Below are positions 1-64,000 of a stretch of 64,000 bases of DNA, one piece after another. The stretch covers positions 868,001-932,000 of the forward strand of contig JACQYI010000006.1 in NCBI GenBank assembly GCA_016208305.1. Reading direction: 5' to 3'. Below the pieces are notes generated by a model. The model saw only the letters and a program-made list of their open reading frames with translations, searched no databases and was not told the DNA's origin. Both the position numbers and the translations under genes were made by a program. Position 1 is the first letter of the stretch, and each line of letters starts with the position of its first letter. This DNA comes from Oscillatoriophycideae cyanobacterium NC_groundwater_1537_Pr4_S-0.65um_50_18. GTDB taxonomy: Bacteria; Cyanobacteriota; Cyanobacteriia; Elainellales; Elainellaceae.

Positions 1-992
1 CCTACGAAGTAGACGAGCTGCACTTAGACGACCTGCCTCAAATCCGTACCAAAATTTTGATGAATGTCGGCAATCCTCAGGAGGCGTTTTCGCTGGCGTC
101 TTTACCCTCTAGTGGAGTAGGTCTAGCGCGATCGGAGTTCATTATTGCCAATCAGATCAAGATTCATCCGCTGGCGCTGATCCACTTTGACCAGCTCCGA
201 GACAAGGGAGCGAAATGGGAAATCTCTCAACTGGCGGCAAACTACACCCACAAGCCTGATTTCTTCGTCGATAAGCTAGCTCAGGGGATTGGTAAGCTGG
301 CAGCGGCTTTTTACCCCAATCCTGTTATTGTTCGTATGTCTGATCTGAAGAGCAACGAGTATGCTAACCTCATCGGCGGCCGACAGTTTGAGCCAGACGA
401 AGAAAATCCCATGCTGGGTTGGCGAGGTGCCTCTCGCTACTATGACCCTAAATACAGTGAGGCTTTTGGGCTAGAGTGCAAGGCGATGAAGCGCGTCCGA
501 GATGAGATGGGCTTGACCAATGCCATTCCCATGATTCCGTTTTGCCGCACCCCTGAGGAAGGGCGGAAGGTGCTAGCGGAAATGGCGAAAAACGGGCTGG
601 TACAGGGGGAAAATGGCTTGCAGGTCTACGTAATGTGCGAACTGCCGAGCAACGTTATCCTAGCCGACGAATTCAGCGAAATCTTTGATGGTTTCTCAAT
701 CGGCTCCAATGATTTGACGCAGCTCACTTTAGGAGTCGATCGCGATTCCTCTTTAGTAGCCCATGTGTTTGATGAGCGCAGCGAAGCCGTCAAGACAATG
801 GTGCGTGTCGTCATTCAAAAGGCCAAGGCTAAGGGGCGCAAGGTCGGCATTTGCGGTCAAGCACCTAGCGACTACCCAGAATTTGCTAAGTTCTTGGTAG
901 AACAGGGCATTGATACCATTAGTCTCAACCCTGACTCTGTGGTGAAGACTTTACTGGCGATCGCCCAAACCGAGGGTGAGGTATTGACCTAA
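1..992 (+). CDS. ppsA: phosphoenolpyruvate synthase, C-terminal part (cut by window edge)
   Basis: The reading frame is open from base 3, so the gene begins upstream of the window; the TTG/ATG at 57-62 lie inside the protein. The product makes phosphoenolpyruvate from pyruvate and ATP. What is visible is the PEP-utilising TIM-barrel domain, with NVGNPQEAFSLASLPSSGVG, GLARSEFIIANQIKIHPLAL and the C-terminal GICGQAPSDYPEFAKFL segment, whose Cys corresponds to the catalytic cysteine of this family. GSNDLTQLTLGVDRDS is the usual PEP synthase signature near the end. The N-terminal nucleotide-binding and phosphohistidine domains are outside the window. The only plausible alternative is another PEP-utilising enzyme such as PPDK, but the motifs fit PpsA better. 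Confidence 0.93.
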   Translation, partial: YEVDELHLDDLPQIRTKILMNVGNPQEAFSLASLPSSGVGLARSEFIIANQIKIHPLALIHFDQLRDKGAKWEISQLAANYTHKPDFFVDKLAQGIGKLAAAFYPNPVIVRMSDLKSNEYANLIGGRQFEPDEENPMLGWRGASRYYDPKYSEAFGLECKAMKRVRDEMGLTNAIPMIPFCRTPEEGRKVLAEMAKNGLVQGENGLQVYVMCELPSNVILADEFSEIFDGFSIGSNDLTQLTLGVDRDSSLVAHVFDERSEAVKTMVRVVIQKAKAKGRKVGICGQAPSDYPEFAKFLVEQGIDTISLNPDSVVKTLLAIAQTEGEVLT

Positions 993-1018
993 GCCTGATG
1001 ATGACGGTCACATCACAA

Positions 1019-1121
1019 CTTAGGAACGCACACAAAATAAAACCGAATAGTTTTTGGAAGTGCCGCGCTCCGCGCGGCACTTCCAAAAACTATTCCAGAT
1101 TAGTTAATTTGCGATCCTTAA
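1019..1121. repeat. MITE-like repeat, copy 1, with inner hairpin
   Basis: The left end CTTAGGAACG and right end CGATCCTTAA form imperfect terminal inverted repeats. The first 28 nt match the element at 35990 at 24 positions, including AAATAAAACCGA. Between the ends lies a perfect palindrome (1045-1095) with a 24-bp stem and a 3-nt loop. There is no coding content. The inner palindrome differs completely from that of the second copy. Confidence 0.6.
1045..1095. repeat. long perfect hairpin, constant-tip family, copy 1
   Basis: Left arm 1045-1068 pairs perfectly with 1072-1095 (24 bp, loop TCC). The tip GCGC-TCC-GCGC recurs at 56131-56141, and the close variant GCGC-TTC-GCGC occurs at 10433-10443 and 63916-63926. 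The lower arms differ between copies yet stay complementary. Confidence 0.7.
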
Positions 1122-1546
1122 CAAATAATCCAGAGGGGCTGCTCAGTCCTTGCCATAACTGCCATGAGGGCATCAATAGAAATCATGTGCCACATATCGT
1201 GGTACATGATTCGTGGCACATGAATTTTCACCTAAAATTAAGACAGAGCATGAGGAAGTCACCGTCTTTCCCGACAAACCCTTAAGGTATTAGTGAGATG
1301 TTTATCGTGTTGAAATAGGTTTCCATCCTGTTTTTTTGCACCTTAAGTAAGTTTCACAAAAAGTTAATTAAGCTACTGCACAATTTTTTGTGATAGATAA
1401 TTGTGTAGCAGAGTGGACTTTTCCGGCAGCCTTGTCGGTCTAGAAAGGGTGGTGTCTATCAAAAGGCTGAATTAGGTTGATTCTAATTCGGCTTTGCTAT
1501 GGCTATTGCGTAACCATGTTTCTGCCCCCTTTCTCATACAAGCCCA

Positions 1547-3643
1547 TTGATCATCCACAAACTTCGCAACTCCAATAAAGGCTATAGGCAAAAGACAGCG
1601 CTGCTGCGACGTATTGTCGATCGCATCCGTACATCCCTAGAGCTTAATGTTATTCTCCAAGCCGTGTTAGACGAGGTGGCAACGCTGTTGCACCTCGATC
1701 GCTGTCTGTTCTTCTGGTACTTTCAAGACAGCCAGCACATTCAGGTTGTCTGTGAACACAGTAAGGATGGCCATCTTTGCTATGGGACAGAATATTCTCT
1801 AGCCGAGTTAGGAACAATTGCGCCTTGGGTGCAGGCAGGGGATGCCCACGTCAGTCTCGACCGCGTTACGCTTGAGATGTTGGGTGTATCGGTCAGTCTT
1901 TTGATCCCTGTTAACGGGGAAGAGGGAGCCAGCGGATTTATCGCCTGCTTGGGCGATCGGCAGCCGCGTTGGCGTACATCAGAAGTAGATTTCATGCAGG
2001 CGGTTGCCCAGTGCCTAGAAATCGCGATTAGACAAACTCAGCTTTATGAACAAACCTGCCAGCAAGCTCAACAGGAGCAGTTAATCAACCAAATTACGAC
2101 GCTAACGCGCCAAAGCTTTGACCTCAATACCATCCTGACGACGGCGATCGCCCAGTTGCTAGAGGCGTTGGAGATCGATCGCTGTCTGGTGCATTTAATC
2201 GAAGACTCTAATGAAGCCTCTATTGCCAGGCTTCCTGGGGCAGAGGTTTTGCCCCCTGTCTCTCGGCGGCGGCATCTTTACGAAATCTGCCGTCCTCCCC
2301 TGGCTTCCTCAATTGATATCTTCAACACCCACGGGCCAATCACCCAATGGGTTATTCAGCATCGCGAGGCTGTAGCGATCGCTGACATCACTCAAGATCC
2401 GCGAATTGGCGCTTCTAACCCCGAATATGAGATGGCGCAAATCAAGTCTTCTTTGGTGGTTCCGGTGCAAGCCGATGAGCAGATCCATGCCATCCTTTAT
2501 CTCAATCAGTGCTTTCAAACGCGCCGCTGGTCAAAGGGCGATCGCAAGCTTGCCCAAGCGGTTGCCGATCAGGTGGCTATTTCAATTCAGCAAGCGCATC
2601 TCTACGACCAAATGCAGCAACAGGCCAGCGCTAGCGCCACCCAAGCACGACATTTGGCTGAAGCCTTATACAATCTCCGGCAAACCCAGACTCAGCTCAT
2701 CCACAGCGAGAAGATATCTAGCTTGGGGCAACTTGTCGCAGGGTTAGCCCATGAGATGAACAACCCGATTAGCTTTATCTATGGCAACATTCCCTACATT
2801 GAACGCTACATCGAAGATCTGGTGTTTTTGATGCAGTGCTACCAAACTCGCAATCCGCAAATTGCGGAAGAATGCCACGATATCGTTGGGGCGATTGACC
2901 TTGACTTTGTCATGCAAGACTTGCCGCGCACGCTCCATTCATTAAAAGTAGGCGCGACTCGCATTCGAGAAATTGTTCAATCTCTGCGGAGCTTTGCCCA
3001 TGTCGATCAGACCCAGCGCTGCCCCGTTAATCTACATCAAGCGCTAGAACAAGCCCTGACTTCGTTGAGTTCTCAAATCCTGCCTGATATTCAGCTCGTG
3101 CGACAGTATGGCGAAATCTCGACTATTCTGGGCTATCCAGAACTCTTACATCAGGTACTGCTCAATGTGTTGATGAACGCGATCGAAGCCTTGAGTTCTC
3201 CTGGCAGTCCAGCTACAGAGCCAACACCTAAGCACATCACCATCACCACATGCCCTAGCTCAGATCTGGAAACGGCTGAACCTTGGGTTAGGTTGACGAT
3301 CGCTGACAACGGCTGTGGTATTCCTGCCCATGTTCAGTCGAAAATCTTTGATCCCTTCTTTACCACCAAAGATGTAGGACAAGGCACAGGATTAGGGCTT
3401 GCCATTAGCTATCATGCGATCGTCAATCAGCATCAAGGGCGACTCAGTGTCCAGTCCGCCTCCCATCAAGGCACCGAGTGTATTATTGAACTTCCAGTAA
3501 AGCCTTCCAAAAATCCGTCCCGTCGGCACAGCCTGTTTTCTCAAGGCTCTGAAAACACCGTCGAGCAGCCGTTCAACTCAATTTCCCAGCCAATGCCACA
3601 ACAGCCCTCAGCAGGCTTTAGCAAGGGGCAAGATGAAGGCTGA
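1547..3643 (+). CDS. cytosolic GAF-GAF sensor histidine kinase
   Basis: This 698-residue protein has no membrane segment or signal peptide, so the kinase is probably soluble. Two GAF domains occupy about residues 20-165 and 185-350, both with the LDRCLFF/IDRCLVH type of strand. A short coiled linker leads to a HisKA domain with the phospho-acceptor His near residue 402 (GLAHEMNNPISFIYGN). The catalytic domain has an N box (NVLMNAIEAL, about 540), a G1 box (IADNGCGIP, about 587), the FFTTK F box and the GTGLGLAIS G2 box, so it should be active. The last 55 residues are low-complexity. The start is a TTG; no in-frame ATG is close by. The signal is unknown and no response regulator is adjacent. 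The gene converges on the gvp operon. Confidence 0.85.
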   Translation: MIIHKLRNSNKGYRQKTALLRRIVDRIRTSLELNVILQAVLDEVATLLHLDRCLFFWYFQDSQHIQVVCEHSKDGHLCYGTEYSLAELGTIAPWVQAGDAHVSLDRVTLEMLGVSVSLLIPVNGEEGASGFIACLGDRQPRWRTSEVDFMQAVAQCLEIAIRQTQLYEQTCQQAQQEQLINQITTLTRQSFDLNTILTTAIAQLLEALEIDRCLVHLIEDSNEASIARLPGAEVLPPVSRRRHLYEICRPPLASSIDIFNTHGPITQWVIQHREAVAIADITQDPRIGASNPEYEMAQIKSSLVVPVQADEQIHAILYLNQCFQTRRWSKGDRKLAQAVADQVAISIQQAHLYDQMQQQASASATQARHLAEALYNLRQTQTQLIHSEKISSLGQLVAGLAHEMNNPISFIYGNIPYIERYIEDLVFLMQCYQTRNPQIAEECHDIVGAIDLDFVMQDLPRTLHSLKVGATRIREIVQSLRSFAHVDQTQRCPVNLHQALEQALTSLSSQILPDIQLVRQYGEISTILGYPELLHQVLLNVLMNAIEALSSPGSPATEPTPKHITITTCPSSDLETAEPWVRLTIADNGCGIPAHVQSKIFDPFFTTKDVGQGTGLGLAISYHAIVNQHQGRLSVQSASHQGTECIIELPVKPSKNPSRRHSLFSQGSENTVEQPFNSISQPMPQQPSAGFSKGQDEG

Positions 3644-3672
3644 GCCATACAGCGCCTAGCCCTCACAGCACC

Positions 3673-4140
3673 TCAGCCAATAGGTTTTGAAGTCAGCACT
3701 AGCCGCAGTTTGGCATGGATCAAATTGAGCTGTGCCAACCCTAAATCAACCTCCCCTTCCAAAACGACTCCGGTGTTTAGAAGGCGATCGAGCAGTTCTA
3801 AAATCGTTGGGTTAGCCGAATTTGTGCCGGGATAGTAGCCACCCGCCTTGGGCAGCAGCGTGCCAATTTCTCCCAGATCAATATTTAGATCGGCGGGGTC
3901 TACCTCAAAAATATCGCAGAGATTAACGACCTGTTCTTCTAGCTTTCGCAGGCTTTCGGCAGCGCGATCGAGATCGGCGTCTTCCAGTTCTCCCGCCTCC
4001 ATACGACGGATAACCTGGGCCTCCATGAGCTGACGCACTAGCTCTACCACTGTCAGCAGTAGCGGAGCCAACCCCTGATCTTTCAGAGAAGGCGTTATCG
4101 AATTCGGTATGACATCCAGTGGCGCATCAGAAGCATTCAT
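3673..4140 (-). CDS. gvpK: gas vesicle protein GvpK
   Basis: This 155-residue protein carries the GvpK core: GLAPLLLTVVELVRQLMEAQ, VIRRMEAGELEDADLDRAAESL, then the C-terminal ILELLDRLLNTGVVLEGEVDLGLAQLNLIHAKLRL, which resembles the GvpA fold. GvpK is required for gas vesicle formation in cyanobacteria and haloarchaea, but its exact role is unclear. It is the last gene of the operon seen here. The 148-bp gap to gvpJ holds a short direct repeat (GAGCAATGGTTTTT, twice). The start is an ATG. Confidence 0.92.
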   Translation of the reverse strand: MNASDAPLDVIPNSITPSLKDQGLAPLLLTVVELVRQLMEAQVIRRMEAGELEDADLDRAAESLRKLEEQVVNLCDIFEVDPADLNIDLGEIGTLLPKAGGYYPGTNSANPTILELLDRLLNTGVVLEGEVDLGLAQLNLIHAKLRLVLTSKPIG

Positions 4141-4288
4141 ACGTCCTACGATATCGCTTCTGCCAACAATTGACGGTAGTCCTCAAAGAGCAATGGTTTT
4201 TCGAGGAGCAATGGTTTTTTGAGAACAGGCAAAGCGCATCTCTCGACAAATCATTGCCTGATTCCACAACTCAATTTACATCCTGAAA

Positions 4289-4627
4289 TTATGCTTCTTG
4301 GGCGGCTCGGAGCGATCGCAGTTCGGTTTCCAAGCTTTCGACACGCTCCAGGAGTTTCTGATTGACTTCTGTGAGCTGGCGAGATTGGGTACTGAGAAAC
4401 GGATCGCTCTCCCACCAGTTGATGCCCATCTCTTTGGCCTTATCGACTGAGGAAATGAGCAGCCGAATCCGAATACTCAGCAGTTCTGTCGAGCCGACCG
4501 AAACAGAAATATCGCCTGCAATCACAATTCCTTTGTCTAGCACCCGCTCTAGCACATCTGCTAGGGTCGAGCCTTGCGTAGAGGTCGCAATTGTCCGGTT
4601 AGATTGGGTGGCAGAAGATAAGGTCAT
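4289..4627 (-). CDS. gvpJ: gas vesicle protein GvpJ
   Basis: This 112-residue protein of the GvpA/J/M family has the core VLERVLDKGIVIAGDISVSV followed by GSTELLSIRIRLLISSVDKA, an amphipathic helix-strand-strand-helix fold like the shell protein. A polar C-terminal extension starts at MGINWWESDPFLS and ends in a short heptad-like helix. GvpJ is a minor structural protein thought to help nucleate vesicle tips. It lies between gvpN and gvpK, as in other cyanobacterial clusters. Confidence 0.9.
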   Translation of the reverse strand: MTLSSATQSNRTIATSTQGSTLADVLERVLDKGIVIAGDISVSVGSTELLSIRIRLLISSVDKAKEMGINWWESDPFLSTQSRQLTEVNQKLLERVESLETELRSLRAAQEA

Positions 4628-4682
4628 GGTAGGGGGCGTTAGAGGAGTGAGGGCAACTTATCCTAAGCGTTCAGCAATGGCG

Positions 4683-5894
4683 CTATTTTTTTCGAGGCTT
4701 CTGGGCGATCGCAAAAGCCGAGCCAGAAGTTTGAGGGGGAAAGTTCTCTACTGGGCTGTTGCTGCTGCCGCCAGATTCTTGGCTTTCAGCAGGCAACTCA
4801 AGGTCGCTTGAGCAATCATCTTCCACAACAGCAGTCAGCTCAAACTCAGCAGCGGGTTCTGCCTCGGCTGCTGCGCTTTTCGGGATGATGCGCGCTTGGG
4901 GAGCATGGTCAATGGCTAACCCTGAAGCCCCAACCTCGCTAGGACTTGCAGCAGCAATCGGCTCAGAAACAAGATGTCCCTGATTAACCTGATGAGACTG
5001 CATCACATCGGCTTGAATCATTTCATTGAAAATATTCCACAAAATGCTGGTCGCCTCATCGATAGGCAAACCCGCACGCGAAAGCAAAATATCCTGACAG
5101 ACATCCCGAAATTCTGAATTTTCGGGCATGACTAAAATTTCATGCTCAAGACAAATCTTGGACAGCATGAGGGACGATCGCAGTCCAGAGGCTTTTTCAT
5201 TTCCGGTACGTGTTCGAAAGGCTTTCACCAGACGGATGATAATCAGCGCACTTTCGCGATCGATTCCAGTTTTATGAACGGCAATCTCCTGCTGAGTCAG
5301 CTCATCTGGCTCAGGCATATTGATCGTCACAAGGCGATCGAGCAAAGCATCCTGAGTGGCATGCACACCACAATACTCTTCAGGATTAGACGTGAAGATC
5401 GCCCTAAAGTGGGGGCTGACGCGAATATACTCACTCCGATTGTTGTTGGGCGGCAGCACTAGCAGCTTTTCTTCTAGCGCCGATAGCAGAACATTGTTTA
5501 CCTCTGGGCGAGAACGATTGAACTCGTCATAGACAAGCGTGAATCCCTCGCGGCAGGCTAGCGTCAGGCGAGAATCAACCCAATGCTGCCGCATTTCATC
5601 TTCAACCTTAACGACGCTGTGGATGTAGTTATCCACTACTTTTTTGCGGGTATAGCCCGTCTGGTTGCCAATCAAATCAGAGGTTTTAAACTCGTCATCC
5701 CCAAAAATCAGCATGATTGGCCGAGCCATGAGGTCGGCTAGGTGCAGAGCAAGGGTCGTTTTTCCGGTACCGGCTGCACCGCGCAAATGAACCGAATAGC
5801 CGGACTGTAAATAGCGAAAGGCGCGTAGGGCAACTCGCTCGACGGCGGGTGTAGCAACAAACTGTCGGGGGCTGGCTTTAAGAACAGTGGTCAC
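4683..5894 (-). CDS. gvpN: gas vesicle AAA+ ATPase GvpN
   Basis: This 403-residue protein is a MoxR-like AAA+ ATPase. The Walker A is [15 protein letters not shown] (about 40), Walker B is [14 protein letters not shown], and sensor 1 is [12 protein letters not shown]. GvpN aids vesicle growth, probably by ATP-driven remodelling of the shell with GvpC. The start is GTG, with AAGGAAG seven bases upstream on the minus strand. The last 100 or so residues, after [10 protein letters not shown], are Ala/Ser/Glu/Pro-rich with no recognisable fold, and look disordered. Its place between gvpC and gvpJ is standard for cyanobacteria. Confidence 0.93.
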
Positions 5895-5962
5895 AAACGG
5901 ACTTCCTTATGAGTGAAGGGGGCAGAGGCTAGAAGTCAAACTTCCCAGATTGCAATTCAAAA

Positions 5963-7141
5963 TCATCCATTGCTTTGCAGGCGATCGCTCTGCAAGAGAT
6001 AAAGCCGATTGCGCTGAACGACCAGACCTTGTTTGATCAGCGATCGTAAAGCTTCAACGGCCTGAAATCGATTGATCCCGATCGCCGTCTCAATTTCTGT
6101 CAGACGCGCACCCTGCGTATGCTCAATGTGCTGATAAATCTGCTGTTCCAGGAGAGGCAACTCCTTTGTGGCAAAGGAGGGAACTGGCGTGAGCAGAGAC
6201 ATGGCTATGGGCACAGCGACAGGAACAGCTTCGACAGCGGCAGGCTGAGGGGGTGTTTCGGCTGGGCTGGCTGGCTGAGTGGGCACTATGGGCTGAAGTG
6301 CAATCGGCTTGACAGGACTTACAGCGGCTGGGACGGATGACGTAATTCTCGCTTGCGCACTTTTAGGCCGAGGAGCTGTGGTTGGCTGAGGAAGCGGCTG
6401 GGCATTAGGCTCTGTGCCAACCTTACCCCAAACCGATCGCCGCACATCTGCATAAATGGAGCGTAGCTCTGCCCGAAATTCTGCTAGCTGAGCAAACAGA
6501 GCTTCGGTTTCGGCAAGACGGCGATCGCGCCCCTCCTGAAGCTGCCGTTGAAGTTGCTGCGATTGAACTTGCCGGGACTGAGCCAGTTCACTCAAGTAAG
6601 TCTGCACTTCAAAATGCAGCACTTCAATGTAATTGCTCAACTCCTGCATCATTTCCATCTGGTTCTGGATACGCTCCTGATGATGGGCTTGCAGTTTGTC
6701 CTGAGTTTCGGTGCGCAAAAGCTGAATCTGCTGCTGCAAATTTTCTCGAAGTAGCGCTGTTGAATCAATCAGGCTAGTGTGAAACTCACCCAATTCCTGA
6801 AAAAGCTGCTGCGCCATCAGGGCGCGATCGGCAGTTTGCATCGACAGTATTTCTGCTGTTTGCTGCCGTAGAAGCTGAGTAGAGCGACAGAGCTGTTGCG
6901 TAAGCTGCATGGCTTGCTCTTGGCGCTGAAGGCTAACTTGCGAAAGAAAATCTTGAGTCTCTTGCTGGAGCTGCGCCTGAAATTGCTGGAGATTGTGTCG
7001 CAAGACGATCGCATTATCGTGGCGCGTTTGCTGAAAGCGATCGAGTTGGGCGCGAATCTGCTGTTGCCGCTGGGCTAGAGTCTGCTGGCGCTGCTGGCGC
7101 TGCTGTTGCCAAGAGGCTTGAAGAGAAGTTACAGGAGACAT
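5963..7141 (-). CDS. gvpC: GvpC-like gas vesicle outer-surface protein with C-terminal winged-helix-like domain
   Basis: This 392-residue protein is Gln-rich and helical. From about residue 40 to 245 it shows degenerate repeats of roughly 33 residues built on NLQQFQAQLQQETQDFLSQV-type units, the hallmark of cyanobacterial GvpC, which wraps and stiffens the GvpA shell. A Pro/Ala linker follows (about 250-320). The last 65 residues, from LPLLEQQIYQHIEHTQGARL, read as a winged helix (TEIETAIGINRFQAVEALRSLIKQGLV), which short GvpCs lack. Position right after gvpA supports the call. The start is ATG with only a weak Shine-Dalgarno. The winged-helix assignment is an inference from the pattern. Confidence 0.85.
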   Translation of the reverse strand: MSPVTSLQASWQQQRQQRQQTLAQRQQQIRAQLDRFQQTRHDNAIVLRHNLQQFQAQLQQETQDFLSQVSLQRQEQAMQLTQQLCRSTQLLRQQTAEILSMQTADRALMAQQLFQELGEFHTSLIDSTALLRENLQQQIQLLRTETQDKLQAHHQERIQNQMEMMQELSNYIEVLHFEVQTYLSELAQSRQVQSQQLQRQLQEGRDRRLAETEALFAQLAEFRAELRSIYADVRRSVWGKVGTEPNAQPLPQPTTAPRPKSAQARITSSVPAAVSPVKPIALQPIVPTQPASPAETPPQPAAVEAVPVAVPIAMSLLTPVPSFATKELPLLEQQIYQHIEHTQGARLTEIETAIGINRFQAVEALRSLIKQGLVVQRNRLYLLQSDRLQSNG

Positions 7142-7221
7142 GGCAGGAAGAACGGGTGTAGAAAATGGGGTGAGGAAGTGCGGTGCCCTGAGCGCAAGTT
7201 CAATTTTTCGCTAGTCCGGCG

Positions 7222-7250
7222 TTCAAGTCCGGCATGTAGCCGGACTTGAA
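7222..7250 (-). terminator. stem-loop between gvpA and gvpC
   Basis: TTCAAGTCCGGC (7222-7233) pairs perfectly with GCCGGACTTGAA (7239-7250) around a 5-nt loop. It lies just after the gvpA stop on the transcribed strand and lacks a strong U tract. It may partly terminate or stabilise a short gvpA mRNA so that GvpA is made in large excess over the downstream proteins, as reported for other cyanobacteria. Confidence 0.6.
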
Positions 7251-7262
7251 TAAGGCCAAATG

Positions 7263-7481
7263 TTATGAAGCAGGTACGGCGGCTTGAGTGGTTAGACCTA
7301 CAGCTTCGGCGTACTTCAAATAGGTTTCAACTGAAGCGATGACAACCCGCGCTTCAATGGATAGTAATTCAATACCTACCAAAGACACCCGAACCCAAGC
7401 ATCAATCACAATACCCTTATCGAGAATGCGATCGACGACTTCAGCCAAACTAGAAGAGGAGTTAACTTTTTCGACAGCCAT
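7263..7481 (-). CDS. gvpA: gas vesicle major shell protein GvpA
   Basis: At 72 residues this has the exact size and near-canonical sequence of cyanobacterial Gvp[41 protein letters not shown], then [14 protein letters not shown]. GvpA forms the ribbed, gas-permeable protein wall of the vesicle. The start ATG has AGGAA seven bases upstream. Only one copy is present here, whereas several cyanobacteria carry tandem gvpA genes. It is the first gene of the operon, with its promoter in the region 7482-7978. Confidence 0.98.
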
Positions 7482-7978
7482 GATAAATTCCTATGTGTTT
7501 GTAATGAATATGAAACGCTAAATGTTCTGCTTTCCTCACAAGAAGAAATCTATGTAAGAAGAAATCCAGAAGCTGCGGTCTACACGACTAGAATAGGGAC
7601 TTGTAAAGAGAGAAGGCGCTGGCGTAAACGCTGAAAATTTATCAATTTCTGATAAAGCACCTTGCAGAAGTCCGAAATTTCACTGAAGGCTGAGCCGCAT
7701 TCTGATTAACAGAAATCTCAACAGAAGCGATCGCAAAACTGCTTGTTTTAAACTGTTTAACGAAGCTTGATCTGTAGATAAGCCAATCTTTCCCACACCT
7801 GAGAGATTGCTAACACGGGTATCCAAAATAGTTTTTTCAAATCGATTCAGCGAATTAACCGTGATGCTAAAAACCCTCCAGCGCCAATTTTTAAGTGACA
7901 TCGGAGGGGTGCATTTAATTAAGTTATGTAAAGCTACGGAGCACAATGCTGCTTACAGCACTTCATGCCCTACAAGAT
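7482..7978 (-). promoter_or_regulatory. gvpA upstream region (about 500 bp, no gene seen)
   Basis: This AT-rich stretch separates gvpA from the end of the upstream GT4 gene on the same strand and must hold the gvp operon promoter. No operator could be assigned with confidence. Small frames here (such as 7680-7946) show no protein-like composition. Confidence 0.5.
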
Positions 7979-9292
7979 TCAGACAGATGGGCTATGCTCA
8001 ATTATTTTCTCTATTTCAGGCTCTCTTTCTATTCCAGGAAGATGATTTACATCGCTCTCGGTAAAGCTAGGACGAGTAGACTCAATTTTCCCCTGAAGCG
8101 CCATCGTCATGACGCGATAGAGCCGGGCAACTTCATGATCAATGTTGAACTCTTTCCCAACCTTGGCACGGCCTGCTGTACCCATGCGATTGCGGAATTC
8201 AGCGCTAGACAACAGCTTGGCAATGCGATCGCCTAACCCGATCGGGTCTCCAGGCGGCACGAGAAAGCCGCTGATGCCATCTTCAACCAGTTCACTCACG
8301 CCTGCAATTTGAGTCGCCACCACAGGCACGCCTGCTGCCATTGCCTCCATCAGCACGACAGGCACCCCTTCCGCAAAGCTAGACATCACGAAAATGTCCG
8401 TTTGCTGCATGTATTCCCGCACTTCAGCCTGTGACTGGTAGCCAACAAACTTAACGTTCGCTGTTAGCCCTAGCTGCGCTGTCTGCTGCTCTAGCTGGGC
8501 ACGATCGGGCCCATCGCCCACCACCGTCAGGACAATATCAGGGTGCGATCGCTTCAGCGCCACTAGGCTTTCTAGCAAAATTGGCAATCCTTTCACAACT
8601 GCCAATCGCCCCACATAGAGGAGATTTTTGCCCATCCCTTGATGGTTGACCTGCTGGAACAGACTTGGCTCAACCCCGCAGTGAATGATATGCATGCGCT
8701 CCCAGCGAGTAGAAGGCGCAAAAATCATGCCTTGACTGCGGCAGAAATGGCTAATGCAAGACACAAACAGGGCGCGGTTTATTTTCTCACCAATTTGCCA
8801 GCGATGCGGCTCAAAGAAGATAGACGGCCCATGCATGGTGAAGCTGAAGGTAAAGCCACCCAACTCCGCTGCCAGCATGGCAACCGTACAGCTAGAGTCG
8901 GCAAAGTGATTGTGCAGGTGCTGAATTTGTTTTTGACGAATTTGCTGCGCCAAAATTCCCGCTTCCAGGAAATAAAATGCCTGATAGAAAGTGCCTTTTA
9001 GACCTACCTGACGAGTAGACCAGGCCAACTTTATGGCCTTGAGGTAGCGCGCTGGAGAGGCAAGCAACAGCCTTAAGTGAGCCATCAGTAGGGCGATCGG
9101 CTTAACGGGCAAAATGTAGAAAGTGCGATCGCGTTCGGCGGCCTGCTCGACTCCAACAATATGTTCATCGCCCGTTCTGCGAATGGAGAAGGTTTGGACA
9201 TCTACGCCCTGCTTGCGAAACGTAAACACCTCCCGCTGAATGAAAGTGTCCGTGGCTCTGGGATATTCACCCGTTAGGTAAGCAATGCGCAT
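7979..9292 (-). CDS. family 4 glycosyltransferase
   Basis: This 437-residue GT-B enzyme has an N-terminal half beginning MRIAYLTGEYPRATDTFIQR (WcaL/colanic-acid-type) and a C-terminal Glycos_transf_1 domain: NLLYVGRLAVVKGLPILLES, VVGDGPDRAQLEQQ, the acceptor-proximal SSFAEGVPVVLMEAMAAGVP, and GVSELVEDGISGFLVPPGD. The EGVPVVLMEAMA Glu pair typical of retaining GT4 enzymes is present. It probably transfers a sugar in exopolysaccharide or glycolipid synthesis at the cytoplasmic face. GGAG sits six bases before the ATG. It is followed upstream, on the same strand, by an SDR epimerase and a GT2, a likely functional unit. Donor and acceptor cannot be read from the sequence. Confidence 0.88.
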   Translation of the reverse strand: MRIAYLTGEYPRATDTFIQREVFTFRKQGVDVQTFSIRRTGDEHIVGVEQAAERDRTFYILPVKPIALLMAHLRLLLASPARYLKAIKLAWSTRQVGLKGTFYQAFYFLEAGILAQQIRQKQIQHLHNHFADSSCTVAMLAAELGGFTFSFTMHGPSIFFEPHRWQIGEKINRALFVSCISHFCRSQGMIFAPSTRWERMHIIHCGVEPSLFQQVNHQGMGKNLLYVGRLAVVKGLPILLESLVALKRSHPDIVLTVVGDGPDRAQLEQQTAQLGLTANVKFVGYQSQAEVREYMQQTDIFVMSSFAEGVPVVLMEAMAAGVPVVATQIAGVSELVEDGISGFLVPPGDPIGLGDRIAKLLSSAEFRNRMGTAGRAKVGKEFNIDHEVARLYRVMTMALQGKIESTRPSFTESDVNHLPGIEREPEIEKIIEHSPSV

Positions 9293-9354
9293 CGGTAACT
9301 CCTAGATTCGGTCAGGTAAGGGGGCTTTGAGCAAAGATTGATTTGAGCAAAGAT

Positions 9355-10362
9355 TTAACTAGAAACCGCCAACAGATCGGCATCACGATAACTGCGATCG
9401 ATTGCGGCTGTAAAAGAATATTGAGGTTGCCAATGCAGCACTTCTTGGGCATGTGTATTGCTATAGCGGAGTGGCTTAAACCGAGCATGCAGCCTCGCTG
9501 GCACCAATAAACCCGGTATCTTGAGCTTGCCCTGAAACAATAACTGATTGATCTGCGCCAGGGGTTGAGCCAGCCCAAGCAAAAGACCCCAGTGCAACGA
9601 CATCACCCAAGGCGCAGCCTGACTCTGCCGTACTAGAGCCTGAATAAAGGCACTCTGCGTTGGCAGATCGCTATCTACAATGTTGAGGGTCTGACCGATC
9701 GCTCCATCTTGCTCAGCCGCTAAGACGATCGCCGCAGCACAGTTTTCGACGTAGGTTAAGGGCATCTGACTATTGGCTCCGATCTGAAGCCAGAGGCGAT
9801 CGCCTGCATTAATGCCTAAATGAGCGTTCCACAGGTGATCGCGTCCGTAAATCATGCCAGGACGCAGGATGGTCACCTGCCCCGTTTGACCAAATCGTCG
9901 CACCGTCGCTTCTTGAATCAGCTTGGTTTGGGTATAGGCATCGCGCTGAGCTGGATTTTTTTCTAGCGGAGAATCTTCCTGAATTGTCGCGCCATCCGGC
10001 AGATTGAGGTAATCAAACACCGAAAAGGAGCTAATGGCGATCAGCCGAGAAACACCCGCATCTTGCATAGCGCTCAGCAGATTTTCAGTAGCGGTCACGG
10101 TTCCGGCATATTGCGCCTGAAAGTCTCCCTGCAGGGTGGCGGCTAGGTGAATGACCGCATCGACGCCTTGCACCGCATCTGGTAGCGTCTCTCGCTGGAG
10201 TAAATCAACTTGCGCCAACTCTAAAGCCGGATGACTCTGCCAAGGCAAGGGCGAGCGCCCCACTGATCTCACTCCTGCTCGGACGTGATGCCCGCGCCGT
10301 AGCGCCTCTGCCACAACATATTGACCCAGAAAACCGGATGCCCCTGTGATCAGTAGCTTCAT
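9355..10362 (-). CDS. NAD(P)-dependent epimerase/dehydratase (extended SDR)
   Basis: This 335-residue protein has the Rossmann nucleotide-binding motif TGASGFLGQYV (residues 6-16), the DAVIHLAA strand, and a YTQTK (YxxxK) catalytic pair. A serine in ISSFSVFD completes the SDR active site. The extended substrate domain includes TILRPGMIYGRDHLW. The family acts on nucleotide sugars, steroids or dihydroflavonols. Being flanked by two glycosyltransferases suggests a sugar substrate, but that is inference. A purine-rich GGGAG lies very close to the ATG. Confidence 0.82.
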   Translation of the reverse strand: MKLLITGASGFLGQYVVAEALRRGHHVRAGVRSVGRSPLPWQSHPALELAQVDLLQRETLPDAVQGVDAVIHLAATLQGDFQAQYAGTVTATENLLSAMQDAGVSRLIAISSFSVFDYLNLPDGATIQEDSPLEKNPAQRDAYTQTKLIQEATVRRFGQTGQVTILRPGMIYGRDHLWNAHLGINAGDRLWLQIGANSQMPLTYVENCAAAIVLAAEQDGAIGQTLNIVDSDLPTQSAFIQALVRQSQAAPWVMSLHWGLLLGLAQPLAQINQLLFQGKLKIPGLLVPARLHARFKPLRYSNTHAQEVLHWQPQYSFTAAIDRSYRDADLLAVSS

Positions 10363-10417
10363 GCTCCCTTTGCTCCTTTATGGCAGGTATAGCTGTAGAC
10401 AGCGAGGTTAGGACAAA

Positions 10418-10458
10418 GGCATGTTGGGTGGCGCGCTTCGCGCGCCACCCAACATGCC
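10418..10458. repeat. perfect hairpin, constant-tip family, copy 2
   Basis: Arms 10418-10436 and 10440-10458 form 19 perfect base pairs around a TTC loop. It is followed by TAGTAAAGTGGCTACGG (10461-10477), which also follows copy 3 at 56159. ACAAAGGC (10413-10420) and GCCTTTGT (10482-10489) form an outer inverted repeat. It fills much of the 213-bp gap between the SDR and GT2 genes. Confidence 0.75.
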
Positions 10459-10575
10459 CCTAGTAAAGTGGCTACGGCTACGCCTTTGTAGTACGCTCTA
10501 GCGCTGTCGCTGAATTTTGGATAGATGTGAGGCACGCGGCTAATCGGAACGGCTAGGAGATAAGCGACTGCGATA

Positions 10576-11592
10576 TTAGGGGCTAGCATTTGCGCTGGGT
10601 ACCTTGTATTCAATCAGCGTGGCTTGCTTTCCCTGCCAACGCGTTAACCAATATTTCACTTGACCGATCGCCTCAGGTAGCTTGCCCAAAATGCAATAGA
10701 CCGCATAAAGTCGCGCATCGGCGGCAGAATCGCCAAAGCTGCGGCGATATTTGTAGACCCGCCACACTAAAAGGGGATACAGCAGAAATGCCAACAGACT
10801 TAGCCCAGACGTGAACCAGGCAAGACCGAGTGCAGCGATCGGCACCGCTAGACCCCAAAGCCAGCGATTGCGGCTTTCTTTGACCATGTAGCGTTCTGGC
10901 AAATTGCCGTGGAGAGCAGCACCCTCCGCCATTGCCCAACCGCCCCGGAGCGATCGCTTCCACCACTGGCCAAATTGAAACATGGCTGCATCGTGATAGG
11001 TCATGTCGGCATCAATCCGGTAAATCTTCCAGCCGCGCTGTCGTAGCCGCACGCACATTTCCGGCTCTTCGCCGCCAATCAAGGTTGGGGTATAGCCATT
11101 GACTTCACGAATAGCGCTCACCCGCATCAGGGCATCCCCCCCGCAAGCCTTAGCCTCTCCGACGGGTGTGTTCCACTCCATATCGGCTATTCGGTTATAG
11201 GGCGAAGCTTCTGGAAATCGTTCGCGCCGTCGCCCACAGACAATCGCCAATTTTTCATCGGTGGCGATCGCCTGCAAAGCCTGCTCAATCCAGCCGGGAC
11301 ATAGCTCACAGTCCCCATCGATGAACTGGACATATTGAATCTCAGGAAAATTCTCAATCAGGTAAGAAAAGCCAGTATTACGCCCACGCGCCATCGTAAA
11401 GGGTACAGACATATCCAAATCGATGACCTTTACGCCTAGATCCTGCGCTGCTGCAACGCTACCGTCGGTCGAGCCAGAATCAACATAGACGATCGGCATG
11501 CCTTCAGGAAGCTGAGCAATGAGGGACTTGAGGCAACGAATTAGTCGATCGCCTTCGTTTCGCCCAATGGTGACTACGCCAATACTACTCAT
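10576..11592 (-). CDS. family 2 glycosyltransferase with C-terminal membrane segments
   Basis: This 338-residue GT-A enzyme begins IGVVTIGRNEGDRLIRCLKS, has the nucleotide-binding VYVDSGSTDGS and the metal-binding QFIDGDCEL (DxD-type, about residue 92). GGEEPEMCVRLRQRGW matches the usual ED acceptor-site motif. Two hydrophobic helices near residues 245-285 (WGLAVPIAALGLAWFTSG and the following LLAFLLYPLLVW) anchor it to the membrane. It likely adds sugars in polysaccharide assembly. It is the first gene of the SDR/GT4 group on this strand. The start is ATG. Confidence 0.88.
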   Translation of the reverse strand: MSSIGVVTIGRNEGDRLIRCLKSLIAQLPEGMPIVYVDSGSTDGSVAAAQDLGVKVIDLDMSVPFTMARGRNTGFSYLIENFPEIQYVQFIDGDCELCPGWIEQALQAIATDEKLAIVCGRRRERFPEASPYNRIADMEWNTPVGEAKACGGDALMRVSAIREVNGYTPTLIGGEEPEMCVRLRQRGWKIYRIDADMTYHDAAMFQFGQWWKRSLRGGWAMAEGAALHGNLPERYMVKESRNRWLWGLAVPIAALGLAWFTSGLSLLAFLLYPLLVWRVYKYRRSFGDSAADARLYAVYCILGKLPEAIGQVKYWLTRWQGKQATLIEYKVPSANASP

Positions 11593-11733
11593 GCATCTAT
11601 AAAAAGTTACTTAGTTTGTAGAGTGACTCAATTGATGAAGTTGCTTCGAGGTTAAGTGACTCAGGGCTGATCACACAAAAATCAAGGCAGCAGAATCAAG
11701 GCAAAAAATGGGCAGTAGAACGTCCTTGTAATT

Positions 11734-12045
11734 TTAAGCGGCTTTACAGCAGGTCATCGCGACTCCGCTCCCAATCCTTGCCGATTCCTTAAAAATGCCC
11801 AGAGGATTTGTGAAGTTTGGGTGGGGTTCTCCCGTAGTTGACTCACCAAAAGCATAAAAACGAACATTCTCGTACCGAAGGATCTGCACAGAAATAACTT
11901 GAAGTCCTTTTTTAAAGGCATGATTTGAAAATATGCCTTGAATGTGGCTGTACTCACAGTCGTTGAGACAAGGACAGTTCTGAAATAATCTGAAATAATT
12001 TGGCTCATCCTCTGAGTTCATCCACCCGGAGGAAGCTAGGGTCAC
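11734..12045 (-). CDS. hypothetical small protein (uncertain)
   Basis: This 103-codon frame sits in the otherwise empty 540-bp gap between divergent genes. Its composition is varied and not obviously low-complexity (NCPCLNDCEYSHIQGIFSN, RYENVRFYAFGE), with several Cys residues, but I recognise no family. A second frame (11754-12008) overlaps it, so at most one is real. There is no clear ribosome binding site. It could be spurious. Confidence 0.25.
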   Translation of the reverse strand: MTLASSGWMNSEDEPNYFRLFQNCPCLNDCEYSHIQGIFSNHAFKKGLQVISVQILRYENVRFYAFGESTTGEPHPNFTNPLGIFKESARIGSGVAMTCCKAA

Positions 12046-12134
12046 TCTTTCTAGGAGATTTTATAAGCAATTGGGTTCTGAAGAAAGTTATGACGATCGC
12101 TTTAGACTCTGAACTGATAAAAACAACTGTTTAG

Positions 12135-14399
12135 TTGAGGCGAATGCAGAAACCCCTGGGACGACATATTTGGGTTATAGGTGCGATCGCCTTCGCCTAC
12201 TTTTTGGCTGCAAAACTTTCTCTGCTCAGTCTCAATCTAGGCGTTGAAGCCTCACCGCTTTGGCCTCCTGCGGGCATTGCGGTGGCTGTGTTGCTTTGGC
12301 GCATCCGATGGGCATGGGTTGGCATTGTGTTAGGTAGCCTCTGGGTCAATTATGCGATTCATGCCCCTTGGCTACTGGCCGTAAGCGATACGGTAGGTGA
12401 CACATCACAAGCGCTGCTAGGGGCTTTTTTGCTGCAAAAGATCGGCTTTCGCAACGCAATGGATCGGCTGCGAGATGTGCTGAGCTTTGTGGGGCTGGTA
12501 GTTTTAGCGGTGCCGCTTGCCGGAGCCACGATGAGTACCCTACTGGCTTATGGCACAGGACAGATGGGTTGGAGTCAGGTGCCTCATAACTGGGGAACGC
12601 TCTGGATCGGAGACGGCATGGGCGTTTTAGTGCTGACTCCCCTGCTGTTGGATTGGCAGGTAAGCGGGCAAATTAGCAGGCAGATACATAGGGGCAGGAA
12701 ACCCTGGCAGACGCAATTCTCCTTTTCTGGCCCCTCCGATAGGCTGGCACAGCGCAACGGGGAAAAACTGCTGGTCTTAGGGTTGCTCATCGTGCTGAGT
12801 GGCGTGATTTTCTACAGCAAAGTTCCGCTTCAGATCGCCCTATACCCCCTGGAATATCTATCCTTTCCCTTTGCCATTTGGGCTGCTCTAAGGTTTGGGC
12901 TACCGGACGCTGCCTTGGCTAGCTTTGTGCTATCAGCGATCGCCATTAGCGGCACAGCGCTGGGGCGAGGGCCATTTGCCGTCATGCCTGCCGATGCCGG
13001 ACAGGAGGTGCTGCTGCTGCAAGCCTTTACAGGCGTGATCACCATGACGACGCTTATTATCGCTGCTGTCAAAGCTGAGAGCCGTCGCTCTGAAGCCCGC
13101 ATCCTCCTGATAGCAGAGCGCAATCGTTTGCTGAGCGAAATTTCTCTAAGAATTCGGCAGTCTTTAGATCTAGACACCATTCTGAATACTACCGTGGCGG
13201 AAGTGAGGCAGTTTTTGCAGGCCGATCGCGTGTTTATTACCCAATTTAATGCAGAGGGGCAGGGCAGAATTGTGGCAGAGTCGGTCGGGGCAGGCTGGGA
13301 TTCTCTGTTGGGGTGGCAGGTGGCAGATGCGGCAGTGCAGCAAGAAATTGCTGCGATATTTGCCCACCAAAGCATCAAGGTGATTAACGATACGGCGCAG
13401 GCGACGCGATCGCCCTTCATCGAGCAGTATCACAACCGCTACCAGGTCAAAGCGGGCATGGGGGTGCCGATCGTCATTGAAGCCCCAGAAGCCAATCCTT
13501 TCTTTGGTGTTTTAGTCGTTAACCAATGTTCGGCTCCGCGCCAGTGGCAACCCCTCGAAACTGAGTTGATGCAGCAGCTGAGCACCCATGTGGCGATCGC
13601 CATTCAGCAATCTCAGCTCTATCAGCAGGTGCAGCACCTCAACACCAATTTAGAGCAGCAGGTGGCAGAACGCACCGTTCAGCTTCAGGACAGCCTAGCA
13701 AAGTTGCAGGGCATGAATCAGTTTCGCGACATGCTGATTCATGCGATCGCTCACGATCTGCGCACTACCGTTATGGGGACGTTAATGATCCTGAACAATC
13801 TTAAAAAGCAGCCTGGTGAGGAAATTGCCTTGGCTCGCAGACTGCTAGAGCGCATGACCTGCTCTGGCGAAGTGCAGCTCAACAAGCTCAATCAGCTCTT
13901 AGAAGTCTACAACTATGAAACCGCAGAGGTGAAGCTCTATCGCCAAACCACTGCGATCGCGTCAGTGCTACCCAATGTGATAGACAACCTACAGGAGGCA
14001 CTCGCGCAAAATCAAGTCACGTTAGAGAATCACATCTCAGATGATTTGCCTCCGGTATGGATCGATCGATCGCAAATTCAGCAGGTGTTTTTGCATTTGG
14101 TCAGCAACGCCATTAAGCACAACCCGCCTGGCATTACTATCCTCTTGCGTGCTGAAGTCGAGGCAGGTCAACTACGATGCAGCGTAGAAGACAATGGGCA
14201 AGGCATTGCGTCAAGCCAGTGCGATCGCTTGTTTAACCTCAGAATTGCTAACCCTGAAGATCACCAGCTTATGGGGCTTTGTCTAGGGCTATATCTCTGT
14301 CAGCATATTATCTCGGCGCATGGTGGGGCGATCGGGGTCAACAGCGTTCCCTGCCAAGGCTCTCAGTTTTGGTTTGTGCTACCTTTTGCAACAGAGTAG
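12135..14399 (+). CDS. MASE1-GAF membrane sensor histidine kinase
   Basis: This 754-residue protein starts with a MASE1 integral-membrane sensor domain of about eight helices (residues 8-300, signature NLGVEASPLWPPAGIAVAVL). A GAF domain follows (about 320-485, LDTILNTTVAEVRQFLQADR). A short coiled coil leads to HisKA, with His near residue 540 (HAIAHDLRTTVMGTLM). The catalytic domain has HLVSNAIKHNPPG (N box), VEDNGQGIAS (G1) and GLCLGLYLCQHII (G2, with Cys in place of one Gly). The signal for MASE1 is unknown. The first codon is TTG; an ATG three codons in is an equally good start. No response regulator is adjacent. Confidence 0.85.
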   Translation: MRRMQKPLGRHIWVIGAIAFAYFLAAKLSLLSLNLGVEASPLWPPAGIAVAVLLWRIRWAWVGIVLGSLWVNYAIHAPWLLAVSDTVGDTSQALLGAFLLQKIGFRNAMDRLRDVLSFVGLVVLAVPLAGATMSTLLAYGTGQMGWSQVPHNWGTLWIGDGMGVLVLTPLLLDWQVSGQISRQIHRGRKPWQTQFSFSGPSDRLAQRNGEKLLVLGLLIVLSGVIFYSKVPLQIALYPLEYLSFPFAIWAALRFGLPDAALASFVLSAIAISGTALGRGPFAVMPADAGQEVLLLQAFTGVITMTTLIIAAVKAESRRSEARILLIAERNRLLSEISLRIRQSLDLDTILNTTVAEVRQFLQADRVFITQFNAEGQGRIVAESVGAGWDSLLGWQVADAAVQQEIAAIFAHQSIKVINDTAQATRSPFIEQYHNRYQVKAGMGVPIVIEAPEANPFFGVLVVNQCSAPRQWQPLETELMQQLSTHVAIAIQQSQLYQQVQHLNTNLEQQVAERTVQLQDSLAKLQGMNQFRDMLIHAIAHDLRTTVMGTLMILNNLKKQPGEEIALARRLLERMTCSGEVQLNKLNQLLEVYNYETAEVKLYRQTTAIASVLPNVIDNLQEALAQNQVTLENHISDDLPPVWIDRSQIQQVFLHLVSNAIKHNPPGITILLRAEVEAGQLRCSVEDNGQGIASSQCDRLFNLRIANPEDHQLMGLCLGLYLCQHIISAHGGAIGVNSVPCQGSQFWFVLPFATE

Positions 14400-14434
14400 G
14401 ATTGTGGCCTCATCCAATCTATAGGGCAAGAGGT

Positions 14435-15088
14435 TTATTTTTTTGCATTAAATTGCAGGCTTTCTAGAATCACCGTCGATCGCGGCTCAAAAGCATTGCG
14501 GTAGTCAGCCGGATAGTGGGTAAAAGCGTAAAAGGCTGCGCCATCCTGCTCACCAATATAAATGGAACCCATAAAGGTTTGATCTGGGGCACGCTGTTGG
14601 TAAATCAGCTTTTCTTTTGCCCAGGCATAGCTAACGATATCGGTGCGATCGACCAACTCCCAGCCGTTACTCGCCAGCAGGCCACCGTCTCCCACCAACC
14701 GATCCTGCATGTCCGCAACGCTAATATTTTGTGTCGGCAAAAAGATATGAATATAGGCTTCGTCGTTTCTCACGCCCCTAGGGCTGTAGTAAAACCGCAC
14801 GCCTGTGCCCTCTTCAGAAGACCCAACTTCGTTGGTAAAGTCTTTGATCGGAACATAGGTGGTAAAAGGCAAGGGCGATTGAGCAAACAGCTTCAGCTCA
14901 ATTTCTGTGACCTTGCCTTCGACATTGACAGGCAAAATTCGAGAGTTGGGTCGGTCGTCTGTCTGGGCTACAACCGCGTTAGAGGCGATCGGTGAAGGGC
15001 GAGATTCTATTTGCCAAGAGCGCGTACAGGCTGGCAACATAGCCAGCCCCAATACCATTAGCAGATCAGCCACCCTTCGCAATTTCAT
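14435..15088 (-). CDS. putative lipoprotein of unknown function
   Basis: This 217-residue protein begins MKLRRVADLLMVLGLAMLPA followed by Cys: a positively charged n-region, a hydrophobic core and an LPAC lipobox, so it is probably lipidated and membrane-anchored on the periplasmic side. The mature part is mixed alpha/beta without a family I recognise. It lies downstream of leuS on the same strand, separated by about 70 bp. Confidence 0.65.
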   Translation of the reverse strand: MKLRRVADLLMVLGLAMLPACTRSWQIESRPSPIASNAVVAQTDDRPNSRILPVNVEGKVTEIELKLFAQSPLPFTTYVPIKDFTNEVGSSEEGTGVRFYYSPRGVRNDEAYIHIFLPTQNISVADMQDRLVGDGGLLASNGWELVDRTDIVSYAWAKEKLIYQQRAPDQTFMGSIYIGEQDGAAFYAFTHYPADYRNAFEPRSTVILESLQFNAKK

Positions 15089-15123
15089 CTCACCCTTTTT
15101 AACCCACGCAGATCACTTTTACA

Positions 15124-15172
15124 GTTAGCTAATCTACAGTTAGCTAATCACAAAAGTTAGCTAATCACAAAG
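15124..15172. repeat. three short direct repeats at the 3' end of leuS
   Basis: GTTAGCTAATC occurs three times (about 15124, 15139 and 15156). The last copy carries the final codons and stop of leuS (V-I-S-stop on the minus strand). It looks like local slippage that copied the gene end. Confidence 0.6.
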
Positions 15173-17739
15173 TTCACCAACTTTCCAGGGACAACAATCA
15201 CCTTTTTGATCTCTTTGTCTGCAATATAGCGCTGCGCCAGCTCTGACTCACGGGCAAGCTGCTCTAGCGCTGCGCGATCGGCCTGAGCCGGAACCTGGAT
15301 CGTGCCCCGCGTTTTGCCCATGACTTGAATCACCAGCGAAATTTCATCCACCACTAGAGCAGCGCGATCGAGCTGACACCAGGCTTGGGTGTGAATCGAG
15401 TCGGCGTGACCTAAGCCATGCCACAGCTCTTCGGTGATGTGGGGCGCAAACGGAGCCAGCAGCTTTAGCAGGGTATCAATGCCCTCAGCATAGACAGGCG
15501 AATCCTTACAGGTAGCATCACCTAAGGCATTGCTCAGCTTCATCACCTCCGAAATGGCCGTGTTGAACTGATAGTCGCCCTCTAAATCTTCACTGACCGC
15601 CTGAATCGCCAAGTGGATCGATCGCCGGAGATCTTTCTCTGTCTTCGTCAACGCCTGGAGCGATCCTGGCGTTTGGCGCTGAGCGGCTGTTTGGCTCTCG
15701 GCAAATTCTGACACCAGTCGCCATACTCGGTTCAAGAAACGGAATTGCCCTTCTACATCAGCATCATCCCACTCCAGATCCTTTTCGGGGGGTGCTTTGA
15801 ACAAAATAAACATCCGCGCTGTGTCAGCACCCTGCTTGCCCAGCACATCCTTCGGATCGATGCCGTTGTATTTAGACTTCGACATTTTTTCGTAGAAGAC
15901 CTCTAGCACTTCACCCGTCTCAGGATCGCGAGGGTCAGCCGGATCAAGCTGCTGCGGCGGCACATACTTTCCGGTAGTCGGATTTTTGTAGGCTGCTGCC
16001 TGCACCATCCCCTGAGTCAACAAGCGGCTAAAGGGTTCATCGAAGTTTAGCAAGCCGCGATCGCGCAACACCTTCGTAAAAAAGCGCGAATACAGCAGGT
16101 GCAAAATCGCATGTTCAATGCCGCCCACATACTGATCTACAGGCATCCAGTCATTGGCCTTTTCAGGATCAAACGCCTGCTTATCGTTGCGAGCATCGGG
16201 ATAGCGCAGGTAGTACCACGACGAACACATAAATGTGTCCATCGTGTCGGTTTCGCGACGTGCCGGAGTGCCGCAGGTGGGGCAAGGCACATTAATCCAA
16301 GAGTCTAGCTTGGACAGAGGCGAAGCCCCTCGACCCGAAAACTCTACCTCTTCAGGCAACAAGACAGGCAAATCGGAATCTGGAACAGGCACCGTACCGC
16401 AGTCGGGACAGTGGATCACCGGAATCGGCGAACCCCAATAGCGCTGCCGCGAAATCAGCCAATCTCGCAGACGGTAGTTGACCGTACCCACGCCCTTACC
16501 GTTGGCTTCTAGCCATTTGACCGCTGCCTCGACGCTCTGCCCTGCGCCTTTACCCGCCGCAACGCCATCTAGAGGCCCCGAATTGACCATGAAGCCTTCA
16601 TCAGCGTAAGCAACTTTCATCGTCTCGGCATCTAGCACCTGATCAGGAGGCTGCACGACTACTTTAATCGGCAGACTGTATTTCTTGGCGAACTCAAAGT
16701 CGCGCAGATCATGCGCCGGAACTGCCATAATTGCGCCTGTGCCGTAGCCCATCAACACATAGTCAGCAATCCAGACCGGAATTTTTTCGCCATTGACAGG
16801 ATTCAGCGCATAGCTGCCCGTCCAGACTCCGGTTTTCTCTTTGTCTTCAGCCGTGCGATCGATCTCACTCTTTCCAGCTGCTGACGCTTGGTAGCGGGCG
16901 ATCGCCTCTGCCTGTTCGGGAGTCGTCAACTGTGACACGAGCGGATGCTCCGGCGACAGCACCATAAAGGTCGCGCCCCAGAGCGTGTCTGGGCGGGTGG
17001 TAAAAACGGGCAGATCTTCCTCAGTTTCGGTTTGAAAGATGACCTGTGCCCCGATCGATTTGCCGATCCAGTTTTCCTGCATCAGCTTGACGCGCTCTGG
17101 CCAGCCCTCTAACTTGTCCAAATCGGTCAAGAGTTGCTCAGCATAGTCCGTAATCTTGAGGAACCACTGCCGCAGCAAGCGCCGCTCTACTAGCGCCCCC
17201 GATCGCCAAGATTTTCCTTGACTATCGACCTGCTCGTTGGCCAACACCGTCTGGTCGATCGGGTCCCAATTAACCGTAGCTTCTTTCTGGTACGCCAATC
17301 CTGCCTTGAAGAACTCCAAAAAGAGCCATTGCGTCCAGTGATAGTAATCGGGCGAACAGGTCGCTACCTCCCGCGTCCAGTCAATCGACAGCCCAAGCTG
17401 CTTGAGCTGGTTCCGCATCTGCTCAATATTCTGCTGCGTCCATTTAGCTGGAGGAATGCCGCGCTCGATCGCCGCATTCTCGGCAGGCAGGCCAAAGGCA
17501 TCCCAGCCCATAGGGTGCAACACCCGATAGCCCTGCATCCGCTTGTGGCGGGCGATCACATCCGTAATGGTGTAATTACGAACATGCCCCATGTGCAGAT
17601 TGCCAGAGGGATAAGGAAACATCGAAACCGCATAGTATTTCGGCAGATCGCTGTTTTCAGGCGCTAGGTCTAGCCCCTGATCTGCCCAAACTTGCTGCCA
17701 CTTTTCCTCGATCGCTGCCGGGTTGTAACGGGACTCCAC
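15157..17739 (-). CDS. leuS: leucyl-tRNA synthetase
   Basis: This 860-residue class I aminoacyl-tRNA synthetase charges tRNA-Leu. The HIGH-type motif is HMGH in [18 protein letters not shown] (about residues 49-52), and the KMSKS loop is [13 protein letters not shown] (about 617). The zinc-type [16 protein letters not shown] and the editing-domain [14 protein letters not shown] and [12 protein letters not shown] are present, with the tRNA-binding and C-terminal domains ending GKLVNFVIS. Length is normal for bacteria. The start is GTG with AGGAG six bases upstream. Confidence 0.98.
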
Positions 17740-17913
17740 GGACTACTCCTAACTGAATAACGGGGGATTAATAACTTCACTCCATTCTAGAGGGATGCCG
17801 GAGGGATGGAGGATGTCAGACTAAAGATTGAAGATTAGATTATCCGCTGAGGCGCATCTTAATAAATAATTTTCATGGAGCAGTGTCCAAGAAGATTTAT
17901 AGAAAGGCTGGTC

Positions 17914-18321
17914 ATGGCTGAACCCGTCAAAGTTTTTGTATACGGAACCTTGAAACCTGGAGAATGCAACTATGCATCCTATTGTGCAGACTCTGTGATC
18001 GAAGTGCAGGCAGCCGTCACCTATGGCGAACTGTTTGATCTGCCATTTGACTATCCTGCCATGACAGAAGGCGATCGCCCGGTGCATGGCTATCTGCTCT
18101 GCTTCCCCAACCCCACAATTCTGAGCGACCTAGATGAACTAGAGGACTACAGTCCCGATCGTCTTGAGGAACAAAATGAGTATTATCGGCAAGAGCTAGA
18201 GGTATTTAGCCCTGAAGGAAAATCTTTGGGCGATGCCTGGGTCTACCTCATGAGTGCCGAACGGGCGATCGGCATGGGTGGTATTTTGCTGCCGGACGGC
18301 AAATGGACGGGAGCGGTCTAG
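17914..18321 (+). CDS. gamma-glutamylcyclotransferase-like (GGCT/AIG2) protein
   Basis: The 135-residue form starting at ATG 17914 (MAEPVKVFVYGTLKPGECNY) is preferred to the in-frame ATG at 17875, because GAAAGG precedes it at a good distance and the fold starts at once. VFVYGTLKPG is the GGCT signature loop. The conserved acidic residue is in CFPNPTILSDLDELEDY, and the barrel closes with GDAWVYLMS. The family includes glutathione- and gamma-glutamylamine-degrading enzymes. The substrate here is unknown. Confidence 0.85.
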   Translation: MAEPVKVFVYGTLKPGECNYASYCADSVIEVQAAVTYGELFDLPFDYPAMTEGDRPVHGYLLCFPNPTILSDLDELEDYSPDRLEEQNEYYRQELEVFSPEGKSLGDAWVYLMSAERAIGMGGILLPDGKWTGAV

Positions 18322-18391
18322 TCCTGAGTACACAAACGGTAGGCCAAAAGGGTCAGCGTAGAGCGCTCAATAAACAGCAGCTCAATAAACG

Positions 18392-18437
18392 GCAATAGAG
18401 CAAGCAACCAGATGACTCAGGCTGTTTGCTCTATTGC
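18392..18437. terminator. bidirectional terminator-like hairpin
   Basis: GCAATAGAGCAAGCA pairs with TGTTTGCTCTATTGC (15 bp with one G-T pair). It sits between the convergent GGCT-like gene and the anti-sigma factor gene, and U/A tracts are weak. Confidence 0.55.
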
Positions 18438-18561
18438 TATTTAACCTATGAGATCTGATCTGTATCTAAACTGGGGACTCAGCGTTGTGAGCCTGTACAA
18501 GCTTCAGGGAATAGACTACGCCAACTTCCTCAACTTTCTTTAAGGGTGGCGCGATCGCATC

Positions 18562-19113
18562 CTATTGAGGAGAGCTAGGAGCCGCAATAGCAGCCTTGGG
18601 GATCTCAATCACTGGGCGATCCAGCGCAATCATCAATCCATCGCTAGGAACCGCTTGCTCAGACTGAATTCTGGCCATCGAGGGGGTAAATTCTGACCGA
18701 GGCACCAGACCCACTAAAGCTCCGACAAACAGAGCGGCGATCGCCAGACCGCTACCCCAAACCACTGCGCGTCGAGGCTTGCGCTCAATGCGGGCAAAGA
18801 CCTGCGCCACCGTCTGCTCTACAGGCTGCTCTGAAGGGGGCACAGGCAGGCTGCGGAAGCTGTAGCGTAACTTCATCAGTCGCATGTGCAGACGCTGCAT
18901 TGCCGGATCGGTTGCCAATAGCACCTCAACTTGGCGCTTCTCATCAGCTGTGACTTCGCCATCTAGATAAGCGCTAAGCAGCTCAAAGCGATCGCGCTTT
19001 TCAAGAGCTTCTAGAGTCAACCCATCTAAAGCCAAGCGATCAGAGTCTTCCGCTTGACCCTGCGCGAAGCGAGAAGAATTGGCATCATTGTACTCATCAA
19101 AGTTAGGAGTCAT
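18562..19113 (-). CDS. membrane anti-sigma factor, probable partner of SigG
   Basis: The ATG at 19113 (MTPNFDEYNDANSSRFAQGQ) is preferred over the TTG six codons upstream. The cytoplasmic part carries ELLSAYLDGEVTADEKRQVE, the anti-sigma (RseA/RsgI-type) helix that binds the sigma factor, followed by LLATDPAMQRLHMRLMKLR. There is no HxxxCxxC zinc motif. One membrane helix spans VVWGSGLAIAALFVGALVGL (about residues 122-141), with a short periplasmic tail. It lies 249 bp downstream of sigG on the same strand, the usual sigma/anti-sigma arrangement. Interaction with SigG is inferred from position. Confidence 0.82.
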   Translation of the reverse strand: MTPNFDEYNDANSSRFAQGQAEDSDRLALDGLTLEALEKRDRFELLSAYLDGEVTADEKRQVEVLLATDPAMQRLHMRLMKLRYSFRSLPVPPSEQPVEQTVAQVFARIERKPRRAVVWGSGLAIAALFVGALVGLVPRSEFTPSMARIQSEQAVPSDGLMIALDRPVIEIPKAAIAAPSSPQ

Positions 19114-19379
19114 TTCTATAAAATCTCTCAAGAGAGAAAGAGTGGACAGCTATCTAGTTCAGCTCAGTTAGTCTAAATTTACCCGGTCTATACCGATCGA
19201 AGCACCCGATTCAACTAAATAGCTCAGAGTAAAGAGCAAATAGCTCAAAGAACCTCATCCATTTGCCACAATCGCATTTCAAATCTCAGCAAAACTGTAT
19301 CGAAATATACGGACAATCACCTGGATGAGTATGCTTCATTCATAGCCTAGAAAATTAGGACTCGTCATCTGTGCAAAGG

Positions 19380-20087
19380 CTAAGCTTCTAGGTAGTTTTG
19401 CAACTGAGACTGGAGACGCTGGCGTGCTCTGGCAATGCGAGATTTCACTGTGCCGAGCGAAACGCCCGTAAGTTCAGCGATTTCTTCGTAAGCCATGCCT
19501 TCAATTTCTCGCAGCACGATCGTGGTACGAAACACTTCGGGCAGGTCAGCGATCGCTTCACGGAGCTTTTCGTAAAACTCCTGCGTTGCCAGTTCGTCAT
19601 CCGGGCGAGGATCATCGGAGGCAATGTCCCAGCTCATTTCCCCATCTTCCAGGTTAAGGGGCGCATCTAGAGAGAGCGGTGGGCTGACTCTTTTGCGCTT
19701 GCGTAGCTCGTCATAGAACAGGTTTGTTGCAATGCGGCTCAGCCATCCCCGGAATTTTTCTGGCTCTTGCAGTCGGGTGATATTGCGATAAACGCGAATC
19801 CAGACTTCTTGAGACAGATCGGCGCGATCGCTCCAGTCGGGTGCCAGGTGATAAAGCACCTTTTCTACATGAGACTGGTAACGCCGAATAAGTTCCGCAA
19901 ACACTGACTTACCTGGACGCAGACCCGTCTGACACTGCAAGATCAAGTCGTAATTAGAGAGCTTGTCAACGGGCATAGCTGCTTGAGTAGCGATCGCCTC
20001 AACCGCCGACCAGGATACGGGCAGAGATTCACGGCTCATGGACAGGACTTGACTCTGAGGGATTCCATTATTGAATGACGCTGACAT
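19380..20087 (-). CDS. sigG: ECF (group 3) RNA polymerase sigma factor, SigG type
   Basis: This 235-residue sigma-70 ECF protein has region 2 (FAELIRRYQSHVEKVLYHLA, DLSQEVWIRVYRNITRL, FRGWLSRIATNLFYDELRKR) and region 4 (LPEVFRTTIVLREIEGMAYE, EIAELTGVSLGTVKSRIARA), with the acidic linker SWDIASDDPRPDDELA between. The sequence strongly recalls cyanobacterial SigG. An internal ATG at residue 17 (MSRESLPVSW) is an alternative start. Its activity is presumably held in check by the membrane protein encoded downstream. Confidence 0.93.
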   Translation of the reverse strand: MSASFNNGIPQSQVLSMSRESLPVSWSAVEAIATQAAMPVDKLSNYDLILQCQTGLRPGKSVFAELIRRYQSHVEKVLYHLAPDWSDRADLSQEVWIRVYRNITRLQEPEKFRGWLSRIATNLFYDELRKRKRVSPPLSLDAPLNLEDGEMSWDIASDDPRPDDELATQEFYEKLREAIADLPEVFRTTIVLREIEGMAYEEIAELTGVSLGTVKSRIARARQRLQSQLQNYLEA

Positions 20088-20227
20088 TTGTGAGATGTTC
20101 CCTTACTTGCTACAGGTTTGCAGGAGATTGTGCTGTGATACGGACTGAATCCAGATGGAAGGTTTAAGCCTAGAAGTAACCTTCTGAATCTTCAGTTTGT
20201 TCAATTATTACTGAACATTCAAGGAAT

Positions 20228-20252
20228 AAAAAAAGTTCAAAACGTTTTGAAC
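20228..20252 (-). terminator. 18-bp perfect palindrome followed by T7 on the minus strand
   Basis: GTTCAAAACGTTTTGAAC (20235-20252) is a perfect palindrome. On the minus strand it is followed at once by seven T residues, an intrinsic terminator pattern. It would end transcripts of the upstream GT4 gene or, lying 148 bp before sigG, act in the sigG leader. An operator role is also possible. Confidence 0.6.
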
Positions 20253-20749
20253 CTCTCTTTAGACCGTCTACAGCTTGATTTTGAAGAATCCGGAAGTTTT
20301 TGAAAATTTCTTTCAAATTCTTGAAGTGATTGAGCCGAGGCACTTTCGTGCAGCTAAATCAGTCCAAACAAGCAGTGCATCAACCAGCTTGAAGAGCCAC
20401 CCCTGCGTATAGGTCTAGCACTTTCGATAGAGCGATCGCTTCACCCGGTAGGACAATTTTGTATCTGGATAGATAGTCTGGACAGACGGGACAAGAAAGA
20501 ATTGAGTTCCTGAAGGAATATATCTCGCTACACTCTGTCACCTTAGAAGTTGATATAGACCCAAGAACAGCTGTTTACTGCACTACACCGACTCTGCCAG
20601 CTCTGCAATGGGTAGCGGGTAGCTTACCCAAGGCTTATGAGGTCAATTGGGTTGCGGGTCAATAATTGTCACAGTCTGCTCCTACCCTCTCGACTAAGAT
20701 GCACAACCTCAGCAGAAGCCGCCCTCTCCTTGTTTAGCGTTAAAAGCCG
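20253..20749. other. gap between the GT4 gene and sigG
   Basis: No protein-like frame or RNA gene was recognised. The sigG promoter is presumably near the sigG-proximal end, beyond the palindrome at 20235-20252. Confidence 0.4.
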
Positions 20750-22588
20750 CTATTCACTCTGGCTTAGCCCAACACGCCGCTTCAGTTGGTGCCATACCGT
20801 TCTAACTTTCCAAAACTTGCTGCTTTGCAGAGCAGCCATCTCTTGCTGAGCTGACTCGAGATGGGCTTCAGATTGCTGAAGGTGGCTGCGCAGCTGCTTC
20901 TTCTCCGTTCTGAGTTTCTCAAGGCGCGATCGCTGTCGATCGATTTGCAATTTTAAGGTTTGAGTGAGGGCATATGCTTGGCTCAACTCAGTGCCAGTCT
21001 GCTGGAGCTGTTCTTGCTGCTGTTGAAGATGCCGATGCTGCTGCTGGAGCTGCTCTTCTTTCTCTTGAAGTTGTATCTGCTGCTGCTGGAGTTGTTCTTG
21101 CTGCTGTTGAAGATGCCTATGCTGCTGCTGAAGCTGCTCTTCTTTCTCTTGAAGTTGATCATGGGTAAATGTCAGGTCAGTGAGGGCTTGCTGCAACCGG
21201 GTTTCTAGAGCAGGTCGCGCAACCGCATCAAAAATTGCTTGCGTGTGGCTACCCAGGGTTAGATCTACAGGTGCTATGGCAGAAACGTGAGGGGAAGAGG
21301 GAGCGATCGCCCTTGTGCCTTGCTCAATCAAATCTTGATACAGTGCTAGGTAGCGTTTTGTCTGGACTGAGATTGCATATTCTTCTTCCATGAGCTGTCG
21401 GCAAGACACACCCAAGACCTGATGTTTTTCAGGGTTAAGCACAATCTGTGAAATAGCCTCAGACATTTGGGCAATGTCTCCCACAGGAACCAACCATCCG
21501 GTTTTTTCAGGAATAACTACGTCCGGAATGCCCCCTACGTCAAACGCTAAAACTGGCGTACCGCAGCTCATCGCCTCCAGCATCGTATTGGGTAAGTTGT
21601 CCTCTAGCGACGGCAGCACAAAGACATCAGCCGCTGAGTAAATCTCTCGCAGCATGTCATCGGATGCGATCGTGCCAAAGGAATGTACCGGAACTGACAA
21701 AGATGCGAGGAGAGGATCAGGTTCTCCAAAGCAGAGCAGTTTTAGTCGCCCAGCGGCTACCAAAGCGAGAAATTCAGGGTTTTCCAGACATCGTTGAGTA
21801 GCTTGGAGTAACTCTGCAAAACCTTTACGATGCTCAACGGCGGTAAATGCCCCGAACAGCAGCGTTGTCGTATCTGGAGCAATCTTGAAGCGTTGCTTGG
21901 CCGTTGATTTGTCCATTGGCGTAAATCGGTCAGTTTCCAAGGAGTTGGGAATGACTTCAACTCTCAGGTTGTGGAACAGGCGGCTACGCCTTGCGCATTC
22001 TGCCATCCACCGACTGGGCGTGACGATTGTTAGTCTGGCCTCCGCAAAGAGATCGATTTTATCTTGCAGCACGGCAGCCGCTAGCCCGTGGGGATCGTGC
22101 GTCAATTGGGGGCAACTGACACAATCAACCTCGTACTTCAGGCATCCAGCAGAATAATGACACCCGCCTGTAAACGCACACATGTCGTGCAGCGTCCAGA
22201 CCACAGGCTTACCCAAGGCAAACAGCTTTTTTAACGTGGCTGGAGACTGAAATTGAGTAACCCAGTGGAAATTGATTAAATCTGCTGCCTGCACGACTGG
22301 CAAGGCACTCACATCCCACCCTGGGTAAGGAAAGGAAAATAAAGTGTTAGAGAGCGGGGTTCTTTCCGCATCGATACTGCCAGATTGAACGATGCTTATA
22401 GAAAGCCCATTGGTTTTGCAATCAATAGGTTCTGTGGTAACTTCTAGCACCGCTGGATCTTCTGACTTTTTAGAGAGGCAAACCAAAGTTTCTTGGTGCC
22501 CCTGCTGGAGCAAGCCTTGATGCAAACGATAAACAGCTCTAGCAGCGCCACCCTCAATATCCCAGGTGTTAAGTTGAACGATCTGCAT
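20750..22588 (-). CDS. family 4 glycosyltransferase with long Gln-rich coiled coil and SKFWK tail
   Basis: This 612-residue protein begins QLNTWDIEGGAARAVYRLHQ, a GT4 (WfcD-like) N terminus. The donor-binding half shows LLFGAFTAVEHRKGFAELLQ, FVLPSLEDNLPNTMLEAMSCGTP and GGIPDVVIPEKTGWLVPVGD. After about residue 440 it switches to an extended coiled coil with two near-identical 28-residue (four-heptad, 84-bp) repeats of QLQEKEEQLQQQHRHL. It ends SSKFWKVRTVWHQLKRR, a tail shared with the enzyme at 30860-32761. It probably acts in exopolysaccharide synthesis. The coiled coil may hold enzymes of this region together (inference). Confidence 0.85.
   Translation of the reverse strand: MQIVQLNTWDIEGGAARAVYRLHQGLLQQGHQETLVCLSKKSEDPAVLEVTTEPIDCKTNGLSISIVQSGSIDAERTPLSNTLFSFPYPGWDVSALPVVQAADLINFHWVTQFQSPATLKKLFALGKPVVWTLHDMCAFTGGCHYSAGCLKYEVDCVSCPQLTHDPHGLAAAVLQDKIDLFAEARLTIVTPSRWMAECARRSRLFHNLRVEVIPNSLETDRFTPMDKSTAKQRFKIAPDTTTLLFGAFTAVEHRKGFAELLQATQRCLENPEFLALVAAGRLKLLCFGEPDPLLASLSVPVHSFGTIASDDMLREIYSAADVFVLPSLEDNLPNTMLEAMSCGTPVLAFDVGGIPDVVIPEKTGWLVPVGDIAQMSEAISQIVLNPEKHQVLGVSCRQLMEEEYAISVQTKRYLALYQDLIEQGTRAIAPSSPHVSAIAPVDLTLGSHTQAIFDAVARPALETRLQQALTDLTFTHDQLQEKEEQLQQQHRHLQQQQEQLQQQQIQLQEKEEQLQQQHRHLQQQQEQLQQTGTELSQAYALTQTLKLQIDRQRSRLEKLRTEKKQLRSHLQQSEAHLESAQQEMAALQSSKFWKVRTVWHQLKRRVGLSQSE
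21003..21170. repeat. 84-bp tandem repeat within the coiled-coil coding region
   Basis: The segment reading TGCTCTTCTTTCTCTTGAAG recurs exactly 84 bp apart (21051 and 21135), as do its flanks. It encodes two copies of a 28-residue heptad block. Plus-strand Leu/Ala-rich frames over it are shadows. Confidence 0.85.
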
Positions 22589-22663
22589 GGAACGACCTGT
22601 GTTAACAGCTGGGTGTGAGGATAAAGGCTATTGATACCGAAAAAAGCATAAAACCTACAAGGC

Positions 22664-25339
22664 TTAGCGAAAGAGCGATCGCAAACGAGTCTCCCAATGG
22701 CCAGAGGCGATCTCTTGCAGAGAAATGAGGCGATCTAGCTTCGAGCGGCTGCCTAAAAAAGCAGCAATTTTCCCCCCTGAGGTGTAATCGATCGCAACAT
22801 AGGGAACGCCTAAGGTTTCAGCAAACAAGACAGAATGGAACCTCATGCAAATATTGAAGGTTGACTGCTGCATATGTTGAAGTATTTCAGCCGGAGAAAC
22901 GGGCATCCGCTCAACCTCAAGCGAAAAAGGGGAAAGTTCTGAAGCTTCTGTTGCAGAGTCCATCATCAGTCGAGAAAACCTGCGATTAAAGCAGCGATCG
23001 TCCCAACCAACCTGAAAGGTATGCATTGGAAATAAACCGACCTCTGACGCTCCACAGAGGCTTGCTGCCTGTGAGACCAATCGAGCGAGCTGATGTTCAA
23101 ATACTGGCTTTGTCGTTTCGTAGTCTGCCAAGCTTAAATCAGCCAAATATTCAGGTGTCCATTCTCTCAAGAAGCAAGAAATACGTGGCTTTTGAGCAAC
23201 CTCTGAAGATGGCTCAATACGGGATAACTGAGATTTAGCGTTCAACACATAATTTACGGCTGGATCAGAAATTTCAACCGCGTCATTTCTGCCAAATTCA
23301 GTCTGGCAGCGCCGAACCGAAGGTGTATCTCGCAGAGAAATATGCTCCGACAGTCTGAAAATTTCTGAGACTACCTGAGTGTAGAGAGGTGATTTAAGCG
23401 GCCCGACCCCACATCCTTCAACACGAGCGATCGCCCTTCGAGTTGCCACCCTTGAAAAAGCATAGAGAATGTGATTCAGCGGCTCAATATCCATCAGCGG
23501 CCCACCGCCTACGACCACCTCATCCACATGATTACAAGCAGATTCAAACTCTTTTGAGTAAGTTTCAACAATAGAAATGTTGCCTAGCTGCATCTCCTGC
23601 ACTGTCCAACGAGAAATAAATGGATAAAGGCTAGCAAGATAAATTTCTTGGGGAGGCTGAGAACGAGCCTTTAACTGCTGAATCACAGACCACAGAATCG
23701 CTTTATCGCCCACTGTTTCCGTCCCATACCAACCCACAATGAGAACCGACTTTGATTTCAGCGCAGAGACTTCTATAGCTGTTGGTTGAGGTTTGGCTAC
23801 ATGCTTAACGGCTTGCAGCAGCGATGCACATTCATACTTTTCGCGTCTGCGGGCTTCTCGCTGATCTGCCAGCCGCTCGCGAACGGTAATGGGCTGATGA
23901 TAGTCATGAATACAGTTATCACAATGGTTCTTAATCACATCCCTTCGTTTAGAGACGTTAGAAAAGTAGATTGAGCTGGCAGGCTGTTCTAACGCATTTC
24001 CTAAAATAGGCGATTTCGGAGAGCAGTAGAGCAAATCCCCACGCGCAGTTAACACAGCTCCTCTAGTTTGATATTGACACCCAATCTGCCGAGGTTTTTT
24101 CTCCGCTAACATCCCTCGAATATTTCGATAAGTCTTTTTGAAGATCGGATCTTGCTCATAGTCATGTTCAAGCCGAAAAAAGAAAAGCGCTAGGTGGTAA
24201 GCCGTTTTTTCATCAAACGAGCGAATAAATTCTGATTGGTCGCTGTTGTAGAGGCGATCGATAAACTCTGCAATTCTAAATCTGCCGTAGAATCCTGCGT
24301 CTTTCACGTAATCTAGCAGCTCATCCACATAAGGCGCATTGGAACGTGTAATGGTACAACCAAAAGACACCGGAATATCAGTCTCTTGCTTAAAGAATTG
24401 GAGTAAAGATAGGGTGCTTTTAAAGTTGTTTATCCGTCCGCGCACCGTATCATGAACCTCACCGATGCCGTCTAGGGAAATCATGACGTTAAAAGGCACA
24501 TGATTCGCCTTACAAATTTCTGCAGATTTCAGAACGCGCGATTTAACTGTTTCTTCAATAATTCCGTTGGTGATAATGCCTGTTCCCAGAATTTTGGGTT
24601 GCTTGGCGCAAATCACCTCAAACAACTCTGGCAAATCAGATCTTAGGGTGGGTTCACCACCACTCACTCCGACATATTGCAGATTAGAAAATAATTCTTC
24701 ATTCAAGATCTGTGATAAATCACTGCTGCTAAACTCTCGATCTTTCTTATTTTTCCAAATCAAACACATTTGACATCTGGAGTTGCAGACATCATTCACC
24801 ATGAGGTTGAGGATCGTCGGCTTCAGCGGAAAAAGTTGCCCTAAATACTCTTCTCGAATTTCTCCAATTAGGGTCTTCGAGAGAGCTTGAAAAGACTTTA
24901 TTTTAGGGCTGAGGCTGTTTTTCTGGCGCTTAAGTGAAGCGATCGCCGATCGGAGCAGAAGCTTGGGCAGTTTTGCAGAGATCCCCTGTCGCGCTTCAAT
25001 CCATTCGATCGACTCCCTTAAAGATTGCAGATGAGGATGGGTTTCAGGCAGCGCTGCAGCATGAGGTTTGCTACAGAAAACAACGTAGGTGCTGTTGGCA
25101 AACACAGGCAGCATTGTTTTTGGAATGCTCAGCAAAAAATGGGGATGGATTTGATCCAATTCATCCTGATGTAAGACTGCCCATTGAAACGGGATATCTG
25201 GAGTTTTGGAGATAGAAGAATAGGTCGAAACAGTTTCCAGTTGACTGGAAAATCGAGCAGCAGCAAACACCGTGTCCTGGGGCGAGCCATGCTGTTTGAT
25301 AAAACCTAAGACTTCCAGAAAATCCTGCTCAAAGCTCAT
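22664..25339 (-). CDS. radical SAM / polysaccharide pyruvyltransferase fusion protein
   Basis: This 891-residue protein has three parts. Residues 1-170 are an uncharacterised module (FQWAVLHQDELDQI, PVFANSTYVVFCSKP) that resembles the N terminus of the protein at 49009-51669. From about 175 to 500 it is a radical SAM domain with CNSRCQMC (CxxxCxxC, about 184-191), the SAM-binding GVSGGEPTLRSDLPELF, and a Cys-containing SPASM-like tail (LLYCSPKS, CDNCIHDY). From 528 to 885 it is a polysaccharide pyruvyltransferase: LIVGWYGTETVGDKAI, EVVVGGGPLMDIEPL, HISLRDTPSVRRCQTEFG, FNICMRFHSVLFAETLGVPY. Pyruvyltransferases add pyruvate ketals to glycans. Both domains look intact. Its neighbours are all glycan genes. 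Confidence 0.85.
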   Translation of the reverse strand: MSFEQDFLEVLGFIKQHGSPQDTVFAAARFSSQLETVSTYSSISKTPDIPFQWAVLHQDELDQIHPHFLLSIPKTMLPVFANSTYVVFCSKPHAAALPETHPHLQSLRESIEWIEARQGISAKLPKLLLRSAIASLKRQKNSLSPKIKSFQALSKTLIGEIREEYLGQLFPLKPTILNLMVNDVCNSRCQMCLIWKNKKDREFSSSDLSQILNEELFSNLQYVGVSGGEPTLRSDLPELFEVICAKQPKILGTGIITNGIIEETVKSRVLKSAEICKANHVPFNVMISLDGIGEVHDTVRGRINNFKSTLSLLQFFKQETDIPVSFGCTITRSNAPYVDELLDYVKDAGFYGRFRIAEFIDRLYNSDQSEFIRSFDEKTAYHLALFFFRLEHDYEQDPIFKKTYRNIRGMLAEKKPRQIGCQYQTRGAVLTARGDLLYCSPKSPILGNALEQPASSIYFSNVSKRRDVIKNHCDNCIHDYHQPITVRERLADQREARRREKYECASLLQAVKHVAKPQPTAIEVSALKSKSVLIVGWYGTETVGDKAILWSVIQQLKARSQPPQEIYLASLYPFISRWTVQEMQLGNISIVETYSKEFESACNHVDEVVVGGGPLMDIEPLNHILYAFSRVATRRAIARVEGCGVGPLKSPLYTQVVSEIFRLSEHISLRDTPSVRRCQTEFGRNDAVEISDPAVNYVLNAKSQLSRIEPSSEVAQKPRISCFLREWTPEYLADLSLADYETTKPVFEHQLARLVSQAASLCGASEVGLFPMHTFQVGWDDRCFNRRFSRLMMDSATEASELSPFSLEVERMPVSPAEILQHMQQSTFNICMRFHSVLFAETLGVPYVAIDYTSGGKIAAFLGSRSKLDRLISLQEIASGHWETRLRSLFR

Positions 25340-25517
25340 ATTTAGAAGGCACGAATAGATCCAAGAGTTAAGATTAGATGACTGTTAAAACGAAGCGCAA
25401 AAAGCAAATATCGTTCAAAAAAACACCCGCTAATATTGGTTAGCCTAATCTTAGACAGAATCTCTGAAAAGAGAACTGTGTTGTGAATATAACGCCAGAA
25501 ACTCAGTTCTTGTCTAT

Positions 25518-25679
25518 ATGAGTTGGACAGGAGTTAAGACTACCTACTTCATTTTTCTGGATCTAGACTTTAGCAAAAAATCTAAAGCCTTTATCGCTCA
25601 AGGTTACCATGAGTGGCTAGGTGTAAGCGATCGCCGCGTTCGTCGAAAGCTCTCTTACTTTTCTCGTCTTTTTAACTGA
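25518..25679 (+). CDS. possible 53-residue small protein
   Basis: An ATG-initiated frame encodes MSWTGVKTTYFIFLDLDFSK, then a basic C-terminal half (WLGVSDRRVRRKLSYFSRLF). Composition is protein-like but no family is recognised and no good ribosome binding site precedes it. It lies in the 497-bp gap between divergent glycan genes and could be a remnant. Confidence 0.3.
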   Translation: MSWTGVKTTYFIFLDLDFSKKSKAFIAQGYHEWLGVSDRRVRRKLSYFSRLFN

Positions 25680-25836
25680 GTTTTGCCTTGAGCCTGGAGG
25701 GGATAAGGGGCCTCAACCGGCTTACACAGCTCTTGGTGAAACTTTATCAGGGATACTCCGGTCAAATGTTGTCATACATGTACATATTGTTCAAGACCGA
25801 GTACTATACTTTACGACGCGCGTCGATCCAGCATTT

Positions 25837-27333
25837 ATGTCTGCTAAAACCTTGGACAAAGTACCTGTGCTTCAGCAAATCCCTGCCGATAATAGAGGGA
25901 AACGAATAGGCATTCTGATCGTTGCTTACAACGCAGTCACTACGCTGGCGCAGGTTTTTAGGCGGATTCCCCAAGATGTTTGGGAGAATGTTGAAGAGGT
26001 TGTGGTGTTTGATGATGACAGTCAGGATGACACCTATGAACTGGCAATGGGCTACAAGTTCACTTCTAAGATCAAGCACCTCAACGTCTTTAAAAACCCT
26101 CAAAACTTAGGTTATGGCGGTAATCAGAAGCTGGGGTATGAGTATTTTATTTCCAAGGGGTTCGATGTCGTTGTCCTACTGCATGGGGATGGTCAGTACG
26201 CACCTGAGATCCTGTCACACCTCTATCACCCCATCATTGCAGGTGAAGCAGATGCCGTGTTTGGCTCCCGCATGATGAAGGACTATGGGGGCCCCATGAA
26301 GGGTGGGATGCCCTTATATAAGTATGTGGGTAACCGAATTCTCACCTTTTTTGAAAATGCTGCTTTGGGCATGGACTTGACTGAGTTTCACAGTGGCTAT
26401 AGAGCCTACAGCGTGGCTGCACTCAAGCAGATTGATTTTTCAAAAATGACCAATGATTTTCACTTCGACACAGAAATCATTATCAAACTGAATCATCAGA
26501 ACTTCCGGATTAAGGAAGTGCCGATTCCAACCTACTACGGCAACGAAATCTGCTACGTCAACGGCATGAAGTATGCGCGAGACGTATTTAAGTCAGTATT
26601 CAGGTACAAACAAACGATCCAATCCGTTCGCCGCAATTCTGAGTTTTCAGAGTATTTCATCAACTATCCCATTAAGCAAAGCAAGTTTTCGAGCCACTAT
26701 TACTTTCGTCAGTTAGTCGGCAAGGGCTTTAAAGTGCTGGATGTCGGATGCGGTGAGGGCTTTTTTGCCTCGACGATCGCTCAAGACAACAAAGTCGTAG
26801 GTATAGATTTCTTAGAGAGTCCTAGCCAAAATTCGGCATTTGAGCAGTACATTTGGGCAGACCTTGAGAATGGATTGCAAGATGCTTTAGGCTCCCTTGA
26901 GGGTCAGCGTTTTGACAAAGTGTTGCTGCCTGATGTACTAGAACATCTTCGCTTTCCAGAACGTCTGCTGTTTGACTGTATGGGTGTGCTTAAGCCAGAG
27001 GGGCTTCTCTTGGTTTCTGTACCTAATGTCGCCAACATCACAGTGCGTCTGTCTTTACTGCTGGGGCGCTGGAACTACACTGAGAGAGGCATTCTCGATA
27101 AGACCCATTACCGCTTTTATACGCACGCAACGTCACGGCGTCTGCTAGAAGCAAATGGCTATGAGGTGATCAAACGGATGACCACCATTATGCCGATTGA
27201 GTTGGTACTGGGATTGCCCTCAAGCAACCCTTTGATGGTACTCTTGAATCGCGTCCTAGCATTGGCAACGGCACTTATGCCTGGATTATTGGGCTATCAA
27301 TGTGTTTTTGTGGCTCGAAGGAGACAAAGCTAA
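25837..27333 (+). CDS. GT2 glycosyltransferase / SAM-dependent methyltransferase fusion
   Basis: This 498-residue protein has an N-terminal DPM1-like GT2 domain (about 25-250): IGILIVAYNAVTTLAQVFRR, VVVFDDDSQDDTYELA, VVLLHGDGQYAPEIL (DxD) and DLTEFHSGYRAYSVAAL. A class I methyltransferase occupies about 285-445: FKVLDVGCGEGFFASTIAQ (motif I at about 298), a D at the end of strand 2 (KVVGIDFLE), and KVLLPDVLEHLRFPERLLFD. A hydrophobic helix near the C terminus (MVLLNRVLALATALMPGLL) may associate with the membrane. It presumably glycosylates a lipid or saccharide carrier and methylates the product. The ATG start is 497 bp from the divergent radical SAM gene. Confidence 0.85.
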   Translation: MSAKTLDKVPVLQQIPADNRGKRIGILIVAYNAVTTLAQVFRRIPQDVWENVEEVVVFDDDSQDDTYELAMGYKFTSKIKHLNVFKNPQNLGYGGNQKLGYEYFISKGFDVVVLLHGDGQYAPEILSHLYHPIIAGEADAVFGSRMMKDYGGPMKGGMPLYKYVGNRILTFFENAALGMDLTEFHSGYRAYSVAALKQIDFSKMTNDFHFDTEIIIKLNHQNFRIKEVPIPTYYGNEICYVNGMKYARDVFKSVFRYKQTIQSVRRNSEFSEYFINYPIKQSKFSSHYYFRQLVGKGFKVLDVGCGEGFFASTIAQDNKVVGIDFLESPSQNSAFEQYIWADLENGLQDALGSLEGQRFDKVLLPDVLEHLRFPERLLFDCMGVLKPEGLLLVSVPNVANITVRLSLLLGRWNYTERGILDKTHYRFYTHATSRRLLEANGYEVIKRMTTIMPIELVLGLPSSNPLMVLLNRVLALATALMPGLLGYQCVFVARRRQS

Positions 27334-27429
27334 TCTAGAGGTCTAGCTTAGTTTGACACAAGTAAGTTTGACACTCTGACTGCCTACCTTTGGAGCGCTT
27401 TCAGGCATATTGGGGAATTGAACTGATCT

Positions 27430-29592
27430 ATGCTGAGCAATCTCAAATCTTTGGAGAACATTGCAAATCGTCCTGTTATTGCTTACACAGCTATTGCATT
27501 ACTCCAGCTAAAAGCAATCTGGCGGATTTGGGATTACAAAGATTTAGCTAACGGAGATACGTCCAGCTATTTTCTAACTGCTTACACTTGGTCAAAGTCT
27601 GCCGTCAGCGATATTGTTTGGTCGCCACTTTATACTTCGTTTTACGGCTTCTTCATAAACATCTCGTCTGACGTTTACGCTGCAACTATTCTGCATCGTA
27701 TTGCCATAGTCTTTATAGCTACTCTGCTAGTTTTGGCAGTTCTGCGGCGACTTTTGCCGCATAGCATAGCTTGGCTCATCGCTGCTTGGTGGGCTATTTT
27801 GCCAATTAATTTTGATACGCTTTACGAGGTTCACCTATTTTCTGTTATTCCTACCCTGGTAGCCTGTCTAATCGTATTGTCCAGCACTGCTCCTTGGGCG
27901 CGAGGGGTAGCAATCGCCATAATGGCATCTGCAACAGTTCTTGTGCGAAATGAGCTATCTCTGGCGACAGCAGCATTTGCCTGTATGTGCGTAGCCTGGG
28001 AAATTTGGCAGTATCGGACAGCAGAGCAGAAACGCCCCATTCTTACCTATGCTCTAAGCTACGCAGTTCCTCTGGTCTTAGCTCTGAGCCTAATCATATT
28101 TTTCTACGTTCATTCAATCATCAAGTTTCCGGAGCTATCTACCTACGCAGCTCCAAAACATACGCTGAATGTTTGCCAAGTTTATGCTTTTGGCTATCAG
28201 CAGCGCTACTCAGACTGGGTAGGCAGTCCCTGGACAGAATGCCAGTCCTTAATGAAAAGACAGTTTGGACAGGAGCAGCCAACTCTGTTTCAAGCGTTTC
28301 GAGCCAATCCTTCTGCGATAATTGAGCACTTCTTATGGAACTCCAGTCTAACGTTGAACGGCATTCAGGTTTCTTTGTTTAACGCTACTTCAGGCAACAT
28401 CAATCCTGACTATGCACCTGTCATGTTAAAAGCGAAGTGGGTTATCTTACCAACCCTATTGGTCGGCATGGCATCTATTACTGGATTGGTTTTAATTTAC
28501 CGCGATCGTCGCTACTGGTGGCAATTTTGGCTGAAAGATAAGGCGCTCGGCTGGCTGTTGCTCTTTTGTGTCGCTGCTGTTGGGTTCTTTGTTGTAATTC
28601 CCATGCAGCGTCCACGCCCTTCTTATCTTTTTGCCTTGTCGTTCTTTCTGATGGCAATTTTAGGCATGAGCCTCTTTGCTATTGCTCAAAGATGGAAGCG
28701 ATTGCAACGCATTCCTCCTGTACTTTCTTTATGCATGATCGCACTAATACTTTTTCTACCTAGCTACTATACAAATGTTAGTACTGAGCGTAGATTACTG
28801 AGTTTTTATCGTTTTTTTACACCTTTTCAGGAAACCATTAGTCAACCTAATACCGTTTTCTTGACTAGAGAATTTAGTTCAGAGCTTTGTTCTTTCTTAA
28901 GGGATGAAGATGTTTGTCAGCCGCTGAGCTATAGCGATGAAGCTTTTTTCTCATCAATGCCTGCTGATACGCCTATAGAAGATTTCTTAAACCAACGCGA
29001 AGTTGATTTATTTTATGCAGATAAGAACTTTATAGCAAAATTTGGTGGCGACTCTCGAGTTGAAAAGCTGTTGAAGAATCCGCAGGAAGTAGGTTGGAGG
29101 CTTTTAAGCATCCAGAACTCTGATGCTTTTGGCGGCATGTTATTTGAGCGAATAAGCGATAGCACTGTATCCTTTTTAAGTGATATCAGAAATAACAAGT
29201 TTAAGCATACTGGGATTTATCAAGATGGTTGGATAGGTCGAAAATCATCGTTTGATTTACCTCAATATGTGCAAACCTCTAAGCTAGTTATATCGGGAAC
29301 AATTCCAGCTTACAAGAATCCAAACTTCAAGCCAAGGCTGCGAGTCAAAGTTGATGGCAAAGAAATAGTTAATCAAGAATTTCCAGCAGGGAATTTTAAC
29401 CTTGAATTAGAGGTTCCCGAACAGCAGGGATTGCTTTCACCCAATCTAAATTTTTCTAAAGTGCAATCCTTGGAACGGAAAAGATTGCGCTCGGTCAGCT
29501 TGATCTTTTCTAAAGCTCAATCTCTACTCACTCCGGACAGGAGGCGTGTTTCGGCAAAGTTGACATTTATTGGATTTAAAGAGAATGGTTAA
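27430..29592 (+). CDS. polytopic membrane glycosyltransferase-like protein (GT39/GT-C type)
   Basis: This 720-residue protein has about ten to eleven predicted membrane helices in residues 10-470 (for example ILHRIAIVFIATLLVLAVLR, IAWLIAAWWAILPINF, WLLLFCVAAVGFFVVIPM). An early luminal loop carries an acidic residue (YKDLANGDTSSYF), as in GT-C enzymes that use lipid-linked sugars. A soluble, beta-rich C-terminal part follows. The overall pattern fits the dolichyl-phosphate-mannose mannosyltransferase/ArnT superfamily, but the exact activity is unknown. It starts at ATG, 96 bp after the GT2-methyltransferase gene, and overlaps the next gene by 8 bp, so they are probably co-transcribed. Base composition is more AT-rich than its neighbours. 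Confidence 0.7.
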   Translation: MLSNLKSLENIANRPVIAYTAIALLQLKAIWRIWDYKDLANGDTSSYFLTAYTWSKSAVSDIVWSPLYTSFYGFFINISSDVYAATILHRIAIVFIATLLVLAVLRRLLPHSIAWLIAAWWAILPINFDTLYEVHLFSVIPTLVACLIVLSSTAPWARGVAIAIMASATVLVRNELSLATAAFACMCVAWEIWQYRTAEQKRPILTYALSYAVPLVLALSLIIFFYVHSIIKFPELSTYAAPKHTLNVCQVYAFGYQQRYSDWVGSPWTECQSLMKRQFGQEQPTLFQAFRANPSAIIEHFLWNSSLTLNGIQVSLFNATSGNINPDYAPVMLKAKWVILPTLLVGMASITGLVLIYRDRRYWWQFWLKDKALGWLLLFCVAAVGFFVVIPMQRPRPSYLFALSFFLMAILGMSLFAIAQRWKRLQRIPPVLSLCMIALILFLPSYYTNVSTERRLLSFYRFFTPFQETISQPNTVFLTREFSSELCSFLRDEDVCQPLSYSDEAFFSSMPADTPIEDFLNQREVDLFYADKNFIAKFGGDSRVEKLLKNPQEVGWRLLSIQNSDAFGGMLFERISDSTVSFLSDIRNNKFKHTGIYQDGWIGRKSSFDLPQYVQTSKLVISGTIPAYKNPNFKPRLRVKVDGKEIVNQEFPAGNFNLELEVPEQQGLLSPNLNFSKVQSLERKRLRSVSLIFSKAQSLLTPDRRRVSAKLTFIGFKENG

Positions 29593-29941
29593 AGGGATCT
29601 TTAAGCGCGCTTATTACTACACCCTAAATCCGCTATACAAAGTTGTTAAAGCTGAAGCAGCCGATGAAGCGCGATCGATTTCACGCGAGTATGTAGAGCA
29701 GCTAGAGCAGCAAATTAAGAAGCTGACTCAAGAAGTTGAGCGATTAAAAAAAAGCAGTCTAGAGCAGCACAATAGAACAGCTCATCAAGTCTCTACAGAG
29801 TTCGTCAAGATGTATCAGCTGATTGACGACATTAAAGCCGATCGCGCAGATGTGAAGCTAAATGTGACGATCGTGGATGAACTGGTCAAGATCCATCAAA
29901 GTCTCGAAGCCCTCAAGTATGAGCGTAATGGAAGCCACTAG
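29585..29941 (+). CDS. small coiled-coil protein of glycan region
   Basis: The 118-residue form begins MVKGIFKRAYYYTLNPLYKV at ATG 29585, overlapping the end of the membrane gene. A TTG five codons upstream is the alternative. After a short amphipathic start it is almost wholly coiled coil (EYVEQLEQQIKKLTQEVERL and onward). No enzyme motif is seen. Overlap with both neighbours suggests translational coupling and perhaps a scaffold role. No family was recognised. Confidence 0.65.
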   Translation: MVKGIFKRAYYYTLNPLYKVVKAEAADEARSISREYVEQLEQQIKKLTQEVERLKKSSLEQHNRTAHQVSTEFVKMYQLIDDIKADRADVKLNVTIVDELVKIHQSLEALKYERNGSH

Positions 29942-30857
29942 CAGCCCTCATAGAATTAGTACGCCTAGAGTTAGTATTGTCACCCCTTCCTACAATCAGG
30001 GCAAGTTCATTGAACGAACCATTCTGAGCGTTATTTGTCAGGATTATCCTGACCTGGAATACATATTGGTGGATGCAGTTTCTACCGATGAAACAAAAGA
30101 TATTCTTGAAAAATATCGGCAAGATCTGAGTGTTTTGATCGTTGAACCCGATCGCGGCCAAACGGATGCCTTAAACAAAGGCTTCAAACAAAGTACGGGC
30201 GAGATTTTAGCTTATCTCAACTCCGATGACTGCTATGCCGACAAAGATACGATCGCCACGGCTGTCCGCTACTTTGAAGAAAATCCTGACGTTGACGTCA
30301 TCTATGGTCGGCGCAACTGCATCAATGCCAATGGGCGTTTTACCTACTGTCCGCCCTACCGACCTTTCTGCAAAAAAAGTCTCTATCTCAGCGATTACAT
30401 TGCTCAAGAATGCGTTTTTTGGCGACGCGAAATTTTTGAGAAGGCGGGAGCCTATGTCGATGAAAGCTTTCACTTTGCAATGGATTACGAGCTTTGGCTG
30501 CGCTTCTTAAAGCATGGCGCAAAATTTCTGGCTGTTGACGAATTTTTTGGGTTGTTTCGCAGTTACCAAGAGCAAAAATCGATCGATCTCTGGGAAACCG
30601 TAGGCTTACCTGAAATTGCCCGACTCCATGAGACTTATCTAGGGCGATCGCTACCCGAAAAAGAGATGGTAGATTACTACCAAGAATATTTTTTTGGTGC
30701 CCATCCAGTTCATAATCCTGAGGCTTCAAAGTTTTCTCAAAACATTTGGGGTAGCTTTATCATGCACAAAAAAGAAGTCTTGAATAAGCAACCCATTGAT
30801 ACTTGGGGGATAGAGGAATACGATCGCAAGTTCAAAGCTGCCGTACCTCAAGCTTAA
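29919..30857 (+). CDS. family 2 glycosyltransferase
   Basis: This GT-A enzyme of about 312 residues has RVSIVTPSYNQGKFIERTIL, LEYILVDAVSTDETKDIL, EPDRGQTDALNKGFKQSTGE and the metal-binding ILAYLNSDDCYADK. ECVFWRREIFEKAGAYVDES and FAMDYELWLRFLKHGAK carry the acceptor-side acidic residues. ATG 29919 or 29928 is the likely start, overlapping the coiled-coil gene; the longer frame from 29877 has an unlikely N terminus. The next gene starts 2 bp after its stop. Confidence 0.9.
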   Translation: MSVMEATSSPHRISTPRVSIVTPSYNQGKFIERTILSVICQDYPDLEYILVDAVSTDETKDILEKYRQDLSVLIVEPDRGQTDALNKGFKQSTGEILAYLNSDDCYADKDTIATAVRYFEENPDVDVIYGRRNCINANGRFTYCPPYRPFCKKSLYLSDYIAQECVFWRREIFEKAGAYVDESFHFAMDYELWLRFLKHGAKFLAVDEFFGLFRSYQEQKSIDLWETVGLPEIARLHETYLGRSLPEKEMVDYYQEYFFGAHPVHNPEASKFSQNIWGSFIMHKKEVLNKQPIDTWGIEEYDRKFKAAVPQA

Positions 30858-30859
30858 TT

Positions 30860-32761
30860 ATGGCTGTGAAAATTGCCATTCAAAATCCATTTGCGGGGCA
30901 GCTTGTTGCAGAAACTGAGCTGTCTCGGCGGATCGTGATTGCAGCTCAAAATTTGGGTTGGGAGGCGATCGAAGCTCATACCTCAAGTGAAATTAAGGCA
31001 TTTCAGCCTGACTTTGTGATTGCGCTGCACAACAATAGCCCTAAGCTCTCAGAATGTCCGACTTACGGCTGCATGTGGAACCCGCCTGCTTTCTTTGAAG
31101 GTACTGAGAAATACGTCAAGCATGTGTTGAGCTATGACGGCTATTTAACTTCTTCTAAAGCGATCGATCGCTGGCTGCATCATCTGCTTTACAACACGCC
31201 CAAAGTATTTTTCACTGCGCCATTTTACACAAGCTGCCCCCAGAATTCCTATCAGCTTCCCCAACTAGAAAATCTGCGTTTGGCCTATTTAGGATCTAAT
31301 TGGGATGGTCTTAGATTTCAAGAATTATTTGAGGGATTGGATCGCCAAGACTACATGGAAGTTTACGGCAATCCTGCGGGTTGGAGGCACCTGAATCATG
31401 CTTATAAAGGTGCTATTCCCTATGATGGGGCAAGCGTTTTACGCACTCTAAATCGAGCTGGAGTCGGGCTATGTTTGCATCGAGCAGAGCATCGTCAAGC
31501 GGCGCTGCCTTCCATGCGGATTTTTGAAATTGTGGCATCTGGCGCGATCGCTATTTGTGGCGATCATCCGTTTATTCAAGAAACATTTGGAGATAGCGTT
31601 CTCTATATTGATTCAGATGCAAGCGCTGCTGCCCAAGTCGAGCAGATCTCTAGCCTGATGCAATGGATTAAAGCCCATCCTGAAGATGCTTTGGAGCGAT
31701 CGGCAAAGGCTCATCATATTTTTCTGAAAACCTACGCGCTAGAGAAGCTATTGCTCAATTTGTGGCCTTATCATCAAGCGTTAATCCAGCAAAAGGGATT
31801 TGTAGCGGTTGAGGAAAATTCGCCTCGAAATCAGCTTTCTGATCAGCTTGCTTCCGTTCAAATCATCCTAAGGTGTGGCGATCGAACTCCTAGCGAACTC
31901 GCAGAGGCTCTCCATCAGATTTCGCAGCAAACTTATCCTCTCTGCTCCGTCACGTTGGTCAAGTCTACGAATGCGCCTATCGAGCTAGACTTAAGCCCCT
32001 ATTCGCTGCCTATTCATGTCGTGGAAGCGGAGCCTTCTCGCTACTCTAGCAGCTCTCTGTGGACAGGATTGCAGGCGATCGCCAGCGACTATTTTATGGT
32101 TCTAGATCCCTCCTGTTGCATTTATCCCAACCATATTCAAACGCTCGTTGACCTGCTCGATCGCTCAAGTTTAGCTGCTGCCTATTCTGGCGGGTTGTCT
32201 CAGGATAGCGATGAAGAATTAATCAACTTTTATCCCTATAATCTTGAGTCGTTCTTGGCTTTTGAACAGCACTTTGATTTAAGCGGGCTGCTCGTGAAGC
32301 GATCGCTTTTGGACACTACCTTCCTTAAAGATCCACAGCTCAATCAAGCGGAAGATTTGTGCCTCCTGCTGCATGTGATTCAGAGAACGCAGCTGCTGTT
32401 TAGCTATGAGCTGACCTATGCGGCTCTTCCGTTAAAGTCTGAGGCTCTACGGCAAGCCATGCAAGATTGGTCGAGCGAAATTTCTCGCCTAAAATTCATC
32501 TTTTGGCATCAAGAATTTGCCCCTGGAAAAACGCTGCAATCGATACAGCACTATCGTCAGGAGCAACAGCAGCTCAAGGCAAAAATTGAGCAAATGCGAT
32601 CGAAACTGACCGCCATCACTGAACTCAATAGCCAACTCCAAAGCCAATTGCAGGACAGTCAGGCCAAGGTATCCGCAATGCAGACCAGCAAGTTTTGGAA
32701 ACTGCGATCGGCTTGGTTCAAGACAAAGCGATGGCTGCGGCTCGCCTCAACAGAAGACTGA
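30860..32761 (+). CDS. two-domain glycosyltransferase with coiled coil and SKFWK tail
   Basis: The 633-residue form starts at ATG 30860, just after the previous stop; the longer frame from 30803 overlaps needlessly. Residues 1-310 resemble a GT-B (CgeB-like) enzyme: SMRIFEIVASGAIAICGDHP, FIQETFGDSVLYID. Residues 330-550 resemble a degenerate GT2-like domain (VQIILRCGDRTPSELAEALH, YFMVLDPSCCIYPNHIQTLV), in which the DxD-type motif is not clear. The last 90 residues are a coiled coil ending TSKFWKLRSAWFKTKRWL, very like the end of the protein at 20750-22588. It is the last gene of this glycan run. Confidence 0.75.
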   Translation: MAVKIAIQNPFAGQLVAETELSRRIVIAAQNLGWEAIEAHTSSEIKAFQPDFVIALHNNSPKLSECPTYGCMWNPPAFFEGTEKYVKHVLSYDGYLTSSKAIDRWLHHLLYNTPKVFFTAPFYTSCPQNSYQLPQLENLRLAYLGSNWDGLRFQELFEGLDRQDYMEVYGNPAGWRHLNHAYKGAIPYDGASVLRTLNRAGVGLCLHRAEHRQAALPSMRIFEIVASGAIAICGDHPFIQETFGDSVLYIDSDASAAAQVEQISSLMQWIKAHPEDALERSAKAHHIFLKTYALEKLLLNLWPYHQALIQQKGFVAVEENSPRNQLSDQLASVQIILRCGDRTPSELAEALHQISQQTYPLCSVTLVKSTNAPIELDLSPYSLPIHVVEAEPSRYSSSSLWTGLQAIASDYFMVLDPSCCIYPNHIQTLVDLLDRSSLAAAYSGGLSQDSDEELINFYPYNLESFLAFEQHFDLSGLLVKRSLLDTTFLKDPQLNQAEDLCLLLHVIQRTQLLFSYELTYAALPLKSEALRQAMQDWSSEISRLKFIFWHQEFAPGKTLQSIQHYRQEQQQLKAKIEQMRSKLTAITELNSQLQSQLQDSQAKVSAMQTSKFWKLRSAWFKTKRWLRLASTED

Positions 32762-32837
32762 ACCCAACCCTGACCTAGAAAGCGCTGCAAAATTCCCGGT
32801 TGCCCCCAAAAGGGTTGGGATTTTGTCGGGGCAGTTC

Positions 32838-33425
32838 CTATTGCAGGCAATCCAATCCTGTAGCACCCAAATATTTGGTCAAGTAGGGCGAAAACACCTC
32901 ATAAATCAGCGTAATCGGGCGACCGTGATGCCAAAACAGGTAGTGCCGCCCCCAAAAGGGGCCAGATTGCCCAAAGGCCAGCTCTAGGGCTGAAGAGTGC
33001 CCATACTGCACACCTTGGATGTCTCGATACAGCTCAGTCCGCGATCGCGCCAGGTTTGCCCAGATCGGCATCGAGCGATTCTGCAAATATTCGTCAACAT
33101 GGTTGGCTTCCCACCAGGAGGTGGCATAGGCTGTGCGCTGCCCTGAGGCCGTCCGCAGCCAGACCTGTCGCCGCAGCAGCGCTCCAGATAGGGCGCTAAT
33201 TGGCTCTGGGGCACCATCCGAGCTTTCACCAATCAGAGACATGTCGATGACATCAACCTCGATCGCTTCCCCGGTCAGAAGCTGCATATGTCGCGTGGGT
33301 GAACCATCGCCTAAGAGCAGCATTTGCCAAGGAGGAGCCAACTGCTGGTGGGGCAAGCCAAGCTGGATCACCTCTTCTCCGGCTTGCCAGAGCGGATGAA
33401 GGGCATGCCACTCCGTGGTCGGCAT
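32838..33425 (-). CDS. chorismate lyase family protein (DUF98)
   Basis: The ATG at 33425 (MPTTEWHALHPLWQAGEEVI) is preferred over a TTG at 33476, giving 195 residues. The fold features are WQMLLLGDGSPTRHMQLLTG, the RRQVWLRTASGQRTAYATSW strand with its basic residues, and RSRTELYRDIQGVQYG. Cyanobacterial members of this family make 4-hydroxybenzoate and pyruvate from chorismate for plastoquinone synthesis. It lies apart from other chorismate genes, convergent with the glycosyltransferase at 30860-32761. Confidence 0.8.
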   Translation of the reverse strand: MPTTEWHALHPLWQAGEEVIQLGLPHQQLAPPWQMLLLGDGSPTRHMQLLTGEAIEVDVIDMSLIGESSDGAPEPISALSGALLRRQVWLRTASGQRTAYATSWWEANHVDEYLQNRSMPIWANLARSRTELYRDIQGVQYGHSSALELAFGQSGPFWGRHYLFWHHGRPITLIYEVFSPYLTKYLGATGLDCLQ

Positions 33426-33754
33426 CAGGCTTTTTGTAGGTGTAGAAGCTGAAGTCGCTGGGTTTGCCAAATTCAAAGTTGAGTTACAAAACTTTAAGTT
33501 CCTATTTGCATCATAGCAGCGAAGGACTAAGGATCAGGGATCAGATAAGGTGCAATGAATCGGGGCGAGTTTAGCCAGTAATTGCTTAGAGAGGCATAAA
33601 GCTATCCACAAAACCCGTCCGTACAGGAGATCTTCTGCCTCCTAAAATAAATTTCATAGCATAAACCAGCAACGTCTTGGATAGGGAATACTCGATAGAG
33701 CATCCTGACACACAGAATTCTCTCCATACGCGATCTGTCGATTAGGACAACGCA

Positions 33755-35935
33755 TTGAATCCCAGCTCAACCGCTCTTCCCATGCTTCTCCCTGCTGATC
33801 CGATCGCCCATTACACTCGTGAGATCGAAGCTGACCCTAACCTGCTGACCAATTACTGGTATCTGGGGTTGGCTTGGCTGCTGCAAGGCGACGAAGCCGA
33901 GGCGCAGACGGTCTGGTTTGCAGCGGTGACGGCAGCCGCACCAGAAGTCGTGGAGGCTGGAGTGGCAGACCTGTTGAACATTTTGACGATCGCCGCCACA
34001 GAGCAGCTCCAAAACGGCAAATTTCACACAGCCGAGCGCATCTTTTTGCAAAGCCTGGAAATTGACGCCACGGCAGATATCTTTTTGCTGTTGGGTAGCG
34101 CCGTGGCTCAGCAAGGCCGATATGAGGAAGCGATCGCACATTGGCAAAGCGCGATCGATCTCCAGCCCAATCACGCAGAAGCCTACAGGCGACAGGCAGA
34201 AGTCTGGCAAAAGCTGGGGCAGTGGCCAGAGGCGATCGCAGCTTACACAAGCGCCATTGAGTCTACCCAGGGTGAACAGTCCCTGAAAGCCAGCCCTTTC
34301 CAACTTGCCGAAACCCACAGCAATCTGGGCTGGTGCCTTGGCAAGCTAGGACATTGGCCAGCCGCAGCCGCGCAGTTTCAACAGGCAATCGCCCTCGACC
34401 CCGAAAACTCTGCACTCTACGGTGAGTTGGGTTGGGCGTTACTGCAACAGCAAAGCTGGGACGAGGCGATCGTTCAGTTCCGGCAAGCCGTCGCCCTCAA
34501 GTCCGACTTTGCCCTAACCTACTGCCATTGGGTAGAGGCGCACGGGCAGCAAAACCCCTCTCTACAATCCAATGCTCGGCTGCTGCATTTGCTCCATCAT
34601 GCCTCTCCATCCACCGAGCCAGGCGCAACCTTGAGACATATGCTGCAAGAGCATAGCCGAGAAAATCGCTCAGAGGAGGCGATCGCGTTTCCCCTAGCGG
34701 CTGAACCAGAAGCCCAGCGGACTGACCCACCTGCTGGATTTTATGAGACAACCCGCGATTGGATCGCAGCTGCCCCTCTTGAGTCTCATAGCTCTGAGCC
34801 TAAGAGCCTTGAGCCTAAAGGCGGCACATACAAACCGCTCGATTCACCCCACTGGATTGCCCTCACACCTCCCAAAACCCTAGAGGCCGAAATTCACTTT
34901 AGCTTTCGGTTTGGGGAAGCGATCGAACTCCCCGAAACCTTTGTGGCTGAAATTCCGCAGGGGCGATTTTGGCTAAATGCTGACCAGACGAGCAGTGCCG
35001 TCATTGCGCCAGATCATCGGCTGTTGGGCGACCTTTCTGCCGAATTTCCGCTACTGAGTCCTCAGCATCCCGATCGCCATCCCAGTCACCATTCGGCTCT
35101 AAGGCTGCCCTCCCTGCCTCCGGTGCAAAAACTTGACGGTACGGTTGTGGTTCTGTCGGGGCTGACGAACGACCTGTACTTTCACTGGATGCTGGATGTT
35201 TTGCCTAAGTGGGACTTGCTACAGCGCAGCGGCCTCGACCTAGACTCTGTTGACACATTTGTAGTGAGCGATCGCCTGCCCTTTCAGGCTGAAACGCTAG
35301 CTATGTTGGGTATTCCGCCCCACAAGCGTATGGCAACGGACTCAGCGCTGCATATCGAGGCTCAGCGGCTCATTGTGCCCTCCTATCCAGGCAGCCCTGC
35401 CTGGATGCCGCAATGGGCTTGCCACTGGCTCCAGCATTTACTCAGCCAGACCCCTAGCCCAGCGGATGCTCGGTCTGCAAAAGGGCGATCGCGCCTGTAC
35501 ATTAGCCGCAGCCAAACGACTAATCGGCGGTTGATCAACGAGGCAGAGGTGATGCATCTGCTTCAGCCTTTGGGCTTTGAGGCCGTAACCCTAGAATCGC
35601 TCTCGGTGCTGGCTCAGGCTGAGCTGCTGTCCCACGCAGAAGTAGTCATTTCGCCCCACGGGGGTGGCCTGACCAATCTGGCATTTTGCCGACCGGGCAC
35701 AAAGGTGATTGAGCTATTTGCGCCAGATTATGTTTATCCCTGCTACTGGTTTATCAGCAATTTGTTAGGGCTAGAGTATTTCTATTTGGTGGGCAAAACG
35801 CCCGCAGGCAGAGGGCTACAGCAGCTTCTCTATCCAGATGCTCGCCTAGCCGATCTGCTGATTGATTTAGAAGAGCTGCGATCGCTCCTCCAGGCAGCAG
35901 CCATCACAGAGGAAAGCTCTACGCAATTAGGTTAG
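33755..35935 (+). CDS. TPR-repeat / family 61 glycosyltransferase (DUF563) fusion
   Basis: This 726-residue protein has an N-terminal TPR array (about 15-260; GRYEEAIAHWQSAIDLQPNH, GHWPAAAAQFQQAIALDPEN, QSWDEAIVQFRQAVALKSDF), a Pro/Glu-rich linker, then a GT61 domain (about 430-715) with DLYFHWMLDVLPKWDLL, RLYISRSQTTNRRLINEAEV and EVVISPHGGGLTNLAFCRPG. GT61 enzymes include xylosyl- and GlcNAc-transferases; TPR-GT61 proteins are common in cyanobacterial glycan loci. The first codon is TTG with AGGA eight bases upstream; ATG 33782 is the alternative. Substrate is unknown. Confidence 0.85.
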   Translation: MNPSSTALPMLLPADPIAHYTREIEADPNLLTNYWYLGLAWLLQGDEAEAQTVWFAAVTAAAPEVVEAGVADLLNILTIAATEQLQNGKFHTAERIFLQSLEIDATADIFLLLGSAVAQQGRYEEAIAHWQSAIDLQPNHAEAYRRQAEVWQKLGQWPEAIAAYTSAIESTQGEQSLKASPFQLAETHSNLGWCLGKLGHWPAAAAQFQQAIALDPENSALYGELGWALLQQQSWDEAIVQFRQAVALKSDFALTYCHWVEAHGQQNPSLQSNARLLHLLHHASPSTEPGATLRHMLQEHSRENRSEEAIAFPLAAEPEAQRTDPPAGFYETTRDWIAAAPLESHSSEPKSLEPKGGTYKPLDSPHWIALTPPKTLEAEIHFSFRFGEAIELPETFVAEIPQGRFWLNADQTSSAVIAPDHRLLGDLSAEFPLLSPQHPDRHPSHHSALRLPSLPPVQKLDGTVVVLSGLTNDLYFHWMLDVLPKWDLLQRSGLDLDSVDTFVVSDRLPFQAETLAMLGIPPHKRMATDSALHIEAQRLIVPSYPGSPAWMPQWACHWLQHLLSQTPSPADARSAKGRSRLYISRSQTTNRRLINEAEVMHLLQPLGFEAVTLESLSVLAQAELLSHAEVVISPHGGGLTNLAFCRPGTKVIELFAPDYVYPCYWFISNLLGLEYFYLVGKTPAGRGLQQLLYPDARLADLLIDLEELRSLLQAAAITEESSTQLG

Positions 35936-35989
35936 AAAAAATATTTGTTGGATTTAAGCATGTAACGCTACAAGCCGCCATAGCATTTT

Positions 35990-36134
35990 CTTAGGAACGA
36001 GAACGAAATAAAACCGATATACCTGTAGGGGTTTAGCATTCGGCAGATGTGCCCTTGGTCGTAGCAAAGAGGGTTGCCCGAATGCTAAACCCTGACGCTT
36101 GAGGTTCCGGTGTTATTTAATCCACGATCCTAAG
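35990..36134. repeat. MITE-like repeat, copy 2, with inner palindrome
   Basis: The ends CTTAGGAACG and CGATCCTAAG are near-perfect inverted repeats (one mismatch). The left 28 nt match copy 1 at 1019 (24 of 28). Inside, GGGTTTAGCATTCGG (36028-36042) pairs perfectly with CCGAATGCTAAACCC (36078-36092). This palindrome is unrelated to the one in copy 1. The element lies between the GT61 and histidine kinase genes, a 321-bp gap with nothing else recognised. Confidence 0.65.
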
Positions 36135-36256
36135 GATCGTTACTGGCAGCAAAATTTTGGCAGCAAGCTTGGCATCAAACATAGACTTTCTGTAAGGTTG
36201 ACAGCAAATTTTGCCAGATAGCCCCATACTTCGATAGAAAATGGAAGCATGCGTAA

Positions 36257-37288
36257 GTGTCTGACGAAATCATGATCTGGATTACCCTGGCAACTTTAGC
36301 GGCTGGATTAGGACTCGGTGCGGTTGGTGGTTGGCGGCTCGGACGCAGAAGCCATTCACCGATCGCCCTGTCTTCAGCAACGCCTGCATTACCCTTAGTT
36401 GAGCAGAACACCTCAGTTGAGCAGAACGCCTCAGTTAAGCAGAACGCCTTAGCAGATCAACTGCGGCGGACCCAGATTGCCTATCACAAAGCGACTGAGA
36501 TAGAAAAGTTTAAGTCGGGATTTTTGGCGCGTTCCTCCCATGAGTTGCGATCGCCCATTAACAGCGTCATTAGTCTGCATCAGCTCATCTTGTCAGATTT
36601 ATGTGAAGACCCAGCCGAAGAGCGCGAGTTTATTGGTCAAGCTCAGGCAGCCGCAGAAAAAATGCTGGCGCTGCTCGATCGCCTGATCAGCTTGTCTAAA
36701 ATGAGCTACGGCCTAGAACCTCTGCAAACTCAGCCGTTGTGCCTAGAAGATGTCTTTGCAGAAGTGGAGTACTCTGTTCAGTTGCTGGCTCAAAATCGCA
36801 ACATTCGTCTAGAGATTACCCCGCCTGATCCTGACCTCTATGTTCTGGCAGATCCGCGCTGGCTACGGCAGATTCTCATTAGCCTGATGGATGCACCCCT
36901 TTTGCTCATGCAGGAGGGATATATTCGCCTAAAGAGTCAGGTTGATCTAGAGCGTCAGCAAGTGCAAATTTGGGTAGAGGATGAGCGTCCAGTCGAGTTT
37001 TGGCAAGAATCGAGTGATTTACTAGAGGCTGTCAATGGCAAGAGCCTTAACCCCAGCGTTGCCGCTGACCCCCAGCTTACTAGCGCTCAGATTGCCCAGG
37101 CTCAGGTGCAAGAGGCGATCGCCAAAATTCCTTCACCAGGACTCACGCTTTTAATCATCCAAACCCTGCTAGATGAGATGGCAGGACATCTGGAAATCCT
37201 GGAAATACCATCCGAGAGTTCTCCAGAAAATCACCTGACGCGGATTCAGTGTTCGGTGCCGCTAGCCGATGGGCAAGAAAGTGAATAG
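36257..37288 (+). CDS. histidine kinase-like protein with degenerate ATP-binding domain
   Basis: This 343-residue protein starts at GTG (MSDEIMIWIT); ATG 36272 is an alternative. One membrane helix lies at about residues 5-25. Three 18-bp repeats encode (V)EQNxSV units (about 48-65). The HisKA helix has the acceptor His in ARSSHELRSPINSVISLHQL. The catalytic domain is present but worn: the N box reads QILISLMDAP (no Asn), the G1 box DxGxG is replaced by WVEDERPVEFWQ, and only GLTLLIIQTLLDEMAGHLEI recalls the G2 helix. It may not bind ATP and could act as a phosphotransfer or scaffold protein. Confidence 0.75.
   Translation: MSDEIMIWITLATLAAGLGLGAVGGWRLGRRSHSPIALSSATPALPLVEQNTSVEQNASVKQNALADQLRRTQIAYHKATEIEKFKSGFLARSSHELRSPINSVISLHQLILSDLCEDPAEEREFIGQAQAAAEKMLALLDRLISLSKMSYGLEPLQTQPLCLEDVFAEVEYSVQLLAQNRNIRLEITPPDPDLYVLADPRWLRQILISLMDAPLLLMQEGYIRLKSQVDLERQQVQIWVEDERPVEFWQESSDLLEAVNGKSLNPSVAADPQLTSAQIAQAQVQEAIAKIPSPGLTLLIIQTLLDEMAGHLEILEIPSESSPENHLTRIQCSVPLADGQESE
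36398..36451. repeat. three 18-bp tandem repeats in the degenerate kinase gene
   Basis: GTTGAGCAGAACACCTCA is followed by two close copies with one to three changes. The unit keeps the frame, encoding VEQNTS-VEQNAS-VKQNAL in the linker after the membrane helix. Confidence 0.85.
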
Positions 37289-37324
37289 GTTAAGTTCAGC
37301 AGCAAAGGATGCCAAAGCAGTCAT

Positions 37325-37349
37325 GTAGCGGGGGATATACTCCCGCTAC
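37325..37349. terminator. hairpin between convergent genes
   Basis: GTAGCGGG (37325-37332) pairs with CCCGCTAC (37342-37349). It lies between the convergent kinase-like and ABC transporter genes and could serve both, though there is no strong U tract. Confidence 0.4.
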
Positions 37350-37380
37350 CCAACCTCCCGGCCTCAACGACCACAAGGGC

Positions 37381-39132
37381 TTAGCTGGCCTGATACTGCT
37401 CTAGGGTGTGCTTTTCCCAAAGAGATTGATACAGCCCCGGCTGGGCTAACAGTTCCATATGGGTTCCTATCTGCACGATCGTCCCCTGATCCATCACCAT
37501 AATGCGATCGGCTGTGGCCGCTGCCGAAAGCTGATGAGAGATAAACAGCACCGTTTTGCGGCGCGTCCCTTCAGAGAGATTTCGTAGGATTTGCGTTGCG
37601 GTTTGATTGTCAACGCTAGATAGAGAGTCATCCAAAATCAGGATGGGCGCATCGACTAGCAGCGCCCTGGCCAGCGCCGTCCGTTGCCGCTGCCCGCCTG
37701 AAAGCGTAATGCCCCTCTCACCTACGATCGTTTTGTACTGCTGAGGAAAGTTAAGGATCTCGCCATGAATTTGCGCAGCCTTAGCAGCCAGCTCAACCTG
37801 CGGCTGTTCGCTCACCGGATCGCCGTAGCGAACATTATTTTTAATCGTTGTACTAAACAAAAAGCTCTCTTGCGGCACGTAAGCGATCGCAGCCCGCAGG
37901 TCTTGCAAGCGAATCTGGGTAATGTCGTAGCCATCCACAAAAAGCTGACCTGGCGCGACATCCAACAAGCGGGGCAGGGCATTAGCCAAAGTAGATTTGC
38001 CTGAGCCAATCGAACCAACCACGGCGATCGTTTCTCCTGGTTCAATCACAAAGTTAATGTCGTTTAACGCAGCAGTCGCAGCATCAGGATAGGTGTAAGA
38101 CAAATGCTGCGCTGTGATCCAGCCTTTCACCTGCTGCCGAGGCAAGACGATCGCATTTTGCACATCCTTGATCTGCGGCTCGTTAGACAAAATAGACTCA
38201 AGGCGATCGATGCTCACTTCACCCCGCTGGTAGGCCGTAATCGTAAACCCCAGCAGCGCTGTCGGAAAGACTAAATTTTGGGCAAACAGCAGCAGCGCCA
38301 CAAAGCCACCGACGCTGATCGTCCCATCGGCGATCGCCCCTACTCCCAGCGCCAGCAGCGCCAACTGGCTGATGCTAGCCAAGCCGCGCAGCAGCGGAAA
38401 GAGGGTATTTTGCGTCTTGGCAAGGTTGAGGTTGCGGGTCAACATCTGCTGATTGAGCTGATGAAAGGCGCGACGTTCGTTGTCTTCCTGAGCGTAGATC
38501 TTGATTAGCGCCATACCGCTCATATCTTCCTGAATCAAATCGCTCAGGTCAGCGTTGGCCTCTTGGACTTGAAGCTGCTGGTTGCGAAGACGGTTGCTAA
38601 ACAACTGCACCAAAATCAAAATGCAAGGAAAGATGACGATCGCCACTAGCGTCAACCAAACGCTAATGCTCAGCATTGCAGGCAAGGTCATCGCGTAAGC
38701 AAACACCATGTTTGCCAGACTCAATACCGCAAAACCCAGCAACCGACGAATATTATCCACATCGCTGGTAGCACGGCTGATCAAATCTCCAGGCGTATTC
38801 ACGGCAAAATAGCTTGGCTCAAGCGTCAGCAGATGGTTAAAAATCTTCTGCTTGAGGTCAAACTCGACCTGCCGACCCACCCCAAACAACAGCGTCCGAG
38901 AAGACATCCTCACGAGCCACATGACGGAAGCCAGGATCAAAATCAGCACTGCGTAAAAAATTACCCGCTCCATCGTGAAGGTAGCTTGCAGCTCATCTAG
39001 CCCATCCCGAATCAGCAGCGGAATATAGACCCCTAGCCCATTAACGACCAATAAAGACAAAATCCCCAAGGCGGCTTGCCGCCAGTGGGGACGCATATAG
39101 GCACCAAGTTTTTGCAGTCGTGCATCAGCCAT
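37381..39132 (-). CDS. ABC exporter, fused membrane and ATPase domains
   Basis: This 583-residue half-transporter of the MsbA/MDR type should work as a homodimer. Six membrane helices occupy residues 15-305. The ATPase has Walker A VVGSIGSGKSTLANAL (about 370), the signature ITLSGGQRQRTALARALL (about 474), Walker B APILILDDSLSSVD (about 497) and the H loop LFISHQLSAAATADRIMVMD. Walker B is followed by Asp-Asp-Ser rather than Asp-Glu, so the usual catalytic Glu is Asp here, a substitution that recurs in part of this subfamily. Likely cargo is a lipid or drug-like molecule. The gene lies 32 bp from the DUF218 gene on the same strand, so they may be co-transcribed. Confidence 0.88.
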   Translation of the reverse strand: MADARLQKLGAYMRPHWRQAALGILSLLVVNGLGVYIPLLIRDGLDELQATFTMERVIFYAVLILILASVMWLVRMSSRTLLFGVGRQVEFDLKQKIFNHLLTLEPSYFAVNTPGDLISRATSDVDNIRRLLGFAVLSLANMVFAYAMTLPAMLSISVWLTLVAIVIFPCILILVQLFSNRLRNQQLQVQEANADLSDLIQEDMSGMALIKIYAQEDNERRAFHQLNQQMLTRNLNLAKTQNTLFPLLRGLASISQLALLALGVGAIADGTISVGGFVALLLFAQNLVFPTALLGFTITAYQRGEVSIDRLESILSNEPQIKDVQNAIVLPRQQVKGWITAQHLSYTYPDAATAALNDINFVIEPGETIAVVGSIGSGKSTLANALPRLLDVAPGQLFVDGYDITQIRLQDLRAAIAYVPQESFLFSTTIKNNVRYGDPVSEQPQVELAAKAAQIHGEILNFPQQYKTIVGERGITLSGGQRQRTALARALLVDAPILILDDSLSSVDNQTATQILRNLSEGTRRKTVLFISHQLSAAATADRIMVMDQGTIVQIGTHMELLAQPGLYQSLWEKHTLEQYQAS

Positions 39133-39164
39133 GTTGGGAGGAGAGGGTTGAGATACTCCCTAGC

Positions 39165-40256
39165 TTACACACCCAGCGGATCAGTCAGCCAGCCCCGCAG
39201 AAAATAGTAGACGGTTGCCAGGTACTCATCTACAACGCGACTGCTAATCACCAAAGCTTCGGCACTGGGGATCAGATCAGTCAGCGCCGCCAGCCGCAGC
39301 CCCGCCTGACTCTGAAACACATAGAAATCTGTGGGTTTGGGAATGATGCCAAAATTGAGTCGGGCAAAGGTAGAGGCCGTTCGCCTCAGCCCCAAGGCCG
39401 GAGTTACGAGTTGGATAGGAATCCGCGATCCAGAATCAGCAGCCCCGGTCGGCACTTCTTGAATCGAGCCGTTATCGCAGGTGGCATACAGACGGCAGTT
39501 GTCGCTCACATCACCTGGACTGAGGATTTTACGCACTGCGATCGCACTGCTGCGCGGATCAACGCCATCCGTCTCAATCCGCACCTGCGACCCATCTACC
39601 CCCGCCCGCTGCACCAGAAAGTTAGTAATCACATCGGTTGAGGTGACATTGGGCTGAGCCAGAATCGGCTGTGGCCCTGCACTGACAATCACGAGTGGCG
39701 TATTGCCCCGCGATCGCTGCTCGGCGTACAGCTGTCCTGCATACAGCAACCGAGATTGAAGCGTCACGCTCAGACCATCGGCAATGTTGCTCAACTGCGA
39801 TCGCAGCCGATAAGCCGGATTGCTGGGGGTTGTGCCATCTCCCAAAACCACAATAGCAGGCACATCGCGATCGGTCGGACGCTGGCTCAGTTCCAGTGCC
39901 GATTTCTGCTCAGTTTGCGCTGTTAGCAGATAAGCGGTTAGCGGCAAGCTGGCAATGAGCAAAATAATCAGAGCAGCCATCACCTGCGAACCATCCACTT
40001 TTTTCGTCCCTACCCGCACCGAAGAGGCCAGGAGAATCAGCACTAGCCCCAGAGGCCGCAACGGAAAGGAGATCACGCCCCACAGTACGCCAACAGTTTT
40101 GTTGGTGGGGTCTAAAAAGGCAAGCACCATGAGCAGCACCAGCACCAACCCACCCAACCATGTCAAATATCGCCGATCGATCCAGGTCAGCAATACGAAA
40201 CGCACCAGGAAATAAATTCCTACCAGAACAAGAATTTGAGTGATCAATTCAAACAT
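39165..40256 (-). CDS. DUF218 (YdcF/ElyC-like) membrane protein
   Basis: This 363-residue protein has about four N-terminal membrane helices (residues 5-115), followed by a soluble DUF218 domain: VPAIVVLGDGTTPSNPAYRL, SRLLYAGQLYAEQRSRGNTP, LVIVSAG. ITNFLVQRAGVDGSQVRIET matches the family motif with its acidic residue. Relatives such as ElyC and SanA act in envelope integrity. GAGG lies eight bases before the ATG. It is upstream of the ABC exporter on the same strand. Confidence 0.78.
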   Translation of the reverse strand: MFELITQILVLVGIYFLVRFVLLTWIDRRYLTWLGGLVLVLLMVLAFLDPTNKTVGVLWGVISFPLRPLGLVLILLASSVRVGTKKVDGSQVMAALIILLIASLPLTAYLLTAQTEQKSALELSQRPTDRDVPAIVVLGDGTTPSNPAYRLRSQLSNIADGLSVTLQSRLLYAGQLYAEQRSRGNTPLVIVSAGPQPILAQPNVTSTDVITNFLVQRAGVDGSQVRIETDGVDPRSSAIAVRKILSPGDVSDNCRLYATCDNGSIQEVPTGAADSGSRIPIQLVTPALGLRRTASTFARLNFGIIPKPTDFYVFQSQAGLRLAALTDLIPSAEALVISSRVVDEYLATVYYFLRGWLTDPLGV

Positions 40257-40629
40257 TGCGACCCTCTCTTACACCACCCATACAAAACCTGCCTAATTAA
40301 AGCTGCATATTTAGCGTATTGGACTAGCCTTGTTTAACTGTAATCAAACTCTGCTCAAATCAATCACTTAAAAGAAAATTAATTTAAGAAATTTTAGGAT
40401 CGCCTGATGAAATTTAGGGTTTAGCGCCTGCGTTCGTTCACCTTTGATCAAGATACGCCAAAAAAAAGGGCGAGATTTTCTCACCCAATGGACGTATTGA
40501 ACGCTCAATATAAAAGTTTTCTGCCCCCAAATCTGCTCTTAAGAGTCATTCTGAGAATATTCGCTCCCTTAGCCTGAAAAGCCTCTCTCGCTCTCCTCAA
40601 TCCACAAGCCTCAATGGAACGGCTATCAA
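40257..40629. other. gap between the sugar transferase and the DUF218 gene
   Basis: Apart from the terminator at 40460-40486 nothing was recognised. The promoter for the minus-strand DUF218/ABC pair is presumably close to 40257-40400. Confidence 0.4.
40460..40486 (-). terminator. intrinsic terminator of the sugar transferase gene
   Basis: On the minus strand GGGTGAGA pairs with TCTCGCCC (8 bp with one G-U) around a 3-nt loop and is followed by about eight U residues. It lies 144 bp after the stop of the sugar transferase gene. Confidence 0.8.
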
Positions 40630-41319
40630 TTAGTAAGCCCCTGCCCGCTTGGTCAGCAGTACAGCCAAGGTTCTCCAAATGATCGCCAAATCATAGAGAG
40701 GAGTCCAGAGAGCCTGGTACCGAAGGTCAAGATCCACCACATCCTCAAAGTTTTGAATAGCCGATCGCCCGTTGACCTGCCATTCGCCCGTTAGCCCTGG
40801 CTTGACGTTAAGCCGCTGCCAATGGCGAACATCATACTGAATTACCTCGTCATGGGTAGGAGGACGAGTTCCCACTAGGCTCATCTCACCCACCAAAACA
40901 TTCCAAAACTGGGGAAATTCATCTAGGCTGGTCTTACGCAGAAACCGCCCTACCCGTGTCACTCTGGGGTCTTGCTTGTTCTTAAAAATCAGCCCCTGCG
41001 CCTCATTATGAACCGAGGTCTTCAAATCATCAGCATCTTTCACCATCGAGCGAAATTTGCGGATAACAATGGGTCGCCCCTGCAAGCCGTAGCGCACCTG
41101 CCGATAAAGAATAGGGCCGGGGCTATCCAGCTTGATGAGAATTGCTAAAGGGACAAAAAGAATGGCAAAGAGGCTCAGCCCTAAGATCGCCCCACCTATA
41201 TCAAGCGTGCGCTTGATCAGGCAAAGCGTGGAGCGATGGGGAGAATCAAACTGAGGAGATTCAAACCGAGGAGATTCAGGAAGGTCAAGCGCTGCTGATG
41301 AAACCGAGTTGCCATTCAT
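40630..41319 (-). CDS. polyprenyl-phosphate sugar-1-phosphate transferase (WbaP/WcaJ core)
   Basis: This 229-residue bacterial sugar transferase starts polysaccharide repeat-unit synthesis by moving a sugar-1-phosphate to a polyprenyl phosphate. After a Ser/Pro-rich start come KRTLDIGGAILGLSLFAILF (re-entrant membrane helix), LIKLDSPGPILYRQVRYGLQ, IRKFRSMVKDADDL (Arg-rich and acidic catalytic patch), TSLDEFPQFWNVLVGEMSLV, GTRPPTHDEV and KPGLTGEWQVNGRS. It is the short single-membrane-segment form. It fits well with the glycosyltransferases upstream in the window. Confidence 0.93.
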   Translation of the reverse strand: MNGNSVSSAALDLPESPRFESPQFDSPHRSTLCLIKRTLDIGGAILGLSLFAILFVPLAILIKLDSPGPILYRQVRYGLQGRPIVIRKFRSMVKDADDLKTSVHNEAQGLIFKNKQDPRVTRVGRFLRKTSLDEFPQFWNVLVGEMSLVGTRPPTHDEVIQYDVRHWQRLNVKPGLTGEWQVNGRSAIQNFEDVVDLDLRYQALWTPLYDLAIIWRTLAVLLTKRAGAY

Positions 41320-41844
41320 TTTGGTAGTGCCCTGGAGAAATATCCACGCTGACTGGATTGCTGCGAAACTTCAGTGTTTCTACTGGCAATATAGGATGGT
41401 TTCTCTAGAGACATTGACTCAGAGGCTGCCTTTTTGCAGAAACTTCTTATTCCCTCACAGATTCTCTATTTTTGTGAATTTTCCATGAAGTTCAGTCGAT
41501 GCGTTGCAATATCTATATTTTTATACGTTGATCGGCTCTGGAAATGAGTCACTTTATTGCCCTCAAATAAATTTCAAGTAAAGATCGACTCTTTTCTCCG
41601 GACGGAAATACGGATTGTATCTGCGGAATACACTGAACTCATTTTGTTTATTTCATCACCTATAGCCAAAAAGGCAAGGCTGTATCCATCAATACAAATT
41701 TGCATATTGGTAGAGACCTCATTCCCCCTCTGCGGCGAAGTGAGGAGAGAGCTCATGCCTACTCGCATCTTGTTACTTATCTTCGTTGAACCCCCACAAG
41801 CCAGAGGTTAGGTGTAGTGTTGGGATGTAAAAGAAGCTTCGGGA
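41320..41844. other. gap upstream of the GH57-like gene
   Basis: No confident gene. A possible 18-codon frame (41755-41811, MPTRILLLIFVEPPQARG) ends 34 bp before the GH57-like ATG, but lacks support. It presumably holds two divergent promoters. Confidence 0.35.
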
Positions 41845-43356
41845 GTGCAAGCCATGCCATTTGCTGCCCAGTCATCTGCTACCCAGACTGCGATCGCCTC
41901 TTCCTTGCCCCAACTGCCCGAAATCATAGACAACTTGCCCAACCTTTGTGGAGCTGAAGCAAACGTTCAGGCCATTACCCAGCTTCAACAGCCAATCTGG
42001 CTACCCCACACCAATCTGCAACTGCAAAATATCTCAGCGGGATTTGCGATCGCCCTGCATATGCACCAGCCCACCATTCCAGCAGGGGCAAGCGGCGAAC
42101 TTATTGGCAACCTGCAACGTATGTTTGAGCATCCTAACGAGGGAGACAACCACAATGCGGGGGTCTTTGCCTGGTGCTATTCTCGCATGGCAGATTTTAT
42201 TCCAGATTTGGTTAGCCAGGGCTGCAACCCTCGCGTCATGCTGGACTACTCCGGCAATCTGCTGTGGGGACTGCGGCAAATGGGGCGCGGCGACATCTTA
42301 GACAACCTGAAGCGCATCACTTGTGAGCAGGATTACCAGCCCTATGTAGAGTGGCTAGGCACCCTGTGGAGCCATGCCGTCGTGCCCTCTACACCCATTC
42401 CCGACATCAAGCTGCATATTCAAGCCTGGCAGCATCAGTTTGCCGCTGTCTTTGGCTGGGAAGCCCTGGCGCGCGTCAAAGGCTTTTCCCCTCCAGAAAT
42501 GCATCTGCCCAACCATCCCGATACGCTCTACGAGTTGATCAAGGCGCTGAAAGACTGTGGCTACCGTTGGCTGCTGGTGCAGGAGCATTCCGTAGAAAGC
42601 CTAAACGGACATCCTTTAGGCTTTAAGCATGTGCCGCATCGGCTAGTGGCACGCAATTCTGCGGGTGACGTTGTGAGCATGACGGCCTTGATTAAGACTC
42701 AGGGATCAGATACCAAGCTCGTTGGACAGATGCAGCCTTACTATGAGGCCAAGACGCTTTCGCCTGTGCAAATTGATGGGGTAATGATCCCGCCCTTGGT
42801 GTCGCAGATTAGCGATGGCGAAAATGGCGGCGTCATGATGAATGAGTTTCCCTCTGCCTTTAAACAAGCCTGGGGAGATGCCAAGCAGGGCAAGACTGTG
42901 GGTTTCACAGGCAGCGAGTATCTAGAGCTAATTGAAGCAGCAGGCTGTAATTTAGAAAATTTACCGACCTGTCAGGCGATCGGGCAATATCGGATTTGGG
43001 AGCGTATTGACACCTGCACACCTGAGAATGTGGCGCGAGCGATACAGGAAATTCAGGCAGAGCATCCTAACTTTCATATGGATGGTGCTTCCTGGACGAG
43101 CGATCTGAGCTGGGTCAGAGGCTACGAAAATGTTTTGACGCCCATGAATCAATTGAGCGCTCAATTTCACGAGGCGATCGATCCCCTCATACAGGCTGAT
43201 CCGGCAGTAGCTCAGCAGCAACGCTATCGCAATGCGCTCTTGCACAACCTGCTGCTACAAACAAGCTGCTTCCGCTATTGGGGGCAAGGAGCCTGGACAG
43301 ACTATGCCCGCGAGATTGCTAGACGTGGCGAGGAAATTTTACGCGCTGAGTTCTAG
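41845..43356 (+). CDS. glycoside hydrolase family 57-like protein
   Basis: This 503-residue protein has the GH57 region I motif FAIALHMHQPTIPAG (HxHQP), VMLDYSGNLLWGLRQMGRGD, and GFSPPEMHLPNHPDTLYELI, which resembles the region near the catalytic residues. GH57 enzymes are alpha-amylases, amylopullulanases or branching enzymes acting on alpha-glucans such as glycogen. The protein lacks a signal peptide, so it is probably cytosolic. Which activity applies cannot be read off. The ATG lies directly upstream of MPFAAQSSATQTA. Confidence 0.8.
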   Translation: MQAMPFAAQSSATQTAIASSLPQLPEIIDNLPNLCGAEANVQAITQLQQPIWLPHTNLQLQNISAGFAIALHMHQPTIPAGASGELIGNLQRMFEHPNEGDNHNAGVFAWCYSRMADFIPDLVSQGCNPRVMLDYSGNLLWGLRQMGRGDILDNLKRITCEQDYQPYVEWLGTLWSHAVVPSTPIPDIKLHIQAWQHQFAAVFGWEALARVKGFSPPEMHLPNHPDTLYELIKALKDCGYRWLLVQEHSVESLNGHPLGFKHVPHRLVARNSAGDVVSMTALIKTQGSDTKLVGQMQPYYEAKTLSPVQIDGVMIPPLVSQISDGENGGVMMNEFPSAFKQAWGDAKQGKTVGFTGSEYLELIEAAGCNLENLPTCQAIGQYRIWERIDTCTPENVARAIQEIQAEHPNFHMDGASWTSDLSWVRGYENVLTPMNQLSAQFHEAIDPLIQADPAVAQQQRYRNALLHNLLLQTSCFRYWGQGAWTDYAREIARRGEEILRAEF

Positions 43357-43538
43357 CCGCTTGCCTTGGCTAATATTTGAGTGCTGAAACTTGGGTGAGG
43401 TTCTGCAAGGATTTTTTGTGGCATGGTCTTTGCCTGTGCTGCAAAAAATCCCTGCCGTTTTAGGACTACCGAAATTTTTTAGGAGCCAGTTGACACTCTG
43501 CCCAGAGAGACTGTTAAGATAGGGGAGGTGAAAACCGT

Positions 43539-43610
43539 TGGGGCGTCGCCAAGTGGTAAGGCAGCGGGTTTTGGTCTCGCCATTCCTAGGTTCGAATCCT
43601 AGCGCCCCAG
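43539..43610 (+). tRNA. trnQ: tRNA-Gln (anticodon UUG)
   Basis: The acceptor stem TGGGGCG (43539-43545) pairs with CGCCCCA (43603-43609), followed by discriminator G. The anticodon stem GCGGG/CTCGC (one G-U) encloses TTTTGGT, giving anticodon TTG. The T arm is CTAGG-TTCGAAT-CCTAG. No CCA is encoded. There is no other tRNA nearby. Confidence 0.96.
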
Positions 43611-43801
43611 TTCTACAGAATCAGTTTAGTGGTCTATAGGTTTAACAGCCTGGTCCATTGGCTTGTCTCAAGGCAAATTTATCTTGAGGCACTAGAGTTG
43701 AGGTGTTTCTGCGACCTGTCCCATTGCCGCAAAAACACCCCTAGAAAGTCCTTTAGAGAAATACCCTAGTGAACCAAGCTCAGACTCAAGCCTACAGAAG
43801 C

Positions 43802-46114
43802 TTAGGGCTTTTCTTGATCGACTTGCTCTACTTGGCTAACGCGATGCAGCTTAATGACATCACTCATTTTGCGAATCTGTGTGAACGTGCGCTCTAGCTG
43901 AGCATGATCGAGGATATCGATGCCTAAGCTAATGGTTGCCGTTTGCCCTGGGAAAGTCTTAACTTGAGCGCTGCGCACGTTAATGTTGTAGTCGCTCAAG
44001 CGGGACAAAATATCTTTGAGCACGCCAACGCGATCGATCACCTCAATTTGCACCTGTACGGGATAGGTTTGAGGGCGACTGCTGCTTCTAGAATCGTTCC
44101 AGCTAACTGGAATCAGGCGATCGCCCGGAATGCTGTCGGTGTTGTGGCATCCCTGCCGATGGATCGAAATGCCTCGGCTGCCCAACGTCACCACGCCGAT
44201 AATGGCCTCACCTGGAACCGGGTTACAGCATCCGGCCAAACTGTAGAGCAGTCCCTCAACTCCGGCAATAGGCGAGTCTTTGGCGCGGGTAGAAACCGGG
44301 CTAGCAGCCACAGAGTGGGAAGGCAGCAGCAGCATTTCCTGCTCATGGGTGGCAGCAGGGGCGATCGGCTGTTTGGCTTTGACGGCTTCTCGAATGCGGT
44401 TGACTACCAGATTCAAGGTGATTTCGCCATAGCCTAGTGCCGCAATCAGATCGTCGGGGGAGGCGTAGTTACAGCGTTCGGCCACCATTTGCATCGGGTC
44501 AGACTTGAGCAGCGCATCTAGGCCGCTCTTGCCCAGCTCTTTTTCCAACAGTTCTCGACCCCGCAGCATGTTGTCATCTCGGTTCGATCGCTTGTACCAC
44601 TGCCGAATCCGATTTCGAGCACCCGTTGTGACTGCAAAATTGAGCCAGTCCAAGCTGGGATGCGCATTCTTCTGCGTAATGATTTCCACAATATCGCCAT
44701 TTTTGAGGCAGGTGTCTAGCGTGACCATGCGCTCGTTCACCCTGGCTCCGGCGCAGTGGTTGCCCACCTCCGTATGGATGCGATAGGCAAAATCTACCGG
44801 AGTTGCCCCCTGATTCAGCGCCACCACATCGCCCCCCGGTGTAAACACATAAACATCATCGGCAAATAGATTGTCCTTAACGTTTTCCAGATACTCCTGA
44901 GCATCTTTCAGGTCACTTTGCCATTCCAACAGCTGCCGCAGCCAGGTAAATTTTTCGTCATCTGTAGAAAGCTTGGTGCTAGAGTGACCAGACTCCTTGT
45001 ATTTCCAATGGGCGGCAATGCCATATTCGGCAATGTGATGCATTTCCAGCGTGCGGATCTGGACTTCGATCGGTCTGCCCGTTGTACCAATCACAACCGT
45101 ATGAAGCGACTGGTAGCGGTTGGGCTTGGGCAAACCAATGTAATCTTTAAAGCGACCTGGAATCGGGCGAAACGCATCATGGACGACGGCTAGCGCTCGA
45201 TAACATTCATCATTGGTTTGGACAATGACGCGAATGGCCGCGATATCATAGATTTCCTGAAACTGCTTTTGCTGCCGCTGCATCTTGTGATAGATGCCGT
45301 ATAGATGCTTGGGGCGACCACTAATTTCTGAGCAGTGAATACCAAGCTGCTGGAGGCGATCGCGCAGGGTTTCGGCCACCTGCTCTAGTCGAGTTTCGCG
45401 ATCGATGCGCTTATCGGCAACTAGCTCCTGCATTTCCCGGTAGGCTTCTGGCTCAAGATACTTGAAGGCAATGTCTTCCAGCTCCCACTTAAAGCGACCG
45501 ATGCCCAGCCGATTGGCTAAAGGCGCAAAAATTTCACGGGTTTCTAGGGCAATGCGACGGCGCTTGTCATCCGGCAGATGCTCCAGGGTGCGCATATTGT
45601 GCAGGCGATCGGCTAGCTTAACGACAATTACCCGGATGTCCTGCGCCATGGCCAAAAACATGCGGCGAAAGTTCTCGGCTTGTCGCTCAGTCTTGCTGGA
45701 AAAGTTGAATTTAGACAGCTTGGTAACACCCTCAACCAGCAGCCTCACCTCTACACCAAAGCGACTCTCAATTTCTTCGCCCGTAACATCAGTATCTTCA
45801 ATAACGTCGTGCAAAAAGCCTGCCGCGATCATGGCTCCGCTCCCGCCCAGGTCGCGCAATAGCCCCGCAACGGCCACCGGATGAGCAATGTAGGGTTCTC
45901 CAGAAGCGCGATATTGTCCTTGATGCAAACAATAGGCAAACTCAAACGCCTTACAGAGCAGCGTTGCATCTGCCGAAACGGGACTCCCATCACAAGCCAG
46001 AGGCGATCGCTGCTCAATGATGCACCCCTGAAGCCACTCAGGCAAGGTAATGTCGGTGGGAATATCTGCTGCTAGGTTCATGCTATCGAGGTCAGATCGA
46101 GTGCTAATGATCAT
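43802..46114 (-). CDS. spoT: bifunctional (p)ppGpp synthetase/hydrolase
   Basis: This 770-residue Rel/SpoT protein makes and degrades the alarmone (p)ppGpp. The HD hydrolase domain is intact (YIAHPVAVAGLLRDLGG, AAGFLHDVIEDTDVTGEE with the HDxxED motif). The synthetase domain has YGIYHKMQRQQKQFQEIYD, AIRVIVQTNDECYRALAVVH and PKPNRYQSLHTVVIGTTGRP. A TGS domain (VYVFTPGGDVVALNQGATPV) and a C-terminal ACT domain follow. It is the single long-form Rel expected in cyanobacteria. ATG 46081 (MNLAADIPTD) is an alternative start. Confidence 0.95.
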   Translation of the reverse strand: MIISTRSDLDSMNLAADIPTDITLPEWLQGCIIEQRSPLACDGSPVSADATLLCKAFEFAYCLHQGQYRASGEPYIAHPVAVAGLLRDLGGSGAMIAAGFLHDVIEDTDVTGEEIESRFGVEVRLLVEGVTKLSKFNFSSKTERQAENFRRMFLAMAQDIRVIVVKLADRLHNMRTLEHLPDDKRRRIALETREIFAPLANRLGIGRFKWELEDIAFKYLEPEAYREMQELVADKRIDRETRLEQVAETLRDRLQQLGIHCSEISGRPKHLYGIYHKMQRQQKQFQEIYDIAAIRVIVQTNDECYRALAVVHDAFRPIPGRFKDYIGLPKPNRYQSLHTVVIGTTGRPIEVQIRTLEMHHIAEYGIAAHWKYKESGHSSTKLSTDDEKFTWLRQLLEWQSDLKDAQEYLENVKDNLFADDVYVFTPGGDVVALNQGATPVDFAYRIHTEVGNHCAGARVNERMVTLDTCLKNGDIVEIITQKNAHPSLDWLNFAVTTGARNRIRQWYKRSNRDDNMLRGRELLEKELGKSGLDALLKSDPMQMVAERCNYASPDDLIAALGYGEITLNLVVNRIREAVKAKQPIAPAATHEQEMLLLPSHSVAASPVSTRAKDSPIAGVEGLLYSLAGCCNPVPGEAIIGVVTLGSRGISIHRQGCHNTDSIPGDRLIPVSWNDSRSSSRPQTYPVQVQIEVIDRVGVLKDILSRLSDYNINVRSAQVKTFPGQTATISLGIDILDHAQLERTFTQIRKMSDVIKLHRVSQVEQVDQEKP

Positions 46115-46767
46115 TGGCGAAAAGGGCTAAGGGATAGATTTTGCTGATTTTACGGTATGTGAATCACAAAGTTGTCATTAACAAGGGTTTTGAATTCTTG
46201 AGGGCTTTGAATTCTCCTTGGAACAGGGATCGAAGCCAAAACGTTGCGTTACCCATGTGAGTGCATCTAGCGATGCCTGATCACTCCATCACACTTCTGA
46301 TGCCTTAGAAGCAGGGAGTACCTTCAAATTTGGTTAGCTTCATGTTTTGCTGAGCCACCTATTAACTTCCGCTATAAATTAAAGGTAGATAAGCTGCCAA
46401 AGCTCAATCGCGATCGCTTAGGAATGGGTCAAACCCTCTACAGGGCTTAGAAAAGAGCTTAGAAGAATCTATGGATCTCGGCGAGGTCTGAATGGGAATA
46501 CCTGAGACAATTATTTTCGTATTATAGAGATCTGTTGCGATGTGTTACGCACAACCCGCTTAATCTAGAGAAAACTCAAGGATAATCTTTAGATAATTTT
46601 TGGTTTTTGTTTCTAATTATAGGGAGCGGTGTAAAACTAAGTTGCCCCGTTTTGTCAGCGTTAGCCTCAAGCTGTCGGTTGCCCAAATGAGCGCTTTCTG
46701 GATAATTCTGTTCATACGCCACGACTGCGCTTAATGTTCAGATGGTCAGAGTCTATCACTAGAGTCC
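46115..46767. other. 650-bp gap between rel and patD-like genes
   Basis: Divergent promoters must lie here. Only an AT-rich stretch with two TTTGAATTCT copies near 46190-46214 stands out. No RNA gene or protein-like frame was recognised. Confidence 0.4.
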
Positions 46768-47139
46768 ATGCTGCCAGAACCTTATCATCAGCTTTACCTG
46801 AACTTTCAGCGCCTGCTTTATCAGTTGCAAACACAGTTAGCTCAAGGCGATCGCTCTCTTCTCCAGGCAGATCTTGCCGTAGCGCAAACCTATTTTCAGT
46901 CTCAAATCCTAGCGATTAATTTAGAGGAGCTTGAACTAGAGGGACTTGAAGCTGCCGTCGCTGCCAAAACGCAGTCCTTTCAAGTCGAGATCAACAAGCA
47001 GATGCGTCTCCTCAAAACCGACCTGATGTTTTTGCAGACTGCTCGTTTGGCCATTACCCAAAGCCAAAGACAGCAGCAAATGAGCGATCGCATCGTTCTG
47101 CTACTGCGATATTGTGAAGCGGTGCTAGGCGAAAAATAA
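46768..47139 (+). CDS. patD: PatD-like heterocyst-frequency-control family protein
   Basis: This 123-residue all-helical protein matches my memory of the cyanobacterial PatD family: YHQLYLNFQRLLYQLQTQLA near the start, then FQVEINKQMRLLKTDLMFLQ, the family's best-conserved part, and MSDRIVLLLRYCEAVLGE. In Anabaena PCC 7120 PatD affects heterocyst frequency and interacts with the cell-division protein FtsZ. Homologues also occur in strains that do not make heterocysts. No other heterocyst gene is in the window. The start is ATG and a strong terminator follows. Confidence 0.7.
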   Translation: MLPEPYHQLYLNFQRLLYQLQTQLAQGDRSLLQADLAVAQTYFQSQILAINLEELELEGLEAAVAAKTQSFQVEINKQMRLLKTDLMFLQTARLAITQSQRQQQMSDRIVLLLRYCEAVLGEK

Positions 47140-47147
47140 ACGGCAAA

Positions 47148-47179
47148 AAACAGGTCTTACCTGAAGGCAAGACCTGTTT
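47148..47179. terminator. bidirectional terminator between patD and the M23 peptidase
   Basis: AAACAGGTCTT (47148-47158) pairs perfectly with AAGACCTGTTT (47169-47179), with an A-run before and T-run in the stem. It suits both convergent genes. Confidence 0.8.
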
Positions 47180-47201
47180 CGCGGGTGATAACTTGGCCAA
47201 T

Positions 47202-48470
47202 CTAGCGACTGATCGGTAAGGTAGGACGGGTAGCGCTAGACTCCTGGGAGCGAGGCGACGGATTGGCACTAACGACGCCATTTGGAATTGTTTTCTTGGC
47301 TTCCACCATTTCTAGCGCCTTCTTAAGACTCTTCCAGCCAATTGAGGCAAACAGCGAGTCAGCCTTCTGCTCACCCGGCTTAATGCCCTTAATGAACTGC
47401 GCCAGAGAATACTCTAGAGCCTGACCTGGATCAACCATCGTCCAGCCTTGGGGCGTGAGTTTGTGAAACTCGAAGTGCAAATGAGGCCCTGTAGAGTAGC
47501 CTGTGCTGCCCACCCGACCAATCACTTCACCCTGCTTCACCATGTCTCCAGGCTTGACAAAAGCCTCTGACAAGTGGGCGTAGAGGCTTTCTTGAGTGTC
47601 TTTGTTGTGGCGCAGAACGACGGCTAGCCCATACCCTCCCATGAGATCAGCGATTTGCACTTTTCCGTCAAACACAGCCATTACAGGGGTGCCCTGGGGT
47701 GCGCCCAAGTCTGTGCCCGAATGGAAGCGGCTCTCACCTGCGATCGGATGGATTCGCCAGCCAAACGCAGAGGTGATGGCAGCCGGAATCGTCAGCGGAA
47801 ACTGAAGGCTAATATTGCCATTGCTAATCTGAGCGGGCGGACGCACCGTTAGGTTGTAGAAATCTTGCACCGAAGGCAGCGCCACGGCGGTATTGTAGGT
47901 GCCGCTATAGCCGCCAGAGCTACCTGCACCACTAAACTCCACCGAGTCAGCGGCGAGAGAGGGCGCTAGGGGACAAATGCTATTGGGCACACCCTGTCCC
48001 GAAGGCAGGACGGCCTGACATCCGGTAGAGCGCTCAGACAAGATCACATCTGGGCTGGTCGCGCCTAGCGAGTAGGGCGTCGGATCAATGTAATCGCCAT
48101 TGGGTTGACCAAAAGCGGCTTTAGCATCGTTTTCTAGGTCAGGAGAGAGCAACTCCGTCGAAACGGACGGCTCCTCAGCGGGAGAACTGCCGATCGCTTC
48201 TTCTGGCTCTCCAACAGGAGCGACCGCCTCAGGTTCGGTAAACATCTCAGAGGGTGTGGCGGATGGAGATGTGGGCAGAGGCGCTACAAGGTCATCTACA
48301 AATAAATCTTGGGCGCTCGGAACGGCTGAGCTATCGACTGAGGAGGAAGGCGTTTGGGCATAACCTGCACCTGCGCTGAGCAGGCTAAGACCACTTAACC
48401 CCAGACTGAGCAGTAGGGAACGCTGGCTCAAGAAGCCTTGAAACACCCGGTTTGAATCACGTTTAGTCAT
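47202..48470 (-). CDS. secreted M23 family metallopeptidase
   Basis: The ATG at 48470 (MTKRDSNRVFQGFLSQRSLL) is preferred: AAGGAC lies six bases upstream and the hydrophobic signal follows (SLLLSLGLSGLSLLSAGAGYAQ). The middle part is Pro/Ser/Glu-rich. The C-terminal lysostaphin-type domain has SAFGWRIHPIAGESRFHSGT with the zinc His and Asp (HSGTDLGAPQGTPV), SLYAHLSEAFV and the second zinc motif STGPHLHFEFH. Such proteins cut peptidoglycan cross-links and often act in cell division with FtsEX-type activators. Length with linker is normal for cyanobacteria. Zinc ligands look intact. Confidence 0.9.
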   Translation of the reverse strand: MTKRDSNRVFQGFLSQRSLLLSLGLSGLSLLSAGAGYAQTPSSSVDSSAVPSAQDLFVDDLVAPLPTSPSATPSEMFTEPEAVAPVGEPEEAIGSSPAEEPSVSTELLSPDLENDAKAAFGQPNGDYIDPTPYSLGATSPDVILSERSTGCQAVLPSGQGVPNSICPLAPSLAADSVEFSGAGSSGGYSGTYNTAVALPSVQDFYNLTVRPPAQISNGNISLQFPLTIPAAITSAFGWRIHPIAGESRFHSGTDLGAPQGTPVMAVFDGKVQIADLMGGYGLAVVLRHNKDTQESLYAHLSEAFVKPGDMVKQGEVIGRVGSTGYSTGPHLHFEFHKLTPQGWTMVDPGQALEYSLAQFIKGIKPGEQKADSLFASIGWKSLKKALEMVEAKKTIPNGVVSANPSPRSQESSATRPTLPISR

Positions 48471-48494
48471 CACTATGTCCTTAGCAGGCTGCAT

Positions 48495-49008
48495 TCAAGC
48501 TGAAATTAAGCGGGGCAAAGGGGCTAAATCACAACCCAAGACATCATAATCTGGATTTTGACGACATTGGGAGAGACTCCCTCATCCGATCGGGGGATTT
48601 TCTCAAAGAATTGAGGACTTGTTGAGTACTTATAGTCGCCAATTTATCTATCAAAGTTCCGATTTTTCTCAGATTTTCAGTAAAAATCTGTAAATTTTTC
48701 CGGTCAGAGCGATCGCACCCCAGAATAAATGTAGATTTACCCTGCTGTATTGCGGATATTGCTGATACTGGATGGAGTTTTGACACTGCTCCACCATAGC
48801 GCAAACAAATGGAACCGTCTGCCTACTCTGCCCTAGGAGAGTTCCAAAAAACCAGCTCAGTTCGGCACTGCTGACGGGCAGCGATAAATTTAGCGCGAAA
48901 TTTTACGAGGGGCGCGCCTGGACTCTGTCGATAGCACGGCTTAATCCGGCTATGATTTTTTGGGGAAGACGCGCGTCTCCCCAATTGAAGTTAAACGCGC
49001 ACATGACC
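48495..49008. other. gap between the M23 peptidase and GT2-GT4 genes
   Basis: It contains an imperfect hairpin (48961-48983, TGGGGAAGACGC/GCGTCTCCCCA, one bulged A) of unclear role. The 86-codon minus frame at 48544-48804 lacks family features and is not called. Confidence 0.4.
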
Positions 49009-51669
49009 TCATTGCAAAGCCTGTCGGTAAGCTGCATGAATACGCCGCAGATAGTTCGTCATGCTGAAGAACTTTGCCACCTGTTTACCCTCGGTAGAAA
49101 GCTGCGATCGCAAAGCAGGGCTGTTGAGCAGACCCGCCATCTTGTCTCGAATGTCACCCACCTCATAGGGATCAACATACACAGCCGCATTGCCGCAGAC
49201 TTCGGGCAAGCAGGAAACATTGGATGTAATCACAGGACAGCCAAAGCTCATCGCCTCAACCGGGGGCAATCCAAATCCTTCATACAACGAAGGAAACACC
49301 AGACAGAGGGCACCCCGGTAGAGATAGCGCAAGCTGCTCGTGGGCACATATTCCAGTAGCTTCACCTGTTTACCCGGATTTTTGCTGTTGGATACATAGC
49401 CCACTTTAGACAGCTCATCTTCCCAAAGCCAGCCCTTTTTGCCGACAATTACCAGCGGCATATCCGTATCCAAGCCAGAGTAGGCATCAATCAACCTGCC
49501 CACATTTTTCTTAGGCTCGATCGCCCCCACAAACAAGAAATATTTTTGATATTCCAAGCCATAGCGCTCTAGAAATTCTGAAACTTCTCGCTTAGAGGCT
49601 TCCAACGGCTCTAAGGCGATCGGTTGATAGGTCACGATGATTTTGTCTGGATCGGCCTCGTCAAAATAGGTCAACAGATCTTGCTTCGAGCTTTCAGAAA
49701 CGGTGATAATCGCCGCAGATTCCTTCAGCGCATCCCGAATTTTAAAGTAGAAGTTTTCCTTATCATCCAGCGTGGCATAGGGCAGACGCAGCGGAATCAA
49801 ATCATGAACCGTCGTGATTTTTTTGGCTCCCCGAATTTGCATCGGCAGCGGATAGGTGGCGTGCCAGAGATCAATTTTTTCGGGAACAGAAATTTGGGTC
49901 GTTAGCCCCAGTTTTTTGTACAGAACATTGGCAACGCCATAGCATTGAGGCAGATTAAAAGACTCGGCGTACTTGAGAAAATCTTCGTTGTACTGACCGC
50001 GTGTAACGACAAAATTGCGATCGCCTCTTCTGCGTCGTGCCCGATACAGCGGCGAAGTCGATTTTGCCAAGCCTTTGAGCAAAAACAACAGGCTATGATT
50101 CTCCGCCGGATTGTCGAAAAAGAAGACCTCATCCAGAATCTCATTGGACTTGTAGCCCCCTCGGCTCAGCAGCACATCGATATGTGCCCCTAGCAACGTC
50201 AAAGCCTGAATTAGGCTAATGCCGTAGGTCTTAATGCCCGTCCCCTTCTTGAGCTGCAAGTTATATCCATCAACCAGAACATTGACCCCTGCCAAGCTCA
50301 AGTCTGACGGTACGACGATCGGCTGGGGTTCAGATTTCGGATTTTTAGATATGGGTTGAGCAGCCTGCTTCTCACCCGGTGCCGCTTCAGAGAATGCAGG
50401 CAACTGGCTGACCTGAGCCAGCGGAGTCTGATACGCGATCGGCTGAGGCAGATCGACCGTTCTACTTTCGACCGAGAGTTCGCTGAGGTTGCCCCAGGTA
50501 GAGTCTTCTGCCGAGGTACGGAACGATCGCACTAGACCAGGCACACAAACCACATAGCCTCCCTGTTTGACAATCGAGCGGGGCGACCAGCAGGTAATCC
50601 ACCAGTCCTCATCGGCACCCTGTCCTGGCTTGCCTCGGTCGGGCTTAGGCGCACCCAGATAAGGCGTGGGAATCGGCATGACGCCTCGCCAGTAGTCTCG
50701 GTGGGCATGGAGGTGCTGACCGGGCATCGATCGCTTGTACAAGACCGAATATCCCGCTATTTCGCCTGTGCCAAAGTTGGGATGCTCCAGGGCATCGCGT
50801 CCGGCGAGCAGAGGGCGATCGCGCGGGTCTTGGATCTGCGCCAAAACTTTCAGCGTATCGGGGTGGATGTCAACGTCATCCTGAAAGTAGGAAATCCATT
50901 CGATCGCTGGGTCAGCCAGCCAATACTCCAGCCCAACATTCATCGCATTGGGCAACCCCCGGTTTTCGGGAAGGCCAATCAGAGGCACCTGATGCTGCTG
51001 AGCAATTTGGCAGTTTTCCTGGTGATTTTCTGGCGTTGAGGCATCATCGACCACTACCACCGGAATGCCAAGCGCCAGCACCTGAGGCAGCGATCGCGCG
51101 AGACTTTGCGGGCGATTGTACGTCGTAATAACGGCAGCATAGGTGGGAGGACGATGGGACTGCTCTAAGGCTTCAAATACTTCATCAAACTGCCGCATGA
51201 GCGCTGTAATGTGGACTTTGTCGGGTGGCTGTACGCCCGCAATTGGCGCGCTGGCATAGATGACAAAAACTTCGTTGGCAAAAACAGGATGAAACTGCTT
51301 AAGCACTTTTAGGGCAACAGGTGCTTCAATCTCAAGCGCCATGCCTTTGTGAAAGACAACAAATTGAAACTGCTCAGCGGGCAGCAGGTAAGAAACGTTG
51401 TAGTGATAGACTCCGGAGAAACAATCGAGGAACTCGTTAGGAGCCAAAATTGCGTCAAGCGGTTCGGCATAGGTCTCCAAAAACGATCGCGCCTGCATCC
51501 AAAATTCATCTTCAGTAGGAAATGGCATGGGAAAGGGGGTAAGTTCTCCGGCGTTTCTGATTTTAGGGATAAATCTGCCATTGGGCACCCGTGTTGCAAA
51601 TTCCGACTCCTCAGCAAAACCTTGACCGAATCGCAAAGCATTTGTTAGCCTAAGCAGATAACTGCACAT
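49009..51669 (-). CDS. GT2-GT4 bifunctional glycosyltransferase with N-terminal shared module
   Basis: This protein has up to 886 residues. Its start is uncertain: ATG 51669 or the ATG before [19 protein letters not shown] at about 51528. The module up to residue 175 ([32 protein letters not shown]) resembles the start of the radical SAM protein at 22664-25339. A GT2 domain follows ([55 protein letters not shown]). The C-terminal half is a GT4 domain ([60 protein letters not shown]). Both enzymes look intact, so two sugars may be added in turn. Confidence 0.85.
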
Positions 51670-51702
51670 AACTTAAGCTTTAGCAAAGTAGATTTCACAG
51701 CC

Positions 51703-51759
51703 ATGCACCCTACAGCGCCCTACTTTTATTTTTGGTTTAGCAAGGTTCACCTGAGGTGA
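51703..51759 (+). CDS. aroF leader peptide 1 (aromatic-rich)
   Basis: ATG 51703 opens an 18-codon frame encoding MHPTAPYFYFWFSKVHLR, stop TGA 51757-51759. Residues 7-12 are six aromatics in a row (Y-F-Y-F-W-F). Its stop codon overlaps the left arm of a hairpin (51744-51757) that competes with the terminator at 51788-51814. This is the geometry of a transcription-attenuation leader peptide sensing aromatic aminoacyl-tRNA. There is no strong Shine-Dalgarno; CACAGCC precedes the ATG. It is too short for standard gene finders. Confidence 0.82.
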   Translation: MHPTAPYFYFWFSKVHLR

Positions 51760-51791
51760 GTCCAGCTTTGCTTGGAACCTCAAGGTGAACC
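51744..51791 (+). promoter_or_regulatory. antiterminator hairpin 1
   Basis: GGTTCACCTGAGGT (51744-51757) pairs with ACCTCAAGGTGAACC (51777-51791), 14 bp with one bulge. Its right arm ends in GAACC, whose AACC (51788-51791) is also the base of terminator 1, so the two structures exclude each other. A ribosome that reaches the leader 1 stop would cover the left arm; one stalled on the aromatic codons would leave it largely free. Confidence 0.78.
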
Positions 51792-51814
51792 GCAGAATCG
51801 ACTCTGCGGTTTTT
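51788..51814 (+). terminator. attenuator terminator 1
   Basis: AACCGCAGA (51788-51796) pairs perfectly with TCTGCGGTT (51803-51811) around a 6-nt loop, then TTTTTG. It is a strong intrinsic terminator with no gene immediately upstream except leader peptide 1. Confidence 0.85.
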
Positions 51815-51870
51815 GTTTTATGTAGGCTTTTTTATCTCTCTTTCCTCTTTTCTCACAGCCTCTGACTCGC

Positions 51871-51933
51871 ATGACTCACTTTCCCACCTGGTTTTTTGGA
51901 TTTTACTTCTGGAGCGTCAACCGCTTCGGATGA
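51871..51933 (+). CDS. aroF leader peptide 2 (aromatic-rich)
   Basis: ATG 51871 opens a 20-codon frame encoding MTHFPTWFFGFYFWSVNRFG, stop TGA 51931-51933. Nine of 20 residues are aromatic (six Phe, two Trp, one Tyr). The FYFW core matches leader 1, suggesting that the two units arose by duplication. Terminator 2 starts 24 nt after the stop. There is no strong Shine-Dalgarno. A second, downstream checkpoint for aromatic supply is the likely role. Confidence 0.82.
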   Translation: MTHFPTWFFGFYFWSVNRFG

Positions 51934-51966
51934 GAGAGTCGTGCAAACGTTTCTTGAACCCGGAGC
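51923..51966 (+). promoter_or_regulatory. antiterminator pairing 2
   Basis: GCTTCGG (51923-51929), just before the leader 2 stop, can pair with CCGGAGC (51960-51966), seven pairs including one G-U. CCGGAGC is the left arm of terminator 2, so the pairing would prevent termination. A ribosome at the stop codon would block it. It is shorter than antiterminator 1 and less certain. Confidence 0.55.
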
Positions 51967-51989
51967 CAAACAAGGTTCCGGTTTTTTTT
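51957..51989 (+). terminator. attenuator terminator 2
   Basis: AACC-C-GGAGCC (51957-51967) pairs with GGTTCCGGTT (51974-51983), ten pairs with one bulged C and one G-U. Eight T residues follow (51982-51989). It lies 64 bp before the aroF ATG. Confidence 0.85.
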
Positions 51990-52052
51990 GAATATTCAGC
52001 TTGTTGAAGATCTAGCTAGTTTCCCCATCCCTTATATCTCAGGAGAACTCCA

Positions 52053-52928
52053 ATGCAGAAAGCTAAACTCGCACTCAAAACCACCGCCAACCACAAAACG
52101 ATCGTCCAACTCTCGCCTTCGGTCAGCGTCGGCGGCCAAGATTTACTCATTGTCGGCGGCCCTTGCACCGTAGAAAATCTGGCGCAGATGGAAGAAGTGG
52201 CCAGTCGGTTAGCGATCGCCCCTGTTCAAGCGCTACGAGGCGGCGTCTATAAGCCCCGCACCTCTCCCTACGATTTCCAGGGCTTGGGTATAGAAGGGCT
52301 AAAAATATTGCAGAGCGTGCGCGATCGATCAGGAATGCCCGTTATTACTGAAGTGATGGCTATTTCTCAAATCGATGATATTGCCGCCTATGCAGATGTG
52401 TTGCAAGTGGGCAGCCGCAATATGCAAAACTTCGACCTACTCAAGGCTTTGGGCGAAACCGATAAGCCAGTGCTGCTAAAGCGCGGATTAGCCGCAACAG
52501 TGGAAGAATTCGTCATGGCTGCTGAATATATCCTCAGCCACGGCAACCCTAACGTTATTCTGTGCGAACGCGGCATTCGCAGCTTCGATACTTACACCCG
52601 CAACGTGCTGGACTTAGGAGCCGTTGTAGCTCTGAAACAAGTCACTCATCTGCCTGTGATTGTTGATCCCAGCCACGCGGCAGGCAAACGTGAACTGGTT
52701 GCCGACCTAGCCAGAGCAGCGATCGCCTGTGGAGCCGATGGCGTAATTGTGGAATGCCACCCTGAGCCTGAGCAATCTGTTTCTGATGCCCGTCAAGCGC
52801 TTTCTTTAGAGGCAATGGTGGCGCTGGCTGAGAGTTTGGGAGCGATCGCCACCGCGGTCGGCAGAACCATTCCTCAACCCACAAATATTCTTAAAGCCGG
52901 GACTTTACCCCGGCTTTCGCTTGTGTAG
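52053..52928 (+). CDS. aroF: 3-deoxy-7-phosphoheptulonate (DAHP) synthase, AroF type
   Basis: This 291-residue protein joins PEP and erythrose-4-phosphate, the first step of the shikimate pathway to Phe, Tyr, Trp and chorismate. It is the type I-beta barrel: [100 protein letters not shown] and [20 protein letters not shown]. It lacks the extra N-terminal ferredoxin-like regulatory domain of some relatives, so feedback control may fall to the attenuators upstream. The ATG has AGGAG seven bases before it. A 20-residue tail after AVGR is encoded partly across a hairpin (52893-52917). Confidence 0.95.
52893..52917 (+). terminator. terminator-like hairpin inside the 3' end of aroF
   Basis: AAAGCCGGG (52893-52901) pairs with CCCGGCTTT (52909-52917), nine bp. 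It overlaps the last codons of aroF (KAGTLPRL), so the frame runs through a structure normally found after a stop codon. Confidence 0.55.
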
Positions 52929-52950
52929 CAAAGTTAGCATTGCTGAATCG

Positions 52951-53003
52951 GCAGATAGTTTTGTGAAAGAGAAGCTTAATTTCTCTCTCTCAAAATTATC
53001 TGC
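52951..53003. terminator. long hairpin between convergent aroF and SRPBCC genes
   Basis: GCAGATAGTTTTG pairs with CAAAATTATCTGC (13 bp with one G-U), with further A/T-rich inner pairing. It suits both strands. Confidence 0.6.
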
Positions 53004-53026
53004 TCACCCGTAGCGCAGTTCTGGAG

Positions 53027-53488
53027 CTACTTGCTCTCATTCTCCTTTGCCTTAAGGGCGTAGTCTCGAAAGCGGTTCATATCCGCTTGCAGGGTTGACT
53101 CCACGACTCGACCCACAAAGCCGTTGTCCATGATCCGGTTCAAAATGCTGGGAACCGCAAAAGCGACGGTTAGTTTGACGATGCTACTCTCACCGCGATC
53201 GTAAAACCGAATAGCACCACGATTGGGTAAGCCATCTACCGATTCCCATTGAATGATTTGATGGGTGACAATTTTGGTTATGCGCGACAGCCAGCTAAAC
53301 TCGAAGCCCCCGGTCGCCAGTTTCCAGCGAGAGAGATCGGGGTTATCAGGCTGAATCTTGACAGAATCGATCCACTTCATCCAGTTGGGCATCTGCTCTA
53401 GATCAGACCAGAGTCCCCACACCAGAGCGATCGGGGTTTCAACTTCGACTTGAACGGTATACTCTAGCCAGTCACTCATACCAGTCAC
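53027..53488 (-). CDS. SRPBCC (polyketide cyclase/dehydrase-like) protein
   Basis: This 153-residue START/SRPBCC-fold protein begins with the strand EYTVQVEVETPIALVWGLWS, has LEQMPNWMKWIDSVKI and a long C-terminal helix with VESTLQADMNRFRDYALKAK. The fold encloses a hydrophobic pocket. It lies 49 bp downstream of zds on the same strand, a pairing I recall as common in cyanobacteria, so a link to carotenoid or lipid chemistry is likely but unproven. Confidence 0.8.
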   Translation of the reverse strand: MTGMSDWLEYTVQVEVETPIALVWGLWSDLEQMPNWMKWIDSVKIQPDNPDLSRWKLATGGFEFSWLSRITKIVTHQIIQWESVDGLPNRGAIRFYDRGESSIVKLTVAFAVPSILNRIMDNGFVGRVVESTLQADMNRFRDYALKAKENESK

Positions 53489-53537
53489 TCATAGAAGCAG
53501 GCTTGCGCGGCAAAGAACAAGAATTGAATCAGCTTAT

Positions 53538-55013
53538 CTAATATTTGAACAAACCTGAGCCTTTGACCTTATATCCTGTCGGCTCTAGGATAGCGGCAGC
53601 CGCCTGCTTGCCCGAAATGGTCGCACCTTCCATGCTGTCGATATAGTCTTGCTGCGTGTAGCTGCCTGCCAGGAAAAAGTTGGGTATGGGCGTTTTTTGC
53701 GCCGGACGGTAGACATCCATGCCCGGATTTTCTCGATAGAGCGACTGCGCCAGCTTAACGACACTAAACCAGGTCATATTCAGCTCGCGTGAAGAGGGAA
53801 ACAGCTCATGAAGCTGCTTCAGAGCGTGCTGGGCTATCTCTTCATTGCTCATCTTGACGAAGGGGTCGCCGGGAGTCAGCACCACCTGCATCAGGGAACC
53901 CTGCCCCTCGCGGTAGTAGTCTTTGGGGCTGGTCAGCGCCAGATCAGCAAAGCAGGAAAAGTCGGCATCGGCGCTGTAGAGCAGATTGTCCATTCCAGCC
54001 GCGTGGTCGAGCTGCTTTCTCTGTTCAGCATTCTGCATCTCTGTGACCCAGCCATCAAATCGCAGCTGCACCGTCACGACGGGAACTGCCTCTAGCTTGT
54101 AAATATTGTCGAACTCTTTCCATTTGCGCCATTCCTGGGGCAAGAGCCGATGGATGCCAGGGATATCGCAAGCTGCCAGGTAAATATCGGCAGCGATCGC
54201 CTCATCTCCATCGCCATTAGCGACCACTAGCCCTGTCACCTGAGTTTGCCCGTCCCGCTCCTCAAACAAAATCTGGCGCGTCTGACGGCGAGTGTGGATC
54301 TTGGCTCCGCGTGCCTCTAGATATTTAAGAATTGGCTTGTGGATATACTCGTCGGGCGATCCGGCCAGCATATTCAGCCGTGAGGCTTCGGTCTTAGCCG
54401 CAAACATCATAAAGATAGTCAGCATACAGCGCGCCGAAATTTGCTCAGTGTCGATGAAGCCCAGCGCTAGGGCGATCGGGTCCCACATCCGTTCTAGGCT
54501 GTGCTGCGAGCCACCGTGGCTACGAAACCAGTCGGCAAAGCTGATGCGATCGAGGTTGCGGATCATTTTCATCGCCGCATCGTAGCTGACCAGTCCGGGA
54601 ACAATGGGGCTAGTGCCAAGGGCGATCGCGTTCTGGATCTTGTCTTTAATCGTCAGTTGCCCAGTGGTGAAAAATGCCTTCAGCCCATGAAAAGGCGCAC
54701 CCAGCAAGAAACGAAAATCTAGCTTGCCGATCTCGCCGCCGCGATTGACAAAATTATGGACATGCTCTTTGGGCAGCAATGCCTCAAACGTTCCCACATG
54801 CCGCAGGAGGGCAAACAGGTTGTTGTAATTGTTGAAGAAGACATGCAGGCCCATTTCAATATGGTTGCCCTCGGCATCGATCCAGCTTCCTGCCTTGCCG
54901 CCGACAAACGATCGCGCCTCAAATATTTCCACTTCATGTCCGGCATCTACCAGCTCAACGGCAGCCGCCAATCCAGCTAATCCAGCTCCAACGATCGCAA
55001 CTCGCATTCCCAC
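53538..55013 (-). CDS. zds: zeta-carotene desaturase
   Basis: This 491-residue FAD-dependent enzyme converts zeta-carotene to lycopene (via neurosporene) at the thylakoid/cytoplasmic membrane. The dinucleotide-binding motif is [20 protein letters not shown] near the N terminus, followed by [19 protein letters not shown] and [20 protein letters not shown]. The plant-type CrtQ/ZDS features continue in [20 protein letters not shown]. The C-terminal FAD-binding motif is [23 protein letters not shown] 55013 opens the frame; ATG 55007, two codons on, starts MRVAIVG and is probably the true start. Confidence 0.95.
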
Positions 55014-55180
55014 CCATTCCTGAAGAGTCTCTTTACGTATCTTAAAAGAATGCGACTCACTTCAACCAACTTCAGCCATCTGACTTACATCCCAATTTTT
55101 CATAGGCAACCTATCATAAGCAGAGTTAAAACCTGATTTAAACGGCGATCGACCAAGGTAAAGGGTAAAAAGGTAAAGTT

Positions 55181-56095
55181 GTGAGCATGGGCGTGCTAAG
55201 ACTTTTAACAAAATCGGATTATCTGCTGCGGGAAACGCTGCTGGGCTTGCGGCGAGGCGGCTGGATGAACTGGGCAGCCGTAAGCACTGTCACTGTACTG
55301 CTATTCCTGTTTGGCGTGAGCCTGCAAGCCTCTTGGCAGATGGAAGGCTTGCTGCATCAGTTTGGCAGCCAGCTCGAAATATCCGTGTATCTGGATACGG
55401 GTATCCAGGCAAAAGATTTGCAGCCGATTATGGCAGCCATGCCCGGTGTCACAGGGGTAACAGCCATCTCAAAAGAAGAATCTTGGACAAGCCTGATGCA
55501 CGAGATGGGGCTATCGGACATTGAAGGAGCGACAGAACAGTTGGATGGCAATCCGCTTGTAGATGAGCTGCGGGTCAAAGCGGCTGACTCAGACACTGTG
55601 CCCGTTTTGGCTACAAAGCTCAACCAAATTCAGGGCGTTGACCATGTGCAGTATGTCGATGAAGCCGTGAAGCGTCTGGCTCAGCTCAGCCGAGGGCTAA
55701 ACTGGGTCAGTATAGGCATGACGACTGTACTGAGTTTGACGGCGATCGCCGTTGTCACGACCACCATTCGGCTGATTGTCATGGCGCGGCGGCGCGAAAT
55801 TGAGGTAATGCAGCTCGTGGGAGCCACCACCACCTGGATTTATCTGCCGTTTATTTTGCAGGGTCTGGCCTTGGGGATCGTAGGGGCGATCGTGGCTTGG
55901 GGATTAATTACAGGGCTGCAAAAATTTATTCAAGACCTGCTGGCTCAGCAACCTGAGTTCATTCAGTTTCTCACAAACGGCATGCAGCTTTCGGCAAGCG
56001 AGAGTCTGCTGCTGCCTCTGGCACTGCTGGGTCTGGGGCTTTTTGTGGGGCTAATAGGTAGCTTATTTGCCGTACGCCGATTTACAACTCGGTGA
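55181..56095 (+). CDS. ftsX: cell division protein FtsX
   Basis: This 304-residue permease-like protein has one membrane helix at about 28-48 (VSTVTVLLFLFGVSLQAS), an extracytoplasmic domain (LEISVYLDTGIQAKDLQPIM to HVQYVDEAVKRLAQL), and three C-terminal helices (TVLSLTAIAVVTTTIRLIVM, IYLPFILQGLALGIVGAIVA, LLLPLALLGLGLFVGLIGSL). RRREIEVMQLVGATTTWI is the FtsX/MacB motif. FtsX works with the ATPase FtsE to activate peptidoglycan hydrolases. ftsE is not adjacent here. The start is GTG. Confidence 0.92.
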   Translation: MSMGVLRLLTKSDYLLRETLLGLRRGGWMNWAAVSTVTVLLFLFGVSLQASWQMEGLLHQFGSQLEISVYLDTGIQAKDLQPIMAAMPGVTGVTAISKEESWTSLMHEMGLSDIEGATEQLDGNPLVDELRVKAADSDTVPVLATKLNQIQGVDHVQYVDEAVKRLAQLSRGLNWVSIGMTTVLSLTAIAVVTTTIRLIVMARRREIEVMQLVGATTTWIYLPFILQGLALGIVGAIVAWGLITGLQKFIQDLLAQQPEFIQFLTNGMQLSASESLLLPLALLGLGLFVGLIGSLFAVRRFTTR

Positions 56096-56118
56096 AACAA
56101 AGCTTTGCGGCAATTTTC

Positions 56119-56153
56119 TTTGTTGTAGAGGCGCTCCGCGCCTCTACAACAAA
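56119..56153. repeat. perfect hairpin, constant-tip family, copy 3
   Basis: Arms 56119-56134 and 56138-56153 give 16 perfect pairs around TCC. The flank TAGTAAAGTGGCTACGG follows at 56159-56175, as in copy 2. It lies between the convergent ftsX and aat genes, so it may also serve as terminator. Confidence 0.75.
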
Positions 56154-56196
56154 ATTCTTAGTAAAGTGGCTACGGTTACACAGATCTGAGCGGCTG

Positions 56197-56787
56197 TTAC
56201 GGGCAAAAAATGCAGTTGCGGGAAAGTGCCTGTTTCAAGAGCCTGTCATACTCCCGTTTGCCGACGACATAAGCTCCAAATCGAGCTAAGTGAGGGTTCA
56301 TCATTTGGGCATCAAATAGGTGGAACTGACGCGATCGCAAATGGTCTACCAGCTTCACCATAGCGGCCTTAGAACCTTCGGGAATATTAAAAAACATCGA
56401 TTCGCCAATAAACGCTCCACCGATCGCGATCCCCAAAATGCCTCCAGCCAGCGCATTGCCTTGCCAGGTTTCAAAGCTATGGGCATAGCCTGCTTGGTGC
56501 AACTGCCAATAGAGTTCTTTCAGATCTGCCGAAATCCAAGTGACATCGCGATCGGCACAGCCTTCTACCACTGCACCAAAATCTCGATTGATGGCGACGG
56601 TGAAGCGATTCTGATTGAGGACGCGCCGCAGCGAGGTCGGGTAGCGAAAGCGATCGTCGAGGGGAATCAAGGTTCGCTCGCGGCTCGAATACCAACCCAG
56701 ATTTTTGCCATCGTCATCGGCCATCAAAAACAAGCCTTGAGCGTAGCCATTGAGGATGGTAGGAATGTCGTACTGAGTCTGAGTCAC
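56197..56787 (-). CDS. aat: leucyl/phenylalanyl-tRNA-protein transferase
   Basis: This 196-residue enzyme adds Leu or Phe to N-terminal Arg/Lys of proteins, marking them for ClpS/ClpAP degradation (N-end rule). Signatures: [79 protein letters not shown] and [20 protein letters not shown]. It is shorter at the N terminus than the E. coli enzyme, as is common in cyanobacteria. The start is ATG or the equivalent at 56787. Confidence 0.93.
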
Positions 56788-57065
56788 AGAGCCGCTAAAT
56801 CCTTATATCAGTTGGTTTAAAACCTAGACTTCATGAATTTCGAGGGCATTGATTAATCTGGCTATGCAATTTATTTTGAGAGGCAAATTAAACAATGCCC
56901 GAATACAGCTTTAGAAGTCGTTAGGTTGGGCGGCTTGATGTCGGGCAATCTAACGATATTCTATAAAGAAATAGGGAAAGAAATAGGGCTGGCGGTGTTT
57001 AGCAAGCTCGCGGATGCACCTACAGGCGATCGACCCAAAATCCTCTGCGTTTGGAGAAAGGTTTC

Positions 57066-57398
57066 ATGGCTGAACCCATCCAGTCTATTACGCTGCCCCC
57101 TGTCCGTGATCCCCAGCAAGAGGGTGAGTGGCTCAGGGCGACTCTACAGCGCTGGCTCGACGAAGAATTTCCTCCAGAGGCCGTCAATCAGACCATTGCC
57201 GTTCGAGCCTCGCAGGTCTTTGTGCGGCAGCGGATGGAAGGCGAAAACGATTTGTCTTCTCTGGTGTTGGCACTCATTGTCGAAATGCAGAACTTCGATT
57301 TTTCCAAAAGTTTCTACAGCGAGTTTGCCGTTGCCAATGCCGTCAGCGATCTACTACTAGATAGTTTGGGGATCGATCGCTGCTGTGGGCAGGCATAA
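57066..57398 (+). CDS. conserved cyanobacterial hypothetical protein
   Basis: The 110-residue form begins MAEPIQSITLPPVRDPQQEG at ATG 57066, with GAGAAAGG eight bases upstream; the longer frame from 57051 is less likely. It has EWLRATLQRWLDEEFPPEAV, RASQVFVRQRMEGENDLSSL and FSKSFYSEFAVANAVSDLLL, ending SLGIDRCCGQA. I recall close relatives across cyanobacteria but no function. It is helical and soluble. It lies upstream of the SphR/SphS-like pair with a 160-bp gap. Confidence 0.72.
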   Translation: MAEPIQSITLPPVRDPQQEGEWLRATLQRWLDEEFPPEAVNQTIAVRASQVFVRQRMEGENDLSSLVLALIVEMQNFDFSKSFYSEFAVANAVSDLLLDSLGIDRCCGQA

Positions 57399-57560
57399 TC
57401 GGCATGACAGGCATATATTATTTTGCGGCTGAATGAATTTAATACTCAGCCTTGTTTTGTATAGCCCTTAACAAAATTTCTGTTTTTTGTATCCTCTCGG
57501 ACAGAAATAATTAGAATTCCTTATTTTTTTTACGAAGGTGGCCAATTCTATTCTGATAAG

Positions 57561-58370
57561 ATGACGGTGAAGCGCTGCAACGTAGTTGATCTATATGGCA
57601 CTTATATGGCACTAACACTCACACCAGACGCGATAAAACTTCAGAGAGAGGTAAGGTTAGGGCGCGTTCTAGTGGTTGAGGACGAAGAACTGATTCGAGA
57701 AACGATCGCTCTGGCGCTGGTTGAAGAAGGCTATGAAGTGGTGGCAGCTGAAGACGGACGTAAGGGCCTGAGCTTGGTTTGCAAGTCTGCTGACTCTGCC
57801 TATGCCGTAGATACATTGCCCTTCGATCTGATCATTCTCGATTTGATGCTGCCCTACGTCAACGGCTTAGATTTGTGCCGTCTTGTGCGGCATGAGGGCA
57901 ACAGCGTCCCCATTTTGATGCTGAGCGCCAAAGGCAGTGAAACCGATCGCGTGGTGGGTCTGGAGGTCGGAGCGGATGACTACCTGACCAAACCTTTTGG
58001 TATGCGAGAATTGGTAGCTCGGTGTCGTGCCCTCATGCGCCGCCATCGCCATACGCAGCTACAGACTCAAGAATCAAGCTTGCGCTTCCAAGACATCATG
58101 CTGTACCCGCAAGAATGCCGAGTCACGGTACGCAACGAAGAGATTAACCTCTCACCCAAAGAGTTCCGAATTTTAGAGCTTTTCATGTCTCACCCTCGTC
58201 GGGTTTGGTCACGAGAGCAGCTAATTGAGCGCATCTGGGGGCCTGACTTTATGGGCGACAGCAAGACAGTAGATGTTCATATCCGTTGGCTACGCGAAAA
58301 ATTAGAAAGCGATCCCAGCCGTCCTGAATATTTGCTCACGGTTCGGGGGTTTGGCTACCGCTTTGGCTAA
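57561..58370 (+). CDS. sphR: OmpR/PhoB-type response regulator, SphR-like
   Basis: This protein is 269 residues; ATG 57606 (MALTLTPDAIKLQREV) is a likely alternative start. The receiver domain has RVLVVEDEELIRETIALALV, the phospho-acceptor Asp in FDLIILDLMLPYVNG, the Ser in ILMLSAKGSETDR, and Lys in ADDYLTKPFGMRELV. The winged-helix domain has VRNEEINLSPKEFRILELFM and TVDVHIRWLREKLESDP. The neighbouring SphS-like kinase suggests the phosphate-starvation system. The 12-residue insert (CKSADSAYAVDTLPF) is unusual but does not touch the active site. Confidence 0.82.
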   Translation: MTVKRCNVVDLYGTYMALTLTPDAIKLQREVRLGRVLVVEDEELIRETIALALVEEGYEVVAAEDGRKGLSLVCKSADSAYAVDTLPFDLIILDLMLPYVNGLDLCRLVRHEGNSVPILMLSAKGSETDRVVGLEVGADDYLTKPFGMRELVARCRALMRRHRHTQLQTQESSLRFQDIMLYPQECRVTVRNEEINLSPKEFRILELFMSHPRRVWSREQLIERIWGPDFMGDSKTVDVHIRWLREKLESDPSRPEYLLTVRGFGYRFG

Positions 58371-58548
58371 GGCTCCGCTGCAAATTCGGTAAACCGCAAA
58401 TCATTTTTTGCCCTGTGGCAGATGCCGCAAAAACCCAAAAGGTCATGCGTTAGGCAATACTGACCATTCAGATTGACTTGCTGTAGAGTAAGGGATAGCT
58501 GACTGTATGAAGCCATACTGCTAGTTATTCCTCTGCTCTGTTTTAGCT

Positions 58549-59937
58549 GTGGCAATTCTTGAATTTCTCTTAGGGTTAGGCATTGGGTTATTGCTGCTTT
58601 GGTGGCAGCGATCGCGCTCTGATGCCCGGTTGGAGAATCTTGCCCGTAAGCTGAGACCCGATGTTATCGACTCTCCCTTCTCCTCTACCTCACAGCTGGC
58701 GTTAGCGATCGGCCATCAACAAAAAGCCCAGCAGCAGCTTGAGCAACAGATTGAAACCTATCGTCAAGTGATTCAGCTAGCTCCTGCCGCCTACCTGCAA
58801 GTCGATGATGAAAATCGATTTATTTGGTGCAATCAGCAGGCGCAAGTCATGCTGGGCATCACGCCAGACATCTATCCCGCTAAGCCTAGGCTTTTGCTAG
58901 AGCTAGTCCGCTCCTACGAGCTAGATGAGTTAATTGAGCAGACCCGCAACACGGGTAAGCTCTGCCAAAGCGAATGGATCTTTTATCCGGCAAGCGCCGA
59001 TCCTTTGAATCTTTGTGTTCAGGAATCTTGTGCTTTGCGCGGTCACGGCATCCCGCTTCGAGAAAACCAGATTGGCATTTTTCTAGAAAATCGCCAGGAA
59101 GCCATGAATATCATGGAGCAGCACGATCGCTGGGCTTCCGACTTGGCACATGAATTGAAAACGCCTTTAACCTCCATTCGGCTAGTGGCTGAAACGCTGC
59201 AATCTCGGCTAGAGGCACCCCTTAAGGGCTGGGTCGATCGCTTGATTAACGAAACTGTGCGTCTCAGCAATTTAGTCGAAGACCTGCTAGACCTGAGCCG
59301 AATTGAGCGCGGCTCGCCCTCGCCTCTCCAGCTCAAACCCACTGACTTAATCGGATTAATCTACTCGGTTTGGAATAGCCTAGAGCCACTCGCTCGCGAA
59401 AAACAGGTAAGCCTAGAGTATTTGGGTCCTGATCAGCTCATAGTGGCGCTTGATCAACCCCGGTTTCACCGTTTATTGGTTAACCTGCTAGATAACAGCA
59501 TTAAGTACAGCCCTCCCCATCACCCCATTCGGGTAGCCGTTAGCTTGCAGCCTTCGCGCTCCGAAGCCGCTGAGGAGCAAGACTATAGCCATCTCATCAC
59601 CCCAGAAACTCAGACCAGCCTGTATCTAGATGTGATTGACTATGGCTCAGGATTTCCAGAGAAAGCGCTGCCCCATGTATTTGAGCGATTTTATCGGGCA
59701 GATCCTTCCCGCGCACGGCTGTCTGTTCCATCGGTGGGCGTTATTGCAAAAACGGTTTTAAGCAATTGGAGCCAATCCTCCAATGGGGCTGAGGGGCAAA
59801 GCCAAGGAGGCAGCGGTCTAGGGTTGGCGATCGCCCGTCAAATTGTGGAAGCGCATCAAGGCTCGATCCAAGCGAGCAACCATCCCGAAACCGGAGGCGC
59901 ATGGTTGCAGGTGCAGCTTCCCTACAATGTTTCCTAA
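58549..59937 (+). CDS. sphS: sensor histidine kinase, SphS-like
   Basis: This 462-residue kinase has a single short hydrophobic N terminus (AILEFLLGLGIGLLLLWWQR), an extended coiled region, and a PAS domain (YRQVIQLAPAAYLQVDDENR to GIFLENRQEAMNIME). The HisKA motif is WASDLAHELKTPLTSIRLVA. The catalytic domain has NLLDNSIKYSPPHHP (N), DYGSGFPEKALPHVFERFY (G1/F) and GGSGLGLAIARQIVEAHQGS (G2). SphS senses phosphate limitation with SphU/PstS in cyanobacteria. Assignment rests on overall layout and the adjacent regulator. The gap to the regulator is 178 bp. Confidence 0.82.
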   Translation: MAILEFLLGLGIGLLLLWWQRSRSDARLENLARKLRPDVIDSPFSSTSQLALAIGHQQKAQQQLEQQIETYRQVIQLAPAAYLQVDDENRFIWCNQQAQVMLGITPDIYPAKPRLLLELVRSYELDELIEQTRNTGKLCQSEWIFYPASADPLNLCVQESCALRGHGIPLRENQIGIFLENRQEAMNIMEQHDRWASDLAHELKTPLTSIRLVAETLQSRLEAPLKGWVDRLINETVRLSNLVEDLLDLSRIERGSPSPLQLKPTDLIGLIYSVWNSLEPLAREKQVSLEYLGPDQLIVALDQPRFHRLLVNLLDNSIKYSPPHHPIRVAVSLQPSRSEAAEEQDYSHLITPETQTSLYLDVIDYGSGFPEKALPHVFERFYRADPSRARLSVPSVGVIAKTVLSNWSQSSNGAEGQSQGGSGLGLAIARQIVEAHQGSIQASNHPETGGAWLQVQLPYNVS

Positions 59938-60050
59938 AGCCTTTTTTGAGTCAATCCTTTTCTCTAGTCAAGCTTTTTTCAGTATCGGCCTCATCCTCTG
60001 CCCAGACCCACTCTGTCCAGACTCACCTCACCGACCAAGCCTTGCACACT

Positions 60051-60938
60051 ATGACTGAACGCTTGCAAAAGATCCTTTCCCAATGGGGAATTGCCTCCCG
60101 TCGTCAGGCCGAGCAGATGATTACAGAGGGAAGAGTGCGCCTCAATGGAGCCATCGGACAATTAGGGCAGAGGGCTGATCCGGCGATCGACCAAATTGAG
60201 GTCGATGGTCAACCGTTGCAGCAGCGCGATCGTCCCCAACGGCTCTATTTATTGGTGAATAAACCTGTAGGGGTGGTTTCTACCTGCCATGATCCGCAAG
60301 GGCGATCGACAGTTCTTGCCCTGCTGCCTGAAGCAATGCGGCAAGATACCGGGCTTCATCCTGTTGGGCGGCTCGATGTCATGTCTACAGGAGCATTGCT
60401 GCTAACCAACGACGGTGAAGTGACAGCCTGTTTTACCCATCCGCGCCACCAAATCACGAAGGTTTACCAGGCATGGGTCGAAGGTTCTCCCTCACCTGAG
60501 GTGTTGCAGCAGTGGCGGCAGGGCGTCTGGCTAGACGATCGGCTGACGCTGCCCGCCGAAGTCAGAGTTCTGGATGTTAAAGCCAGATCGGGGCAGCAAA
60601 ATTTGCAGACTGGCCTAAAGCAAACTAGCTTAGAGATAGTGCTGCGTGAAGGAAGAAATCGTCAAATTCGTCGCGTTGCCGAGCAATTGGGTCATCCGAT
60701 AATTCGGCTCCATCGAGTGGCGATCGGGGCAATAAACCTGGGACAATTACCAAGCGGCAAATATCGCCTTTTGACAAAGGCAGAGATCGAGTACCTGCGG
60801 ACTCAGCAAGCTCGTTCAGGCATTCAGGCTCCAGATATCCAGGCTCTAGGTATTCAAACTTCAGATATTCAAACTTCAGACATTCAGATTCCAGAGAGCG
60901 GCAAGCGTGTGAAAGTGAAGGCAAACCATTATGACTAG
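60051..60938 (+). CDS. rRNA pseudouridine synthase (RsuA/RluB family)
   Basis: The ATG at 60051 (MTERLQKILSQWGIASRRQA) is the real start; the longer frame from 59901 overlaps the kinase gene and has no homologous look. The protein (295 residues) has an N-terminal S4 RNA-binding domain (SRRQAEQMITEGRVRLNG) and a catalytic domain with LYLLVNKPVGVVSTCHDPQG, PVGRLDVMSTGALLLTNDGE (catalytic Asp) and LREGRNRQIRRVAEQLGHPI. It isomerises uridine in 16S or 23S rRNA. Five 15-bp repeats (60822-60896) add an IQxxD-rich tail. Confidence 0.92.
   Translation: MTERLQKILSQWGIASRRQAEQMITEGRVRLNGAIGQLGQRADPAIDQIEVDGQPLQQRDRPQRLYLLVNKPVGVVSTCHDPQGRSTVLALLPEAMRQDTGLHPVGRLDVMSTGALLLTNDGEVTACFTHPRHQITKVYQAWVEGSPSPEVLQQWRQGVWLDDRLTLPAEVRVLDVKARSGQQNLQTGLKQTSLEIVLREGRNRQIRRVAEQLGHPIIRLHRVAIGAINLGQLPSGKYRLLTKAEIEYLRTQQARSGIQAPDIQALGIQTSDIQTSDIQIPESGKRVKVKANHYD
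60822..60896. repeat. five 15-bp tandem repeats at the 3' end of the pseudouridine synthase gene
   Basis: Units of the type ATTCAAACTTCAGAT repeat five times in frame, encoding IQAPD-IQALG-IQTSD-IQTSD-IQIPE. Two middle copies are nearly identical. The tail lies outside the catalytic domain. Confidence 0.9.
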
Positions 60939-61845
60939 AGAAACAATTCTCACCCAACAGGAGCAAGTCCATCGCCTGATGCAAATTGGAGCCTATTTGC
61001 GCCAAGTGCGAGAAGATCACGCGCTGTCTCTTGAAGAAGTCGCTGCCAGAACTCTGATTCAACCTCGGCTGCTGCGAGCGATCGAAGCGGGTGCGCTTCA
61101 TCAACTCCCAGAAGCAGTCTATATTCAGGGCTTTATCAAACGCTATGCCGATAGCTTGGGGCTAGATGGCACAGATTGTGCAGAGGCTTTCCCAGCAGAA
61201 AAAGTGCTGCGTATTCCTCAAGACTCCTGGAAAGATAGCCCTGCGGCTCAGTTGCGACCGCTGCATCTCTATGTTGCCTATGTGGCGCTCATCATGGCTT
61301 CTGTGAGTCTCCTGTCTTTCATTGTGGGGCGATCGGCTCCAGGAACAATCAATCTGCCCACTTCTCGAACGGGAACCGGACAGACACAGATTGGACAAGC
61401 GCAGTCTGGGCAGTCTGGGCAAGTTCAGGCCGCACAACAGCCTGCAAGCGGCAGCCCAAATCAAGCGACGATCGGGCTATCCAGTTTGGCTCAAACTACT
61501 GCGGCACGTCCCCCCGCAACCAATAAGCCTGTCCAGGTTGACATGAAGCTCACGGCTCAATCTTGGATCGAGGTGGAGGTCGATGGAGAAGTGAAGCTCG
61601 CCGAGGTGTTGCCAGAAGGCACAGAGCGCACTTGGGCTGCAAATAATCAATTGCGAATTCGGGCGGGCAACGCTGGAGGCGTTATGGTGGCCTATAACGG
61701 CGAACAGGCCAAGCCTATGGGTCAGCCAGGTGCCGTTGAGGAGAAAACTTTTGCGCCAGGGCAGAGTGCAGCAAGCTTGCCTCAGTCAGGCTCTGAAATA
61801 GGCTCTGAGTCAGGCTCTGAGTCAGGTGAGCCGACCCAGCAGTAA
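60931..61845 (+). CDS. RodZ-like helix-turn-helix membrane protein
   Basis: This 304-residue protein overlaps the previous gene by 8 bp (ATG 60931). A cytoplasmic HTH (IGAYLRQVREDHALSLEEVA, ARTLIQPRLLRAIEAGALHQ, LPEAVYIQGFIKRYADSLGL) is followed by one membrane helix (LYVAYVALIMASVSLLSFIV) and a Gln/Gly-rich linker. A C-terminal DUF4115-type beta domain follows (MKLTAQSWIEVEVDGEVKLA, EGTERTWAANNQLRIRAGNA). RodZ links MreB to the envelope and helps set cell shape. The very end (SESGSESGE) is repetitive. Confidence 0.85.
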   Translation: MTRETILTQQEQVHRLMQIGAYLRQVREDHALSLEEVAARTLIQPRLLRAIEAGALHQLPEAVYIQGFIKRYADSLGLDGTDCAEAFPAEKVLRIPQDSWKDSPAAQLRPLHLYVAYVALIMASVSLLSFIVGRSAPGTINLPTSRTGTGQTQIGQAQSGQSGQVQAAQQPASGSPNQATIGLSSLAQTTAARPPATNKPVQVDMKLTAQSWIEVEVDGEVKLAEVLPEGTERTWAANNQLRIRAGNAGGVMVAYNGEQAKPMGQPGAVEEKTFAPGQSAASLPQSGSEIGSESGSESGEPTQQ

Positions 61846-61875
61846 CGTGCAGTAAACCCTCTAGAGGCTACCCCT

Positions 61876-62196
61876 ATGTTAAAGACTCTCAACGCATGGC
61901 TACATCGTCATCCTGAAAATATGAAGGCGAACGTCGAAATTTACACTTGGCAAACCTGCCCCTACTGCATTCGTGCCAAAATTCTGCTGCGATGGAAAGG
62001 GGTACAGTTTACAGAATATAAAATTGACGGCAATGGTGCAGCCCGCGTCAAGATGGCAGAACGCGCAAACGGACGGCGATCGATGCCCCAAATCTTTGTC
62101 AACAACCAACACATTGGTGGCTGTGATGATCTCTATGCGCTCGATCGCGAGGGGCAGCTCGACAAATTGTTAATGGAAGCTCAGCCTGTAGGCTAG
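61876..62196 (+). CDS. grxC: glutaredoxin 3 (GrxC type)
   Basis: ATG 61876 gives 106 residues; ATG 61921 (MKANVEIYTWQTCPYCIRAK) gives a 91-residue form closer to family length. The redox motif is CPYC, followed by ILLRWKGVQFTEYKIDG, the cis-Pro in RRSMPQIFVNNQHIGGCDDL and the GSH-binding GGCDD. It reduces disulfides and mixed glutathione disulfides. It lies 30 bp after the RodZ-like gene. Confidence 0.93.
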   Translation: MLKTLNAWLHRHPENMKANVEIYTWQTCPYCIRAKILLRWKGVQFTEYKIDGNGAARVKMAERANGRRSMPQIFVNNQHIGGCDDLYALDREGQLDKLLMEAQPVG

Positions 62197-62238
62197 CCCC
62201 CCAATAAAAATCACGTCCCACCCAGCGCTGCCGCATGG

Positions 62239-62288
62239 CTCAATCACTCTGAATATCCCACCCCCGTTACTCAATCACCCTGAATATC
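62239..62288. repeat. 19-bp direct repeat before tadA
   Basis: CTCAATCACTCTGAATATC (62239-62257) recurs with one change at 62270-62288, an offset of 31 bp. The second copy runs into the frame leading to the tadA ATG. Confidence 0.8.
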
Positions 62289-62305
62289 TGCGACATTACC
62301 GCTGG

Positions 62306-62749
62306 ATGAGTCGCGCGATCGCATTGGCTCAGGCAGCAGGCGAAGCCGGAGAGGTGCCAGTTGGGGCAGTGGTCGTGAACGTCAGCGGTGAACTGATTGC
62401 TGAAGCCGAAAACCGCCGAGAGCGTGACCATGATCCCACAGCTCATGCCGAAATTATGGCCTTACGTCAGGCAGGGCAGGCATTATCCACTTGGCGATTA
62501 GAGCAATGCACGCTTTATGTCACGCTAGAGCCTTGTCCGATGTGCAGTGGAGCGATCGTTCAATCTCGGATAGGGTTACTCGTCTATGGCGCAGATGATC
62601 CCAAAACTGGGGCAATTCGTACTGTGATGAATTTGCCAGACAGCGCTGCTTCTAATCACCGCATTGCCGTACTGGGCGGGATTTTGGAAGAACCCTGTCG
62701 GCAGCAGTTAAAAGCCTGGTTTTTGCAGCGACGACAAGCCACTGAATAG
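62306..62749 (+). CDS. tadA: tRNA adenosine(34) deaminase TadA
   Basis: This protein (147 residues from ATG 62306) deaminates A34 to inosine in tRNA-Arg(ACG). Zinc and catalytic motifs are HAEIMALRQAG (HAE) and LEPCPMCSGAIVQSR (PCxxC). The frame is open upstream, and its codons read NHPEYLRHYRW just before MSRAIALAQAAGEAGEVPVG. This resembles the H-x-x-W-M start I expect in TadA, so the protein may begin earlier at a non-standard codon; there is no in-frame ATG, GTG or TTG there. It lies 110 bp after the glutaredoxin gene. Confidence 0.93.
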   Translation: MSRAIALAQAAGEAGEVPVGAVVVNVSGELIAEAENRRERDHDPTAHAEIMALRQAGQALSTWRLEQCTLYVTLEPCPMCSGAIVQSRIGLLVYGADDPKTGAIRTVMNLPDSAASNHRIAVLGGILEEPCRQQLKAWFLQRRQATE

Positions 62750-63035
62750 ACAGCACTAGAACTGTCCTCTGGCGGATAGGCATATTGCAGAAAGCCCTTA
62801 TTGTTGTACGTAGGTGTAGAGGTTGGGACGTCGAAGCGCCAGATAGGCGGGACGTTAGAATTTTGCCAACCGTCGTATTTGATTGGCTGTAGCTTGGCTA
62901 TTGTCCTGCAATATTAAGCTTGCACAACAAGCTTTAGAGGGTGTAGCTGCGCGTAATTCTGGCGCGATCGTGATTGGTGCTCCTGATTTACTTTAGATAT
63001 TCTCCCCTTGTAAGTATTTTTCACATCGAGCGTTT

Positions 63036-63887
63036 ATGGTTTTGCTGAGTCCTTGGAAGAGTCATCCCCTGTCTGACCTACTGCGATCGCGCCCACCTGC
63101 GCCATTGGCTAAGCTGGCTATTGAAACTGAGGCTAATGCTGCGGCTGAGGTTCAGCCTGCCCCGTCCCTTGACGAATCGAGCAGTCCTGCTATCTGTCAA
63201 CCTGTTGAGCCACAGATTATTGAGCCACAGATTACGGCCATCAACTCTCGTGTTTCATCCTGGCTGACGCCGATCGCCTATGGGTTAGGTGCAGTGGTAC
63301 TGCCGACTTACTTCCGTATCCAGGTGACAGGGCAAGAAAACCTGCCACAGGAAGGGGCGGTCATTCTGGCTCCGACCCATCGGGCGCGATGGGACTCTTT
63401 GCTGGTTCCCTATGCGGTGGGGCGATTTGTCACCGGACGCGATCTGCGGTTTATGGTGTCAGCCAACGAAATGGCAGGATTTCAAGGCTGGCTGATCCAG
63501 CGCTTGGGCGGTTTTCCGGTTAATCCTCGTCGTCCGGCGATCGCCAGCCTTCGCTACGGGGTAGAGATCCTGCAAAATCGAGAAATGCTGGTGATTTATC
63601 CAGAAGGCAACATCTTTCGCGACCAAAAATTGCGCTCCTTAAAGCCTGGTTTGGCACGGATGGCGCTTCAGGCAGAGGCCAGCAAGCCTGACCTAGGCAT
63701 TAAAGTTGTGCCGATTCACCTAGAGTACAGTCAGCCTTTTCCCAAGTGGGGTTGCAAGGTGAATATTGCGATCGGTAAGCCGCTAGAAGTGCAATCCTAT
63801 CGGCAAGGATCGGTCAAGCAAAGCGCTCAGCACCTCACAGAGGATTTGGAGACTGCCCTGCGGCAGCTTGGCGGGCAGCCTGTCTGA
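63036..63887 (+). CDS. plsC: 1-acyl-sn-glycerol-3-phosphate acyltransferase
   Basis: This 283-residue lysophosphatidate acyltransferase makes phosphatidate for membrane lipids. After a Pro/Glu-rich N-terminal 75 residues (with an EPQI repeat) come GAVVLPTYFRIQVTGQENLP, the catalytic HRARWD (HX4D, about residue 110), GWLIQRLGGFPVNPRRPA and LVIYPEGNIFRD (EG-type motif). The long low-complexity N terminus is unusual for PlsC. The start is ATG. The 286-bp gap upstream contains no gene called here. Confidence 0.88.
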   Translation: MVLLSPWKSHPLSDLLRSRPPAPLAKLAIETEANAAAEVQPAPSLDESSSPAICQPVEPQIIEPQITAINSRVSSWLTPIAYGLGAVVLPTYFRIQVTGQENLPQEGAVILAPTHRARWDSLLVPYAVGRFVTGRDLRFMVSANEMAGFQGWLIQRLGGFPVNPRRPAIASLRYGVEILQNREMLVIYPEGNIFRDQKLRSLKPGLARMALQAEASKPDLGIKVVPIHLEYSQPFPKWGCKVNIAIGKPLEVQSYRQGSVKQSAQHLTEDLETALRQLGGQPV

Positions 63888-63907
63888 GGGCTGTTAGGGC
63901 GTGATCT

Positions 63908-63934
63908 GGGTGGCGCGCTTCGCGCGTCATTCAA
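63908..63934. repeat. decayed hairpin, constant-tip family, copy 4
   Basis: GGGTGGCGCGCTTCGCGCG (63909-63927) is identical to part of copy 2 at 10427-10445. The right arm has drifted (GTCATTCA), leaving G-U pairs. It follows plsC by about 20 bp. Confidence 0.65.
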
Positions 63935-64000
63935 ACCATCCTGAAGATTTGCACAGAATTTAATCCACTTTAGCCAAAGTGGGCAATTCCACAGTCAAGG

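Follow-up and report, generated by a model that had tools for sequence, protein, structure and literature searches.

Two putative attenuators with aromatic leader codons lie in series upstream of the DAHP synthase gene aroF in many cyanobacteria

The stretch of cyanobacterial DNA analyzed here, a window of 64 kb, carries on its plus strand a gene for a type I-beta DAHP synthase (aroF, 52053..52928), recognized by the NCBIfam model TIGR01361 with a score of 356.6 bits (cut-off 267.75). Two short open reading frames precede it on the same strand in the order uORF1 (51703..51759), uORF2 (51871..51933), aroF, and a terminator-like hairpin follows each of them. The deduced leader peptides are MHPTAPYFYFWFSKVHLR for uORF1, with 6 aromatic residues out of 18 and an aromatic run encoded at 51721-51738, and MTHFPTWFFGFYFWSVNRFG for uORF2, with 9 out of 20 and a run at 51889-51912. 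Both reading frames had been picked out in an original prediction, and they read as described there. The prediction also held that aromatic codons at such density next to aroF were very unlikely by chance. A scan of both strands of the window for short ORFs (up to 30 codons, with the ATG or GTG start nearest to the aromatic cluster) agreed with this view: four ORFs had at least 5 aromatic residues in 9, and uORF1 and uORF2 were the only ones with at least 6 in 9.

An Rfam search of positions 50000-54000 returned no family overlapping the aroF leader up to E = 1, and no match to the Rfam covariance models for amino-acid leaders or T-boxes at the same limit. BLASTN of the leader against plasmids gave no match. 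An inverted repeat (52948-53005) lies just downstream of aroF; Rfam miRNA matches to it on both strands were below threshold, at chance level, and were rejected. A further match to the DAHP synthase family PF00793 is present in the same genome (G000:C4:1066690-1067577) and was missed by the AroF protein search; given this match, aroF may not be the sole enzyme for the entry step.

Unit 1 comprises uORF1 and an intrinsic terminator (51787..51812), which has 10 pairs and a U-rich tract downstream. An alternative pairing joins GGTTCACCT (51744..51752), located within the end of uORF1, to AGGTGAACC (51783..51791). The latter takes 51787-51791 from the 5' arm of the terminator, and this antiterminator removes 5 of the 10 terminator pairs. 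Both arms are supported by the fold and by covariation, and the unit folded better than its shuffled versions (z -4.31). Unit 2 comprises uORF2 and an intrinsic terminator of 8 pairs (51960..51981) with a U tract at 51982-51989. Here 51960-51966 doubles as the 5' arm of the terminator and as segment 3 of an antiterminator, in which it pairs with segment 2 (GCTTCGG, 51923..51929) at the end of uORF2; the fold and the covariation of the corresponding helix support this pairing. The minimum-energy fold of the free unit additionally contains a candidate protector hairpin 1:2 (51908..51930, with 51908-51916 paired to 51922-51930), for which there are no covariation data. The fold energy of unit 2 was not outstanding compared with shuffles (z -1.26, with 24 of 200 shuffles equally good). 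The terminators had been anticipated at 51788-51814 and 51957-51989, each with a competing upstream pairing, and all four elements were thus recovered, the hairpins with slightly different borders.

A sigma-70-like promoter (TTGACC, 18 nt, TAGCCT) is located upstream of uORF1 on the plus strand (51622..51651); it is inferred from a conserved pattern, without a mapped transcript start. The pattern (TTGACN, 15-19 nt, TANNNT) was defined after inspection of a 20-locus alignment. It occurred within 150 nt upstream of uORF1 in 81 of 82 loci, with a shuffled expectation of 1.7, in none of 79 loci between the starts of uORF1 and uORF2, and in one of 79 between uORF2 and aroF. Because the promoter-like site lies upstream of uORF1 and not between the units, transcripts are expected to run through unit 1 first and unit 2 second. 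A transcription start downstream of 51989, which would have refuted the original prediction, is not what the conserved site points to. A sequence resembling a Shine-Dalgarno element preceded the start codon of uORF1 in 4 of 82 loci and that of uORF2 in 34 of 83. The divergent gene on the minus strand (49009-51669) has glycosyltransferase domains; its longest ORF would begin inside the conserved aroF promoter region, and its true start may therefore be the internal ATG at 51528.

For the comparison with relatives, we used the best 80 of 460 confirmed aroF candidates in named genomes, together with family genomes. The resulting 111 loci gave 90 distinct upstream regions, of which 86 were judged, after exclusion of one distant paralog and three regions with 102 nt or less of upstream sequence. 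Unit 1 was present in 85 of these 86 (82 identified by script through uORF1, and L018, L023 and L054 by covariance model, the last being cut by a contig end), and was absent only from L038. Unit 2 was present in all 86 (83 by script through uORF2, and L035, L036 and L103 by covariance model). AroF identity within the conserved set ranges from 92% in relatives down to about 72-75% in Nostoc, Calothrix and Microcoleus, so that the leader ORFs and hairpins, whose absence from close relatives would have counted against the prediction, are retained far beyond them. In L035 and L036 (Calothrix) and in L117, the aromatic run of uORF2 is kept, the usual stop is lost, and the ORF continues beyond the antiterminator region.

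Within uORF1, positions -12 to -7 from the stop were aromatic in 82-100% of loci. In uORF2 the same was true for positions -14 to -7 in 88-100% of loci, with the exception of -11, which was mostly glycine. Phe, Tyr and Trp interchanged at the aromatic positions of both leaders, and all three were present in 81 of 82 uORF1 peptides and 81 of 83 uORF2 peptides, which by codon content suggests that both units are aimed at the same three amino acids. We considered that aromatic-rich short ORFs might arise as a coding artefact, by chance, out of T-rich spacer DNA, and TTT was indeed the commonest core codon. However, 465 of 492 core codons in uORF1 and 554 of 581 in uORF2 were aromatic, with TGG, TAC and TAT among them, and the scan of the window described above had singled out only these two ORFs at 6 of 9. 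Moreover, the upstream regions of paralogs and distant homologs (20 + 20 stretches of about 1.2 kb each) contained a short ORF rich in aromatic residues in 4 cases on the sense strand and in 8 on the antisense strand, with no pattern among the 40. We therefore attach practically no weight to a chance origin.

An outgroup aroF (L229 in G374, 57% identity) has an upstream short ORF encoding FYYFSFY (853-904), after which the scan found no terminator. For three trpE-family matches in the genome of the window, none of them over the cut-off, short ORFs in the 450 nt preceding the longest ORF at each locus contained at most 2 aromatic residues.

Covariation was assessed in an alignment of 44 unit 1 sequences (50 sequences less than 90% alike were picked from the 82, and 6 without plus-strand reference were dropped) and an alignment of 54 unit 2 sequences (58 picked from 83, 4 dropped for the same reason). 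In unit 1, 89.0% of the cells in the antiterminator and 92.3% of those in the terminator were paired, and changes on both sides were seen at 6 of 12 and 6 of 10 pairs, respectively. A third pairing, an anti-antiterminator, was weakly supported, with 72.2% of cells paired. In unit 2, 89.5% of the antiterminator cells were paired and 24 had double changes; the corresponding figures for the terminator were 92.9% and 25. For all four helices, both the share of paired cells and the count of double-change cells exceeded those of every one of 500 shuffles. These shuffles ignore relatedness; slid controls, which retain it, reached at best 50 to 63% of cells paired. Sliding the unit 2 antiterminator by +3 matched its 24 double-change cells, but only 15.4% of cells were then paired.

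Other measures did not exceed the shuffles, namely the pair types of the unit 1 terminator (reached by 101 of 500) and, in unit 2, for antiterminator and terminator respectively, the count of double-changed pairs (397 and 97 of 500) and the pair types (434 and 120 of 500). RNAalifold selected the unit 2 antiterminator unprompted; in unit 1 it picked the terminator and a local hairpin, not the long antiterminator. Overall, compensatory changes were found in the terminator and the antiterminator of each unit, as a test of the original prediction by covariation would demand. A recent tandem duplication of one unit was not supported, each covariance model detecting only its own unit in the window; in 3 other loci the unit 2 model scored weakly at unit 1 (15 to 20 bits).

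We then surveyed the phylum with the two models. Among 386 genomes that were at least 80% complete, 38 had aroF (AroF match with E 1e-100 or better). Unit 1 was found in 37 of them and unit 2 also in 37 (E below 1e-7), with both units in 36. One genome (G147, locus L203) had unit 1 alone, and one (G174, locus L204) unit 2 alone. Genomes with unit 1 belonged to 10 families and 27 genera. By coordinates, the matches lay directly upstream of aroF, or in G413 upstream of its first part. The survey has limits: searches of more than 40 genomes use stricter filters, with at most 9 candidates scored per genome, and the models were partly built from the same or near genomes, which makes the survey partly circular for presence.

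No strong match to either unit away from aroF or its remnant was found in the 386 genomes. The sole other unit 1 match, in G064, precedes an aroF remnant (G064:C48:72000-76500, minus strand, near 2156), and unit 1 runs straight into it; lacking unit 2 and the aroF start, this remnant is a decayed copy. Weak matches to unit 2 alone occurred in 13 further genomes (best E 4e-4 to 0.0084). The best of them, in G134, does not adjoin aroF and has no aromatic-rich leader ORF, and another, in G238, has no aroF in the stretch around it; neither was retained. In G413 (C1:3949500-3958500, minus strand), an insert of several kb splits aroF into two parts (7221-7532 and 824-1498), both leader units precede the gene, and an ORF for a recombinase of the phage integrase family (PF00589, E 5e-13) lies directly at the break. 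We take this insert to resemble the excisable elements of heterocyst-forming cyanobacteria.

The close association with aroF bears on the possibility that the leader serves chiefly as an sRNA gene joined to aroF, similar to an "actuaton", with the terminated RNAs or the peptides acting in trans. Terminated leaders would build up as discrete RNAs, and units of sRNA and mRNA are known in Synechocystis, according to the accessible part of one report (PMC5386190). Yet neither the aromatic codons, nor their position just before the switch, nor the alternative helices would be expected of a plain sRNA, and strong matches to both unit models were confined to the neighborhood of aroF or its remnant. 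We regard this explanation as extremely improbable, with the reservation that an sRNA role and attenuation are not mutually exclusive.

The effect of ribosome position was modeled by folding the RNA downstream of the ribosome in silico, with the A site at each codon and 12 nt masked ahead. The set comprised 78 unit 1 and 68 unit 2 loci; 4 of 82 and 15 of 83 were dropped when a simple terminator finder failed. For unit 1, the mean probability of the terminator over the 78 loci, P(terminator), was 0.42-0.52 with the ribosome at codons -18 to -10, 0.25 at -9, 0.57 at -8, 0.79 at -7, 0.94 at -6, 0.92 at the stop, and 0.30 without a ribosome. The dip was sharp only at codon -9, and the values of 0.57 and 0.79 mean that for stalls at -8 (mostly Trp) and -7 termination is predicted more often than read-through. 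For unit 2, the mean was 0.57 at -11, 0.66 at -8, 0.92 at -6, 0.96 at the stop, and 0.92 without a ribosome; the dip was bimodal over the 68 loci, with medians of 0.80 to 0.94 at -18 to -8. In these models the switch to termination occurs towards the end of the aromatic run, and in unit 1 within the last two aromatic codons. Masking 9 or 15 nt instead of 12 moved it by one codon each way, and the exact switch codon is uncertain because it depends on the assumed footprint of the ribosome.

Folding was also evaluated for the moment before the 3' arm of the terminator is made. With a stalled ribosome, the terminator 5' arm was paired to the ORF with a mean of 0.98 in unit 1 and 0.99 in unit 2; with the ribosome at the stop the value was 0.00 in both units, and without a ribosome it was 0.99 and 0.65. 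Synonymous recoding of the last codons lowered the stalled pairing in 78 of 78 unit 1 loci and 67 of 68 unit 2 loci, to means of 0.86 and 0.84. The conservation of the peptide C-termini (in uORF1 a VH close to the end, in uORF2 a terminal SG) is consequently due, at least in part, to the antiterminator arm.

These C-termini could also be taken to mean that the nascent leader peptides arrest the ribosome in the manner of TnaC, on a free aromatic amino acid or another ligand rather than on uncharged tRNA; arrest peptides containing aromatic residues exist. The exchange of Phe, Tyr and Trp at positions that stay aromatic fits the sensing of codons better than a fixed arrest motif, and arrest by an excess of product would switch a biosynthetic gene in the wrong direction. 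With the recoding result in addition, we judge peptide arrest to be very improbable.

In the strain of the window, unit 1 behaved like the average of the loci. Unit 2 did not switch at equilibrium: P(terminator) was 0.90 to 0.92 at every ribosome position. Before the 3' arm was made, its antiterminator reached 0.88-1.00 over the aromatic run, 0 at the stop, and 0.82 without a ribosome, and thus wins only until the 3' arm of the terminator is transcribed. The E. coli leaders served as controls, with any upstream partner counted and not the ORF alone. At trpL, P(terminator) at equilibrium was 0.95 to 0.97 at every codon, and before the 3' arm was made the 5' arm was paired upstream with 0.99 at the Trp codons and 0.02 at the stop; pheL switched at equilibrium. 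The predicted dependence on ribosome position, by analogy with trpL and pheL, was therefore reproduced in silico for both units, but at equilibrium it held neither for unit 2 of the window nor for trpL itself.

The equilibrium result for unit 2 of the window is compatible with only one of the units working, the other being a relic or merely a terminator that reduces read-through from upstream, and the genomes with unit 1 alone or unit 2 alone indicate that one unit can suffice. However, the presence of both units in 36 of 38 aroF genomes and the compensatory changes in each terminator and each antiterminator are difficult to reconcile with a relic, and unit 2 of the window resembles E. coli trpL as long as the 3' arm has not been made. 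A single working unit appears improbable to us for these reasons.

The two units differ in the behavior of free RNA. A protector, which would commit untranslated RNA to termination, was not evident in unit 1, where P(terminator) of the free RNA was 0.30 over 78 loci; in this respect unit 1 is unlike trpL and pheL, whose free RNA gave 0.97 and 0.94. In unit 2 the free RNA was predicted to be terminated at equilibrium (0.92 over 68 loci), and the candidate 1:2 hairpin is present in the window. As long as the 3' arm is missing, free unit 2 RNA nevertheless formed the antiterminator with a probability of 0.65 over the 68 loci and 0.82 in the window, and termination of untranslated unit 2 is predicted less clearly if folding is followed during transcription. 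The original prediction of two such units in series thus stands in that both are attenuator-like, but they follow different designs, unit 1 being predicted to be antiterminated when untranslated and unit 2 to be terminated at equilibrium.

Altogether, several features of an attenuator were found at this locus: an ORF with codons for the pathway products, a terminator before the gene, an antiterminator based on the ORF, and a promoter-like site upstream. The ORFs, the terminator sequences, the alternative helices, the promoter-like site, their conservation and their covariation are what the sequence analysis shows. We consider it highly probable that they constitute two ribosome-mediated attenuators in series, of different designs, each able to sense the charging of Phe, Tyr and Trp tRNAs. 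In this reading, it is inferred that the leaders are translated, that ribosomes stall on them, that transcripts terminate in vivo and that read-through responds to amino acids, since no transcript, ribosome or expression data are available. An undelayed ribosome would reach the leader stop and cover the 5' arm of the antiterminator, the terminator would form, and transcription would stop. When charged Phe, Tyr or Trp tRNA is short, the ribosome would halt in the aromatic run, leaving the antiterminator arm free, and RNA polymerase would read on. Unit 1 would act through a long antiterminator hairpin that is predicted to form also in untranslated RNA, and unit 2 would resemble attenuators of the trp/phe type. 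As the polymerase must pass both units, the expected read-through is the product of the two, with a wider range of control.

The pair of units need not be a mere doubling, to judge from the folding models. One possibility is that it may work as a logic gate, with unit 1 open unless it is translated to the stop and unit 2 open only with a ribosome stalled in it. We hold this idea tentatively and think it rather unlikely; our confidence in it, never above even, was lowered further because free unit 2 RNA was partly antiterminated before the 3' arm was made. If true, the gate would open only for a genuine shortage of aromatic amino acids with translation running and would stay shut when initiation fails, its dynamic range would be multiplied, and the pair would have been kept with aroF as a fixed module since before several families split.

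The leader thus has the appearance, in many cyanobacteria, of a switch in two stages that sets supply against demand at the first enzyme of aromatic amino-acid synthesis. It would represent a deeply conserved, covarying case of attenuation in cyanobacteria, with two different aromatic attenuators in series before one biosynthetic gene. Control of entry into the shikimate pathway in these organisms becomes testable, and for the engineering of aromatic products the leader provides two built-in valves whose removal is an option. If the interpretation is true, we further infer a coupling of transcription and translation in these cells that is tight enough to let leader peptides act.

Sensing elements placed in series before one gene are familiar from tandem T-boxes. 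A tandem arrangement is also found among riboswitches, in the leader of B. clausii metE (PMC3641672; like all papers cited below, accessible in part, to which our statements are limited). Such leaders bind tRNA or a metabolite directly; the aroF leader had no Rfam family match. For cyanobacteria, reliable data on attenuation do not exist according to a paper on leader genes from 2016 (PMC4833913), and a 2005 screen of a database of putative attenuators for tyrA operons contained no cyanobacterial entry that we noticed in the part examined (PMC1173090). Among the titles listed in our search of the open literature there was no report of this cyanobacterial leader; papers under subscription or unpublished RNA-seq data could hold one.

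Attenuation at aroR-aroF of C. glutamicum was reportedly described originally by Neshat in 2014. There, a leader peptide with Phe-Tyr-Phe precedes a DAHP synthase gene (PMC4046766, PMC11802643); it is a single leader, and the accessible review text gives a response to Phe, not Tyr. Attenuation of aroF by Tyr-tRNA has been proposed for E. coli and Shewanella, with Camakaris 1980 cited (PMC8632094, PMC2659441), again with a single attenuator, in proteobacteria, unlike the tandem cyanobacterial leader; in the portion available, the control described for aroF in E. coli is TyrR repression (PMC11802643). The uORFC-13-1 motif, a candidate uORF and terminator upstream of Acholeplasma aroF (PMC8632094), is described as a single unit with "at least one phenylalanine" in 24 sequences from Acholeplasma and environmental DNA.

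The layout that the original prediction could not match to a described system is accordingly new only in part: tandem leader-ORF attenuators (mgtCBR) and a single aromatic leader of aroF (C. glutamicum) were known, but the tandem cyanobacterial form was unreported in the literature searched. Like E. coli trpL and pheL, the aroF leader combines ORFs of regulatory codons, a terminator and an antiterminator that share a segment, and a predicted switch near the regulatory codons. The E. coli leaders have one unit each and respond to Trp or Phe only, whereas the aroF leader has two, both containing Phe, Tyr and Trp codons. A precedent for the tandem arrangement is the Salmonella mgtCBR leader, in which two leader ORFs (mgtM and mgtP) with tandem attenuators precede one coding region, and whose authors, in the text available, note that genes for nutrient biosynthesis are normally under a single attenuator (PMC3641672). 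The aroF leader shares with it a layout in which a single gene is preceded by two leader ORFs that each have alternative structures of their own. The mgtCBR units, as far as the accessible text goes, respond to different signals (ATP and proline), act additively and control a gene that is not biosynthetic, whereas the codons of both aroF units specify the same three products.
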